DNA of 64,000 bases. Source: Lutjanus erythropterus. Taxonomy: Eukaryota > Chordata > Actinopteri > Lutjaniformes > Lutjanidae. The position numbers and the translations under genes are program-made. The stretch spans positions 5,946,122 to 6,010,121 of the forward strand of contig CM034602.1 of NCBI GenBank assembly GCA_020091685.1, given 5' to 3'. The notes under the pieces are model-generated. The model searched no databases and was not told the origin of the DNA. It was given only the letters and a program-made list of their open reading frames with translations. Shown piece after piece: positions 1-64,000 of the stretch; positions within the stretch are counted from its first letter, which is position 1, and each line of letters starts with the position of its first letter.

Positions 1-1263
1 ACTTAGCTTCTCTTTGCTTTGTCTCTTTTTGACATTTATCTTCTCATGTGTGTCAATTAAAACACATTAGATTGACAAGTAATTTCTTATGTTACATCAT
101 ATTTATAGCCAGTGGTGGAAAATGTTTTCAGTTCCTTTATTTAAGTAAAAGTACCAATACTACTGGTCGTATTACAAGGAGTTTTTAACTGGTTATGAAA
201 CAGTCTCAGTCTGATACTGAAGCCTCTATGTGACCCGAACAAACATGACCATCAGAGAGAAGATCGGCTTTTTCTCTAAAGTTGTTCTCAATGCCTGCCA
301 ATGAGTCAGATTTTCTATGAAATCAGATGAAATGACCGTGTTTTTTTATTTTCCAAGCCAAAGTTACTGTGACAGTCATACATTAGCAAGTTAAAAAGAA
401 ATAGGGGAAGATTTTTCTTTAGATAATTTTATTTCTGATGTGATATTTTATAGTTTTGGCAGCGGAAACACTACCGCTTTTGTCCACAGGGGCCTCCAAA
501 ATCAACAAAATATGAAAATTCTTTGTAGTAGCTATAATGAAAACAAAAAAAATCAGGCACCAGGTGACAATAAAAAAAATGGAATATAGTAAACCTCTCA
601 GACAAGCAGTTTGTCCAAATAAAAGTCCTTTGTGACTTATACATACGCACAGTACCTGCCACACAAACCATTTTTTTAAATAATATATTATATTTTATGC
701 TTTATAATATGTTCTCTGTGTGTAAAAATTGATGATGAAATGTAACCAGTAAGTAAAGCTGTCAGATAATTAGACTGGAGTAAAAAAGGATAATATTTTC
801 CTATGAAATGTAGTAGAGTAGAGAGTGCAAACATCTCGCCTCACCTTCCCCTTCCAAGTGTGTAGAAGAAAGAGCCAGTGTTTGGTTTGTCCATGGAAGA
901 AGACCTGCGCCTTCTGTAGATATAAAGGGCTTGTTCTAAGGTTAAAAAAAAGGTGTATGAAAATTATATTCAATCTCTGCCATATTCTTCCACTAACTGA
1001 ACTTTAATCTTTTAACAATGCATATCGGCTATGTTTTGTTTATGTAAAAACTGATTATTGTAAAATAATTATAGTAGAGTAAAAGTATAAAGTAACATAA
1101 AATGGAAACATTTACAAACAAAATGGTAATTGGATAAATGTGTTTAATTACTTTCCATTTTTCTGCATTGAGTAGAGTATCACTGTTATATATGTTGTAA
1201 TGGACTCGTGCATGACGGGACTCGTGCATAATGAGGTCACTGTTCACTTCAAAGAGGATGCCT
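1..1263. other. AT-rich upstream DNA, no gene seen
   Basis: This is non-coding DNA upstream of hapln3. Open frames here are short and show no domain or splice-site pattern. The stretch from about 815 to 1002 is a truncated copy of a dispersed element that also occurs near 30.4-30.8 kb and 42.9-43.3 kb. The rest shows no structure I recognise. Confidence 0.6.
815..1002 (+). repeat. Truncated dispersed MITE-like repeat (copy 1 of 3)
   Basis: It shares blocks such as 'gccagtgtttggtttgtcc', 'gtagatataaagggct' and 'ctctgccatattct' with 30394-30759 and 42920-43282. The other copies run longer at both ends, so this one is 5'- and 3'-truncated. The family looks like a common teleost non-autonomous repeat; I cannot give a database name. 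Confidence 0.65.
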
Positions 1264-1300
1264 CGTCCTGACGTCACCGCGCGTGAGCGTCAGGACGGTC
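1264..1300 (+). promoter_or_regulatory. hapln3 core promoter region with CRE palindrome
   Basis: A perfect full CRE (TGACGTCA) lies at 1269-1276, inside a CpG-rich patch that stands out from the AT-rich surroundings. It is also part of a perfect 10-bp inverted repeat: CGTCCTGACG at 1264-1273 and CGTCAGGACG at 1288-1297, with a 14-bp loop. It lies just upstream of a putative non-coding exon with a GTGAGT donor. CREB/ATF control is an inference from the motif alone. Confidence 0.5.
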
Positions 1301-1374
1301 TGGTGCGCAGAGAGACAGACAGATAGACAGCAGAGGATGAGCTGAAGACACGCTGGGCGGACAACTGCTTATCT
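1300..1374 (+). other. hapln3: hapln3 non-coding exon 1 (5' UTR), start approximate
   Basis: A GC-rich, non-coding segment ends in 'gcttatct' followed by GTGAGT, a good donor at 1375. The next acceptor on this strand is at 2190, just before the signal-peptide ATG, giving an intron of about 0.8 kb. A non-coding first exon is usual for link-protein genes. The transcription start cannot be placed precisely, so the left edge is a guess. Confidence 0.5.
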
Positions 1375-2204
1375 GTGAGTCACTTTTTTACGACTTTACA
1401 CTTTTATTAGACGCTCATAAGGCAGTTATACTTCACTTAGGACTATTTTATGTTTCAAACAGGCAGTGCGGATGAATTTCAGAGCGACAGTGTGATTCAG
1501 TTTGTAAATAGAGAGCTGAGGTTAGTAGACTTTACTTGAAATGCGGCTTAAAACAGCGCAAAGTGAAAATGAAAAAGTGAAATGAAAAAACAAACAAACA
1601 ATGTAGCTGCTAAATACTTTAAAGTGAAGAGAAGAGGAAGAGAAACTGCAAAGAAAGGAATTTATGAAAATATATTAAACGTACATTATTGTCTAATTAG
1701 ACGTGAACAAAGTTTCTTATGTTTCTAAAAGCCACATATTCTATTAACTGTAGCCTAAAATATTTAATTTACTAAATTTTTAAAGGTTTTCATAGATTTT
1801 TTTTGCTGTGAAAAGATCATTTTTATTTACCATAAAGGAATGTATAGAGCACAATCTTGAGCAGACTCAAATAAATGCGTAAAAAACGCTAGACCCGGCT
1901 CATGTTTTTGCATGCAGTGTTTTTGACATTTTTCAGAATTAAACAGGATATGAAAAAGCTTCGTTAATTGTGAAATTGGCTTCATAACCTCAAAGTCGCG
2001 TCTCTGAGTCATATTGGAGTTATTTTGGGAGGGAAGAGGCTAATTTTTTCATAATTTTGAGCTGTAATGTAATTTTGTCTTCTCTCCAAACAATGCAGTC
2101 TTCAGTTTGTGATTTCACAGACCAGAGACTGGTATTTATGGCAGCTGTATAGAATAAAGAGCTCAGTATTTATTGTGGTTCTTGGTTCAGCAGCGGACAG
2201 CATC

Positions 2205-2352
2205 ATGCTCAGTCTACTGCGCCCCCTACTGGCCACCTGCCTGTACCTGCTGCTGCTGCTGCTGCTGCTGCCCGGCGGACAGAGCAGGATCCCCGCCTAC
2301 AGCAACGGCTATCACTACCAGGACATCAGCAATGGCAAAGGCAACGGAGAGA
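2205..2352 (+). CDS. hapln3: hapln3 coding exon 1: signal peptide and N-terminal spacer
   Basis: The exon begins at 2191 after the acceptor 'cttggttcag', and the ATG is at 2205. It encodes a leucine-rich signal peptide containing eight consecutive CTG leucines, then a short hydrophilic spacer with 'YSNGYHYQDISNG'. It ends in phase 1 at 2352 before GTAGGT. An upstream in-frame ATG at 2109 lies before the splice acceptor and is not used in this model. The leucine run is a coding CTG microsatellite, so length polymorphism would not be surprising. Confidence 0.9.
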
Positions 2353-2542
2353 GTAGGTCCTCCTCTGTGTGTCTGTGTGTGTTTGCTGCCTGTGTGACAC
2401 ACAGATAATCTACACACTTCATCAGTTTACATCACAACACCAGCATGTGGAGGAGACAGACAGCTATAATTCATGGAGGCCAGGCAGTCAGCCGGGTTAT
2501 AAAAACAAACTCTGCCAGTGATTGATGTGGCTTGTGTTGCAG

Positions 2543-2585
<43 letters not shown>

Positions 2586-5125
2586 TTCCTACATGAAGAT
2601 ATTTCAATTTAAAAACTTCTTTCATTGAACACAAGCCCATCATTTAGACTAATATATTGCAAGGAAATATCATGCAATTATATTAGAGAATTTGTGTGTT
2701 ATAATGTGCTGTTTTTAAAAATTATATTAAATAAATGTTGTAAATTTGACAGCCTGGTTTGCCTGCCTCAGGAACAGCTTGTGAAGCTGGGTGAAATGGA
2801 AACTTTGAAAGCATCTTGCTGCATTCACTTGCACTTGGACATTGAAATTTTACTCTTGTCACTTTCCAATCAGCCACAACTCACCTTATCATATATATTT
2901 TCGTTTGCTGTTGACATATTCACATCCTTTACTTTATTGCCTTTATTGCCATTCAACAAACGGCATTCGGCATTAATGTAAACTCTAATTAATGTGAAAC
3001 AGGCAAACAAAAAACAGTTTTTCTGGCCCGGAATAGAGATTTCAGAGGAGGGCACTGTGGCTGCTTGTAAGTCAGAGAAGCAAGTATTTCAACTTAGCAT
3101 GTTTTCTTAATATCTGAGGACAAAATATCATGATCATTATATTATTTATTACAGTAAATATATTTCAGATTTTTCCTTTAAAGACATACAGCAGATCAGA
3201 GATAAGTTAATGGGGATTTTACTGTTTCCCTCAGAGTTAGAGACTAATAAATGCCTTTGGACAGACCTTTTTTTATGTATTTGGTGTGATGTAAAAAAGC
3301 ATTAGCAAACATTAGGTTATGTTGGCTCAATTGTTTAGTGTGCAAGATTTATTTGTCACATGCACACATGTACGATATACAACTGCAGGCTGTGAGATTA
3401 TTTGTGAACATCATTTCACAAACTCAAAATCTTATTGACCCTATTTTGGCTCCATAGAAGAGGCCTTTCCTCAGGGCAGCTTGACATGTTTGAAAAGCAC
3501 AGATGTAAAGAATAACTTTGATGAAGGCTCCATTCCATTTAGTAGGATTTAAAGGCACATACCAGAGAGATTAGCTTTAATAAGTAATTGTAATTAATCC
3601 TATCAATACCATATAAAGAGAACAAAATTAGGATTCTACTGTTTGACACATGCTGTATTTCTGATGTTTGTGTCTTTTCTAGTCTACTTCAACGGGGTCC
3701 GTCTCCTCGTGGAATCCCCTGAGCCTGCGGTGTCGGCCACCAGGGGGAGCAGTGTCACCCTCCCCTGCCACTACCACTACGAGCCTGAACCGACCACGCC
3801 ACGCAGGACCCGGGTCAAGTGGTCCTGGTTGCCTGCCAACACCGTCGGTGTGCCTGCGTCCCCTATAGCCTCCACCAGGGAAACTGAAGTTATGGTCGCC
3901 ATGGGCAACCGTCACCGCAGCTATGGCAACTTCCGGGGCCGTGTGCGCCTGCGACGCTCAGCACCAGGGGACATGTCCCTGGTCATCAACGAGCTGCAAC
4001 TGAACGACACGGGCAGATACCGCTGTGAGGTGATCGACGGCCTGGAGGACGAGAGTGTGACGGTGGAGCTGGAGCTGCGGGGTGAGGAGTGTGTGTGTGT
4101 GTGTGTGTGTGAGGTGTATGGATGAGGGTGAAAAGGTCACTGCAGTGTCACTGGAAATCCTTTTGGAGTCAAAATCAAGCAGCAGCAGCAGCCAGAGATG
4201 TCAACTGAAAGATGATGGTGCTGTTTTTTTTGACTTGCATCTGTACTTTGAACCTTATGAAACACCTTCCTACTGTATATACAATATAAAACTCCTGAAG
4301 TAGATAAATGCATGGCTGGATCAATCCACTACACCCAGAATCCATCCAGAACAAGAACAATGTGTGGGCCCCATGGATGTATTATGTGCAGAAAAAGTAT
4401 TAGGGTCAGACTGACTGTGAAAACCATGGAACAGCTGTTTTCAAACACTCCTCTTCCCTGTACAGGTGTGGTGTTTCCCTACCACTCTCAGGAGGGACGC
4501 TACAATTTTAACTTCTTTGCGGCCCAACAAGCGTGCCAGGATCAGGACGCCACTCTGGCCACATTCGAGCAGCTCTTCACAGCGTGGGAGGAGGGGCTAG
4601 ACTGGTGTAACGCTGGCTGGTTGGCTGATGGCACAGTGCAGTACCCAATCACAGCCCCTCGTGCAGGCTGTGGGGGCGTGGACTTAGCTCCTGGTTTGCG
4701 CAGCTACGGACAACAGCATCGCCTCCTGAATCGCTATGATGCTTTCTGCTTCTCCGCCGCCATCAAGGGTCAGTATGCATGTTTGTGTGAACGTTTTAAA
4801 ACTAAATATATTTCTACATGACACTTAATGATTCTCTCCTGCTTTAGGAACCGTGTACTTCTTAAAGCACCCGACAAAGCTCAACTTCACAGAAGCGGCC
4901 CAGGCTTGTGCCAGTGATCGAAGTGAAATTGCCAGAGTGGGTCAGCTGTACGCCGCCTGGAGGCTGATGGGATTGGACCGCTGTGACGCCGGCTGGCTGG
5001 CTGATGGGAGCGTGCGTTATCCTATCACAAAGGCCCGGGCTAACTGCGGCCCACCGGAACCAGGGGTGCGTAGCTTCGGTTTCCCCCCTCAGTCCCTGAA
5101 GTTTGGCGTCTACTGTTATCGGTAG
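2205..5125 (+). CDS. hapln3: Hyaluronan and proteoglycan link protein 3 (whole gene span, 4 coding exons)
   Basis: Coding exons are 2205-2352, 3683-4081, 4466-4768 and 4848-5125, all joined in phase 1, giving 375 codons plus stop. Domain order is signal peptide (about residues 1-28), V-set Ig (about 55-180), Link module 1 (about 184-282) and Link module 2 (about 285-375). Each Link module keeps four cysteines and the C-[DN]-A-G-W-L core. One Ig plus two Link modules, with no glycosaminoglycan or lectin region, defines link proteins. These are secreted matrix proteins that stabilise proteoglycan G1 on hyaluronan. Assignment to paralogue 3 rests on resemblance ('RYRCEVIDGLEDES', 'GLDWCNAGWL', 'NCGPPEPGVRSFGFP') and on being the convergent neighbour of acan. 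Length is close to the roughly 360 residues of the human protein. Confidence 0.93.
2544..2582. repeat. (GT)n microsatellite in hapln3 intron
   Basis: About 19 GT units in the second intron of hapln3. Confidence 0.95.
3683..4081 (+). CDS. hapln3: hapln3 coding exon 2: V-set Ig domain
   Basis: The acceptor is 'gtcttttctag' at 3682 and the donor is GTGAGG at 4082, with phase 1 at both ends. It encodes residues 50-182. Ig hallmarks are visible: 'VTLPCHYHYEP' (B-strand Cys), 'RVKWSWL' (core Trp) and 'NDTGRYRCEVIDG' (D-x-G-x-Y-x-C). This domain normally pairs with the Ig of aggrecan G1. The donor is followed at once by a GT microsatellite (4089-4111). Confidence 0.93.
4089..4111. repeat. (GT)n microsatellite abutting a splice donor
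   Basis: About 11 GT units start seven bases after the hapln3 Ig-exon donor (GTGAGG at 4082). Confidence 0.9.
4466..4768 (+). CDS. hapln3: hapln3 coding exon 3: Link module 1
   Basis: The acceptor is 'ctgtacag' at 4465 and the donor GTCAGT at 4769, phase 1 to phase 1. A complete hyaluronan-binding Link module is encoded by this single exon. Cysteines occur in 'QQACQD', 'DWCNAGW', 'AGCGG' and 'AFCFS'. The 'GVVFPY' start directly follows the Ig exon, as in the family. Confidence 0.93.
4848..5125 (+). CDS. hapln3: hapln3 coding exon 4: Link module 2 and stop
   Basis: The acceptor is 'ctgctttag' at 4847, after a 79-bp intron. It encodes a second Link module with cysteines in 'AQACAS', 'DRCDAGW', 'ANCGPP' and 'VYCYR'. 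The TAG at 5123-5125 falls immediately after 'CYR', the usual end of link proteins give or take a few residues. No convincing close polyadenylation signal was found; an AATAAA-containing stretch lies far downstream near 8413. Confidence 0.93.
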
Positions 5126-6404
5126 ATGCTCTGACTCAACACAAGACAAAAACAAAACATTCTAACAGCGAACTGGTTCAGAGCTCTGTGTGAGAGGTTA
5201 ACATTAGCTGTAGCCTGGAAGCAAATTAGCAGTTAGCCAGTTTGTTCATTTCTGAGCTATTTTGACGCTCCACCTCCATACTGTAACTGATGTGTCAGTG
5301 TACTTTATTACCAGTCAACAACTGTTAAACTACGCCCATCCATCATGTGATGCCACTCGTGCTTAGACAAAATATCTACACGACAGAGAGGGGAAGTAAC
5401 GCCCCTTTTGATGGACCTAGCATCGGAAAAAATATGACGGGTAGTTAGCGGTGAGAGACAAATAGATTGTGCCACAAATTACACATTTGATATTTGTCAA
5501 TTTAAAAGATGATTTTACAAGTCAAGAAAGTTGTTTGTCCTAAAACTGAGAAGACTGTGAGGATACGTAGTTACATAAAGACTACACACCCAACAATTGC
5601 GTAAGTAACGTCATGACTGTCTCCCTCCAAGAGCTAAAGCTAGCATCTGATGCTATGATACCTGTGTGTTTTCACAGTAACAGGTCTTGGTCATTCTTTT
5701 GCTTCTCAGCTGATAAAAGAAACGCTACAAGAGACAGCGATATTGGTGCTGATGTGGCTGACTGAGCGGTTTCACATAAAACTAAACAATGTCAAACCTG
5801 CCACAAACTGCAGCGTTCTTGTCTTGTAAAATTATCTTTTAAATTGCCAAACATCATCACGACACAGTTCAAACGGGAACAAAAATTATTTGTCTCACAC
5901 GATTGACTATCGTTCACATCTTTTCCGAAATTAGGTCCCCATGGGGCACAGCAGAAGTGGAGGAGCTCCACCGCTCTATAGAGTGCTACAGGAATGAGTC
6001 CTAAAACCTGTAAATGAGTTAGCATATTAGCACCTCTGGTCCCTTCATCTCGAAGTCAGTGGGGTTTTCTGAATTAGTTTTTGGTTACATGTCTGAAATA
6101 AGGTCTGTGGTTAACATCCTAAGAGAGTTTCAAGTTTTGTTACAACATACAACATAAAATATGTCAGTTGATACCCCACTTTTGAATTTTAAAGGTTTTA
6201 CAGTTGCTAACAAGTGGTTAAATAAGACAAGCTTTTTACTGCTGGTGATTGCACTTACTCTTCAGAAATCATAAAAGTGGTGTTCATTTGTGAAATTATC
6301 TTTATGAACAAAATATCTATCATAACTATCATAGACATTTGTGTGCCACATACCTCACTTTTGCATTTATCAAAAAGTATAATGGAAAAACCCCATTGGC
6401 TTTT

Positions 6405-7672
6405 TGTTGAGGGAACGAGAACTGTGCTAAATTCAGGGTCAGTCTACAAAAACATAGCCAGACCTATGTGGATCCCTGAACGCTGCATGTGTCTAATTGT
6501 TGAACATCTCATTCCAAACCCATGGGCATTAACATGCTGCTCTAACAGCCTCCACTCTTCCGTGAAGGCTCTCTACAATATTTTGGAAACTGTTTGCTCT
6601 CATTCAGTCACACAGCATTAGTGAGGATGGCTACAGATGTCAGGTGATTAGGGCCTGGCTCACAGTTGGTATTCCAGTTCATCCTAAAGTGGGGTTGGGG
6701 TTAGGCCTCTGTGCAGGCCAGTCAAGTTCTTCCACATCAAACTGTGAGAACCATTCCTACGTGGACCACAATTTGTGAACGGGAGCGTTGCCATTTTGAA
6801 ATAGGAATGGACATTCTCAAAACTGTTGTCATAAAGTTGGATGCAAAATGCAAAATCAATCTTTTCCTGTTTCATAAAAGGGATAGTTTTGGTTATTTCA
6901 AGTGAGGTTGAATGAAGAATTTATCCATTGTCAGTGCATCACCTGCAGTAGAGGGCCGTTGGCACACCACGGTGTGGAGAAGCAACAAGAGTACTGGTGT
7001 AGAAAGCTAAGCAATTTACTGCTTTGGACAGGGTCATCAGCAAAACAAATTTTAGCCACCAAAAAAGTCAATATCATTTAGAATATTTTCCCTGCTTTAC
7101 CTTGCTGTCAGACAGCCATTTCTGAAGAGAAACCGCCGTTATATGAGCCAAATATCACTCTGTCCAAAGGCACCAGACTCTATTGGCAAAATCAGTAATT
7201 TTATCTCCCTGAATATGAGGGTTTCTGGTCGACCGCTGCCTCGATCTGTTAGTTTGTTTGTGTTTTTGTGTGCTTTAAAGGGCTAGTTTGGATTCACCAA
7301 AGTTGCACAATAACACAACAAACAAAACAACAGAACGAGGCAGCAGTAGACTCTGTGTTTTTTACCAGGTAAAATGATTGTTTTTGCAAAGGCATTCTGG
7401 TTGATCCTTGAGAGAACAATATTTGGCTAAAGGCTTTCTGACTGCAAACAAAATCGGTGGAAATATTCTAAATATGGTGTACACTTGGTGAGCATTTTTA
7501 GGTACACTGACTATGGACAAGTACCTCATATAACTCCACTTCAAATAATCCCTTTAAGATAACTCTTAATTGGACTTAACGGGCCAAAACCTGACCATGA
7601 AAAACAGCCTCAGACAATTACATAAAAGTATTCTGACTGAAGTGTCCACATACTATTGGCCATATAGTGTAG
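6405..7672. mobile_element. Tc1-like non-autonomous DNA transposon remnant, interrupted
   Basis: The right end 'tattggccatatagtgtag' (about 7654-7672) is the terminal sequence typical of a common fish Tc1/mariner-type element. The block 6405-6870 ('ttggaaactgtttgctctcattcagtcacacagcattagtgagg', quoted here only in part: 'cattcagtcacacagcatta') reads like the internal part of the same family. The two parts are separated by a foldback element at about 6880-7560. No intact transposase frame exists. Family naming is from recognition, not a search. Confidence 0.55.
6880..7560. repeat. Foldback (long inverted repeat) element nested in the Tc1-like remnant
   Basis: The two halves are imperfect reverse complements around about 7290. 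For example 'gagccaaatatcactctgtcc' (left) and 'ccgctgcctcgatctgttag' (left) pair with 'acagaacgaggcagcagtag' (right). Outer ends are 'aaagggatagttttggtta' and 'cacttcaaataatcccttt'. A related and longer copy lies at 58340-59255. Confidence 0.65.
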
Positions 7673-8577
7673 AATAAGAACATCTTCCCATCCTCTTGAA
7701 TTCAGTTATTTTTGCTGCCAGTTTTCCTCAGTGCTTCAAATTGATCTTATTTTGCTTCAAATTCTTTGAAATGTTGCTGAGCAGCTTTGACTTTGATCAG
7801 ACCCCCAGCAGCGACATTAAATCACAGATGATTCCTTTCAAACTCAGGGAAGGTGTTCAGACCGAGAGAAACCTTCGTATTCAAATTAATTCACTGCTCT
7901 CCAACCATACCTCAACCTTGTAGCCTGTATTTATTCAACAAAATGTTTACATCGTCTTTTTCAGCAGTGCCCACAGGAACATTTTAACAACAAACATTCA
8001 TTCTTGAGAGCTTCAAACAACAACCGCAAAAACTTCTGGGTTAAGTGCCTTGCTAAAGGGCACCGTGATGGTTGAGGGAGTGTTTTCTTTCTAACCTTTC
8101 CACTTGCTTCCACCACAGACTCTTTCTGTCTTTCTAACACTGTGAAATATACTGGAGTCTGCTTGTCTCCTGAAGTGTCTGTGTATCTCATTTTATAAAG
8201 TATAATGCATCTCTTTATCATTTTTCTGGGTGATTAAGGGTAGTGCTCTGTGATGGAGAAAGCAGAAGTTATGAGTGAGTATCTGTATTGTTGTAATATT
8301 TAAACTACCTTGTTTACATCCATTGTGGAAGAAGAAACAGTGTTTCATTACATACCTGTACCTTTTTTTTGTTTTTCATTATATATGTCTATGCATTTGT
8401 ACTATTTTCTACAAATAAATAAAAACACTACTGTAAAGACATATTTTAATAAGAGGTACATGTGTCAGAAGAAATTAGGTGATTTACTTCCTGTGAATTC
8501 TGCAGGTAGAAAACCAAACCTTTGTGAAGCACAAATTTGAGATTCAGCATTGATCGATACACCAGAAGATACCAACT

Positions 8578-8779
8578 CCCCATTTACACCTGGTATTAAA
8601 GTGGGATGTGGATCCAGATACTCTATCCAGATTGTTGCACAGGTTGCATTTATACCTACCTAAGATCCAAACACAATGCCAGCCAGACACCTTGGTACGC
8701 CTTGCTTTAACATACATTTTCCTTATCTGGATAACTTATCCAGATACAGATCGTATTTTATTACCAGGTGTAAATGGGG
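8578..8779. repeat. Short palindromic MITE
   Basis: It starts 'ccccatttacacctggta' and ends with the inverted form 'taccaggtgtaaatgggg'. The internal part shows further weak inverted symmetry. It is about 200 bp long with no coding capacity. Confidence 0.7.
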
Positions 8780-10009
8780 TGCAAAAGAGCAGTTACACAC
8801 AGTGCTGGTAATATCTGGTAATCCTGATATGTTTTCAGCTGTCATATTGCTTACATGCTTACAGTGAGTATCTTGCTAAGGTTAGAATCTAAGCATGCTA
8901 TACTGTAACACAGTAACATCACAGATGTATTACATGTACTTCACAGCACTGAGAAGCTTACATCTACTGTAGGACTAAGTGCATTGCACTGTGATGCAGA
9001 ACGATGGTACAGTCTAGTGTAAAAAGCTGAATACATACCTCTTCTCCTGTCTAAATGTCTGTATTATGGATACTGCCTTGCAGCAACCCTTGTAGCAAGG
9101 CTGGATGCTCTGCCCAGCCTCTCTCATCATCTGGATATGATGCAGTAATGTCGTCAGAACAATGTGTCCACCCGTCTATAGCCTTTGTTCTTGTCCTCAT
9201 CTTCCTCCCAGTCTTCCTCTGCCTATTGCTCTCATTGTCTCCATATTTGGAAAGTTCTCACAAGAGAGCTGAGCTTACCTGAAGTCTATTTGTAGCAAAT
9301 GTGAGACTCAGACTAAATGGTGCATTAGTGTGAAAGTGGAGGAAGAGGGAAGTGTTTTTCCAATGATTGCAAGACATTTCATCCTCGAATTAAGTATCTA
9401 TTGTCAGAAACAATAATGTAAAGTTTCCAAGAAGTGTGTTGCAAAATTGCACTTTGGAAAATATGCCTTGAACTGACAGAGTCATCATTTTGATGCCCTT
9501 TAATATACTTATGAAACACTCTCTCAGATTCTTTCAGGTACTTTGAGGGGGCACCACCACTGGTTGGCGAGCTCTCAAGGTGCCATACAGTTTTACTTAC
9601 AGTCCAAACAGGAATGCCAGGGTAGAGAGGTGAGATGGTTCACTGACCCGTACAAAACAGCTACTGTATGTAAACAGCGTCAGCCTGTCTGCACACGATG
9701 CACTTTTAGATGAGAGGGGTCGAACACATTACTACGCCCTCCTGCATCCGCATGTGAACAGAGGTCCCAGTGATCATATAGCCAGCGGGTTCTATAAACA
9801 CCTCCTATTTACACCTGCTGGCTAAACATGAGTGGACGCACACACACGTGCCAACATGCTCTGCCACATATACATCCGATTAATGCACACACACGTGCAG
9901 TGTGGCTGTGCAAACACGCTTTATAGATACATACACTCGTGCAACCACGCATGATGTACTTATATACATGCGGGGCTGCTCTCCCTGTTACACACACACA
10001 TGCGCGCGT

Positions 10010-10010
<1 letters not shown>

Positions 10011-10042
<32 letters not shown>
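10011..10042. repeat. (CA)n microsatellite
   Basis: A CA repeat next to a longer CA- and TG-rich tract (about 9835-10042). Confidence 0.9.
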
Positions 10043-10045
<3 letters not shown>

Positions 10046-12882
10046 CAGATCTGTTTGTGTTGACTGTAGTGATGAAGGTAGCCGCTGTCGAGGCTGATGA
10101 AGGAGCTATTTACTGTGTGTTTTTCACGGTTGGGTTCCACAGGAAGGTAAAAACAAACTAAATGCCAGGTTTGTTCCTCTGGCTCGAAGAGTTTACCTCA
10201 AATTTAACAGCTCCGGGGAAAGATGATGTTTCCAGAAACGGACAGAAAATCTCAGTGTGCGATTTTCACAAGTTAGCACATACAGTGCAAGGAGCGCTGC
10301 ACAGCTGCTTAATATAAAATGTCAGTGACTCCTGGGTTAAAAGTGACTGTTTTGCACACAATAATATCACAGAGACGGATGATTCCAAGTTTTATTTGGC
10401 ACAGCACAGTACAATTTACTGTATGTTCACATCAGGATTCGGGATCTGAGCAAAGTCACAACAGAAATGTCTGTTTGCAGTGTGTTACACATATTTTGGT
10501 TCATTTGTCAAAAGATAAGTCTCGTTATCACTCAGATGTTTGCTTTATGTTGAAACATGAGGACATCCTGTAGTGTAAGTGAAGAAAAAAAAAATGAGCT
10601 CACACCAGGACCATCAACTCAATTTATTTATTTACTTGTACAAAACGTACAAATCTTTGAGCAAGATAGATGGTGTCATCAGGTTTACTCATCCACTTTC
10701 ATATTCTGTAGTGTGTTTACTTAAGCGTGTTTGTGTGTCCATGAGAGTACGAGTTTGACTGTTGCTGTTTCAGTGTTTTTCTGTGAGAAGTCAGATATGG
10801 ACACGAGTATCTGCTCTCAGAGTTGAAGCAAATCTTGACCTCAAGAGGTCATGGTCAGCATTTCATAACCTCCTCAACCTTTCATCATTTTTATATCATC
10901 ATTTTTTCAATAATTTCTACTGCTTTCACAGCTTCTTTTCCCTAAAATTGTGTCATTTCTCAAGTTTTAAGAAGTACATTTCTGTCGATAAGACCCTGTC
11001 ACATGAAGCAAAGCCAGAAACCTCCGCAAAGATGTCTGAGGCTTTATGAGAAAAATTCATTTGTGTCTTCTTATGTTCAGCCTCATCACTGCAACTTACC
11101 AGATAATTAAATTAAACAAATCGACAATCAGGTTGATGATGAATTAATCAAACAATTAAACCGTCTGCTCTGCGTAAGCGATGGACAGATCTGGCTGTTC
11201 AGAGAATTGTAGAGAGAATATTTACAGTGAGAAACTAATCTATTCAGCAAACACTGAATCTCATAAAAGCATCACATCAGACAGTGCTGACAGAGGTCAA
11301 CCTGCAAACCTGGGTGTGTGTGTGTTTGTGTTTGTGTGTGTGTGTGTGCATTTTTTGCAGCAGATGACCCAGTAAGGTGGACTTCTGCACCTCCTGGAGG
11401 CTCCTACTGGCAGAAAAGCCAGCCAATTCAGTGTCATACTGTAGATCTCACTTGATACTCAGTGTGGTGTCAGCTACAGAGGAGGATTGGGGTCTTTTTT
11501 ATGTGTTTTTAAAAAAAAAATGTTTAAGGTGCACTGGATTCAAATGATTAGCACAGAAGTGACTGAAGACTCCCAAAAGTGCATGAGTGCTGACTATTTA
11601 GATCCAGGTCTGTTGCAGTGACTTTAATCACGTCATAAACTTGGATTTCCTGGAACAGCACAATCATTTCAGTATATCTGATACTGTGGTGGTGTAGTTG
11701 ATCAGTGGTTCTCAAACTTGAGGTTGTGACAAGATAATTTATGCTCTTGAAAGATGATTTATGGCATTTAAAACTGTTTCTACAGCACCAATACATCACT
11801 ATGACTTTCCCCCCCTGGTTTTACTCAGATTTTGCAATACTGTTTTTTTTTTGCCAAGCCTCCTCTGATAATTCACATAACGTAAAAAACTTCACCATTC
11901 TCCAAGGGGTCACAACCCAAAAGTTTGAAAATCACTTTCTTCGCCTATAATAGTTAAAAACAGTTTGTTTCGCCAGTCTGAAGCACACAATTGTAGTCCT
12001 TAGAGTCTAAGACCAAATAAAAGAAATAATAATAAAAAAAAATCACTAAGAAACACAGATCTAGAAAAATACCCTAAAAATATAGCAAAAGTCTATGTGA
12101 CAATATGTGTTTTACTTCAGAGAATCCAGCTGCAATTGAAAACACTTTTATTGGGCTGTTTTGGACTTTGTGTGTCACTCTAAAGCCTCTTATATCACTA
12201 TTTGACTATTTTATCTACCTTACGTTGTGTGCAGTGCTGGCAACTGATTGCAGAAAATGTCACTGTGTGCATTAAGATAATACTGGGTCACAGCTATAAA
12301 TTAGACGGCATAAATACACAGAAATCAGCCTTTAGAAGGTGCAGAGTGACACTCAAAGATCCAAAACATCAGTCAATTATACTATCACTGTCTAAATGTG
12401 CTTTAGAGTGTGTATATACATGGTAGGGAATGTTATCTTTTTGGTCGGGCATTTGCATTGGTGTCCATGCTTCTTTACAAGAGGGGTCCTTTGTGGCTCT
12501 CTGTTGTATGTCCTTTCATTCCTGCTCAGTGCAGCTTCCTCTGTTCCCGTTGGCTGCTGACCCCTTTACTTCTCCTCTTAAGGGATCTTTTGTGTAGCCT
12601 GTTGCTGTTGGCGCCGGCTGGGAGAGAAAAGGTAAGCATACTGATGACATCATGTTAACAAAAGCACTTATAAATTAGCCCTAAGTGATCGGTGTGGCTA
12701 AAAGGAAGTTCAAATGCCTTCATGGGCTCTTTATCAGTGAAATGTTGAAATATAAGCTCTGCAGGAAGTGCATTTTCACTGTACAAAATATTACACACTT
12801 CTCAATGATGCTTGTTTCAAGGTTTAAATCTCCCATTTCTCCCACTTCTTGTCCATCAATTAAGTGAACTTGAAAACATGTG

Positions 12883-13020
12883 TGAGGGTTGCCCAGGTGG
12901 CTTAGAGGTTTTAAGGCTTTGAGAATGAACTGCAGTGTCTCTGGTTTGAGTTCAAGTGGGGACAGCTGACCCTTTGCTAAGTTACTGTTGCTACTCTTGT
13001 CAAGCTTTCCATTCTGACAC
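12883..13020 (+). repeat. tRNA-derived SINE head, diverged
   Basis: 'ggtggcttagaggtttt' resembles a tRNA A box, and 'ggtttgagttcaagtgggg' resembles a B box at the right spacing. The sequence resembles the head of a widespread fish SINE whose tail type is seen at 28078-28160. It is not a functional tRNA gene: the acceptor stem is not preserved. Confidence 0.55.
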
Positions 13021-13495
13021 TGCACACATGCAGTTTATAGGGATAATGAGGGCGGATTTAACATTGAAATTGGGAGTAATTGTTGAAACATGAGGTATTT
13101 GACTCTACAGAAAAGCAAATAAAAGCAGCCTCTCATTTCTACATGACGACTGTGGATTTTCTCAGCGAAAATAATGTTTCACACGAGCAGATTTAATAAG
13201 TATGGGTAGCTAATGTAAACTAATGATCGTGCTTGAGCTTCTTGAGTCAGCTGAGAGGTTTGTCTCCAGCTAACTTTATGTTTCCACATGACATTTTACA
13301 ACAGGAGCCCTGTACAGTGTCTTAAATATGAAAAGTTACTTTACTTATGCCTGCATAAATTGAAGACTGAGGCTCAAGTGAAATACAACACTAATATGTA
13401 TAAGATAGACGCCAGAGGAAGAGAGCCGGGATAAGAGCTAATGTAAGAGTGAAATTGTGATAGGTGAAAATTTGAGGTCTTCACAGGGCATCTCT

Positions 13496-13629
13496 TTAGT
13501 TGCTGAAGCTACAAGGCATTGTTGTATTTTTGAGGAGGCACCTTTCAGCTACTGCAAGGTCCTGGCGGTTAAATTTCCTACTTCTTCTACGTTGTTTTGA
13601 TTGCTTTTGGCTGAGGCTGCTAACTTTAG
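13496..13629 (-). CDS. acan: acan coding exon 30: basic C-terminal tail and stop (tentative)
   Basis: In the phase required by the sushi exon, an acceptor 'cagttaacag' opens a 43-residue tail with '[15 protein letters not shown]' and a TAA at 13496-13498. A basic Arg/Lys-rich end is typical of aggrecan. The intron would be only 82 bp and its pyrimidine tract is weak. Acceptors slightly downstream would put the tail in another frame with an earlier stop. A more distant terminal exon cannot be excluded. Confidence 0.45.
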
Positions 13630-15410
13630 CTGTTAACTGAGCTACACTTTCATTTCTTGTTTTACAGCATGGGCAGTAAATCCATATTTCAGCTTTTCCC
13701 TGCAAGCTTACCTTCTGTACATTCCACTTGTGGCTCCTCCCACTGTCCATCTGGCCTACAGCGTATCACAGGCAGGTGGCGCTGTGTGTAGCCTGCGTCA
13801 CACTGGTAGCGGACGATAGAATTGACGGGGTAGCGCTCCCTGCTGCTGCCCATCGGCCGGCCGTGTGCCACCTCAGGGGGCGCTCCACACATGACTGAAA
13901 ATGAAGACGGTTGGCAGTTATGAAGTTTGTCTTAGTCAAGGTTACTGGTTCATTTTTTGCATAACCCCACTTGAGATTCTTGTTTTTTTGACATGGTTTA
14001 TCTGTCATCTGTTATCTGCCTGAGATTATCTACAACCACAGTAAAACAAACTTTTTAGCAATCCAACCATATGTTCACATCTTTAAAGCTAATTCCCCTA
14101 CTAGAAAGAATTCCCAGAATCAGTTCTTGGCCAGACACTTATTTTAAACCAGTAAGCCTACCAGGTCCAGTCTTGCAGGTGAAGGGAAGGTGGTAGTTGC
14201 AGGGCACATCATTCCACTGTCCGCCCTCGTGCCAGATCATCACCACACAATCCTCCCCAGAGTTGAAGTAGTTATCTGGCTGGTTGGGCCTCCAGTTCTC
14301 AAAGGTCTAGGGAAGTTACAAAGGTAGTCACTAAAACCATTAAAACATAGATGATAGTAGATACTGTAGTTGATAAGCAACCAAACTCACCAGAGGACTG
14401 CCATCTGTCCAGCGGAACTCATTCTGCACATCTTTGTCGTTAAGTCCGATCCATTGGTAGTCCTGACCGTTGGCTGCATAGCAAACAAAAAGAGAATTTA
14501 GCTTTGAAACTACTACATGTCCTCCCCTCACATCACTCAAATGGCCCCAGCAGAAACACGATGCCCCCCTCCAGGAGCGCAGTGCTAACCACCCTAGCCT
14601 TACAGCAATAAGGTCCTCAGTTTGAAACCAACCCAGTTGGCTGGTGAACTGTCCAGTTCCCTGCCTGTTACCCAGTCCACGTAGGGTGGGTGTTAATCTT
14701 GGAACCCATCAACTATTGTCTGATGACAATTTAGCCTCTGGGGTGAATGACCAAAACTTTAGGGTTTCCGGTGTAGCCAGGGGAGTTGGATGTTAGAGAT
14801 GACGTCTACAACCAGATTGTTTGTGCAGATCAGCATGTCTTTTGCTTTCCCCTGGTCCGGTTATCTGCACCTAACCAGAGCCCGCTAAAATGTGATTGGT
14901 CAATATTATTTTGAACTACAACTGGAAATCAGAATGCTTCTGATACAAACATTTTGTCCTTTGCTGGCAGATTTTTCATTTATATGCAGATATCTGTTTA
15001 TATAGTTAAGTTGGGCACAGACATGAATAGGATTAGCATGTGTAGGAAGAGATGAACACAAGGATCAATTTTTACTTTCAACAAGAAAATGTCCTTTTAA
15101 TCTCTATGATAAAGTAGTGTGAAGGAGCATCATCATGCCAAAAGTCCCCCGGGCAACCAGTAGATGTCACTAGAGCAGTGACCTGACCCCTCAGTAGATT
15201 CCCAGCAGTGAACACTGTCAGCCATTTATCAAAACTTGACATTAGATAACTTTAGAATTATTCAGCATTATGACTGCTGCTAGGTACAGATACATAGATG
15301 CATATAAAATAAAGACACTTAAAAATAATCACACTTGTATGCTTGTTACTTTGCACACACTCAAATGGCATTGATTGCCTGCAGACCAGTTAGACACACA
15401 CACACACACA

Positions 15411-15463
<53 letters not shown>

Positions 15464-18400
15464 CTACTCACAGTTGACAAACTCCTGCTCCTCCTGGGAA
15501 GCAATGCTGACCAGGTGAGCGTTGACCTCCTGACAGCGTTGCTCAGCCTCAGACCAGGTGTCTCTCTCAGCAAAGTGAAGGTAACAGTTGCCCTTGAACT
15601 CCAACCAGCCCTCGGCACAGCCCTGCACAGCTACACACACGAACATACACATCACATCACATTTGGCCAGTATAAAAATACATCCAATCCATCATCCAAT
15701 CCAACGTACTCTAGTTTTTCCACATCAATGGCAAACTTATTGCGCTGTGTTTATATGGTGGTTTGGTAACTCACGTGTGGAGCAGTCTTCACCAGTGAAA
15801 CCACTAGGACACTGGCACACAGCAAGCTCTCCCTGCACAGTGCAGGTTCCTGAACTGCAGGGGTTTGGATCACAGGGGTTTGCAGAGGCTGATAGAAGAG
15901 AGGAAGGAATTTTACTTCATGACTGAAAATGATGCTGGACGTAGAAAGCTTTTTTTGGCCTTACACCGCTTCCTAGCAGAGCGAGAGAGCAAACTTGAGC
16001 GGATGGAGCATGAAAAATTGTCCAGCTATACTATAAGTGATTTTGCAGCGGTGCTGCTTGTGATTTCTCCTTCTGCAAATGATTGTGTTAAGTAATTTTC
16101 CTAAGTCAGACTTGTTTCTATATATTTTGGGGACTGTTTGCTTACAGCTCTGCACCGATGTGGATCTTGGAGGATGTCCCTGTAAAAAGGGTGCTGTGGA
16201 TGATGTAAGATGTCCCCCTTCTCAACCTTATAAATTAGTCTCTTACTGTCTATATTAACTGCTTACTGAATGGGAAACAGAAACCTCAAGGACATCTGTG
16301 TCGATTTTGACCAAAGAATATATGTGTGTGCAAAACTTTGCAAAACTAGAACCAGGGCAAGCAGCTTTTCGAGCAAGAGAAATGTCACTTAGCCTGCTTG
16401 CTGAAGCACAGAACAGCTTTGGAAATAGAAACAATCTGATGTTTGCTCGTTTACATCGCTTCTAGTTAGGAAGTGGTGTTATGAAACTGTAAGATATGAA
16501 CAGAACTACAGCAAAGTAAAGTAAACCACATACCGTCCACTACTTCAGGCTGCTCCACAACAGCAGGGGTTGCTAATGACACTGATGGTGCTGTGGTTGG
16601 GCTGCCGGAGGCTGTGTCTGGAGTCACAACATACTCTGTGGGTCCTGTACGACCTTCTTGAATCCCCTCCTCGAGTCCTGATTGGCCAAGACTGTCAGTG
16701 TACTCAGTGTAAGTAACTTGAGTTACAGGTAGGTCGAAAGAAAGCTCCTCAGCAGTTGGCCTTTCATGATGGTCTCCACTTCCTGAGGGGTGCAAGCTTT
16801 GGTCCAAAGTGCCACTGAATTCACGATGGATCCCTGATGCACTTCCTTCCCCGCTTACCTCCACGACACCCCGGCCCTGCTCAGGGTGGCGTATCTGTGG
16901 CGGTACGGTCACTTCCATCATGTCATTGTCTGTTAGGTAGATGACATCACCACGATGCTGGAAAGAGTCCCCAGAGGTGGAGCTGCTGCCTGAGACACCT
17001 GATGGAAAACCACTGTGGAACTCTGATCCAAAGGGGCGATAACCGGACACCTCCTGCTCACCAGACGGCTGGACTGTAAGGTCAACGGCACTGTGGTCAA
17101 CAAATGAGATGCCAGAAAATCCATCATAGCCTGACCCAGACATATCTCCCGATCCGGACGTATGTGACTCCAAGATGCCTCCCTGGCCTAACTCCTGCTC
17201 AGTGGGTTTTTGGTGTGTCACCTCCACCATCTCCCTATCCACCATGGTGATGATCGTATCCCCACTGCCACTTACACTGGTAAAACCTGACTCAGTGAAG
17301 CCAGAGTGTTGTCTGTCAAGCCCCTCTCCAGATCCAAATGCACTACCCTCTTCTCCAGATGGGAAGGTGACAGCACTTCCTCCTTCTGCTTCCTGCGGGC
17401 CTCCAGAGGCAGAGTAGAATCCGGAGATGACATCGTGGCGTCCGCTGAAGGTGACGCCCTCTCCAGACCCATCACCACTGGCACTGGTGGTGCTGGACTC
17501 CCCTGAGAACTCCCCGCTAGCTGAACCAGAGCCAGACACATCAACATGGACTGGAGGTAAAATGGGCCTCACTGAGTGAAAAAATAAGAATCAAGATGAG
17601 AGTTGTGTTTAAAGTAAAGTGAAACTGAGCTTATTGAAGTGATACAACTGTGGCTACGGAGAAAATACACTTTTCATTCATGCTGTTATTTACATCTGTC
17701 TTACCAGGAGGAGAAACATGTTGAGTTGTGATGGTTGTCCTGTTGATAACCTCCTCTATTTCAGTAATATTCACATGGGTTTCAGTTTCATTGTAGTGAA
17801 CAGTAGATTCAACTAAAAACAAACAAAAAGCAAAGAAAAGGGAGATGATCATGCATAGAATTATCAATAATAGTATTTAACAAACTACCCTCAACAAAAA
17901 TATAAATGCACTTTTGTGTTTGTATCCATTTGTCATGAGTTGAAGTAAAAGGTCTAAGATAAGCTACACGGGTGCTTTGGGATGGTAACACTGAACGGCC
18001 ACTCAAAAATGTGCAGTTTTAAATTGAAAAGACGCACATCTACTGATACCATGGACCATCTTTTTTACTGGATCGTCTAAAACACTGGGTTGGCAACTCT
18101 GCTCTGATATTTTAGTATTGCTACTGGAAACGCTCGGTCATCCTCTGTGAAGATGTTGGGTGATGTGTGGAGTACCCCAGGGGTCGATCTTCAGACAACC
18201 TTTGTTCTCTCTTTACATGTTAACTCTGGGGCATGTATTCCAAAGGCTTTGGAATGAGCTTCCATTCATATGCAGATGACACTCAGATGTACATCTCTGT
18301 CAACCCGAATAATCTTAATCAAATTAACATGCTCAATATCGGCATCCTTCAACGCAAATGCTCAATGACCCAGAACTTCCTGCAGCTAAATTTTGACAAG

Positions 18401-21400
18401 CCTGAGCTAAGTTTAATTGGCCTTGGCACAGTTAATGCATATTTTTCGAAACATATGGGCTCCCTGTCCCAAAATATAGCACGCAATTGCAAAAATCTTT
18501 ACCCCGAACAAACATGTAAATATCGTTGTTCTGTTTGGGTTGGTTAGGTTTAGGCATGATGAGTGATTGGTTAGGGATAGGGTAAGAAATTTAGATTAAA
18601 CCAATCAGAGGCAGAGTAAAGCCGGTCTTGACTTTGCCTCCAGGGAAAAACTTTTGGTATCTGTAGGCCTGTGCAAACTAGCCATAGTTCAGTGCCTAAT
18701 AAATGTATTTTTGCAAGATAAAACTGCACATTAGCCTTTTACTGTGACCTGTCCAAGGCACACCTGGGCAATAATCCTGCTGTTTAATCTGAATCTCTAT
18801 ATACCACACATGTCAGGTTTCTATTTTTGTGGAGTGTAGATAAAAAATCCAGTTGTACCATTGACAGCGAGGTAAAACTGTTGTGTGGTCATGCCATGGA
18901 TGTTGGTGGCCACACAGGTATACTGAGCTCTGTCACTGAGATCAACCATGTTGATCTGCAAGTAGCGGCCATTGGACAGAATATGCACACGGTCAGAAGC
19001 CTACAAAAAGAGAAAGTAATTTGTGAATACATTTTTGAAGAAGTCATAGTATTGTGTGAATATTTGTTTATTTGTTTGTTTGATTTCTGACCTGCAGTGG
19101 TTGGCCGTCTTTGAGCCAGGTCAGAGTTGGAGTTGGAACAGCGTCAGACTTGCACTCCAGAGTCACCTGTTCGTAATGCAGCACGGTCACATCCTGAGGA
19201 GTACTCTCCCCTGCAGCAAGGACTGTGACAGGAAAACCAGGAAGAAACAGACGATGACATTGCCAAATCTCATCTCACAAAATTCAAGAGACATGAACTC
19301 ATGAAATACGTGAGCAAAAACAAAAGTTTTGCATTCATACAAGCCCTCAAAAACACTTAGTGTAAAATGAAAACAATGATGCAATGATTTGCAAATCCTC
19401 TTTGATCTATATCCAATTGAGTAAAGACAAGATATTTAATTTTCAAACTTTATTGGATTTTGTAAATCTACACTCATTCTGAATTTGATGTTCAAAGTAA
19501 GTTAGGACAGGGGCAACAAAAGACTGGGAAAGTTGTGGATTAACCAAAAAACACGTGTGTGGAACACTCCACATGAAAACAGGTTAGCTGGTAACAGGGT
19601 AGTAAAGGGGCAACGATCACAAGCAAGGTTGGGGCAAGGTTCACCATCTTGTAAAAAACTGCAGAAGCAAAGACCAAAAGATTAAAAATGTTTCTCAATA
19701 CACAATTTAAAAGAGGTAAGAAATTTCACTATTGTCCACAGTGTCCACATTTCAGATGGAAATCATGGACACCATGCCTTCTGCGCTAAAAATGAGAAGG
19801 ACCATCCAGTTTGTCACCAACACAAAAGCTAGCATCTGTGATTGTATGGGTTTGTGTTAGTACTCATGGCAAGGGTAACTGTCAAATCTCTGCAGGCCCC
19901 ATAAAGGCTGATTAATGCTGCTGGCACATACAGGTTTTAGAGCAACATATGCTGCCATCTTTCTGGATGGGTTAGGGTTACTTCAACTTCAAAAATTAGT
20001 GTCCTCAGTTCCCAAATGCTTACTGTGTGTTGTTAAAAGAAAAGTTGATGTATCACAGTGGTAAACATGCCCCTCTCCCAACTTTTTTGGAACATGTTCC
20101 ATGCATCAAATTCAAAATGAGTGTGCATTTACAAAAACAATAAAGGTAATTCATTTGGACATTAAATATCTCATCTTTGCACAGTATTCAGCTGAATGCA
20201 GATCGAAACATTTTTGCAAATTTGCATTGCATACTGTTTCTATTTAGGTTTTATGCAGACTTTTTTTGGAATTTGGGTTGTATTTTTGATGACTGTAGAC
20301 AAAAGATGTGTCTGTACCATTGACAATCAGGTTAAACTGTTGTCTGGTGATGCCGTCGATGTTGGTGGCCACACAGGTGTACTGAGCTCTGTCACTGAGC
20401 TCAGCCATGTTGATCTGCAAGTAGCGTCCATTGGACAGAATGCGCACACGGTCAGAAGCCTATAAAGAGATAAAAAGTAAGTTGAGAATATGTTTTATGA
20501 CAACTTATAGCATTGTGTGGATATTTGTTTGTTTGTTTGATATCTAACCTGCAGTGGCTGGTCATCTTTGAGCCAGGTCAGACTTGGTGTTGGAACAGCG
20601 TCGGACTTGCACTCCAGAGTCACCTGTTTGCTCTGCAGCACAGACACGTCCTGAGGTGTAGTCTCCTCTGCAGTGGCAACTGTTACAGGAAAACCAGAGA
20701 GAAAGAGGCAATAACATGGATTTAATAGCCCAATTTCATTTTACAAAATTTGAGAGCAATCAGCTGATGAAAAATGGAGGCAAAAACAAAAGTGCTACAT
20801 TTATATTTTTGAGTATAGATACAAGATGTAGCTGTACCATCGACAACCAGGTAAAAGTGTTGTCTGGTGATGCCATGGATGTTGGTGGCCACACAGGTAT
20901 ACTGAGCTCTGTCACTGAGCTCAGCCATATTGATCTGCAAATAGCGGCCACTTGACAGAATATGCACACGGGAAGAGGCCTGCAAAAACATAAAAAGTTG
21001 TGAATATGTTTTTGGAGAAGTCACAGTGTTGTGTGAATATTTCTTTGCCTGTGTGATTTCTGACCTGCAGTGGTTGGCCATCCTTGAGCCAGGTCAGAGT
21101 TGGAGTTGGAACAGCGTCAGACTTGCACTCCAGAGTCACCTGTCCATTCTGCAGCACGGACACGTCCTGAGGTGTGCTCTCCCCTGCAGCAAGGACTGTC
21201 ACAGGAAAACAATAAAGAGACAAGCATTGATTTGATCCCAATCGCATCTCACAAAATCTGAGAGAAATCAACTCATGAAAAAACAAAAAACAAAAAAAAC
21301 AAAAGTGTTCTATGTTCTATTTTTGTTGAGCGTTGATAAAAGATATAACTGTACCATTGACAATCAGGTTGAAGTGTTGTCTGGTGATGCCATCGATGTT

Positions 21401-24400
21401 GGTGGCCACACAGGTGTACTGAGCTCTGTCACTGAGCTCAGCCATGTTGATCTGCAAGTAGCGGCCATTGGACAGAATGCGCACACGGGAAGAGGCCTGC
21501 AAACAAATAAAAAATCATTTGTGCATATGTTTCAGGAGAAGTCATAGCGTTGTGTAATTGTTGGCTTGTTTGATTGCAGACCTGCAGTGGTTGGCCGTCT
21601 TTGAGCCAGGTCAGAGTTGGAGTTGGAACAGCATCAGACTTGCACTCCAGAGTCACCTGTTTGTTCTGCAGTACGTACACATCCTGAGGTGTAGTCTCTC
21701 CTGTAGTGGGGACTGTTACAGGAAAGAAATCCACAATCAATTTGAGAAAAATAGGACCAAAAAAAGGTGTCGCATTTCTATTTGTGTGTAGAAGATATAG
21801 CTGTACCATTGATAATCAGGTTAAACTGTTGTGTGGTGATGCCATGGATGTTGGTGGCCACACAGGTATACTGAGCTCTGTCACTGAGCTCAACCATGTT
21901 GATCTGCAAGTAGCGGCCATTGGACAGAATGCGCACACGGGAAGAGGCCTACAAAAAGATAAATAAAAGTGATTTTTGAATGCATTTAGAACTAATCTAA
22001 CTAATCTTGGCATTGTGTGAATATTTTGGTTGTTTTGTTTGATTTCTGACCTGCAGTGGTTGGCCGTCTTTGAGCCAGGTCAGAGTTGGAGCTGGAACAG
22101 CATCAGACTTGCACTCCAGAGTCACCTGTTTGTTCTGCAACACGGACACGTCCTGAGGTGTAGTTTCTACTGTAGTGGGGACTGTTACAGAAAAGAAATC
22201 AACAATTTGTGAAAAATGGGAGCAAAAACAGTGTTGTGTTTCTATTGTCATTGAATTTAGACAGAAGATATAACTGTACCATTGACTATCAGGTTAAACT
22301 GTTGGGTGGTCATGCCATGGATGTTGGTGGCCACACAGGTATACTGAGCTTTGTCACTGAGCTCAGCCATGTTGATCTGCAAGTAGCGGCCACCGGACAG
22401 AATACGTACACGGGAAGAGGCCTATAAAAAGATAGAGTAAGTGTGAATGCAATGTAGGAGAAATCATGGCATTGTGTGAATATTTGTTCGATTTCTGACC
22501 TGCAGTGGTTGGCCATCTTTGAGCCAGGTCAGAGTTGGAGCTGGAACAGCATCAGACTTGCACTCCAGAGTCACCTGTTTGTTCTGTTGCACGGACACGT
22601 CCTGACGTGTAGTCTCCCCTGCTACAGGGACTGTTACAGGAAAACCAGAAAGAGACAGACACCAACAGGAATGTTACAGCCCAATCTCATCTCTTAAAAG
22701 TTGAGAGAATCAACTCATGAAAATGGGAGCAAAAACAAGGGCACTGCATTTATATTTCTGTTGTCTACTTTGGCAAATTTCTGACCAAGTATTATGATAA
22801 ATATTAAACCCAACATTGGTAATGACAGTGACTGAAGAGACCAGATTCCATGCATCTGTCTTACCTGTGGGGGCAAAGCGATCAGTTGTGACTGTTGTCT
22901 TGTTAATAACATCCTCTGTCACTGTCGTCACATTCACAGCAATTTCAATGTGAGTTTCAGCTTAAAAAAAGAAAATAACAGATTGGTTAAGCACTGCTCA
23001 TTTTTTGTCAGTAATGTCAACTGTTAGCCATGACCTTTATCGCCAATAGTTTTATCAAACTTTAAAAACTATTTATCCATTACATTGCATTGGACATTGT
23101 TCAGTTGCAACCGCTGACTGAATATGTGGATTTTCTTTTTTAAATCAACCCTTTCAAATTAACTGAGTCATTCTACAATCTTTCCAAGTACCCCCTGACA
23201 ACTGCAGAGGTATGTCTTGGTGTACAAACACCCCTGGCTGGGAATCACAGCAGTACTATATCAAGTTGTTATGGCAAATGGCAAATGTTTATGTTGTGCA
23301 TGTGTAATATCTTCTTAGACCAGGGGTTTCCAAACTTTTTTCAGCTCCAGACCCAAAAGAAAAATCTGGCATCCCCACCTAACTCTTTCCTACCTTTAAA
23401 GCAGTAGGCGTCGTAGCGTGAGTGCTCATCAGGAAATCCTGTCTGGTTGGGGTATGCGTAGATGATGTGGACCCCAACCTGACCTCCTCCACAGTGGGCC
23501 CTGGGGGTTGTGATGGGGTAGCGGACGCTGCGGTCCATCAGCCAGCCTGGACGACACTTGTCGAGCCCTTGCTTCCAGGCAGAATACAGCTGTCCAGTGG
23601 TGGCTAGGGTGGTGTTGAGTTTCTGACAGTGCTGCACAGCCTCCTCATAAGAGAAGCTGTCGTAGTCACTGGTGAAGAAGACCTCACCTAGGAGACAGAT
23701 AGACAGATACAGATAGATAGATTTATGACTGTAATGATGTAAATTTTAGTATATCAGTTTCAGGGAGTTATTGAGATCCTCACCTTGCAGACGTTCCACA
23801 TAACAAAATACATCATAACGTTCGCTGGTTGGTCTCAGGCCGTAGGATCTGACTCCTGGGAGGTGTAGCATATTACCAGCACAGTTATCTCTGGGTGACA
23901 CGATGGGATACCTGTGCAAAACAGAGGATGATAGCACAAAATATTAAGGTTTAGCTTCAGCATAATATCCCTCTGGAAATCTACTGTGTAATTGTTTGAT
24001 CTCATTGTAAGGATTGCAAGACTACCTTATGAATAGAACTCCAACTGCCCACACATTATGGGAAACATTAATATATTGGTCTATCGCTATTCTGCATAGG
24101 CCTCCAGCTCACCTGACAGTCTGGTCACGGAGCCAGCCAGCGTCACATTGGTGCAAGCCCTTCTCGAAGGCTGCCTGCAGCTGCTGTGGGCTGGCAATGA
24201 CAGCCCCAGCATCTTGGCAGGCCTGCTGAGCCTCCCGGAAGGTCAGAGTGTACCGGCCAGTGATGGGTCGGTAGTGGAACACCACACCTGGGAAAAGAGA
24301 AGGAGGAAGGATGTAAGGTAAAAAGTTTCATTTTATGCTTTTTTCTATTTTTCTTCAAGCTTAGGCTACTTTCCTCAGTCACTTTTATTTCCTCATGCAT

Positions 24401-27400
24401 GTCTTCAAAGACCCAGATTGTGATCTTTTACTCTGGGATGAGACTCCTGGCCAATTAATGAGCCTCAGACATGCATGAGAAGATTTTGTGGAGGTTGTGT
24501 GTTTCTCTATATTTCAGTAAAAACAGTGCTTGGATTGATGCTGGAATACTTTAATTTTGATGAGTTTTGATACTGTTAGGATTAGACTTGCACCGATTTC
24601 AACTTTCTTAGCCGATTCCGATTTCCGATTTTTGAGGGGTCTGACCTACCGATTCCGATTTTGGCCGGTTCCGATTTTCAGTCTTTCTAAGAACTGTAAC
24701 TGACAGCATTCACAAACATTTTTGCAACTTTTCTTGTAAATATGTTCATAATAAGACACTGACTATTAAATATTCATTTAATACTTTCTCCAAAATCATC
24801 CAGATTACAACCAGGCCTTATTATAATTTTATATTAAGATTATGAATTGGGTGAACGTGATCTCGCGAGATCATCTCGCGGGATTTTGTGGGACGCGATT
24901 TCACGTGATCTTTTGTGGAAGCGGATGTAAACAAACCGGAGACTAACGCGGTGCATCAGTTTGAAGTAAAACTTTGCCGTGAGAAAAACAAACACAGAAG
25001 TTAACGGAGTCTGGATGAGAAAATGTTTGAGGAGACGCATCAACACAGGTTGTTTATTCTTCAGCCAGAACAGGAGGTGAGATTTGAACTGTCCCTCTGT
25101 GAACAGCAGTCTGCTGCTAGCTTGCTAGCATTAGCCTGAAGTGCGAGAGAGTTTACGGCTGTTTTGCGACATTGTCAGCTGCTCTGTCTCGTTGTAGACT
25201 GTCTGTCTTCTCTTTATCTTGGTCTTGGAATCTGTCTCTGACACCATCTTCAAGCAGACGTGTCAGAGTGTGTAGCTGTCATCAGCGCTGTGTTGACGTC
25301 ACGGTCAGTTTGTATGCTGCGCGCATGACGTGACCATCGTGCGGAACATGTGTGTGACAATGACGGGCACAGAACCGGATTTGTGACGCTGACCGGCCGG
25401 TCACCGGTCAAGGCCAGTCACGTGAAAACCGGCCCGATTCCGAGCATTGCCGATTAATCGGTGCAAGTCTAGTTAGGATGTTGCCTGCTGTGGAACCTGA
25501 ACAGCGAACGGAAATATGATTCTTATTTTTATTTTTAAATAGGCGGTGTACTGAGAGAATTTATATTTGATCAACACTACCTAGTTTGACAGTTCGATCT
25601 GAGTTTTGTGAGCCCTGTATATTGCGCTCAACGTATTGTCTGAGAATGACTTGACAAGCAAAGCTGTCATCTATTTTTGCTCTAAATGGGACCATAATTT
25701 ACAGAACAAACATCATACTGTATTGAAGATTTTAAACTAGTGATTAGGATCATTGACCACTTCAGAAATTGATAACTGAGGTCATAAATCATGTAAGAAG
25801 TAGGGCAATTTTCCCTTATGACCCCATGCAATTGGACTATGTTTTGAAACCAGTCGGCCCCTGCTGGAAGGTCTTAGAAAGGATGCAGGTTTTAGGCACT
25901 TCCACATGGGCTTCACTTTTAAGACCTCAAACCTCCATCCACTATTTATTATTGTGCTGGTCTACAATGTATTCTTACAGTTTAAAGAAACATTTGAAGG
26001 GTTTTGTTATTGATCAAGTACACAACCAACTTACCAGTGGGAGCCATTGCAGCATAGATGTCTGTCAGTCCAGGCTCACGTACCACAGGAGTCTCTTTAG
26101 AGTATGTGTCTGTCACACTGGGTGGGACGGGCAGTGGGACGAGGGTGTCGACCTCTCCACCCACAATCTCCTCCCGGCCAGGGCGGGGGGTGAGGCCTGG
26201 GTACACTCCAGGGGCAGGTGTCATGCGGATGATGTCTGGGAAAGGGGTGGTCCTCATGGGTACAGCATCTTGATCCTCACCAGCTGAGGAGGCGAGATTG
26301 CACAGTTGTGACCTTAAAGCCTTATTGTCTAACACCAAATTAAGGTTGATGGCATCAATCAGCAATGATCCTAGAAATTCATAAAATCCTAAAGAAGAAA
26401 TGCACCCTAAAAAAGCCTTCATTATAGTTTTACCTTGGAAGCAGATGGCATCATAGCGAGAGTCTGGGTAGGGGTATCCTGTCTGGTTGGGGAACAGGTA
26501 GATGGTTCGGACACCCAGGAGCCCTCCTCCACACTGAGGCCTGGCGATGTTGATGGGATAACGTACACTCCTGTCCCCCAGCCAGCCAGCGTTACACACA
26601 TCCATGCCAGCCTGCCAGGCCAGGTAAAGCTCTCCGGTGGTGGCGAGCCGGGCCCCAAGTTTGGCACACTGATCTCCTGCTTCATAGAAGGTGAACTTCT
26701 CTACGGACATGGAGTAGAAGACTCTGCCTGGGAGGAGAGAGGACAGCACAGCACAATACATTGACATGACAGTCCACAGTTAGTCAGGAAGCTTCTGTTG
26801 CTGCTTGTGTTTTATTAGTGTACCTGTCAACTTCTCGGCAAAGCAGTACACATCGTAGGTCTCGTTGACATCTCTTACACCATAGGTTCTCACGCCGGGG
26901 AAGGTCTCCTTGTCTCCATAGCAACGTTCACGTGGCTCCTGGATTGGGTACCTTGAGAAGTCGAGAAAGGTGTCTCTCAGCAGATGGACTTGAAAAGTCA
27001 GTAACAACATTAATTCTGTTACTGTGTCACTTGCAATGTTAAAAACATTTGTTTTATATTGACGCTGTCAGAGTGGATTGATGGATTGATGGATGGACAC
27101 TACCTAACAGTCTGATCAGAGAGCCATCCAGCATCACACTGGTGGTATCCATCATCGTAAGCAGCCTGGAGCTGGGCTGGAGTGGCGATGGTGGCGCTGT
27201 TCTGGATGCAGGCTGCCTTTGCCTTCTCAAATGTCAGGGTGTAGCGGGTGGAGATGGCTCGGTAGTGGAACACAATACCTGTGAGATACAGGAAGTGAGC
27301 AGGAAGACAGAAAAACAGTTATTAAATATCTTTTAAAAAAAATGGCTGGCTTTAACTCTTCATGTTGGGTTCTTTGTAAAAGTTACTACCAGGAACCACA

Positions 27401-28802
27401 AAGGGTTCTCCTGTGGAGTCAAGCCAAACAACCCTTTATGGTTCTAGTTAGCACCTTTATTTCTAAGAGTGTTAATATGCAGGGGCAAAGCTGCTGTTAG
27501 TTGTTTCAACAAGCACTGATGAATGTTTGACTATCACGTAGCGAGTAGATGAATTTTGATTGGTGTCGTGAATGTTGTGTGGTGTACCTTGAACCTGGAC
27601 CTCCACAGAGTCGTAGTTGTCCTCAATGCCCTGCATGACCTCACAGCGGTAGGTGCCAGAATCTTTGGACCTCAGCTCCGTTATCTCCATGGTGGCGTCA
27701 GTAGGCACCAGCGGGTAGTTGATCATCGTCACTCTGTCCAAATACTCTGTCTCCACGTTAACTTTTCCCTCTGACGCCACCAGGATGGTGGTGACCTTCT
27801 CCTTGGTAACATAGGTCCATTTGATGCGGTGGGAGAGCGGGGCGATGGTCGGGGCTCCGGGGTCATTTACTGTGTTGTCCTGGAAGTAGCACGGTATCAC
27901 CACCTTGCCACCCAGCAGAGGATGGAGAGGCATTTCCATTGGGATGCTGACACGCAATGTTCCATCCAAGTCTAGGGTAAAGATAGGTCATGATTAATTT
28001 TCTTTTACAGAAAGTCAGAATTATTATAGGACACTTCTGGACAAGAGGAGCCAAGGACAGATCCATTTCATTCACCTAGATCCTTTTCTGTGTGTCATCC
28101 CCTCTCTTTCCCCCCTTTTTTGTCTGTATTTGCCTGTACTATCAAATAAAGGCAAAAAAAATACAGTCTCAGGAGCTGATCAGGCACCGATACATCGATA
28201 CAGACACCAACACTTCAAAAACACCTTGGCAAAGTGCTCAGTGTTGGACAAATCAGCTGGTGTGCCTATGGAGAGCGGGGATCAAATTTGACTAATGGTG
28301 AAAAAATGGATTCAGGAAGGAAGTGGTAAAGTAGTCACGCCCTCCTCTTGCTTGATTTGATTGGTTGTCTGAGTGTGACGATGACAAGCCATGCAACTCC
28401 ACGCCTTGTACTGACAAGTTAAGAGTATTTTAACTTTTATGTGCATCTGAAAACTGAAAACCTTTAAACTACTTAAAATCCTTCTTTGCACTACTTGGTT
28501 CTCTGCTTGTCAGTTTTTTGGGAGGTTACTATGTTTCTAGGAAAATGTCTCGAAATATAATGGGTCAAAAGAGTCAAAAAACAAACTCTCAGATGAGACC
28601 AAAAAAGCGAAAAGAAAGAACATAGATGCACTACCACATACACATTAATTGGAGCACAGAACGGAAAGGGGTGGGTTTTAGAGAAGGTCAGTTGCTCCTG
28701 TAGTTTTTCAACAGTCAGCGCACGCTTACCTTCATGGTCTTCAAATGATATTGTTGCCGAGATGAGGGGCAAGGACACACACAGCAGAAGCAGGGGGGTC
28801 AT
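13496..28802 (-). CDS. acan: Aggrecan core protein with an in-frame array of six I-set Ig domains (whole gene span, 30 coding exons)
   Basis: Exons in transcript order: 28802-28730, 27971-27588, 27278-27104, 26951-26824, 26727-26434, 26283-26035, 24287-24113, 23911-23784, 23687-23394, 22960-22865, six Ig pairs between 22630 and 18859, 17812-17705, 17571-16534, 15888-15775, 15630-15472, 14473-14391, 14306-14162, 13894-13712, 13629-13496. The sum is 5598 nt with every splice phase matching. Domains: signal 1-17, G1 (Ig plus two Links) 25-351, interglobular 352-434, G2 (two Links) 435-633, linker 634-665, Ig array 666-1211, second linker 1212-1247, Ser-Gly region 1248-1593, EGF 1594-1631, C-type lectin 1632-1760, sushi 1761-1821, tail 1822-1865. 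Having both G1 and G2 distinguishes aggrecan from versican, neurocan and brevican. It is a secreted cartilage-matrix proteoglycan that binds hyaluronan. The last exon is the weakest part of the model. Confidence 0.88.
13712..13894 (-). CDS. acan: acan coding exon 29: sushi (CCP) domain
   Basis: 183 nt, phase 1 to phase 1. '[10 protein letters not shown]', 'VRYQCDAGY', 'IRCRPDGQW' and 'VECTEG' give the four cysteines and Trp of a complement control protein module. It closes the G3 domain. Confidence 0.93.
14162..14306 (-). CDS. acan: acan coding exon 28: C-type lectin domain, part 3
   Basis: 145 nt, phase 0 to phase 1. It carries '[11 protein letters not shown]' (QPD calcium/ligand motif) and '[17 protein letters not shown]' (WND motif). 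The lectin domain therefore looks competent to bind calcium and its protein ligands such as tenascins. Confidence 0.93.
14391..14473 (-). CDS. acan: acan coding exon 27: C-type lectin domain, part 2
   Basis: 83 nt, phase 1 to phase 0. '[20 protein letters not shown]' contains the W-I-G-L motif. The donor is GTGAGT. Confidence 0.93.
14566..14770. repeat. Diverged tRNA-derived SINE in acan intron
   Basis: 'gcgcagtgctaaccacccta' followed by 'acagcaataaggtcctcag' resembles the tRNA-like head of a common fish SINE, then a diverged body to about 14770. Confidence 0.45.
15394..15462. repeat. (CA)n microsatellite in acan intron
   Basis: About 34 CA units with one interruption, close to the donor of the lectin exon 1. 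Confidence 0.95.
15472..15630 (-). CDS. acan: acan coding exon 26: C-type lectin domain, part 1
   Basis: 159 nt, phase 1 to phase 1. '[18 protein letters not shown]' and '[15 protein letters not shown]' are standard for the N-terminal half of lectican C-type lectin domains. A CA microsatellite follows eight bases after the donor (15394-15462). Confidence 0.93.
15775..15888 (-). CDS. acan: acan coding exon 25: EGF-like domain (start of G3)
   Basis: 114 nt, phase 1 to phase 1. '[13 protein letters not shown]' and '[12 protein letters not shown]' give the six cysteines of an EGF module. It lacks an obvious calcium-binding D-x-N/D-E start. Mammalian aggrecan has two alternatively spliced EGF exons; only one was found here. 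Confidence 0.9.
16534..17571 (-). CDS. acan: acan coding exon 24: Ser-Gly-rich glycosaminoglycan-attachment region
   Basis: 1038 nt, phase 1 to phase 1, 346 residues in one exon, as the chondroitin-sulfate region is in other aggrecans. About 33 Ser-Gly dipeptides are present, many in acidic settings ('SGEFSGESS', '[10 protein letters not shown]', 'SGSGD'), which suits xylosylation. Two related segments, '[16 protein letters not shown]' and '[16 protein letters not shown]', show internal duplication. It is much shorter than the human region (well over 1000 residues). No regular mammalian-style 19- or 20-residue repeats are evident. The frame stays open past the donor to 16466 but the splice site at 16533 fits the EGF exon. 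Confidence 0.9.
17705..17812 (-). CDS. acan: acan coding exon 23: linker exon, copy 2
   Basis: 108 nt, phase 1 to phase 1, about 36 residues: '[20 protein letters not shown]' then '[13 protein letters not shown]'. It has three N-glycosylation sequons (NET, NIT, NRT). It is paralogous to the exon at 22865-22960. Acceptor 'gtttttag', donor GTAAGA. Confidence 0.82.
17883..18840. mobile_element. Split DNA-transposon remnant in an acan intron
   Basis: The left part (17883-18035, 'caacaaaaatataaatgcac' ... 'aaaaatgtgcagtttta') and the right part (about 18709-18840, 'taaaactgcacattagcc' ... 'aggcacacctgggcaataat') look like the two sides of one common fish DNA transposon. The sequence between them includes a LINE fragment. 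No transposase frame survives. The family assignment is from memory of the end sequences. Confidence 0.5.
18155..18520 (+). pseudogene. Non-LTR retrotransposon reverse-transcriptase fragment, degraded
   Basis: Forward translation around 18163 gives 'CGVPQGSI', and around 18260 gives '[19 protein letters not shown]' in a different frame. G-V-P-Q-G-S and Y-A-D-D are conserved reverse-transcriptase motifs of LINE elements. The frame is broken between them, so it is a dead fragment. It lies antisense to acan within the intron after Ig domain 6. Confidence 0.8.
18859..19222 (-). CDS. acan: acan Ig array, domain 6 (exons 19222-19092 and 19000-18859)
   Basis: Same geometry; residues 1121-1211. It is the most diverged first half ('[18 protein letters not shown]') and has '[20 protein letters not shown]' in the second half. 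All sites for splicing into 17812-17705 are intact (donor GTACAA, phase 1). Confidence 0.87.
19379..20232. mobile_element. Non-autonomous DNA transposon (MITE) with long terminal inverted repeats
   Basis: The two ends are imperfect inverted repeats of about 130 bp. Left: 'gacaagatatttaattttc' and 'cactcattctgaatttgatg'. Right, read in reverse: 'gatgagatatttaatg' and 'cactcattttgaatttgatg'. The element is about 850 bp and non-coding. It explains the large intron between Ig domains 5 and 6. No clear target duplication was recognised, so the superfamily is left open. Confidence 0.75.
20318..20679 (-). CDS. acan: acan Ig array, domain 5 (exons 20679-20549 and 20459-20318)
   Basis: Same geometry; residues 1030-1120. 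It starts '(V)[18 protein letters not shown]' and has '[15 protein letters not shown]', sharing the Asp variant with domain 6. The intron after it is about 0.95 kb longer than the others because a transposon has inserted. Confidence 0.88.
20838..21195 (-). CDS. acan: acan Ig array, domain 4 (exons 21195-21065 and 20979-20838)
   Basis: Same geometry; residues 939-1029. '[18 protein letters not shown]' and '[18 protein letters not shown]'. It ends 'HFYLVVD' where others end in 'VN'. The introns also resemble those of its neighbours. Confidence 0.88.
21355..21712 (-). CDS. acan: acan Ig array, domain 3 (exons 21712-21582 and 21496-21355)
   Basis: Same geometry; residues 848-938. '[18 protein letters not shown]' in the first half, '[20 protein letters not shown]' in the second. 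No frameshift or stop. Confidence 0.88.
21807..22181 (-). CDS. acan: acan Ig array, domain 2 (exons 22181-22051 and 21948-21807)
   Basis: Same 131 + 142 nt, phase 1-0-1 geometry; residues 757-847. It has '[18 protein letters not shown]' and '[17 protein letters not shown]'. It is preceded by a 98-bp intron after domain 1. Acceptors and donors are intact (GTCAGA, GTACAG). Confidence 0.88.
22280..22630 (-). CDS. acan: acan Ig array, domain 1 (exons 22630-22500 and 22421-22280)
   Basis: Two exons of 131 nt (phase 1 to 0) and 142 nt (phase 0 to 1) encode one I-set Ig of 91 residues (666-756). The first half gives '[20 protein letters not shown]' (B-strand Cys, core Trp). The second gives '[16 protein letters not shown]' (L-x-D-x-A-x-Y-x-C). 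It resembles hemicentin-type I-set repeats, not the V-set Ig of G1. This copy differs from the others by '[10 protein letters not shown]' and 'LSGGRYLQ'. Confidence 0.88.
22865..22960 (-). CDS. acan: acan coding exon 10: linker exon, copy 1
   Basis: 96 nt, phase 1 to phase 1, about 32 residues rich in Thr, Val and Asn. '[17 protein letters not shown]' contains two N-glycosylation sequons. It closely resembles the exon at 17705-17812 (shared 'ETH', 'VIN[KR]TT[VI]TT' and 'P-x-G' end), so the Ig array is bracketed by a duplicated linker. The acceptor is 'ttctttttttaag' and the donor GTAAGA. Confidence 0.82.
23394..23687 (-). CDS. acan: acan coding exon 9: G2 Link module 2
   Basis: 294 nt, phase 1 to phase 1. 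'[17 protein letters not shown]', '[15 protein letters not shown]', 'AHCGGG' and 'AYCFKG' give a full Link module. The core reads C-R-P-G-W rather than the C-[DN]-A-G-W of the other Links, as is known for G2, which binds hyaluronan poorly or not at all in mammals. Confidence 0.93.
23784..23911 (-). CDS. acan: acan coding exon 8: G2 Link module 1, second part
   Basis: 128 nt, phase 2 to phase 1. '(R)[13 protein letters not shown]', 'GVRSYG' and '[10 protein letters not shown]' complete the Link module. Confidence 0.93.
24113..24287 (-). CDS. acan: acan coding exon 7: G2 Link module 1, first part
   Basis: 175 nt, phase 1 to phase 2, the same size and split as the matching G1 exon. It begins '[20 protein letters not shown]' and ends '[11 protein letters not shown]'. 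The identical exon geometry supports G2 arising by duplication of the G1 Links without the Ig. Confidence 0.93.
24583..25471. mobile_element. hAT-type non-autonomous DNA transposon in an acan intron
   Basis: The termini are inverted: 'tagacttgcaccgat' at 24583-24597 and 'atcggtgcaagtcta' at 25457-25471. Both ends are flanked by the identical 8-bp duplication 'gttaggat' (24575-24582 and 25472-25479). An 8-bp target-site duplication is diagnostic of the hAT superfamily. The element is 889 bp, has no transposase frame and is CpG-rich inside. It lies between the interglobular exon and the first G2 exon. Confidence 0.9.
26035..26283 (-). CDS. acan: acan coding exon 6: interglobular domain between G1 and G2
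   Basis: 249 nt, phase 1 to phase 1, about 83 residues, rich in Pro and Thr ('[15 protein letters not shown]', '[11 protein letters not shown]'). In mammals this region is longer and carries the aggrecanase site TEGE|ARGS. I see no such motif here; the nearest Glu-rich segment is '[13 protein letters not shown]'. The acceptor 'gcctcctcag' and donor GTAAGT are good. Confidence 0.85.
26434..26727 (-). CDS. acan: acan coding exon 5: G1 Link module 2
   Basis: 294 nt, phase 1 to phase 1. A complete Link module in one exon: '[17 protein letters not shown]', then '[15 protein letters not shown]', 'PQCGGG' and 'AICFQG'. The 'LFPNQTGYP' segment is the usual signature of the second Link of aggrecan G1. 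Confidence 0.94.
26824..26951 (-). CDS. acan: acan coding exon 4: G1 Link module 1, second part
   Basis: 128 nt, phase 2 to phase 1. It continues '(R)[15 protein letters not shown]' and ends '[10 protein letters not shown]', completing the four Link cysteines. 'GVRTYG' is the conserved Link core. Confidence 0.93.
27104..27278 (-). CDS. acan: acan coding exon 3: G1 Link module 1, first part
   Basis: 175 nt, phase 1 to phase 2. It begins '[20 protein letters not shown]' and ends '[11 protein letters not shown]' plus a split Arg codon. The first two Link cysteines are present ('KAACIQ', 'HQCDAGW'). The same 175 + 128 nt split recurs in the first Link of G2. Confidence 0.93.
27588..27971 (-). 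CDS. acan: acan coding exon 2: G1 V-set Ig domain
   Basis: The acceptor is 'ctttaccctag' and the donor GTACAC, phase 1 to phase 1, 384 nt. Residues 25-152. Ig hallmarks are 'VVIPCYFQD' (B-strand Cys), 'RIKWTYV' (core Trp) and '[16 protein letters not shown]' (C'-strand Cys). It is clearly the V-set type shared with link proteins and different from the I-set domains of the later array. Confidence 0.93.
28078..28160 (+). repeat. SINE 3' tail fragment in acan intron
   Basis: 'gtgtgtcatcccctctcttt' leads to 'tgtactatcaaataaaggca' and a short A-rich end. This is the typical tail of a widespread fish tRNA-derived SINE. Confidence 0.6.
28730..28802 (-). CDS. acan: acan coding exon 1: signal peptide
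   Basis: The acceptor 'atatttttcag' ends at 28809, so the exon starts at 28808 with six untranslated bases ('gcaacg') before the ATG at 28802-28800. It encodes '[19 protein letters not shown]', a clear signal peptide, then 'FEDHE'. The donor is GTAAGC and the exit is phase 1. The ATG at 28823 in an upstream frame lies in the intron and is not used. Confidence 0.88.
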
Positions 28803-30393
28803 CGTTGCCTGAAAAATATCCAAGTTGACAGAACTGGAATTAAATTTGTGTGGACGAGATTATTAATGACAGAAAGGACAGGCAGTGATATTTCGCCCTG
28901 ACCCTAACCCTTTCACATCACATCAAGCTACAGACTTTCTAACTTTTCTACCAGAAATGCTCATTGAGTGAACAGTGAAGTAAGTGTTAGAATGAAGCAG
29001 GTTTATTATCATTTCCTTTGCTCCTGAAGGCCACTGGTTTTTCCAAACTCCTGTCCATTCATATTCCCTGTTATCCAGGATATTCAGTGCATTCGGTTTG
29101 GTTATTACGTCAGCCTCATTAACTAAAATGGAAATAGTCTCTAGTATCATTTGGAAATACCATACATGCCCGCTGAGAAATGAAAGCCCCTCTTGTCTCT
29201 GGGTACAGGAAATGTCTTTAGTACTAAAATAAGTTCAGGCTGAGATGGAGACGTATGATTCATTCGTCTGAAATGCTTTTCCCTTGGTTGAAAACTAATG
29301 AAGAATTTAATGTTGCAATGAGGTTACTTTTCCACCTCACACACCATCGTTATTTATAGTGTGTGTGTTTGTATGAAAATATAATCAGCTGCCGTCAAAT
29401 TGTTTTCTGTATCTCAAATCTTTATGTTTGGAGTAACTATAAATCTGCCAGAAGGACCTGTTTTTGCCAAGCCATGTGAAAAACTACTCTGAAGTTTGCA
29501 TTACTTTGTGCTTTTATTTCACTGGCAATTTAAATGCTGTGGCTCTAAGGATTACAAAGTTAGTTGGTGCATACATAGAAATTGACAACATGGTAGCTCC
29601 CCACAAATAAAATCAAAGCGTCTCAGTCACCCCCTGGTGGCCTCCTGCAGTACAGGTCATAAATCCTACCTACCCAATGTAACTAGATAGGACATGTACA
29701 CCAAAACAACGTGTACAAACTAAAACACCAAATACACACCAAGTATCTTTTTCCCAAAGATGGTTTCTGTCATTTTAGGTACTTTTTATCATACTGGTGT
29801 ATCTACAAGTGTTAATTTTCCAACACTGGTCACTACTACATACAAACATGTTTGTATCCGAGACTGAAATATTCGTACCCAGACGGAAATATTTTTGAAC
29901 ATATGTGCAGATTCATGGGGCGCAGAGGATGAAGTGTGCTGACTCTCGTAATCACCTGACTTTCCTCCAGCACCACAATGAAGATTTTTGGCTTTTGGTG
30001 AAATATTTCAACAGCTATAAGATGGATTGTCATGAAATCTGGGACAAATACTGTATTTCTGGTGCCCAGAGTATGACTCCTAATGGCTTATGTGACTTTT
30101 TATCTAGCTCTACAAACAGGTAATAAAAAAAACCACTCCAATTAGTAAAATGTCACATGATCTACATGGAAAGGAACAAAACTTTATGCTGTCATCCATG
30201 TTTCCACAGGATGAACTGCAACAGCTGTGGACTTTTCATCAAGCGCCATCATCAGGTAAAAAGAAATTATTTGTCCAGTGCTTTGGTTTCCTGCAGAACT
30301 AGTTACATTAGTATTAGCCTCAACTATAATGTATGCTGCGCTCAACTTCTAGCATGCTAAGATGCTAAGCTAAGATGCTGAACATCTTAAAGA

Positions 30394-30759
30394 ACCAGTG
30401 TGAAGGATCCAGTGGTGAGCCTGCAGATTGCAAACACCTCATCTCACTATCCCCTTACAAGCATATATGAGAACCTACAGTAGCCGTGGAGCTAGCAAAA
30501 AATGTGAAAAGCCATATCTAGAGCCAGTTTGTTTTGTTTCTTCAGGGGTACTGTAGAAACATGGCGGTGCAACATGGTGGCCTCTGTGGAAGAGAACCCA
30601 TGTCCTCTATAGATATAAAGGGCTCATTCTAAGATAACAAAAACACAACAGTTCTTATTTTCAGTTGATTATACACTGATGAAAACATACTTATGAATAT
30701 TGTGTAAAATTTCTGCCATATTCTGCCAACAGATCGCCATAAATCTTACACGCTGGACC
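30394..30759 (+). repeat. MITE-like dispersed repeat (copy 2 of 3), most complete
   Basis: It begins 'ccagtgtgaaggatccagtg' and ends with the roughly inverted 'cataaatcttacacgctgg'. It contains 'aaacatggcggtgcaacat' and 'tagatataaagggctcatt'. It is about 366 bp, non-coding, and shared with 815-1002 and 42920-43282. Confidence 0.75.
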
Positions 30760-33299
30760 AATGGACAAAATTTTGTACTGGCTTCCATGTTCCCCACAGA
30801 AGGGATTGCAGCCGCCTCGGTGATCCTCTGAGTTTTCCTCTAGCGCCATCATCAGGTAAAAAACTTTGGTGTCTAACACAACATGACCTTCAAGATCAAT
30901 AATTGTCAATATCAACCAATATGAAACTTCAGCATCATGATAGGTTTTCCTGCAATATCACCCAGGCCTACATCTTATACATTATACTAGATAAACAGCA
31001 GTTTGTTAACATGTCAGCATGCTGACATTAGCATTTAGCTCAAAGGACCATTGGAATCATCACTGTAGACTTTTAATCAAGCTATTCTTTAGCTTACTGT
31101 AAATTTTCATTTAAAGGCCAATAATCCATAAAGAGCTTCTATCACAGACAAAGTGACTATTTAGCTCTTGCGGTCTAAATGCTGCTTCTGAGGGGTCTTG
31201 AGGGTCTCCCCTGTCAAGAAAACATTTTTTACTCATCTAGTTTTTGGTCACAAAATTAAAATTTGACCCCAAATATTATTAAATATCAGCAACCGACAAC
31301 TTCAATCCAAAAACATCATGCTTCACTATCACAAACCCACATCTGTCAAACCCTGATTACCACAGTGCTTATTTTCCCTCAGCTTTCCACTGCTGTGACG
31401 TGCAGCACCGTCAAATATATGAAACCGTTGCAACTCCCCAACTGAACGCTCATTGTGCTGCGTTCACGAGCCCCGGGACAGGCTGCAAGAAGCACCCAGT
31501 TCATTACAAACAGCCACAGACACATTTACAACCAATGAACCTGAAAGCCACAGTCAAAAATCATTTGCAGTGGCTGATCTGAGGTTGGCAGCCTGGTGAA
31601 AAGCCAAAAGAGATGTGCAGTGACCTTTCAAGTTCAAGTGACACAGCATAAAAAACACAATCATGCATTTACTGTAAACACGCTGGTGGTTATGCATGGC
31701 AACCTTGACACATTCATGTGGCGTGCATACAGTATGTCTGTGTGTGTACTACAAACTGTATGAATGAGTGTGTGTATGTGTGTGGGCTGCTAGCATTCTC
31801 AGAGTTCCACAGATCCGGGACATACGGTACAGTAGGACTAATATTTGCCCTGCTGTCTAAGATCTGTCTGTGAATGTTGGCACAGTTCAGGAGGAAACAC
31901 AAAATACCACACATGTGTAGACAGATTGACAGATCCACCCCGGAATAATCGCCCAATTATCAGTCTGTGATGTTCCGTCCACGCCTGGAACCTCTTTGCA
32001 ATGACGTATTGTAGCACACTTTTTGGTGTGGTACCTGTGGACGTCTGGGGGAGTTTCCTGACTGTCCTGGCTCTCTCTTACTCTACTTGAATATTCAGGT
32101 GTTTCAAACATTGTTGGGATTATTCTCAACTTTTTCCCAGCTTTTCTGGAGTATTACTACACTTCTATTTTCCTTAAATTACTTTTCAACAACAACTTCA
32201 CATGAACTTCTCCTTATGCTCATGCATGTGCAGCAAGAATGAAAGTAAGAGTAAATACCACACGCCTTAACATTGCAGTCTGTATTAAATTGACAGGATG
32301 TAATCAGTTTTCACTGCATTATGTAATAACTTAACTTAATTAACAGCCTGATTGCAATATACAATAAATGCCCCTGCATTTTGTAATAAATTATTACATT
32401 TTGTGGTTGTTATGACAAAATGCTGGATTTGCCCTTTTGCCCTTTTTGATGAAAACGTGATAATACAGTACTAGCATTATCCTGACTCAATTTTTTAGGA
32501 GTATCTGTCTTTAGCCATACATCAAATGTCACTGATTATATTTCAAAACGTAAATGTAAAAGTGAATAATAGTTCATAATTTAATATTTTCCATTTCAAC
32601 CATTTAATTCTCATTCTCACTATAAGTGACAAATAAAGTTCACAGCTCAGTGTGAAAAAAGAAATCATTTTTTTCAAAGAATCAAGTTTATCTAAAGAAG
32701 AAAAGTACATTATCTCAAATAAAAGATTACAGATTGGAAATACTTTGTTTAGTTTATTCTTTATTAATATCAAAAGCAACCAAAGTTAACCAAAGTGCTA
32801 TAAAAGTTTGATTCAAAGCTCAAAAATCTAGTGAAGGCAGTTGACTTGAAATTGAGTTTTCTAAACTTTTTTTTGTTTTTTATTTTTTAAGTGTATGGGT
32901 GCAAACGAGCACACCTCTGGCCACACCCAATCACACCCATCAGTGATGGTGAAACTTCTTTTCAAACTTGTCAGTTACTTTGTAATTCCTTGGAAAAAAA
33001 ATGGTGTGTACTTTTTCTTGAGAGTTAATGAGTATGGGTAGATATAGAGGATGCCTGTACATAAAAAGGTAATTCATTGAAGTTTTCTTGCTATTTTCCC
33101 TCTTGACCCTTCCAATGCCGGATGAAGACGGCAATAACCAGCCGTCACTGCACTCACACTCCCACAATGTATGAACAGAGAGAATGCCAGCAAAAACTGT
33201 GACCAAGCCAACCATAACCACGCTCCTTATTGCTCACTATCCCATCATTGAGCAGATCCTCGCATGCATCATTTACACTGTGGCCTCTTCATAACATGC

Positions 33300-33770
33300 A
33301 TGAGCATTCGTGAGCGAGCCGCACCATGCCAGGTCGGCCCTCTCTCCACAGTGTGCCCATTCAGTCGCTGGGGTGGCTGCTGCTCCCCTGTTCGGCCACT
33401 GTGGTATGTTCCGCTCCCAGCTGAGGTGGAGGGCAATAAGGCCTTGGTCTGTTCCAGCAACGGACAGGGGCAGGGCCTGCGGGGGGGTGGGGTGCGACCT
33501 TGCCAAGGTAAACATAAGGCATCCAGGGGAGCCCCCCCACCGCTCCCACCTCCCACCTCCACCCACTCTCCTCCAACCCTCCAGAGTCCCTCCGCAGAAG
33601 AACAGAGTTGACATTGATACTGCGTGCATGCAGAAACACAGGCCGACACTCATAGATCACCGAGGGGATGTGTGGGAGCGCACGTCTGATGCCCCTGCTA
33701 AAGAAAACGCATGGGAGTGTGTGTACATATGTACTGTACGGCCTGTGAAAGAGAACACACACACTCTTGT
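33300..33770. other. GC-rich island, function unknown
   Basis: This segment is far more GC-rich than its surroundings and has overlapping open frames on both strands, which is expected from base composition. It contains G- and C-runs ('gcgggggggtggggtgcgac' near 33479) and a possible + strand GTAAAC donor after 'ccttgccaag'. No domain is recognisable. It may be a regulatory element or an unrecognised exon. Confidence 0.35.
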
Positions 33771-35633
33771 ACAGTAAAAAGAAAAATTCATATTCACAGG
33801 TGCCTATGGGTGCATTGGAACGCGCCTACATACTCAGCAAAATCACCCACCACTGAGTGCTGTCCAACTGTATAGTAATAATTATTATACACTATATAGT
33901 GGACTCAAAGTATCCCACAATGCATCGTGACAGTAGAGAGTAGTGTCCGAAAGTGTTTCTTCCTCACTATACAGTCCTCTACCTTGAAAAAGTGAGTGGG
34001 GAGTCATGGGTGAGTGAATTTTTTAAAACTCAGCCGTGCTTCAGCCTTAGTTAAACGTGTTAAACAATCAAACAAACAAAACTGCAGCCTCAGATGTTAG
34101 TTTGGTAACCTTTAGATGACTCTAAATGTAAGAAATGTGGAAATATTTGCTCTAACCGAACCCTCTGTCTGTTTTTTTTTCATTTCCGACATCTGAAAAT
34201 TACGATTCACAACGTGCACTCGCGCAGCCTGATGTTACCATGGTAACAGGATGTCACTCTTGTCAGAAGCTTCCTATATTGCAATAAAAAACATTGTTTT
34301 CCCAGTAATCAAATACTGTTTTCTTAAGTTCAGATGCTCCACTCAGATTTGATTAAAAAGGAAAGTAACTTTTTTCCCCCTCTTTCTGATTGGTTTGGCA
34401 CCACTTTGGAAACTTATTATAGTGTTAACTTATTTTGGTGTATTATAGTGCAACAGTACAGTGTATGTTTTAATTTTTGCCAATCACTAGGGAGATCAAA
34501 ATGTTAAATATATACTTTATATAAAGATTTGCTGCGCATTTTAGTGTGGTTGCACATAATGCCAGCAGTGATTCCCCACCTGGATTTTGGACTCCCACTA
34601 GGGGTCGTGTTATAAATCCCAAGGGTTGCAAAATGATTATAAAATAGGAAAGCAGAAAAACATATTTCTGCAAGACAAAATTATTATTTATTATCATTAT
34701 TATTATTTCAGACTTTGCACTAATCTTTGCTTCTTCTTTTTTTATCAATGGATAATTGTGCAAGATACAAGATAAGACTCATTATACAAAAGAGTTGTAT
34801 AGCAAGAATTAGATGTAGTTTCCTCTTTTCCTCTTCTGTATTTTCAGGCCTTTAAATTGTGCACCAAAAACTAATTGCTCCTCAATTAAAATTAAAATTT
34901 ATAGACAATAGATATGCAACCAGTGACAAGGGGCCACAAGTAGATTGCTTCTTTTTAAAGGTGTAACAAGCCATAAAGGTTCAAATCATTAGGAAACAAG
35001 GAACATCTTTATGTGTCATGATTAGTACTGAAACACTACGCTGTAATGAATTCAGACACTAAGTAAATTGGATAATTTACATAAGCACATGCCACTTTCT
35101 GTCCAGGGAAGCCATCCAAAATGCAAACTGACCAAAAAATGTAATTAATTCCATATTTCACATAAGGATTTACAATTTCATGCTCTTGAAACTCTTATTT
35201 TTACCCACATTATAAGATTTAATGTTCTGGAGAAAGTTATAGAGTGAAGTGAAATTAAATGACACATCAGTAAAGAGTTGGTTTTTAAGAGATGCTGACT
35301 CCATTAACACCTCAATAGTCAACTCAGCAAAACTCAGAAACCACACCAGACTTCCTGCAAATAAACCACGACTCCCACAGCATCATGAGCACAAAAACTG
35401 GAATAATGTTAACTCTGAGGCTCTAATCACGTTTTATCTTCATTATATTTAACTTCCCAGAGAACAGGACTGCTCAGTATTTAAAAAAGAAACTTCAGTT
35501 ACCTGACATGGGAGTACAGTACCTCAACCAAATACCTGCCCACCCCCAAGCAGAGGATGAAGAAAGTCAAAAGTATCCCCTAAAACCCTTCACAGTATTC
35601 CTCGTTTTGGACTCCGGTGGTGAGCTGCAAACG

Positions 35634-35720
35634 TACCGTTGATGCTCCAAAGCTCCCAGTGCCAGCGACTCCAGGGGCCTGTTGCTCCTGCCTGTGTAGG
35701 AGAGCAGAAAGAAGCTTTAT
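35634..35720 (-). other. Candidate acan non-coding exon 1
   Basis: On the - strand the segment 'ggagcaacaggcccctgg' to 'ggagcatcaacg' ends in GTACGT at about 35633, a usable donor. An A/T-rich 'gaataaagc' lies about 30 bases upstream of a plausible start, and CT-rich promoter-like sequence precedes it. It lies about 6.8 kb upstream of the signal-peptide exon, which needs a 5' UTR exon. This is inference only. Confidence 0.35.
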
Positions 35721-36875
35721 TCAAACTCCACCGCACATTTAGATGTTGGAAAGAGAGAGGGAGGGAAGAGGAGAGAGGGAGAGAGAGATGTGGTCCTCTC
35801 CTGCCAGTTGGTGAGGTCATACAAACAGCCTTGAATATCAAAGCTGAAGCTCAGAATCACACAAAATCGTTACAAAGGATACTTGCTGCTCCTGGTCAGC
35901 GTCAGATTACCTCAGGCTGTCTGCACTTATTGATTTGAGCAAAGGCTGATCCTGTTAATGCAGTGTATCAACTGTTAATGTCAAAACTTCCACAGGTAAC
36001 AAAGATCATTTATTTATGATTTACAAATCTGATTTAAAAAAAAAACTACATGTTTGACACGAAATAGATTCCTCCTGTCACATCGACACGTATGATGAAG
36101 GGTTAGTCTTTGCACTAACCTGTTGCACTTACAGTACAAAGCAAATACATCTCAGCACTGATGAATGGAACTTTCCATCTTTTGCTCTGAAGCTAAAGTG
36201 GATTTGCAAAAACAGTCACTGTTTTCTTTCAGCTCTAATTATAGCAGGAAGTCAGATGCATCTTTGGTAGGTGCTCAATTATCTCAGAAGTTATGCACAA
36301 ATATTGATGATATCTTAAAATCCTGATAGAATATAATGCTACTTTATATTTAACACCAGCGTGTGGCAGGTATGTTTAATCACATTGTGTGTGTCAAAAT
36401 GGCAAAATGTGGTTATGTAGCAGAAACTACCACAGAAGCGGCTTTGAGCACTTTGGCACGTGTTCATATGTCTGCATTTGTCTGCACCAAATAATCCCAA
36501 AGCTGTTGCGTCCTGTGTTGTGATCGTTGACGGAAATAAGGCATGTTTTATTACATCAGGCAGGAATCATAGACTGTATATCATTGTAAATACTGGACAG
36601 AGCATCAGGGTTTGAAAAGTAAAGCCGATGCTAAGTGCCTTCAACATGCACTCTTTCTAATGGTCAGCAGGGGGCGACTCCACTGGTTTCAAAAAAGTGA
36701 GCATACTTCTCACTTGATCTATGACCTCAGTAAACAGTTATCCAGTGAGTTTATTGTCTCAATTGCTAGTTTCAAGTCTTTTCTAATATCAAATGAGGAT
36801 CATTTTGTAAATTATGGTCCTGTTTCAACTAAAAATGGCTACTGTGTGATTGAAAAGTTATATGACAAGTTAGGG

Positions 36876-37035
36876 GCAGCAGTAGCTCAGTCTGTGAGGA
36901 CTTACCTTGAGAACCGAAGGGTCGCCAGCTCAAGTCCCACATGGACCAAAGTACGGAGTGTGGACTGGTAGCTGGAGAAGTGCCAGTTCACTTCCTGGGC
37001 CCTTGAGCAAGGCACTGAACCCCTAAATGCTCGGG
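36876..37035 (+). repeat. tRNA-derived SINE
   Basis: 'agcagtagctcagtctgtga' (A-box region) and 'cgccagctcaagtcccacat' (B-box region) are at tRNA spacing. They are followed by a body containing 'cccttgagcaaggcactgaa', typical of a widespread teleost SINE. The downstream CT/GT-rich sequence may be its tail. Confidence 0.75.
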
Positions 37036-37106
37036 ACGCCTGACTATATGTGTTTGTGCAGCCCCCTCGCTCTCTGACACATTGCTCAGATACATGTCTG
37101 CAGGTC

Positions 37107-37111
<5 letters not shown>

Positions 37112-37160
<49 letters not shown>
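37112..37160. repeat. (GT)n microsatellite
   Basis: About 24 units, downstream of the SINE. Confidence 0.95.
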
Positions 37161-37162
<2 letters not shown>

Positions 37163-37222
37163 TTTGGGCCTGTGTATGTATGAACAAAGATTACAACAGA
37201 GAGAAAAGAAAGAAATGTGTGC

Positions 37223-37310
37223 CTTCTTCTTCTTCTTCTTCTTCTTCTTCTTCTTCTTCTTCTTCTTCTTCTTCTTCTTCTTCTTCTTCTTCTTCTTCTT
37301 CTTCTTCTTC
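37223..37310. repeat. (CTT)n microsatellite
   Basis: About 29 uninterrupted CTT units; it gives poly-Ser/poly-Phe and, on the other strand, poly-Arg frames that are not genes. Confidence 0.97.
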
Positions 37311-37429
37311 TATTCTCAGTGAGTCCAGTACAACATAGAAGGCTCCCAAACTGTCTGGTAGGCATTAGGCAGTGCTGATCAATTATTTATCAGGATTCTA
37401 GTACTCCATTGCCTATTTTTCCCCTAAAA

Positions 37430-37501
37430 TATATATTATATTATATTATATTATATTATATTATATTATATTATATTATATTATATTATATTATATTATA
37501 T
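37430..37501. repeat. (TATTA)n microsatellite
   Basis: About 13 units of a 5-bp AT repeat. Confidence 0.95.
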
Positions 37502-40500
37502 TTTTGTCTTTTAGCTGTATAACGAGAAAGACCATGAAAAGGGGGCTGCCATTTTGTGCCTGAAACTCAGATTAAACTGTCTAGGCAGTACTGATCAAAC
37601 ATACATCAATATTCTGTTTCCAATTTCTTGCATCAAATGTTTTCAGGAACATATTTTAGTGCACTGTTTAGCAACAATACAATAAATTTTGAGGCCAGGT
37701 GGGCCGCCATTTTTTCCTGCTGAACAGATGAGCCAAAACACAAAGCGCCGCCCAACAAGACAGCGACCCCCGTAATAATGCCAAAGTTGAGAATTCAGAG
37801 TGGTAGTCCACAAACCAATGGGTGATGTGAGGGTAGGTTGGGAAATATGGTATTTTTACAGTACAGTATAAAAAAATGGTGTTGGAAAAAAAGCGCTTTA
37901 ATCTCTGCAAGTTGTCTAATAATATTAGAAAATGTGAAATATGTGAGTGATTGTGTAGTATTTTGTGTGCGTGGACGTGTCTGCCCGTTTCACTGTGCAT
38001 ATACTGTCACATGTGTCCCCTGTAGTGTGTGTGTGCATTCAGTTTAAAGTTAAACATGCTAATGTTGGCCTGAGGTTGAGGAAAGGCGTGTCTCCTGTTC
38101 GTCTCCCACCAAACTCTATTCAGAGGTGTAAATACTGGCTGTGTGCTCGCTGCACTCGCTGACGCACACTTACCGTCTGCAGCTTCAAAGGAAAGCGTAT
38201 TAACGGTTGATTTGCTCTAATTTTGTGCTTATTTGCAGACTCGATGTTTATTCAGCAGCTGCACACAGATGAAATAGCAACATCAGGTTTACTCATCATA
38301 ATTCATGTCAATCAGCTGTTGCATGGCAACATATCTCAAAGAGCGGCACAGAAAGTTTCTAAATTTTATAGGTTTATGTTGAAGGTTTTTTATGCAGGGA
38401 AAGTTTGCCTGGTGACACACGCTCTTTTTAATCTGCATTCTATTGCACATTCATAGTAACTTGGACCACGGATATCTGACGCCGGCAGGTGAGCAGCTCC
38501 ACTGGAAAGCTGTTGAGCAAATGCACTTCAACTGACGAGGAAGAAGTGTTTCCCACTTTCTGAGCCAGCAGGTCTGGGGATTCCAAATGGCGCTCTTTGG
38601 GTCACAAGAAAGCCTCCCTAACTTTCAGACCAAATGCATCCCAAAATGTGTTATACCCCTGTGATTTTTATGAGATGACAAGAAAGTAAGCAGTTGGTGA
38701 CTAACTCTCTGGCATTCATAGCTTTGTGACGTGGAAAATCCTTCAAACAACCACAAAGTAGCTGACTTATACTATGGCTGTGATCTCAGACAGGCTTGTC
38801 TTAGTTTGTGAACATGCGTTTGTCTCTCTCAAGGTAAATACAGCCAAGACTTTTGGTGAGCCAAACCCTCCAGTTGCTCCATGGCTCATGAAAGAAACGG
38901 TAAATGTCAGACAAAGGAACAGTCTACAAAACCATGGACATTTTTCCACTGTAGAAGAACTACTGTGTCACATTTCTCTGAAATGAGGAGAGTTATTCAC
39001 CCTCACATATAATGATTCATCTGTTAGGATCACAAAAAAATATATTGTGACCCAGTTTGGTGAGACATACGCTTAAATGTGAGAAATGTGTCACAGCTGA
39101 CTGTCATATTAACCTCATCATTAATCTGAAGTACCTGTTCATCCAGTTGCTTTTGCCCTTTTGATGACCATTTCATCTACACCTTTGCTCGTCCTCATCA
39201 GTTAAAGGGTAATTCTGATATTTAAATCTGGACCCTATATTTTTTTTAAACATATTTTGGGGTTTAAAAGACTAAAAAAGTTTTGGAATTCATCCAGTAG
39301 ATTTGTTAGTGTTTTAACAGAAACAGCAGCAGACTAACAACTCCCATGTTCTGCGAGGTAAAATTACTGTCAGTGTCGTCTGTCAGTGGAGTCTGGTGGC
39401 TTTGGAGAGAGTGATGTAATGGCTGTTTCTTGTTGAACAAGAAGAATCTTACTCTGAAACAAAAAGGTCTATCCCTGTAGTGATCTTTTCCATAATGATG
39501 TCAAACTTTTAAAATAATTTGAGGCTGTCTGGAAAAATCAAGCACTTTTATTGGATGTACTATGAAGGGCACATTTGCCCCTAAAGATTATGTTGCAGCC
39601 CTTGCAGCTCATTTCATTTTACTGCTGGCCAAGGCGGCCTGTTGGACGAATTCCAAAACTTTTTGTGCGTATTAGTCCTTTTGACCCACCAAATATTTAG
39701 ACAGTATAATAAATAGCCAATGGAGCATCTGCGATGTCACCCATGTTTCTAAAGCTCACAGTATGGCGGTTAACTTGGCCGATCCAGAAATGGGTAAGGA
39801 GGTGGTGTGTGGGTTAGCTGAATGAAGTGGCCATCTACCTGCTAGCCATCTGTGTTGGCATCCACGTGTCACTCAAAAGTGGCCGGTCTCCGAATTATGC
39901 ATAACTTCTGGCAACCTCTGTACAGTTGTTGTGAACAGGAAGATTAGCTGTATTGAACATTTTTTGGACATTTATGAGTCTAGGAGCATAGACTCACGTT
40001 CAGTTCCAGCCTCAAGTGGCCATTTGAGGAGCTGCAGTTTTTTGCATTTACATGTTGGCTTCACTTTTTTAGACTCACAAGTTAGTCTCTAAACACTTTG
40101 GCCTGTAGAGACGGAGGACAGTTTCCCAGCTTTCTTTGGTAAAACTGTGTAGAATAGATTCTGTTCAGACCTGGTATTAACAGGCGTCCTGGGTGATCCA
40201 ATCACAAGTGGACAGCTCTAAGCACTGTACAGGTGTGAACAGGTGTGAGCTCAGGTCTGAGCCGCATGTGACCACATCCTTTTAGCAGTGTGTGTGAAAT
40301 GTGCCGTGGGCCACACTGAAGGACTCTCTACTCATCTGGTGTCTTTTTAGTTCATCGTTTGTTTCTTTGAAATTAAAATTACATACAGGCTCTCTTACCT
40401 TCAGCAGATGTTTGTGAACACAGAAAGCCCAGACTCTATTAAAAATTGTACTATTTTGAGAGTTGTTCTTCTTCTCTTCTTGTTCTGCAACTGTTATATA

Positions 40501-42919
40501 TGAAGTTCTTTCTTTCTTTGTGGAACAAACATTGTGTCCATTTGTCCTGGCATGTAAATGCATGCAAACTGTTGCAACTGTCTATTTGCATACGGAGCAA
40601 GGAAGTGAAACCACTATGGCAAATTCTTAAGCAGTCTTGCCTTCTTGCAAATTTGGCATTATGATGCCAAATATGTATGAGGCACAGGTTAGTTAGTGGC
40701 AGTTCTCGGCACCACCAAACTACCTTGCATTTAGAAATCCTCAGACAACAGATCTACATGATCTGCAGAGGAGGAACCCTTGTTCTTCTTTCTGAGCTCC
40801 TCATCGTTCCTCCAGCACGACCATCCGGGCACAATTTTTACACAAGAAATAACAGAAACTAATGAACCCATTGCTACAAGATCTACTGAGCAAATCCATG
40901 TTCCACAAACAGCAGATGAGCCCTTTTGGTCGCTTGACATCCCATCAGTTCTTGTAATGGAAATGGCTTTAAGCAACTTTGCTCCATTCTGAATAAATGT
41001 TATGAAATGCAACATCTTGTCTTGGATGTGGCTTAATGCTGAACTGTGGATCTGTTCAGAAACTAATGATTAAGAATGACAAGCTTTCCTCTGGCTTGCC
41101 GTCTGATATTACCGTCACTATGGCAACAAAATCAGAACAAGAGGCTAAAAGTAATTCTGTCCTGTGGAGCTTGAAGAACTGAACCGCTCTTGTACTCGGC
41201 AGGAAAAAACCCTCCATGTTATAGTGTCATTGGCCTGAAATTGCACTGAGGTTGTTAAAAGTGTTGAGTGTACGTGCTTTATGTGTTGGGCTATAACTAT
41301 ATACTACGGCGCACAATGAGTCTCTAGAAACAGACAGGTAGTGTGTTTTCACAGTCTGGGTCGTAAAGAAATTGTGTGTATGGATACGGTGTTGAGCTGA
41401 CTCACAAAATCAATAATATCACACAGTAAATGACTGTGAAATACTGTTGCTCACCAGTTTATGTAATATAGCGTGGTAGTCCGAGCATGAATGACCCTTT
41501 TGTTCTCACAAAAATGAAGGACTGGGTTAATTAGTTTTATTGTTTGTTTAATTTGAGTTAACATGCGTTGGCTCAAGAGTCATGTTCACCCTAAATTGTT
41601 CCCTCTGTGTGTATTTGTCTGTGTGCCTTTGTTGACACGTCCAAACCGTCGCTTGTGGTGCGATTTCAGCTCATTTACAGTCCCTGTGAGTGCAGACTTG
41701 ACTTACAACTGGAGGCATTACACAGAGTCCACCTGAAAGACCTCTCAGAGTGGACGAGGGAGGTCAGCACAGAGACGCTTGTGTTTTCTCTCTTCGCCGC
41801 CTCAAATCATCCAAATATGAGCAGCCGCATGCTGGAAACAAACTGGGATATTGCTGACACAGAGCGTCGGATCAACTGGAACCAGACTGAGGCTTTTTCT
41901 TCAGGGTGACAAATTTCAAGCTCTGAAAACTGCTGAAGCGTCTGTTTCGGTTGATGTGTTGATTTACTTTCTGTTCTCACAGGCAAACACACGCGCCTGT
42001 GTGCCCACTCACATTTACACACACACACACAAAGACATTACACACACTTGCATGCTCACTATGCACATATGGTGATGACAGAATCACTGTTGTGGGTTTG
42101 CACACATACAGAGGTTGACTAAGTAGCCTCCTCTCTTAGGTCACGTTACTCATGCGGTGCAAGAATTAAAGTGAAAGTGACATCCTGATAAAAAACAATA
42201 CTTATTTTTCTCCTGGCCTGTAGCGCTGTTTAAACATTTAGATTTTGTTTTGGTGTGAGTTGCAGAGTTTTGGAGACATAGGCTGCAGAGATGTCAGCTT
42301 TCTCTTTCCAAAAATGATCTGGTTACTCAAGATAAACCACAGACCTTGTTTCAGTTACAAGAAGGAACTACTTTGTTTCTAGTAGAAAAGAAAGAGGATT
42401 TTAAAGTAGTTCTGGTAGATTCTACTGCAGGAAGAAAAGCCAGGGAAAAAAATAAGTATTTTTGATTTTTGAGTGAAGTTTGTACTTGAAAAAAGACTTT
42501 TATACTCATGTTTGTTACATGTAACTCATTATTTCCTACCTCTTGTCCCCAACGATGAATCCTAATGATTTAGATGATCTTCTGAAATATCCTCTAGCTC
42601 AGGCTTCTCAAAGTGCAACCGGCGGGCCAGTGGGGTCCTCAGAAACATTCTGTGCAGCCCCAGAACGTCACATTGAATGCATTATTATATTTTTTATTAT
42701 TATATTTTAATCATTCCATTCCTTTCTCTTTCAAAAGCCAACATTTAATGCAACAGATAGCTGCTGCATCACACTGTGCTCCACTAACAAGCGTCTGTCA
42801 GATTAGGATGACAATTTGTAGAAAGCTGCTGGTTGCATGGCAACTAGTGTTGCAGGGATTAATTCTGTCACCGAAGCTAGTGCTATTTTTCCATGGATGA
42901 CTCTGAAGTTACAGATGGA

Positions 42920-43282
42920 AAAGCCTCCACTGAAAAAAAACCCCTCTGAGAACTCGTCTCACTCTCTCCTTCCAAGCGTGTAGGAGAACCTACGGTGGCC
43001 GCGAAACTTGAGCAGGATACAAAAGGCTGTATCTAGAGTCGGTGTTTGGTTTATCTGTTCTGGAAACTGCACAAATGTTGCATGAAAACATGGCAGCCTC
43101 TGTGGAAGACAAGCGACTTTTTCTGTAGATATAAACACCTCATTCTAAGGTACTGAAAATGCAGTGATTATTATTTTTAAGTGTTTATACACTAATGAAA
43201 ACTAACTAATTTTTATTGTATATTATATTACATTTCTGCCATATTCTGTAATTAAATCCCTGTAAATCTTACACACTGGACC
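42920..43282 (+). repeat. MITE-like dispersed repeat (copy 3 of 3)
   Basis: It shares 'ccttccaagcgtgtaggaga', 'atctagagtcggtgtttgg' and 'gtaaatcttacacactgg' with the copies at 815-1002 and 30394-30759. It is followed at about 43.31-43.42 kb by another dispersed repeat rich in 'gttagcatgctaac'-like motifs. Confidence 0.72.
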
Positions 43283-45489
43283 TGTAATTTGGTTTATAAA
43301 GCAATAATTGCTAAACTAACCGATGACACTCCCATCATCCTCAGCTGAAGTTTTAGTGCATATTAGCAAGTGTTAGCAGGCTAACATGCTAAAACAGTTA
43401 GCATTTAGCTAACAGCACCATTGTGTTTATTTTAAAAATAGAATTCCTTCTTATATGACATGTGCACAGGTTCTCTGACAGCACCCTTAAATATGGAAGC
43501 CAGGAAATAGAAGTGCACACTGAAACACACACTGATTTAACCATACAGATTTAGAAACTATGGGTATGAACACACATAAATATACCACTGTAATGTATAC
43601 AGTCAGTACCCAGTTGAATATAAATGCACATATACATAAACACACACATTGCATGTTATGTAACCACCTAATTTGCAATAGCAAATATTCCATATCAGAA
43701 TATATGACTTTATAAATGTCAGTGGTCTTTAGATCAGAGTTCCTGACATAAAACATCTCCACAGCTCACAAAGTAAATCTTGTTTTACCTGATTTTACAC
43801 ACCATGCAGGCTGTAAATCAGCACACACACAGAAAGATCAGCTTTTAGACAGAAAGACAGACGCATACGTCAATAGATAAATACTAACAAGTGTGAAATA
43901 TCAGACAAGAGGTGAAGCAGGCAGACAGGTTTGACAATGAGACAGACAGAAACACACAGATGAGTCTCTCTCTGTCTCTTCAGTCTAATGGACAGTTTAT
44001 TTATTGTTTAACGTGTCATGTCTCAGCAACGTCCTGAGGTCCAGCAGCTGGCTGGAGAAACATCATCATTCTGTAGATGCCAGAAAATGACAACACCTCC
44101 CAGAATTCCTTCCTCTGTTTTAAAATGTGCCTGAAATAGACTGTCTCAGTTTAGCATTTTGTGGCTGCCGTTGAATGTACTGTTCTCATGCTGTTCCGTG
44201 CAAGAATACATTTTAGTATATATTTACCTCTCTCTAAAAATACACCAAAACTGAAGCTGCACATTCAACACATGAGGATCAGTCCACCTCTGTGGTTAAA
44301 ACAGAAGGTACAAACCAGCTGTTGTCCAAATAAGTATTTAGCAAGATGCAAAATTTGCAAAAACCTGCCAATTAAAGGAAGAAAAAACAACATAAAGTTG
44401 TTGCGTGTGCATGTTTTTTTTTTTTTTAGGTCCACCATTACCAATAGCAATTGATAAGATTTAATTAACACTAATGCTGTCGTTGATTCTGCATATTCTT
44501 TTCTGATTCTTTAGATTCCCTTACTGCTTGCTTCGCAGGCCTACACACTGTCAACTCCTCTGTTTTTATAACAGTGCATAAAAAAAGGCTCTCCATCATG
44601 GCTCCTGTTTTTTGCACGTTTCTAGCAGCATAGATGCATGTGTTTGACGTCACTGTTCAGCAGTTTGCAACTGTCAGAAAAACATGCCGACATCGAAAAA
44701 GAATCCACAAGCTCACTGGACAATGTAACTTCACTCCCAGATTTGAACTTAACTCTACCCACTGCACCATTTTAAAAAATAATGCCCCCCAGAATGGCAA
44801 GGAGCTGAGAGAGGGGGCAGCAGCTGAGGCTACATGGAGCATTGTTACCACATATTATGTGAGCCGATATAGCTGGAGCCATCAGCAGCTGTTATCAGAC
44901 AGTCCCTGTCCGTAGATGGAATATAAAAACCTTGACAGGTCATTGCCGCTCAGCCTTGCCTCCAGTTTTTCCCAGTGGCCACTTGCAATATTGCAGGAAA
45001 AAAAATCCCCTGCAGCCCAAAAAGCATTTACCCCATAGGCCTCCATTAGTTGACAGGACACCTAAAACTGCACACAAGGTCAGTTATGACTCTTTCTATT
45101 ATGAATTTTTCATCCATGGAGTTATTAGGTTTGTAAAACTTTCTTAGAGCTGAGAAAATTGATTTAAAAAGTCAAGAAATCTGTGCTTCAAAACTGTCAA
45201 AACTGAAAAAGCAGAGGATTAGCAGCGCATATTGGTTGTTATTTTTGAACAGCCACTGGGTGGGCGGGTAGTTGGTTTGTTCCACCATATACGTCACCTG
45301 CCTCCAAACAAGTCAATAGCAAAATTCATTCACAGTAGCTGTGTTTTAACCAGCAGGGAAGTCACTATGCATATTTATAACCCAAAATGCAGACTACTTT
45401 GCACTAAAATGTCAAAATTTGGTGCTGAAAAGGTGCTTTAAGGGTTTAGTGACTCTTTAAATGTTCTTTAATCACATACTGTAAATTCT

Positions 45490-45660
45490 CCAAGTCTCTT
45501 GAACTCTGCTGGAGGGATGAAGCAACATTCTTCCAAATACTATTTTTGATGATGGTGATGGAGAGAGCTGTCTGACACATGGCTCCAAAATCTTCCACAG
45601 ATGTCTGGTTTAGTTGAGATCTGGTGTCTGTAAAGGTCACAGCTAATGATTGACATCATT
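45490..45660. repeat. DNA-transposon fragment
   Basis: 'gctggagggatgaagcaaca' ... 'tctggtttagttgagatctg' resembles part of a dispersed fish DNA transposon. There is no coding capacity, and the identification is from recognition only. Confidence 0.4.
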
Positions 45661-46243
45661 TTAATGCAGAAAATCGACCCCTTGTGATCTTTATGGAATC
45701 ATCTGCATTTGCTGTTTTCCATTGCCCGGGTCCAGAATCCACCCACTCCAGCCAGCTGATTGATTCTCTGGAACTGGAGTGTCTACGAGTTTACGGTTCA
45801 GTCTCATGTTAGTTTTTCCAACAATTTATCCAGATTTTTTCTATTTACTGTGTCACATCTTAGAAGTTTGCTATGTTACAGTGCAGTTTGTAATAATAAT
45901 GTGCATTAAGTTGAAACAAAGGTCCAGGCTGCTGCATACAAAATTGCAAAAGAAAGGTCGAAATGCATTTTCACAACTAGTAAAACGGTTTGGCTGAAAC
46001 TGTGTATTCTGTGAGTAAAATAAGAATGTTTTTTTGTTGTTAATCCTGCAACTTATTTCCTTGACCAGTAGAGGGCACCAGCTCTGTCAATAGACCAGGT
46101 GTTCAGTACCTGCATTAGTCTGGAATTAAAATGAGCTCATCATCATGTATATTATCATATTATACTTTATTATGCTGTACAGTTTTTCCTGTCTATGCAG
46201 GGTAGTTATTACACAATTTGTATATATGAGGGCTGCTTGTCTC

Positions 46244-46248
<5 letters not shown>

Positions 46249-46312
<64 letters not shown>
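46249..46312. repeat. (GT)n microsatellite
   Basis: About 32 uninterrupted units. Confidence 0.95.
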
Positions 46313-46313
<1 letters not shown>

Positions 46314-46387
46314 CTCTCTCATAAGGCCGTCTTTCAACCAGTCCTGGCTGAGCATCTCCTCCTGCTATCCATGAAGGAAAGGAAGCA

Positions 46388-46424
<37 letters not shown>

Positions 46425-46441
46425 TGTGTGTGTGTGTGTGT
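46388..46441. repeat. Compound (GT)n(GA)n(GT)n microsatellite
   Basis: GT units, then GA units, then GT units, about 75 bp after another GT array. Confidence 0.93.
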
Positions 46442-49400
46442 TGACACAGCCTCTTGCAGTCTATCAAGTGGGAGGGCTGCATTTTTTTTCTTTACAGCTT
46501 CTCCATAGAAGTGAATAGCCGCTTTATAGCTGTCAGTGCTCCTTCACTATATATAAATGTGTACATATGTGGATATATGAACCACACTGATAGCTCTAGT
46601 GAGCATTTCTGGACAAAAAGTACGAGTATAGATGTACAGAATGTCTCCTTTTCATCAGTCTGTGGTTATCTTTATCGGACTGTTGATCTAGTTGTAGGAA
46701 ATGAGTCAAGTGGCTGTTTGAGGTCCATTAGGATGATGTAGTCGCACTCTCCACTGCCAAAGACAAGAATAAGTGTGCAGGAATTTCTCTCAGTGACACT
46801 GACACAAAGACTTACTGATGACTTATACAGTTGAGAAAATGCAGCCCAGTGTGACAACATTAAATAAACTATGTTGAGAAAACACAATAATAACATCCTC
46901 TATTTAGTGCTTGAACTGCAAGGTTTTTATTAAAAATTCCTGCAAGTAAAGCAGCAGAAATGCATGAAGGGACTTACTTATTGTGCTGTATGTCACTAAT
47001 AATAAATTTAAAAAGAAATTATTGACTCTCATTAGTATTGGCAGATTCTATTTTGCAGAATAAGAAAAAGTTGACTAAAAAAATGTTATTTGCACCATGT
47101 TTTTAGCCTGAATCTTCAATGTAGATCCTCAGTTTAGGGCTACGTTCATATGCAAATGCACACTGTTTGAACTGGGTGTGTGTGTTGTGACGGTGTGCAA
47201 ACGGGATGTCAGGACCGTAGGAGACCTGGATTATGACAGACAAGCAGTATGAAGGCATTTAATGTTTCATTGTTCTCTTCCGATTTTTTGGAGATTCTGC
47301 AACGCTGTTTTCCTGTGAAACTCCAGCAGTGTTTTGCAGACTAACAAAATAAACCCGACCCTCAGTCGGCAGAGGGTGAGTAGATAGTGACCCATATCCA
47401 TGTTTCTCTTCTAGAGTACTGAATAAGAATTTCCAGTTAATCCTATAAAACGTTTTCTCTTCTGTATCCAGTGTCAATATTTGATTTCTGAACAGTTGAA
47501 AGTTGAATATTTTACAAGGACTGATGGTGAATGGAAGCATTCCTTCATTTAAACTGCTCTGTTCAGGATATATGATGAACAGGGGTAGAAGTAACTCATT
47601 ACAAATACTCAAATCACTGTAATTAAGTAGTTTTCTTTGGTACTTGTACTTTTATTAATAGATTATCAAATCTACGCATTACAAGATGTAATCTGCTTAG
47701 TTACTTTTAAAATCAGAGTTGAATACTGAGTACAAATTGTATTAATATCCAGACTTTTGCCGAATGGATATTTAATCAATAGTCATGGCGGTAATTTGTA
47801 CATCGTTTGACATCGTTTCAAATTAAGTGTACACTTAAAATGAGAAAGAAAGACCAAAACAAAAAAAAAAAGACATTTTTTGTATCCAATAAAGTATTAA
47901 TGATAAATCATTTGTTCACGTTTTCATCTATCAACAAAGAAAAATGTAGCAATAACTACTCTACTCAGGGGGAAACACCATTCACCACTGGCCACTGTTC
48001 TGCGGTGCAGCTATAAAATGAAGTAACTGTTTTATGTGCCTTTTTTTTAATTATTTAAATATTTCTTGTTTTTGTTTCCTAACCAGTGTTAACAAATGTC
48101 ATGCAAGACTGCTCTGTATCTCTGTCATTGCTGCAGCTATTTTAAGTTTCAGCCATTAATGAAATGAAATGTTATCCACAGCCGCCATGACCTTGAGTGA
48201 GAAATTACAGGAGCAGTTTTGTACAAAGATCAATCTCAGTTTCGGTAAAGGTGGTAGAGTTTATGAGTCATGGCAACGGCAAATACCTTCCCCTTTTTCA
48301 GGAAGCCTGTGGGAGAAAGTGAGCGAGAGAAGCAGAGGAAGAGAGAGAGTAACACAGAGAGACACTTGATGAACCCGTTCACCTCTTTATCCATCATTAG
48401 TGACTGTGCACACTCTGCATCCATCCATGGAAACTGCATGAAGGAAGCAGTCCTGTTTTTCTAAAATGTATATTTGGGTATGGAGCTAAATTGGTCACAG
48501 TGCACACATTTTAACTAGCTCTTCTCTATAGGTGTCTATGCTAATTTGACTGCTGATAAGTCTAATGTACAGGACTGCACACTTTAAATAGACCTTTTCA
48601 CCTCTGTTTCCTCTCCGTTTCTGTCTCCTTGCAAGCCGAACATTGCTTAAAGAGGACAAGGACGTGTTTGTCAGCAGGCTTTTAAAACCCAGGATGGCCA
48701 TCAGTGATAGTGTGCCCATTGAATCAGTGAAGACAGGGCGCTTCAGAAAGCATTTAGATTTTTTTTTTCAAATGCATTACATAATTCACGTGTTTAAAAA
48801 AAGAGATTTTTGGATGCAGGATAGGTGGTGAGAGAGAGAAGATGAGGAGAGGGAGGGAGAGGTGGTTACTGGTTTTTTAGCGAACACTACTTCCTTATGT
48901 TGAAGCACAGACTGACTTCTCATGTCCCGCTGTATGATGGGGGCAGAGCGCTCCGCATTTTCTTGACAGGTTGCCAGGCTCACATCAGCCACACCGGGCT
49001 GTCTGGCCGGGACCAGCGCCGGTCTGATGCTGGGAACGGCTCAATGGGAAGCAAAGGCAACTGTGGGATTATGGAAGTCTATGTAAGGCTTGTTTCATAC
49101 CTCAGCTGACTGTGTGTGGTTCCTGTGTGAGGCAGCAGGGCGTGATGAATAATTTTAACTAATGAAATTAAATGTCTGTAGGCTATGTGTTATAACCCTT
49201 AAAGGTGGAGCAAGGAATTCTGGAGAAAGATAGTCAAGTGTTGAGAGGCTCGTACCAACCTGGGAATGATACTCAACAGTCATTTTTTCTCCAGGATCAC
49301 TTACTTTACCCTTAAATGACAAAAAATGTAGTCATGATATATGTGCATTTGCATACCAGGTCATCAACAGATACTTCTATTTAGTTTAGGCCCACAATAA

Positions 49401-50856
49401 ATGCCACATAAAAGTCCAGTGTGTAAGCTTTCAGAGCAGGAGTTTTAAACTTTTTATGTCTGAAGGCCTCCACACATGATCAGCAGTATAACTGCTATGT
49501 GCTGGCTGTCCCATTGCTTTCTCAAAAACTTTGACCTTCTTTGCCAACGACTTTTCAAAGTGCAACCAATGAGATAACAGCTGAGTGTGACGATGTAGCC
49601 AGAAGTGACCATCAATGTATGGACAAGCAGAGAAGGTAGACAGGGAGTAGTAGTAGTGAGTAGTGAAGCTTTTAACAACTGAACAGTCACATATTTCTAT
49701 TAGATGTTGGTGGAGACCAAAAACAGAGCTAAAAAGAGAGTAAATACAGGCCTTACATTCATCAGGTGACCTAAAACATGACTCCAAATTAATAATAATG
49801 TTGCTCCGTATCCAAAATCAGATGGCGCAAGTTCAACAATGCAAGAAACCCAAAGTAAAGGAATAAAGAGTCAAAGTGCTAAAACAGAAGACATCTAAGA
49901 GCTGTTGACATAATGGTGATATTCTGTTTTCATGTTACTGAAAATACAAAACTAAGAAAAAAACTTGTTGGTTGCAATAATAAAATATATATCTCTCACA
50001 ACAGACTATTAGTTGACGTCCTCTGAAAGCCTTTCCCCTGACATGTCTTGCACTTTGCTCCTTTATTAACATGAGGTATATTGAATGCGTGGGAGAGCTG
50101 CAGGCTACAGCCTTTATATTCCACCCAAGGGAAGGATTGTGAAATATTACTGAACCAGCAGAATCACTTTACATAATGGACAGTTCCTCAGACAATGAGA
50201 AATATAAATGGCCCATATACAGTCTGTGGTTTTGTATTCTGCAAATTAATTAATGTTCTGCGACCTCTGGGCACTAAGTATGAAAAGGAGGAAAGGCAAA
50301 GGAGGTAATTAAACCTCAGCTGAGCTGTGACACAAGTTTATAAATGATCCTTTTCATTTAAATAGACAAAAGCAATGGAGAAACCAATTTCATATAAAGA
50401 GGGAGTACAAGGGGGGAATCAGGTCGTGTTACAGTTGCTCCAATTTCAGAATAGACAAGCAAAGAGAAATTATGGGAAAACAGACAATAAGAAGTGTGTA
50501 AAAAATCTGTGCATTTTACTACAATATATAAATATATGTTCCTTTTACTACAACATATACAAATAATATATAGAGAGACAGTAGTCTATAGTAGTGGGAT
50601 TAATTAACAATTAATTTCATCTGTACTGTAAAGTAACTAGTAATACTGTCACCAGATCAGTGTACTGTGGCTAATATATACTGGGCTTAAAGTAATAAAG
50701 CAGAAAATGGGAGTACTCAATTATACAATACTATATGTTACCATCAAATACCATTTAGTATGTAGTTATATTTCCTTACTCTTTAAAGTTAGCTGTTTAT
50801 TAACCAATTAAACTACTGTATGATGTTTCTATGTGCATTATTGGCACACTGTATAT

Positions 50857-50950
<94 letters not shown>
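50857..50950. repeat. (TCTA)n tetranucleotide array
   Basis: About 23 uninterrupted units; the 'YLSI' open frames across it are artefacts. Confidence 0.97.
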
Positions 50951-51099
50951 AAGCATCTGTTGCACAAAAGCGTCCCTCCATCGGCCATTGAAGCGCGCAG
51001 TGCTGCAATACACCACTATGACCGCTAGATGGCAGTGATGGTGCAGCTTTAAAAAAGTAAACTTCACATAAAAAAACAAAAAGGTGAAGAAAAAGAAAA

Positions 51100-51320
51100 G
51101 GAAGGAAGCGGCAGCAGCAGCAGGCGGCAGCAGCAGCAGCAGCTAATCACCGCCAATGACCGGACATGAACTTTAAGGTGTAGCTCACAACTTTACCGAG
51201 AGTTAAAAAAAAAAAAAAAAAATCTGAAGTCAGGCCGCGGCAGCAGCTTCCCTTTCAGTCTGCTCGCTCAGGGGAAACAAGGAAGTGAACAGCTGACTGA
51301 CTTCCAGTCGTTTTCCGCCG
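51100..51320 (+). promoter_or_regulatory. Candidate promoter and non-coding first exon of an unknown + strand gene
   Basis: A CpG- and GC-rich patch with CAG runs (51108-51142) ends in 'ttttccgccg' followed by GTAAGT, a consensus donor at 51321. The sequence 'aggaagtgaac' (51280-51290) could be an ETS site. Short upstream ATGs occur but no long frame, so this would be 5' UTR. No coding exon on the + strand was recognised between here and 64000, so the gene body is either downstream or unseen. Left boundary is approximate. Confidence 0.5.
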
Positions 51321-51879
51321 GTAAGTCCCGTTCATTTCAGCGCTTTCTACTTCTCCTCACGGCGTGGCTTTCAGTCCTGTGACAGACGAAAGTTGGATTT
51401 TGCGGTTTTGTCGGTGGAAACGGAGAAAATCAGGCAAGGTTTTTACCGTTTTTGTAACTTGATTGCGTCTGTGTGGTGAACAGGCCGACGCAGTGATTCA
51501 TTTATGTGTGTTTTGTGCGGTTTTATTCCTCCCACAGCAGCTGCTCCTTACTACTAAACCCCCGAGTGACTCATTCATTGTGTTTTTTAGTGATTTGAGA
51601 CGCAGGATGTGGCTTTAAAGAGGCAGCTGGACACCTGTAGTGTTTGGTCCTGATAAAGTCTGTTAACAACCAAGAGAGCAGGAATATTTCATCAGTTTAA
51701 CTCAACTATTAAAGCTGTTTGTGACCTTAGTGTTTCAACAAAGTGACTGAGACTGGGAGTGTTGACATATTGTGTGTGTGTGTGTGTGTGGCTGCAGAGT
51801 GTGGGAAAATGTGTCCTTCCTTCATAATCTGTCACGCTCCCTGAGAATTTATATTGTGAAACTATTATTAATAGTTTGT

Positions 51880-52187
51880 ACAGCTGCAAACACAAATAAT
51901 TGATTATTAAATTAATTTTCAACTATTCTGATAATTGATTAATTGTTTTGAATAATTTTTTTCATAAATGACCAAATTCTCTGATTTAAGCTTCTCAAAT
52001 GTGAATATTTTATGGTTTCTTCACTCCTCTCTGACAGTAAAAGCAAAATCTTTGTGTTTTGGACAAAAGTAGACACATGAGGACATCAACTTTGACTTTG
52101 GAAAACAGTGATCAACACGTTTCACCATTTTATGACATTATTTGAACCAGATCTCTAATCGATTAATAGATAGTTGCAGCCCTAATA
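51880..52187. repeat. Fish MITE with gctgcaa/ttgcagc ends
   Basis: It runs from 'cagctgcaaacacaaataat' to 'tagatagttgcagccctaat'. The internal segment 'ccaaattctctgatttaagc' is typical of a very common fish MITE. A related copy on the other strand begins at about 52355 ('tgggctgcaactaaacaac'). Confidence 0.65.
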
Positions 52188-52354
52188 GTTTGGTTTATAA
52201 ACTGTCAGAAATTAGTGAAGAAATGGCCAAAGTATATCATCAGTCCAAAAATACCTAATTATTATATAAGACTATTTAAAGCAGGGAGTTCTCACCACTG
52301 AGAAACCTGAACAGATAATAATAATAATAATCGATTATCAACATAGATGCTTTG

Positions 52355-52620
52355 GGCTGCAACTAAACAACTGAACAGTTTTCATTATAGATTAATCCAC
52401 TGGTTATTTTTGAGCTTACTCATTTAGTCTATAAAATGTCAAAGAGACGTCTTCAGATTGCTTCTTTTGTCTAAAACCCAAAGATTCTTCATTTACCATC
52501 ATGAGTGACAAAGATAAAAAGCAAATCCTCAGATTTGGACACAAATGCAATTGAAGTCATATTTATATTCACACAGTCACATTTATCATCAGAATAGTTG
52601 CCAGTTAAATTTCTTTTGAT
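52355..52620. repeat. Fish MITE, second diverged copy
   Basis: It begins 'gggctgcaactaaacaactg' and shares 'agattaatccactggttatt' and 'ctataaaatgtcaaagaga' type blocks with the family at 51880-52187, in the opposite orientation. Confidence 0.55.
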
Positions 52621-55600
52621 CTACTAATTGACAAAAGAAAAAGAAAGACATGCAGAGATGCAACAAGTGAACAGTGAAGGTTGCCATTGACAACTAATTC
52701 TTGATCTCTGGTTGCTGTCACTTTTTAACTTATGAAAAAAGGGACGGCAAACAGCATTTTTCATGTGAATGAGCATTAGTGTGTTTACTCATGATTTTGA
52801 GCAAATTGTTTTGTTGTTGTTCTGAGTTTGACTGATTCATCCATGTGCAAATTGATTCAACAGGAAGAACCAGGTGAACCTGAATGCAAAATAAAAAAGG
52901 AAATGTGTGAAATCTTGGGAATAGAAGTATACCTGCGTCTTTCAGCGCGTCCTATAGAACCACAGGCCAATGTTAAAATGCTTTTGCACATTCTTTTATG
53001 TCACATTTTCATTATTACGCTGACGTGTAACTGCGTCTACCCAAAACATGAGGTGGCTAAAAATGCAACCATATTTTCAGTTTCGGCAACCAATAGCTGA
53101 TGTCTGGTCGTGAGCCTGGTAAGTTAGTGTTGAGCCCCGTTTCACAACATGGTTGTAGAGTCCATGTAGTCATTTATCTGAGAGACAGTTCCCTGTGAAC
53201 CCTGGTGATTTATGACCGCATCATGACAGTATTTCCGTGAATAAGTAAAAAAACAGGTAAACAACGAGCCAAAAGCCTCAAACACTGTAGCCGAAAGAAC
53301 AGGAAATGGAACAAACCATGAAAAAGTGGTCACTGGTCATTAAATAGGTTATTTTATTTTCAGACATTGCATGCTATGATTTATTTATGCCTGATTTCCT
53401 TAATCAGACAAGACAAAATGACCTAAATGAGGTATGATCAGTGCATACAGACTCACTAGGCCCTGCTGTATTTACTGATATGATCTCTGCTTTCCTCCTA
53501 ACTTCTCATTCTCAATCTGTAGCTTGTTATGATGTTAAAATTGTCAACTTTGTTCCATATTTTACTATTGAATCCCATCTCCTATATCTGATATCCACTC
53601 CACTTGTTTATCCTGTGTTGTTGCTGCTTCATCTCTGTATTATCTGCTGCTGCAGCCGCCCAGATTCTCCCGTGGGACCCATTATGGTTTCATTTAACTG
53701 TAACGCTGTATAAAAGTTATTCATCAGTAACTTAGAAGCAAGCGAATAAAGTCATGTATCTCTCAGCGCTCCATAAATCATCTTGTAAACTCGGTAGAGG
53801 TTTTATCTCCGAGCCACAGTGAGAAATGTTTGTGCTGATGAGTTAGAAATAATGGGCCTGTTCTGCAGGGCCTGCGGTTCACCGGCAGGCCTATTATGGC
53901 CTCTGTTTTCAGTAATGACGGCAGTTTGTATTTGCAAACAAAGCTAATTTCTGGAGTGCTTGGCGCATAATGAATTTACATGCTCGTAGAGGTGGTTGTA
54001 ACTGCTGTTCCACTGGTAGTTGTGTCCTGATAACATCACCGGTGTGTTATCTGACCCTCGGGGCTGATACGGTTTCAGGGCTGACGTTAGCGGCCACCAG
54101 CCTCGATAGCTTTGTGCGCCGGAGCAGTGAGTTTTATTGAACATAATGATTAACAAGTTTCGTAAATGATTTAGTGCTAAACTCTGTTCAGATAACAAGC
54201 TGCTCACTTGATCAATCATCCTTAACCTGATTGAAAAGTTGTGATATTGAGCTTAGAGTTTTTTCACAATAAAGGATGTGATCACAATACGTCATTTCCT
54301 CTTTATCTTTTCTAGAAATGACATATTTCTTGATTGAAATAATTGTAGAGCTGCAGCGATTTAATAAATCAATTGTCACATATTTTGTGAATCAGTCAAT
54401 CAGTTTGAGTAATTTTTTAAGAAAAAAAACAAACCTTTTTTTTTACGTGCACAAAGTAGTTCTCACTCTCTGTGAAGCATCTAATCTGCCAGAAACACAA
54501 ATGAAGAAGAAGTAGTCCTGTTAAAACAATCTTTTCCAGCAGTTTTTGATTTGGTCAATAGTTTGTTGGATTTTAGCTTTGTTTGACTACTGAGGCGTTC
54601 AAACAAAACACACCAGATTTGTCTTTCTGCTGCCATGTTTCTGTCCCTCCTGAAAACTTGTTACTAACAAGCACAAAGGGAATTTATTCAAACCAGAGAG
54701 AAGCAATCGAATTAAGCTTTTTACATGGTTATTAGACGCCAATATTTTCCTATGAAATAAATAATCAAAAGTTTATACCATCCATCTCAACCTGATTGAA
54801 AATTGCTCGTGGTTGGGTCAGACCGGGCCAGTCTCTTGTGATTGAAATGGTTACATGAGGCATTTTTACTGATGGAGCTATTAGGTCCATGCAAATGCAT
54901 GAGTCCATAATTGACAGACAGCCTGTTGCCATTTGCACAGTGTGTCATGATGTTTCTCATTTGCAATCTTATCAGAGAAATGATGGTGAATAGGAGCTAA
55001 TGACCAGCTCCTCCCTCACTAGTCATAAACACAAGACACAGGCTTCCTGTGGCCGACAGTCTCAAAGGTTAAAAGCCTTTTACTGGAGCCGTGTTGTTGT
55101 TGATCTCCGGACCCACGGCGATGATGGAGGTGACTCATCCGTGGACGAGGGCCGACAGGTGGCAGCTGGGGATGTTTTTTAATCAGCTGCTTAATTTATT
55201 CATGGGCAATGCAGGCTTTTATTTATTTGATGAGAACAATATGACTGGGAGGCAGGAGACAGATTTACACGATGATTTTGGCAGATTCTTCTGTGCATCT
55301 CCTTTTTTTCCTTTCCTTCTGTTTTGTCCTCGATGAAAGGGACATTAAGTCGTTTATGACTTTGATCGACCTCCATTTGCATCCAAAAAAAAGACAACAT
55401 CTCAGCTGAGCCTTGGTGGCACAGTTTGCTTCTCTGAAATGCAAGTCATTATTAAGCGATCATGGTTTACAGTAGGGGGGATGCCATCTCCCTTGTTAGC
55501 AAAATTACCAAAATGCATCTCCCTTGTAAACTTGCCATCCCCACTCTCCATCCCCTCGTCCTGTCTGCCTGCTCATTGATCATTTTCTGACTGAGGTTTG

Positions 55601-56539
55601 TGCAAGGTTGTATCTATGCTTTGTATCTATTTTATTAAAATATTCTTGTTTAAAAAATACAAAGCCAAAAGAGTAATTTATGACTCTGCTTTCAAGTCGC
55701 AGGAGAACAAAACGAACCAGGTCCATCCCTCATATTAAAAATTAACAGATTTCCTTCTCATGGTAAATGTATACTATGTAAAGCAGTAGCACAAGTAGAA
55801 AAACAGTCAGCAACTGACTCCCTAATGGCAGTTATACTGTAATATCTATCTATGTATATCTAAAGTTTGCTAAAATTAGCAACCATAATCTACATGTCAT
55901 ACTAGCCGAGGCTGTAGCTGCAAAACCCCTGAGTGTGTTGGTTTGAGAACCGGGGCGTTTTATTGCTTATAAATTCAAGAGAATGACTGTATAAACTCCT
56001 TTTTCAAAGGTTATATAGTCTTCTATTAAAGGGGTTCTCCAGTGGTTTAGCGACACACTTCCATGGAGTTGAGCGAGACAGATTTAAAAAAACAAAATGG
56101 TTAAAATTGAAGTTGGCAAAAGAATCTAAGAGTGGCTGCTTTGGGTCATGCTCAAAAATTGCTGGATTCTACTTTTTCCATAATGCAATTCCATTGTTTT
56201 GTTTGTTTTTTTAGACTACTTGACTGGTAAATATTCACCACCACATCAAAAGCTCATTCTGAAGTAACTCTGACATTATCAGGGTTATTTTCTTAGGACA
56301 TTTAGACTTCAGAGAGTCCCGTCTAGACATTTAGACATTATACAACTGTTTTCATAGACTGTGTAAAACTTCTCATAAATGTGTAAACGGATGTTTATGT
56401 GTTATAGCAGCGGAGAGCCTCTTTAAATCGATCAGTTGTATAATAACTTAAACCAATATAAAGCATTATGATTCACAACAAAAACAAAGAATTTAATAAA
56501 CATGCCATCTTTCCATAATTCTTTAAAAAATTGGGAGGG

Positions 56540-56700
56540 CTTTTTATGCCTGTAATGATAGGACAGCTGAAGATGTGTAGGGAGAGAGGTGGGGGAATGT
56601 CGAGCTGCAAAGGGCTGTAGGCGGGAATCAAACCCACAGCTGCTGCAAAGGAATCACAGCCTCAGTACACGGGGCGAACACTCGAGCTTCTCGTGTTTGA
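56540..56700. repeat. SINE-type repeat, antisense tRNA-like end
   Basis: 'aatgataggacagctgaaga' is followed by 'gggaatcaaacccacagctg', the reverse complement of a tRNA-like B box. This is typical of a dispersed fish SINE inserted on the - strand. Confidence 0.55.
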
Positions 56701-56726
56701 TAAAGTTTATGGACATATTCAAAATA

Positions 56727-56885
56727 TTGAGTTAAGTGAGGGTTGGCTGTGGCGGAGGAGGTAGTGCGGCTCGTCCACTGATCACAGGGTTGGTGGTCGA
56801 AGTATCCTTGGGCAAGACACTGATGACTGGGCAGCAAAAACCTTGTAAAGTACTTTGGATAAAAGCATTACATAAATGTAGCATT
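56727..56885 (+). repeat. tRNA-derived SINE with internal deletion
   Basis: 'ggctgtggcggaggaggtag' and 'gggttggtggtcgaagtatc' are the tRNA-like head, then 'ccttgggcaagacactgatg' and 'aagcattacataaatgta' the tail. The middle of the family consensus appears to be missing. Confidence 0.6.
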
Positions 56886-58339
56886 TGTACAGTAAAAATA
56901 GATTTATCATTTACAAAACTTTGCCCAAATAAAGCTGACAGTTGTTTGAAACGGCTGTTAAAACCAGTAGAACAACTGAATTGCATTAATGTTGCATTTT
57001 TAGGACATGGCTTGGATTTACAGACTCAGCAAATTCCAGAAAACCTACAAAGGATCATAAACCTGTTGTTCGGTTTCATTTTAACAGTGTCCTCTTGATC
57101 TGTATAATGGTGGCAAAGTTGGGAAGACCCACCATGAAACCTCCAAGATGCAAATCAAGGTGGTGGAGGAATTGAATTTCTCAGAGAATGCTGCTTCGGT
57201 GCACAGCGTACCTGGTGAAATTATAATAGCATGCAAAGTTTAACAAACAGTCGTGTTGAGTCATGTGTGAATGACATGACAGCAGCTGAATTCACTGCTG
57301 AAAGTTATTTTAATCACTGAAGTCACCTGATTCAGAGTCAGCTGGAATGAAATTTGCATGAGTAGAAACATGTAGTGTCTTTCTTATGTGCCTAAACCAA
57401 CATGTTTTTTTATGAAGTGTGCAGTGTTGTCAGCTGAAGGCCGTGTCCTTGTCGTAGTAAAGACCCAGAATAAACTTGGGCTCAGCAGCGCTCAGTCACA
57501 GCAGCTATAGGTATTTATTTACGAGTTTAGCTCTGTTAGTGTTCTTCGACCCCGAGCCAGCAACACGGGCTTCCGCTGAGTTTAGTGCGGCCTGTCGTCG
57601 CCTCTGAGGTTAGTAATGATGAGTTATCTTTGGGTGGTGTAACTGGCCCATGGCACCCAACACCCGTGCCTTGGCTCCACCCCTCAGTTTCTGTTTCGCG
57701 ACCCCCCCCCCCTCGCAGGAGAGGACACTGTTATTTCTGGGTACCAAGGTTAGGCTGGGTCACATGTGAGATTTGTTTGAGGTATGTCCTGGCAGAAAGA
57801 CCAGGACACAGGAAGTGTGCTCTTTAGTGGCCAGAACATTCAACAGTGTCAGAGAAATAATCTCTGTATGCGAATGGAAGTGACTTTAACCTTAACTCCT
57901 ACCATCTGGAGTGTCCACAGTATCTCATAGGTGCTTTAATCTAGGGCTATATTGATATTATATTGATATCATGAAATGAGAGATGATATTGTTTTAGATT
58001 TTAGATGTCATTATCGTGTTATAGCATGAGTGTTGTTACTTCCTGGTTTAAACGGCTGCATTACAGTAAAGTAATGTCATTTTCTAAACTTACCAGACTG
58101 CTCTGGTAACTCAGTGGTATTATATTGTGAAAGAACCAATAACCATCCCTATAATACTGTTGTAATATCGATCAATATCAGGATATTTGGTTTACAGTAA
58201 TTTTTCATGACTTTGTCAATCAGTTTGTTCTGTCTTCATATTATTGTTGTCTGTTTTTGTAAATTAGTACTTTTTAAAAATACAAATGTATTAAGTTGTG
58301 GAAAACCCTGTCAAAGCACCATGTTTGCTGTGGGTCCAA

Positions 58340-59255
58340 ATTTAAAGGGATAGTTTGGATAACTTTTTTGTATGAAGTAATCCTGTGGCCTCCTATTGCA
58401 GTTTTATATGAGTGCAAATAAAATGTGTCATAGTCAGTGTATAACCTACAGTAGACTCTGGTCAAGTCAGTGTCAGTAAGTAATGTACAGGTCTGGACAG
58501 GGTCAGCAACAAAACATGTTTTAGCCACTTAATAAAAAGGCCCAGCTAAAAAAAAGCACTATTAATTTAAGTGCATGCTATACTTTAAGTATTTTCAGCA
58601 GTGCACTTTGGCGTCCAACAGCCTTTTGCAACAGGAAACCATCGTTAAATAAGCCAAATATCACTCTGTGTTTCCCAAGTCGACTCCGATGGTGAAATCG
58701 ATAAATTTTCCTTACCTTAAACACAGAAGCTGCTGGTCTGCTGCTGCCTTGATGTTTTAGTTTGTTAGTTTTTGTTATTGTGTGACTTCGGTGAATCCAA
58801 ACCAACTTTTTAAAACACCGAAGTCACACCGTAACACAAACCAACTAAACGATTAAGGCAGCAGTAGACCAGCAACTCCCGTCTTCTGCAAGGTGAAATG
58901 ACTGTTTTTGCCAATGTAGTCAGGTTGAGCAAGAGAGAGTGGTTTTGGGCTTATATAACAACAGTTTCCTGTTGCAAAAGGCTATCTGATGGCATGGTTA
59001 AGCAGTGAAAATATCCTAAATATAGCATACACTTGAACTGATTTATTTATTCATTCATTTTAGGTGGTTAAAACACATTTTTCTGCTGGCCCTGTCCACA
59101 GCGATACATTGCTTAGTGTCCTTGCTGGCCCTCCTCTCCGCTTCTTCAAACTGGGGACGTGTCGACTGGCATCTACTGTAGGTAACGCACTCAACGTCGC
59201 CAAGTACCTCATACGACCCCACTTCAAATAATCAGAACTATCCGTTTTAAAGTAT
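58340..59255. repeat. Long foldback element (arms about 450 bp)
   Basis: The two halves are reverse complements meeting near 58800: left 'gtgacttcggtgaatccaaa' region against right 'aacaccgaagtcacaccgta'. Left 'agccttttgcaacaggaaac' pairs with right 'gtttcctgttgcaaaaggct'. Left 'gtctggacagggtcagcaac' pairs with right 'ctgctggccctgtccacag'. Ends are 'aaagggatagtttggataac' and 'cagaactatccgttttaaa'. It is related to 6880-7560 and non-coding. Confidence 0.8.
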
Positions 59256-62200
59256 CACTCGCTATCAGAGCGGTAGGAGCGCTGTGTCAGTCATTTTCAA
59301 GGAGACAGACACAGATACAGCAGACACATTCCTTTATGTGCTAAGTCTGTTTTCTTTTGTCCTTTTGAATAACATTATCTACATTACTAATAATGCTTTT
59401 AAATTAAAGTACAGTTTATTCTTCCCCAGGGACCCCCGTTTTATGTTAAATATTTTGGTAGGATGAGGGTTAAATAAGTTCTCACAGTCATTCTAAGACT
59501 GCGTGGAGTGCACAGTCGCCTTGTGGTATGTTGTGATATGATCTACCCATCTGTTTCTGGAGGCTTTTCCCCTTGAGTCAGCTGTTTGTCATGGGTGGTG
59601 GAGGGGTCAGGGTAGCGGCGGCGGCGGTGTTTGAAAGGGGGGTGTGCAAGGATGCACTGATGAGAGGCACACGAACTGGTTTTGGCCGCATCGACTGCTT
59701 GTGGACTCACAACAGTGGCAAGTTTCGTCTTCTAGTTTGGCGTCATTTCACACCTCGCTCGTGGGCTTAGGCTCAGTTACGAGGGAATGACATAACAGCT
59801 TTGTTTCTTTATTCTCTGGTATCGGATCAGATAACAGATAAGCCAAGCAGTGACCGCGCACACCCATTATGTTGAACCACGAGGGCTGCAAATGTTTGCT
59901 GAAATTTGGCAGCTGTTAATTTTTTGATGTTTTTTAGTAAGAGAACTATGTCCTCATGATTATAAAGCTGCACCGACATCTTTTGTTTTGGTGTGTGGGT
60001 TATAATTTTGCAGTCATATCATCTTTTCTCTTTAACTTCCAGGCGTGACACAGAGACACCATGGGAATTTCAAAATAAAGGCGCATCTTAATTTTATTGT
60101 GCCTCTGAATTCAGCAGATGCATCAGTTGCTTTGTAAATTTTTTCTTGACTTGTAGCATTTGGAGTAATAGCTATATTTTAGTGGTGTATTTCTTAGAAT
60201 ACTGCTCACAAAGTAATACAGCAGCAGAAACACCAAAACAAAACTTTCCTACTGGGTGGTAACCGGAGAGCCAAGTTAAGAGGATGGGCTCAAGCTCCAT
60301 TGTTTGATTTCAGACCATCATCACAGCAAAGACAATGACAACAAACAGCAGCTCTCTTTGTTCCACTTCTCAAAACGCCTTTGTGCAAAACACCCCGGGA
60401 AGTGTCGATTCAAAAACGATTGCAGAAACAACTTCAGTGTTGCATCAGGATGTTGTGAAGGCGGCTGACGAGCAACAACAGCCTTGAACTGTATCGAGAG
60501 AACATTAAACAAACCCAGACAGAATGAGATGTTTTTCATTAGGATCCAGGAACTGATGATAATACATTAAAATAAAACTATAATAAAGTAATGTACATAG
60601 GGTCGAATGATTTTGATAAAATATCTAATTGCGATTATTTTGTCTGAGATTGTAATTGCGATATGATTTGCAAGATTTTTTTCTCAAGTCTGTAGAAGAT
60701 GATGTGCAGGAAAGGACATTTTTCCACTAAAATAATATCAAGATATTTTAGGATAGTGTTGCCATATTCTAAATATTTTCATCGCTGTTTTTTTGACTCT
60801 TCTCGTACTGAACTGGGTGTTTCTGCTTAAGAAGATGAAATGTTTGTTTTATCAATCCCTTTTGTAATTACGGTCTTCCCGCACGTCTTCTTCTATGTTA
60901 CCGTGGTTTGTTGTACATCTTTTCTAACCGAAACACTTCCATACAACTGAAGTCACTCCCCTTATTGGAACGAACTCCTCCATCACAGAGTCATTAGTGA
61001 TGTTACTTTCACTTTCAGCCGTGTTTGTTGCTGTGCCTGACAGCATGCCATTATGTCAGAAAGTTGGAATATTGCCATCATCACAGGATGATTTTTCTTT
61101 TTAAATGATATTCATATTATCTTGAATGATGTTATACTGCAGCTTTTCTAAACTGCCTTTTTAGTAGCACTGCATGATCTGGTAAAAAAGTAATTTATTA
61201 TTTTGAAATTGCAACATGTGCGTTACAATTTTAATTTTCACTGAAAAAAGAAGCTATTGAAATCATGATGATGTGACTTTTGTTCAGGTCAAACATGTTT
61301 TATTTCATCCGGAGAACAAGATTATTAGGCCAGAACATCTATGCAGCTCTACAGTACCTTAGTTTACCTTGGTTCTGAGATTTGGGTATTGCACTTGGCT
61401 ACTACTGTGATTTTGATAATTAATTTAGAATCATGCAGTGTGCACAGAACTGTGTTTGTGTTCCTGCAAAATGGTAAAAATGCTTTGTGGCAGTGGACTA
61501 TTTAAAAAAAAAAAGGCACATAAAGTCTGAATGGATTCATCTCATGTGAGTAAAGTGTTTGTCATGGACTCTTGTGGGTGGCATTATTGGTCACAGCAGA
61601 GAATTCTTGTTTCAGTGGTTTGAGTTAGCCCCGCCCCTGTACTGTAGCCACGCGCCCTTCATAAATCATCGCCTGCTTGTTTTAGGCACTTTTGGAGTCA
61701 TCACCGGTGTCTGCCAGCTTTCATAACTCATGAATCATTTGTGGTAGACTCTTCTGGGAGCTCCTTTCTATTCGGTGAAGGCTCATACTTAAGCCACGCC
61801 CTCTTTTATAACTCATAAACCGTTTTGTCATCGAAAGTTCCTGTTTTAATTGGTGTGACTTGGTCCCACCCCTTTTGCTTTATCCATGGAGGTTGTGTGT
61901 GTTTGCAGACATGCATGTATGCATGTACGTACGTTGACATTGCTGGTCGCAGCTGTTGTATATAGATAAAAGTGCATTTTTCATCAAAAGAATGAATATG
62001 CATGATGTCTCTGAAAAGAAAAGAAGGAACACAGAATGGGATTTGTGACCACAGGGTTGAATCCTTGAAAAAACTGCAGGGAAAGTGAGTTAACAAGTAG
62101 CTTATGATTTGATTTGATATATTTTAGGATACACAGCTAGAGACGATATGGAGGAGGGTAACATTTGTAGTTATGATTGAATAATTAGGGTAAAAAAGAC

Positions 62201-64000
62201 ATGAGGACAGACAGACTGAGTCCATTAAGGATGTATCATGAGTGGCTCTGTCTGAAAAGTGAAATGCAAACCAGAGTAACGTGATCCACTTCAATGCACA
62301 TACAGGACACAACAGAGGGAGACAGTCTGACTCCTCTTAGGGCCCCGTCGTCATGGCAACGACAAACACCAGTTCGGGCTCTCGTAGAAAATGAAATGTG
62401 CTGAGTCAGCAGGAGGCTCACACGGAGCATCATCTCACCCGCAGGAAATGTGACCCGGACACATGGTGGGAAAGCGGCACCAGCCTCCAGCCAAGTGCTG
62501 CTTAAATGTGAAAGTGGCTCGTAGGTCTCAGACAGAACATACTGATTTACTGTTGAGTGTGTCAGTAGATGGTACAGTATGCTCACATTTTAAAAAGTTG
62601 ATTTTCTCCACCCTGGAGCCAGAATAGAAAGAGCTGAATTAAAGCCTGCAGCTGAATTCATCAAATGCTACAAGTGAGGCTTTGAACAGAAGTTCATGTT
62701 CACTCCTACTTGCAAATTTTGTACAGCTTAAAAATATCATTGGATTTAAGAGCCTCAGAGGACTCTGAAGTTGAATAAAAGTAGATCCTAGTCTGATCAT
62801 TGATCATTGAATCATTGTTCTTTAAATGAAGAAAACAAGAATTAAACGATGGATTAACGAAATGGTATCATGTATGGTGTTGAAGATGATAACTTACACA
62901 TTGAGAAATAGACAAAATATGTTTGAGAAAGTCTGGACAACTTTAATTATATTCCTCAAACATGCAAGCTTTAGAGATGCCCTAACATAAGGCAACAATT
63001 TTATATTTTTCTCATAAGATATACGTAATCACCCTTGACATAATAGTGGCATTGAGAATACTACCTAGAGTATAAAACTAAATTTATGTCTCATTTTTCA
63101 TTTGTTTGTGGGTGTATATTTAGTTTGGTACTGCTTGATCTTTTATTAGTTATATGGTAGTGTTAGTCTTTATTTGTGTGTTATTTGGCATGATCTGGGA
63201 AAGTGGGGAAGGGGAACACTGTGTCATTTGTACTGATGAACTAATAAATGTTTAACAAAAATAAGAAGAAGAACAAAAAACGGCAGATCCCAGATAACTG
63301 TAGTACAGAAATAGAGGTGAGCAAACACCTTCTGACACAAGTTCAGGAGTGATAAACAACACTATAATTATACATGTAGTTAATGAGCAGAATGGTTTTA
63401 ATTAAATTTAATTAATTTAATTTTATGGGATATTTCAGTTATTTATTAAATGACAAGAACAAATCTGGCATTTATTTAATTAAAGTGACATTTTGCCACA
63501 TTTTATGTAGATGTCCAATTAGTGCTGATGGTAAATGTAGTCAGCTGAAGTAAGTAGAGCTGCAGGTGAGCTTCGGACGCCCTCGCCTTTGTTGCCGTGC
63601 ATCACCACCTCCACTTGCTTTGCCCGGGGGCCGCTATTGCAAATTGACAGGAGGCCAGAAGACAGTTAATAAATAAATAGATAATAATATTATTTATCAG
63701 CTAAGATCATAAATAAAATTTTCATGCAGTGCTAGCGGGAACACTGCACTGAAGCTAGCATGTTTTGACTTGCGATAGCCCCTGATCCTGATTTTAGCAA
63801 CTTTGCATACAGCAGTTGCCACTTGGCAAATTAAAACAGTGATTTAGGAATGGTCTGAGGTGAATTGCCTCTTTTCATTTCCAACGTTTCCAGTGTCATC
63901 CTGCTCGGAGGTTATGGGGGTGCGTGTTAATCATTTTAGTTTTGTTGTGAAATATGAAAATGGTTGGAGGGCCAGCTGGCAGCCTATCAGGGTCCAGATT

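Follow-up and report, generated by a model that had tools for sequence, protein, structure and literature searches.

The locus raises the question of how six tandem I-set Ig domains came to lie within an aggrecan gene (acan), and whether they belong to its protein. Positions refer to the window, meaning the whole stretch of 64,000 nucleotides that was analysed, unless a contig is named. The gene model has 30 coding exons and encodes 1851 aa with a single stop, which is the terminal one; its splice sites are AG at 29/29 acceptors and GT at 29/29 donors. The order of the domains is G1, interglobular domain (IGD), G2, six I-set Igs, Ser-Gly region, EGF, lectin and Sushi. With Pfam, the V-set scored 28.1 bits (cut-off 26), and Xlink scored 422.8 bits over 4 stretches, which pair as G1 and G2. 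A C-terminal G3 made up of EGF, C-type lectin and Sushi domains was also found. G1 was best matched by 9dff, the solved structure of aggrecan G1 (first of 13, E 7.9e-156). For the lectin region, the aggrecan chain 1tdq ranks fifth by whole-sequence score, after four multi-lectin receptors, and it leads those that matched over just one stretch. A hapln-type gene adjoins the locus with V-set and Xlink exons on the plus strand (3.6–4.8 kb of the window) and also gives two Link matches (C12:5950625-5951240). The gene shares with aggrecan (ACAN, lectican/hyalectan family) the G1 (V-set and Link1-2), interglobular domain, G2 (Link3-4), Ser-Gly region, EGF, C-type lectin, Sushi and the V-set/Xlink neighbour gene. 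The host was named as aggrecan in the preliminary description, and the V-set, the four Xlink stretches, the match to 9dff and the adjoining gene bear this out. It differs from aggrecan in having six I-set domains after G2 and ahead of the Ser-Gly region; these were not found in the second aggrecan of the genome.

The array consists of twelve exons at 22630-18859 on the minus strand, arranged as six pairs of 131 + 142 nt (A and B exons; Table 1). Each pair is entered and left in phase 1 and has a phase-0 intron inside (1-0-1). The start of each A exon was placed 131 nt before its donor, and motifs served to delimit the B exons; an AG acceptor was found at the placed start in 6/6 A exons, and the B exon measured 142 nt in 6/6. 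The exons fit in frame in the full model, so the intact splice sites and open frames described earlier were correct, and so was the I-set assignment, as each domain scored 64–71 bits against the Pfam I-set family (cut-off 23.7). The cysteines at 24 and 73 are kept in 6/6 domains. Exon lengths are constant (12/12), and the inner introns vary from 78 to 102 nt. The six domains had been called near-identical. The likeness is real, but at 80–91% protein identity the term is somewhat too strong. The tree of the array units had support values of just 43–73.

Table 1. Features of the aggrecan locus, in the order of transcription (window positions).
Feature	Position	Strand	Remarks
acan first coding exon (signal peptide)	28730..28802	-	gene model
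G1 V-set Ig exon	27588..27971	-	model + Pfam
G1 Link1 exon a	27104..27278	-	model + Pfam
G1 Link1 exon b	26824..26951	-	model + Pfam
G1 Link2 exon	26434..26727	-	model + Pfam + 9dff match
Interglobular domain exon	26035..26283	-	model
G2 Link3 exon a	24113..24287	-	model + Pfam
G2 Link3 exon b	23784..23911	-	model + Pfam
G2 Link4 exon	23394..23687	-	model + Pfam
N1 short exon, two N-glycosylation sequons	22865..22960	-	related to N2
Ig1 (22630-22500 + 22421-22280)	22280..22630	-	I-set
Ig2 (22181-22051 + 21948-21807)	21807..22181	-	I-set
Ig3 (21712-21582 + 21496-21355)	21355..21712	-	I-set
Ig4 (21195-21065 + 20979-20838)	20838..21195	-	I-set
Ig5 (20679-20549 + 20459-20318)	20318..20679	-	I-set; query of genome-wide DNA search
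Dispersed repeat, Ig5-Ig6 intron, partly complementary arms	19380..20250		
Ig6 (19222-19092 + 19000-18859)	18859..19222	-	I-set
N2 short exon, three N-glycosylation sequons	17705..17812	-	related to N1
Ser-Gly exon, presumed chondroitin-sulfate attachment region	16534..17571	-	33 SG dipeptides / 346 aa
EGF exon	15775..15888	-	model + Pfam
C-type lectin domain, three exons (15630-15472, 14473-14391, 14306-14162)	14162..15630	-	
Sushi (CCP) exon	13712..13894	-	model + Pfam
C-terminal exon with stop codon	12526..12617	-	model

The array was said to lie between G2 and the Ser-Gly exon. This holds broadly, but not directly, since N1 and N2 flank it; these two exons are identical at 50/65 nt (among the best 45 matches listed). 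The long gap between Ig5 and Ig6 was considered as a decayed seventh unit, which was rejected because the gap contains a dispersed repeat, parts of which match 39 other places among 40 candidates scored.

The genome has two aggrecan genes, the second of which is on contig C1. An Ig match was looked for at the C1 locus and none was found; where the array gene has six Igs, the C1 gene has one short exon. Keratan-sulfate hexapeptide repeats follow G2 in some mammalian aggrecans, and they are variable within aggrecans. Simple patterns for these hexapeptides gave 0 matches in the acan model or in C1:4699490-4703300. As the repeats are variable, their absence was not counted against membership of the aggrecans. 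The preliminary description placed the Igs in place of the keratan-sulfate region; with one short exon at that place in the Ig-free C1 gene and no pattern match, there is no sign of such a replacement.

When one exon-intron-exon unit (Ig5) was used to search the DNA of the whole genome, seven places were found, namely the six acan units and one Ig of hemicentin-1 (C7:39243588-39243945, 83% identity, intron included). All six acan units match within C7:39243527-39243969 over 361–448 columns at 80–83% identity, across the intron (among the best 45 matches listed). The inner intron scored above all 500 shuffles in 5/6 comparisons with this domain; that of Ig2 alone did not (score 21, shuffle maximum 30). 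At the C7 locus, a long Ig array precedes thrombospondin-1 (TSP1) repeats, G2F and EGF_CA, and we take the TSP1 repeats to mark the gene as hemicentin-1 (HMCN1, fibulin-6) as opposed to hemicentin-2. Its two-exon I-set domains (91–93 residues) resemble those of acan, and acan differs in having one multiplied domain type with the PPxI opening lost; the TSP1, G2F and EGF_CA parts are all outside the common stretch. We compared 34 of the 39 assembled hemicentin-1 domains (≥70 residues) from the part of the array within C7:39215000-39252000. Identity of the C7 domain was 77–82% with the six acan domains, against 32–51% with the 33 other hemicentin-1 Igs. The PPxI opening is present in at least 18/34 hemicentin-1 domains including the C7 domain, a lower bound since the profile match clipped some domain starts, versus 0/6 acan domains. 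The noted hemicentin likeness of the repeats is thereby traced to one hemicentin-1 domain. The seven-place search and the matching of all units to one stretch of about 440 bp support descent of the acan Igs from this domain, and suggest that a genomic copy of one two-exon Ig entered aggrecan. A retroposed copy was rejected because the introns are common to the acan units and the C7 domain. Duplication of the V-set within aggrecan was ruled out, as the domains are of I-set type and their nearest non-acan relative is in hemicentin-1.

Within the array, mean dN is 0.081 and mean dS 0.220, giving dN/dS of approximately 0.37 (bootstrap 0.21–0.61); between the array and the C7 domain, with two codons of the latter dropped for alignment, the bootstrap range was wider (0.22–0.87). 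These ratios indicate purifying selection on the products of the array as protein. The members of the array are non-independent, and gene conversion could both reduce dS and preserve open frames. In simulations, stop-free outcomes were obtained in 88/2000 runs with as many exon changes as observed and in 9/2000 at the rate set by dS; the lack of stops by itself is modest evidence for translation. Together, the purifying selection, the kept cysteines and the constant exon lengths argue for translation of the array.

Could the Ig exons be a passenger insertion that is mostly skipped? Whole units are symmetric (phase 1-1, 131 + 142 = 273 nt), so that any count of pairs could be skipped without a frameshift and the insertion tolerated. 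The 5′ splice site of the B exons is ATG|GTACA in 6/6, which deviates from the consensus. However, GTACA donors are also present on two further acan exons, the V-set and Link1b, and the hemicentin-1 exon carries the identical ATG|GTACA. The signature of selection on the encoded protein, exon lengths that stay constant while introns vary, and the retention of cysteines and I-set scores in all six domains also speak against skipping, and we regard it as unlikely. An assembly artefact, in which misjoined sequence produced the array, is barely credible: repeated units are prone to mis-assembly and the assembled sequence is what was judged here, but the units differ by 9–20% in protein sequence and their introns differ as well, the window is interior to contig C12, and the reading frame continues from the array into the exons on either side.

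We give as little credence to a gene nested inside an aggrecan intron, separate and with a start and end of its own. Introns do bound the array on both sides, as known here from the sequence, but the first A exon opens at a phase-1 acceptor, the last B exon closes at a phase-1 donor, and both ends continue the reading frame of N1 and N2, which lie on the same strand; moreover, the stretch shared with hemicentin-1 contains just one Ig domain (among the best 45 matches listed). The transfer might also have run from aggrecan to hemicentin-1, given that the C7 domain resembles the acan Igs far more than it does any of the other hemicentin-1 Igs compared. This direction is very improbable: the C7 domain sits within a long hemicentin Ig array, it has the PPxI opening missing from the acan copies, and no such Ig is seen in the C1 aggrecan.

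We therefore favor, as very likely, a history in which one of the two aggrecan genes gained a genomic copy of a hemicentin-1 Ig, which was multiplied to six, with the products kept by selection as protein. A copy of the single two-exon domain, exons and introns (at least ~440 bp), would have been copied out and inserted between G2 and the Ser-Gly exon. With phase-1 introns at the landing site and a phase 1-1 module, splicing would leave the frame undisturbed, and the single unit would then have been multiplied. We infer that the Ig exons are included in cartilage transcripts. With in-frame, selected units, the mature proteoglycan should have six I-set domains after G2 and before the chondroitin-sulfate region, with a short stretch bearing N-glycosylation sequons on each side of them. 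The protein probably has an additional rod, absent from the other aggrecan of the genome, and most likely this is a stiff spacer that separates the chondroitin-sulfate region from the hyaluronan-binding end. From Ig domain sizes, this rod would be of the order of 20–25 nm and would increase the distance between the hyaluronan backbone and the chondroitin-sulfate brush. The six Igs may also bring hemicentin-type contacts into the cartilage matrix. We consider it fairly likely that this fish lineage evolved a new cartilage proteoglycan by fully traceable exon shuffling that links two major proteins of the matrix: an aggrecan with a six-Ig rod derived, exons and introns, from hemicentin-1, a giant junction-matrix protein, giving either such contacts or a longer spacer.

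To our knowledge, a set of six I-set domains following G2 has not been described for any aggrecan. Perlecan (HSPG2) likewise has a tandem Ig array in a matrix proteoglycan (domain IV); it is outside the lectican family, and its array is old and is not known to derive from a hemicentin domain. In the matrix proteins of vertebrates, domain shuffling is mostly so ancient that donor and route can no longer be traced. Here, the donor domain, the common introns, the phase-matched landing site and the Ig-free sister gene are in one genome, so the steps would be directly readable. If expressed, the array would alter how a core cartilage molecule is built, perhaps across a whole fish lineage, and, with the Ig-free paralogue for comparison, would offer a clean test of the effect of a stiff segment placed after G2 and before the chondroitin-sulfate brush. 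No description of Ig domains after G2 in aggrecan was found in the open PMC literature, including passages of PMC514892, PMC11788884, PMC12155565 and PMC8429575 (subscription papers and protein databases were outside the scope); automatic gene models showing an Ig-bearing aggrecan may well exist already.

An Rfam search of the window gave 0 matches. Bacterial and archaeal genome contigs were scanned for stray fish sequence, and 52 stretches matched the pattern, with 0 relatives among them. The I-set family search was dominated by two large Ig clusters on contig C6, probably titins; titin-type Igs were rejected as a source, the nearest relative being on C7. A hemicentin-like locus was also seen on contig C9.

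The window carries a complete aggrecan gene (acan) on its minus strand. Our model, with exon boundaries set by eye and verified by the reading frame, has 30 coding exons that encode 1851 residues with a single stop at the end; all 29 acceptors are AG and all 29 donors are GT. Using Pfam, we identified a V-set domain, four Xlink stretches, and EGF, C-type lectin and Sushi domains. The top structure match of the G1 part is the solved aggrecan G1 (9dff; E 7.9e-156). With the C-terminal part as query, aggrecan chain 1tdq was the best among the rows with one matched stretch and ranked below four multi-lectin receptors on the whole-sequence score. V-set and Xlink exons also occur in an adjoining gene on the opposite strand, the arrangement expected where a hapln gene neighbours a lectican.

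The preliminary description had placed six pairs of 131 nt (A) and 142 nt (B) exons between G2 and the Ser-Gly exon, and these were confirmed. Each pair encodes 91 residues and scores as an I-set domain (64–71 bits in Pfam for all six, Ig1–Ig6). Cysteines 24 and 73 are retained in all six domains, and no N-glycosylation sequon is found inside any of them. Every pair is entered in phase 1, has phase 0 at the inner intron and is left in phase 1; the frame thus tolerates the gain or skipping of whole pairs but not of a single exon. The array is bordered on each side by a short exon, and the two (N1 and N2) are related. They are alike at 50 of 65 nt, with the splice donor within the match, and carry two and three sequons, respectively. 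Duplication of this exon may have accompanied the Ig insertion. The second aggrecan gene of this genome, on contig C1, has one short sequon-rich exon of this kind. Of 5218 candidates for the dispersed repeat between Ig5 and Ig6, 40 were scored, and 39 of these are other places that match parts of it.

Features in the window and related loci elsewhere in the genome
Feature	Location	Strand	Remark
N1, N2	22960-22865, 17812-17705	minus	short related exons bordering the Ig array
Dispersed repeat	window 19380-20250		within the 1.1-kb Ig5–Ig6 gap; arms partly complementary
Adjoining V-set/Xlink gene	window 3.6-4.8 kb	opposite to acan
Proposed donor domain	C7:39243592-39243944		two exons
Stretch shared with acan units	C7:39243527-39243969
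Repeat-like sequence	L024:8440-8540		hemicentin-1 intron directly upstream of the shared stretch
Second aggrecan gene	C1:4694817-4709492
Second hemicentin-like cluster	C9:3251656-3299153
Large Ig exon clusters	C6 37.26-37.47 Mb, 42.58-42.74 Mb

Several observations bear on translation of the array. Mean dN and dS within it are 0.081 and 0.220 (ratio approximately 0.37); bootstrapping (codons resampled, 300 replicates) gave dN/dS of 0.21–0.61 within the array and 0.22–0.87 against the donor, the hemicentin domain described below. Lengths are constant in the 12 Ig exons, while the inner introns vary from 78 to 102 nt; the outer introns are 94 to 159 nt, except the repeat-bearing one of 1095 nt. 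Six stop-free copies arose in 9 of 2000 simulations at the dS rate and in 88 of 2000 with the observed number of exon changes, so an array free of stops is, by itself, modest evidence. The B-exon donor site, ATG|GTACA, is the weak point. The same site is found on the hemicentin-1 exon, and the donors of two other acan exons, V-set and Link1b, likewise read GTACA.

With the Ig3 protein as query, we searched the same genome (938 Mb, 444 contigs; 150 of 549 candidates scored); some rows contain stops where the match extends into introns. Among the matches listed, the only relative outside acan above 50% identity is a two-exon domain on C7, the proposed donor. It sits within a cluster of Ig exons followed by thrombospondin-1 repeats (4/4 chosen ORFs), G2F (2/2) and EGF_CA (2/2). 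This domain order is that of hemicentin-1, which the thrombospondin repeats distinguish from hemicentin-2. Nine Ig domains, with exon halves paired by us, separate the donor from the first such repeat. When 80 kb of C7 was compared with 17 kb containing acan by blastn, one stretch matched all six units at 80–83% over 361–448 columns, spanning the intron. The other matches among the best 45 were simple repeats, dispersed-repeat pieces and short matches of other Ig exons, plus one unaccounted 65-column match in a different acan intron. When the Ig5 unit was used as a DNA query against the whole genome, seven places were returned, comprising all six acan units (Ig5 included) and the C7 domain. 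At the protein level, the donor shares 77–82% identity with the six acan domains and 32–51% with the other 33 hemicentin-1 domains in the comparison. Directly upstream of the shared stretch, the hemicentin-1 intron has what we take to be a common fish repeat, at which the visible match may reach its upstream limit.

A retroposed cDNA as the source is opposed by the introns common to the donor and the acan units, which indicate that genomic DNA was copied. As to direction, a PPxI opening is present in 18 of the 34 hemicentin-1 domains compared (donor counted) and in none of the six acan domains. The first exon of the donor, at 137 nt, is two codons longer than its acan counterpart. In the C1 aggrecan, Link4 is followed by one short exon and then the Ser-Gly exon, and the six Igs gave nothing below E 0.44 in the 40 kb around it. 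Aggrecan was most likely the recipient, given the PPxI of the donor, its location inside the hemicentin array and the C1 gene without an Ig match.

Mean dS between donor and array is 0.264. Fish accumulate neutral changes at a few per 10^9 sites each year; together, these values would mean a capture tens of millions of years ago, and related species should then share the array. The tree of the Ig units, and with it any order of their duplication, has support of only 43–73.

The accessible portions of the open-access literature yielded no description of an aggrecan with Ig domains after G2. A survey of Fugu describes two aggrecan genes (PMC514892), and the available part of it makes no mention of such domains. 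The suggestion that the array replaces the keratan-sulfate region was not borne out: simple patterns for the keratan-sulfate hexapeptides gave no match in the acan model or in the equivalent segment of the C1 gene. The array would most likely act as a stiff spacer that separates the hyaluronan-anchoring end from the chondroitin-sulfate brush, and hemicentin-type contacts through these domains are possible.

Other Ig clusters were seen in this genome. The second hemicentin-like cluster, on C9, reaches at best 44% identity to the aggrecan Ig query among the matches listed. Two large clusters on C6, which dominate the I-set search, are probably a pair of titin genes.
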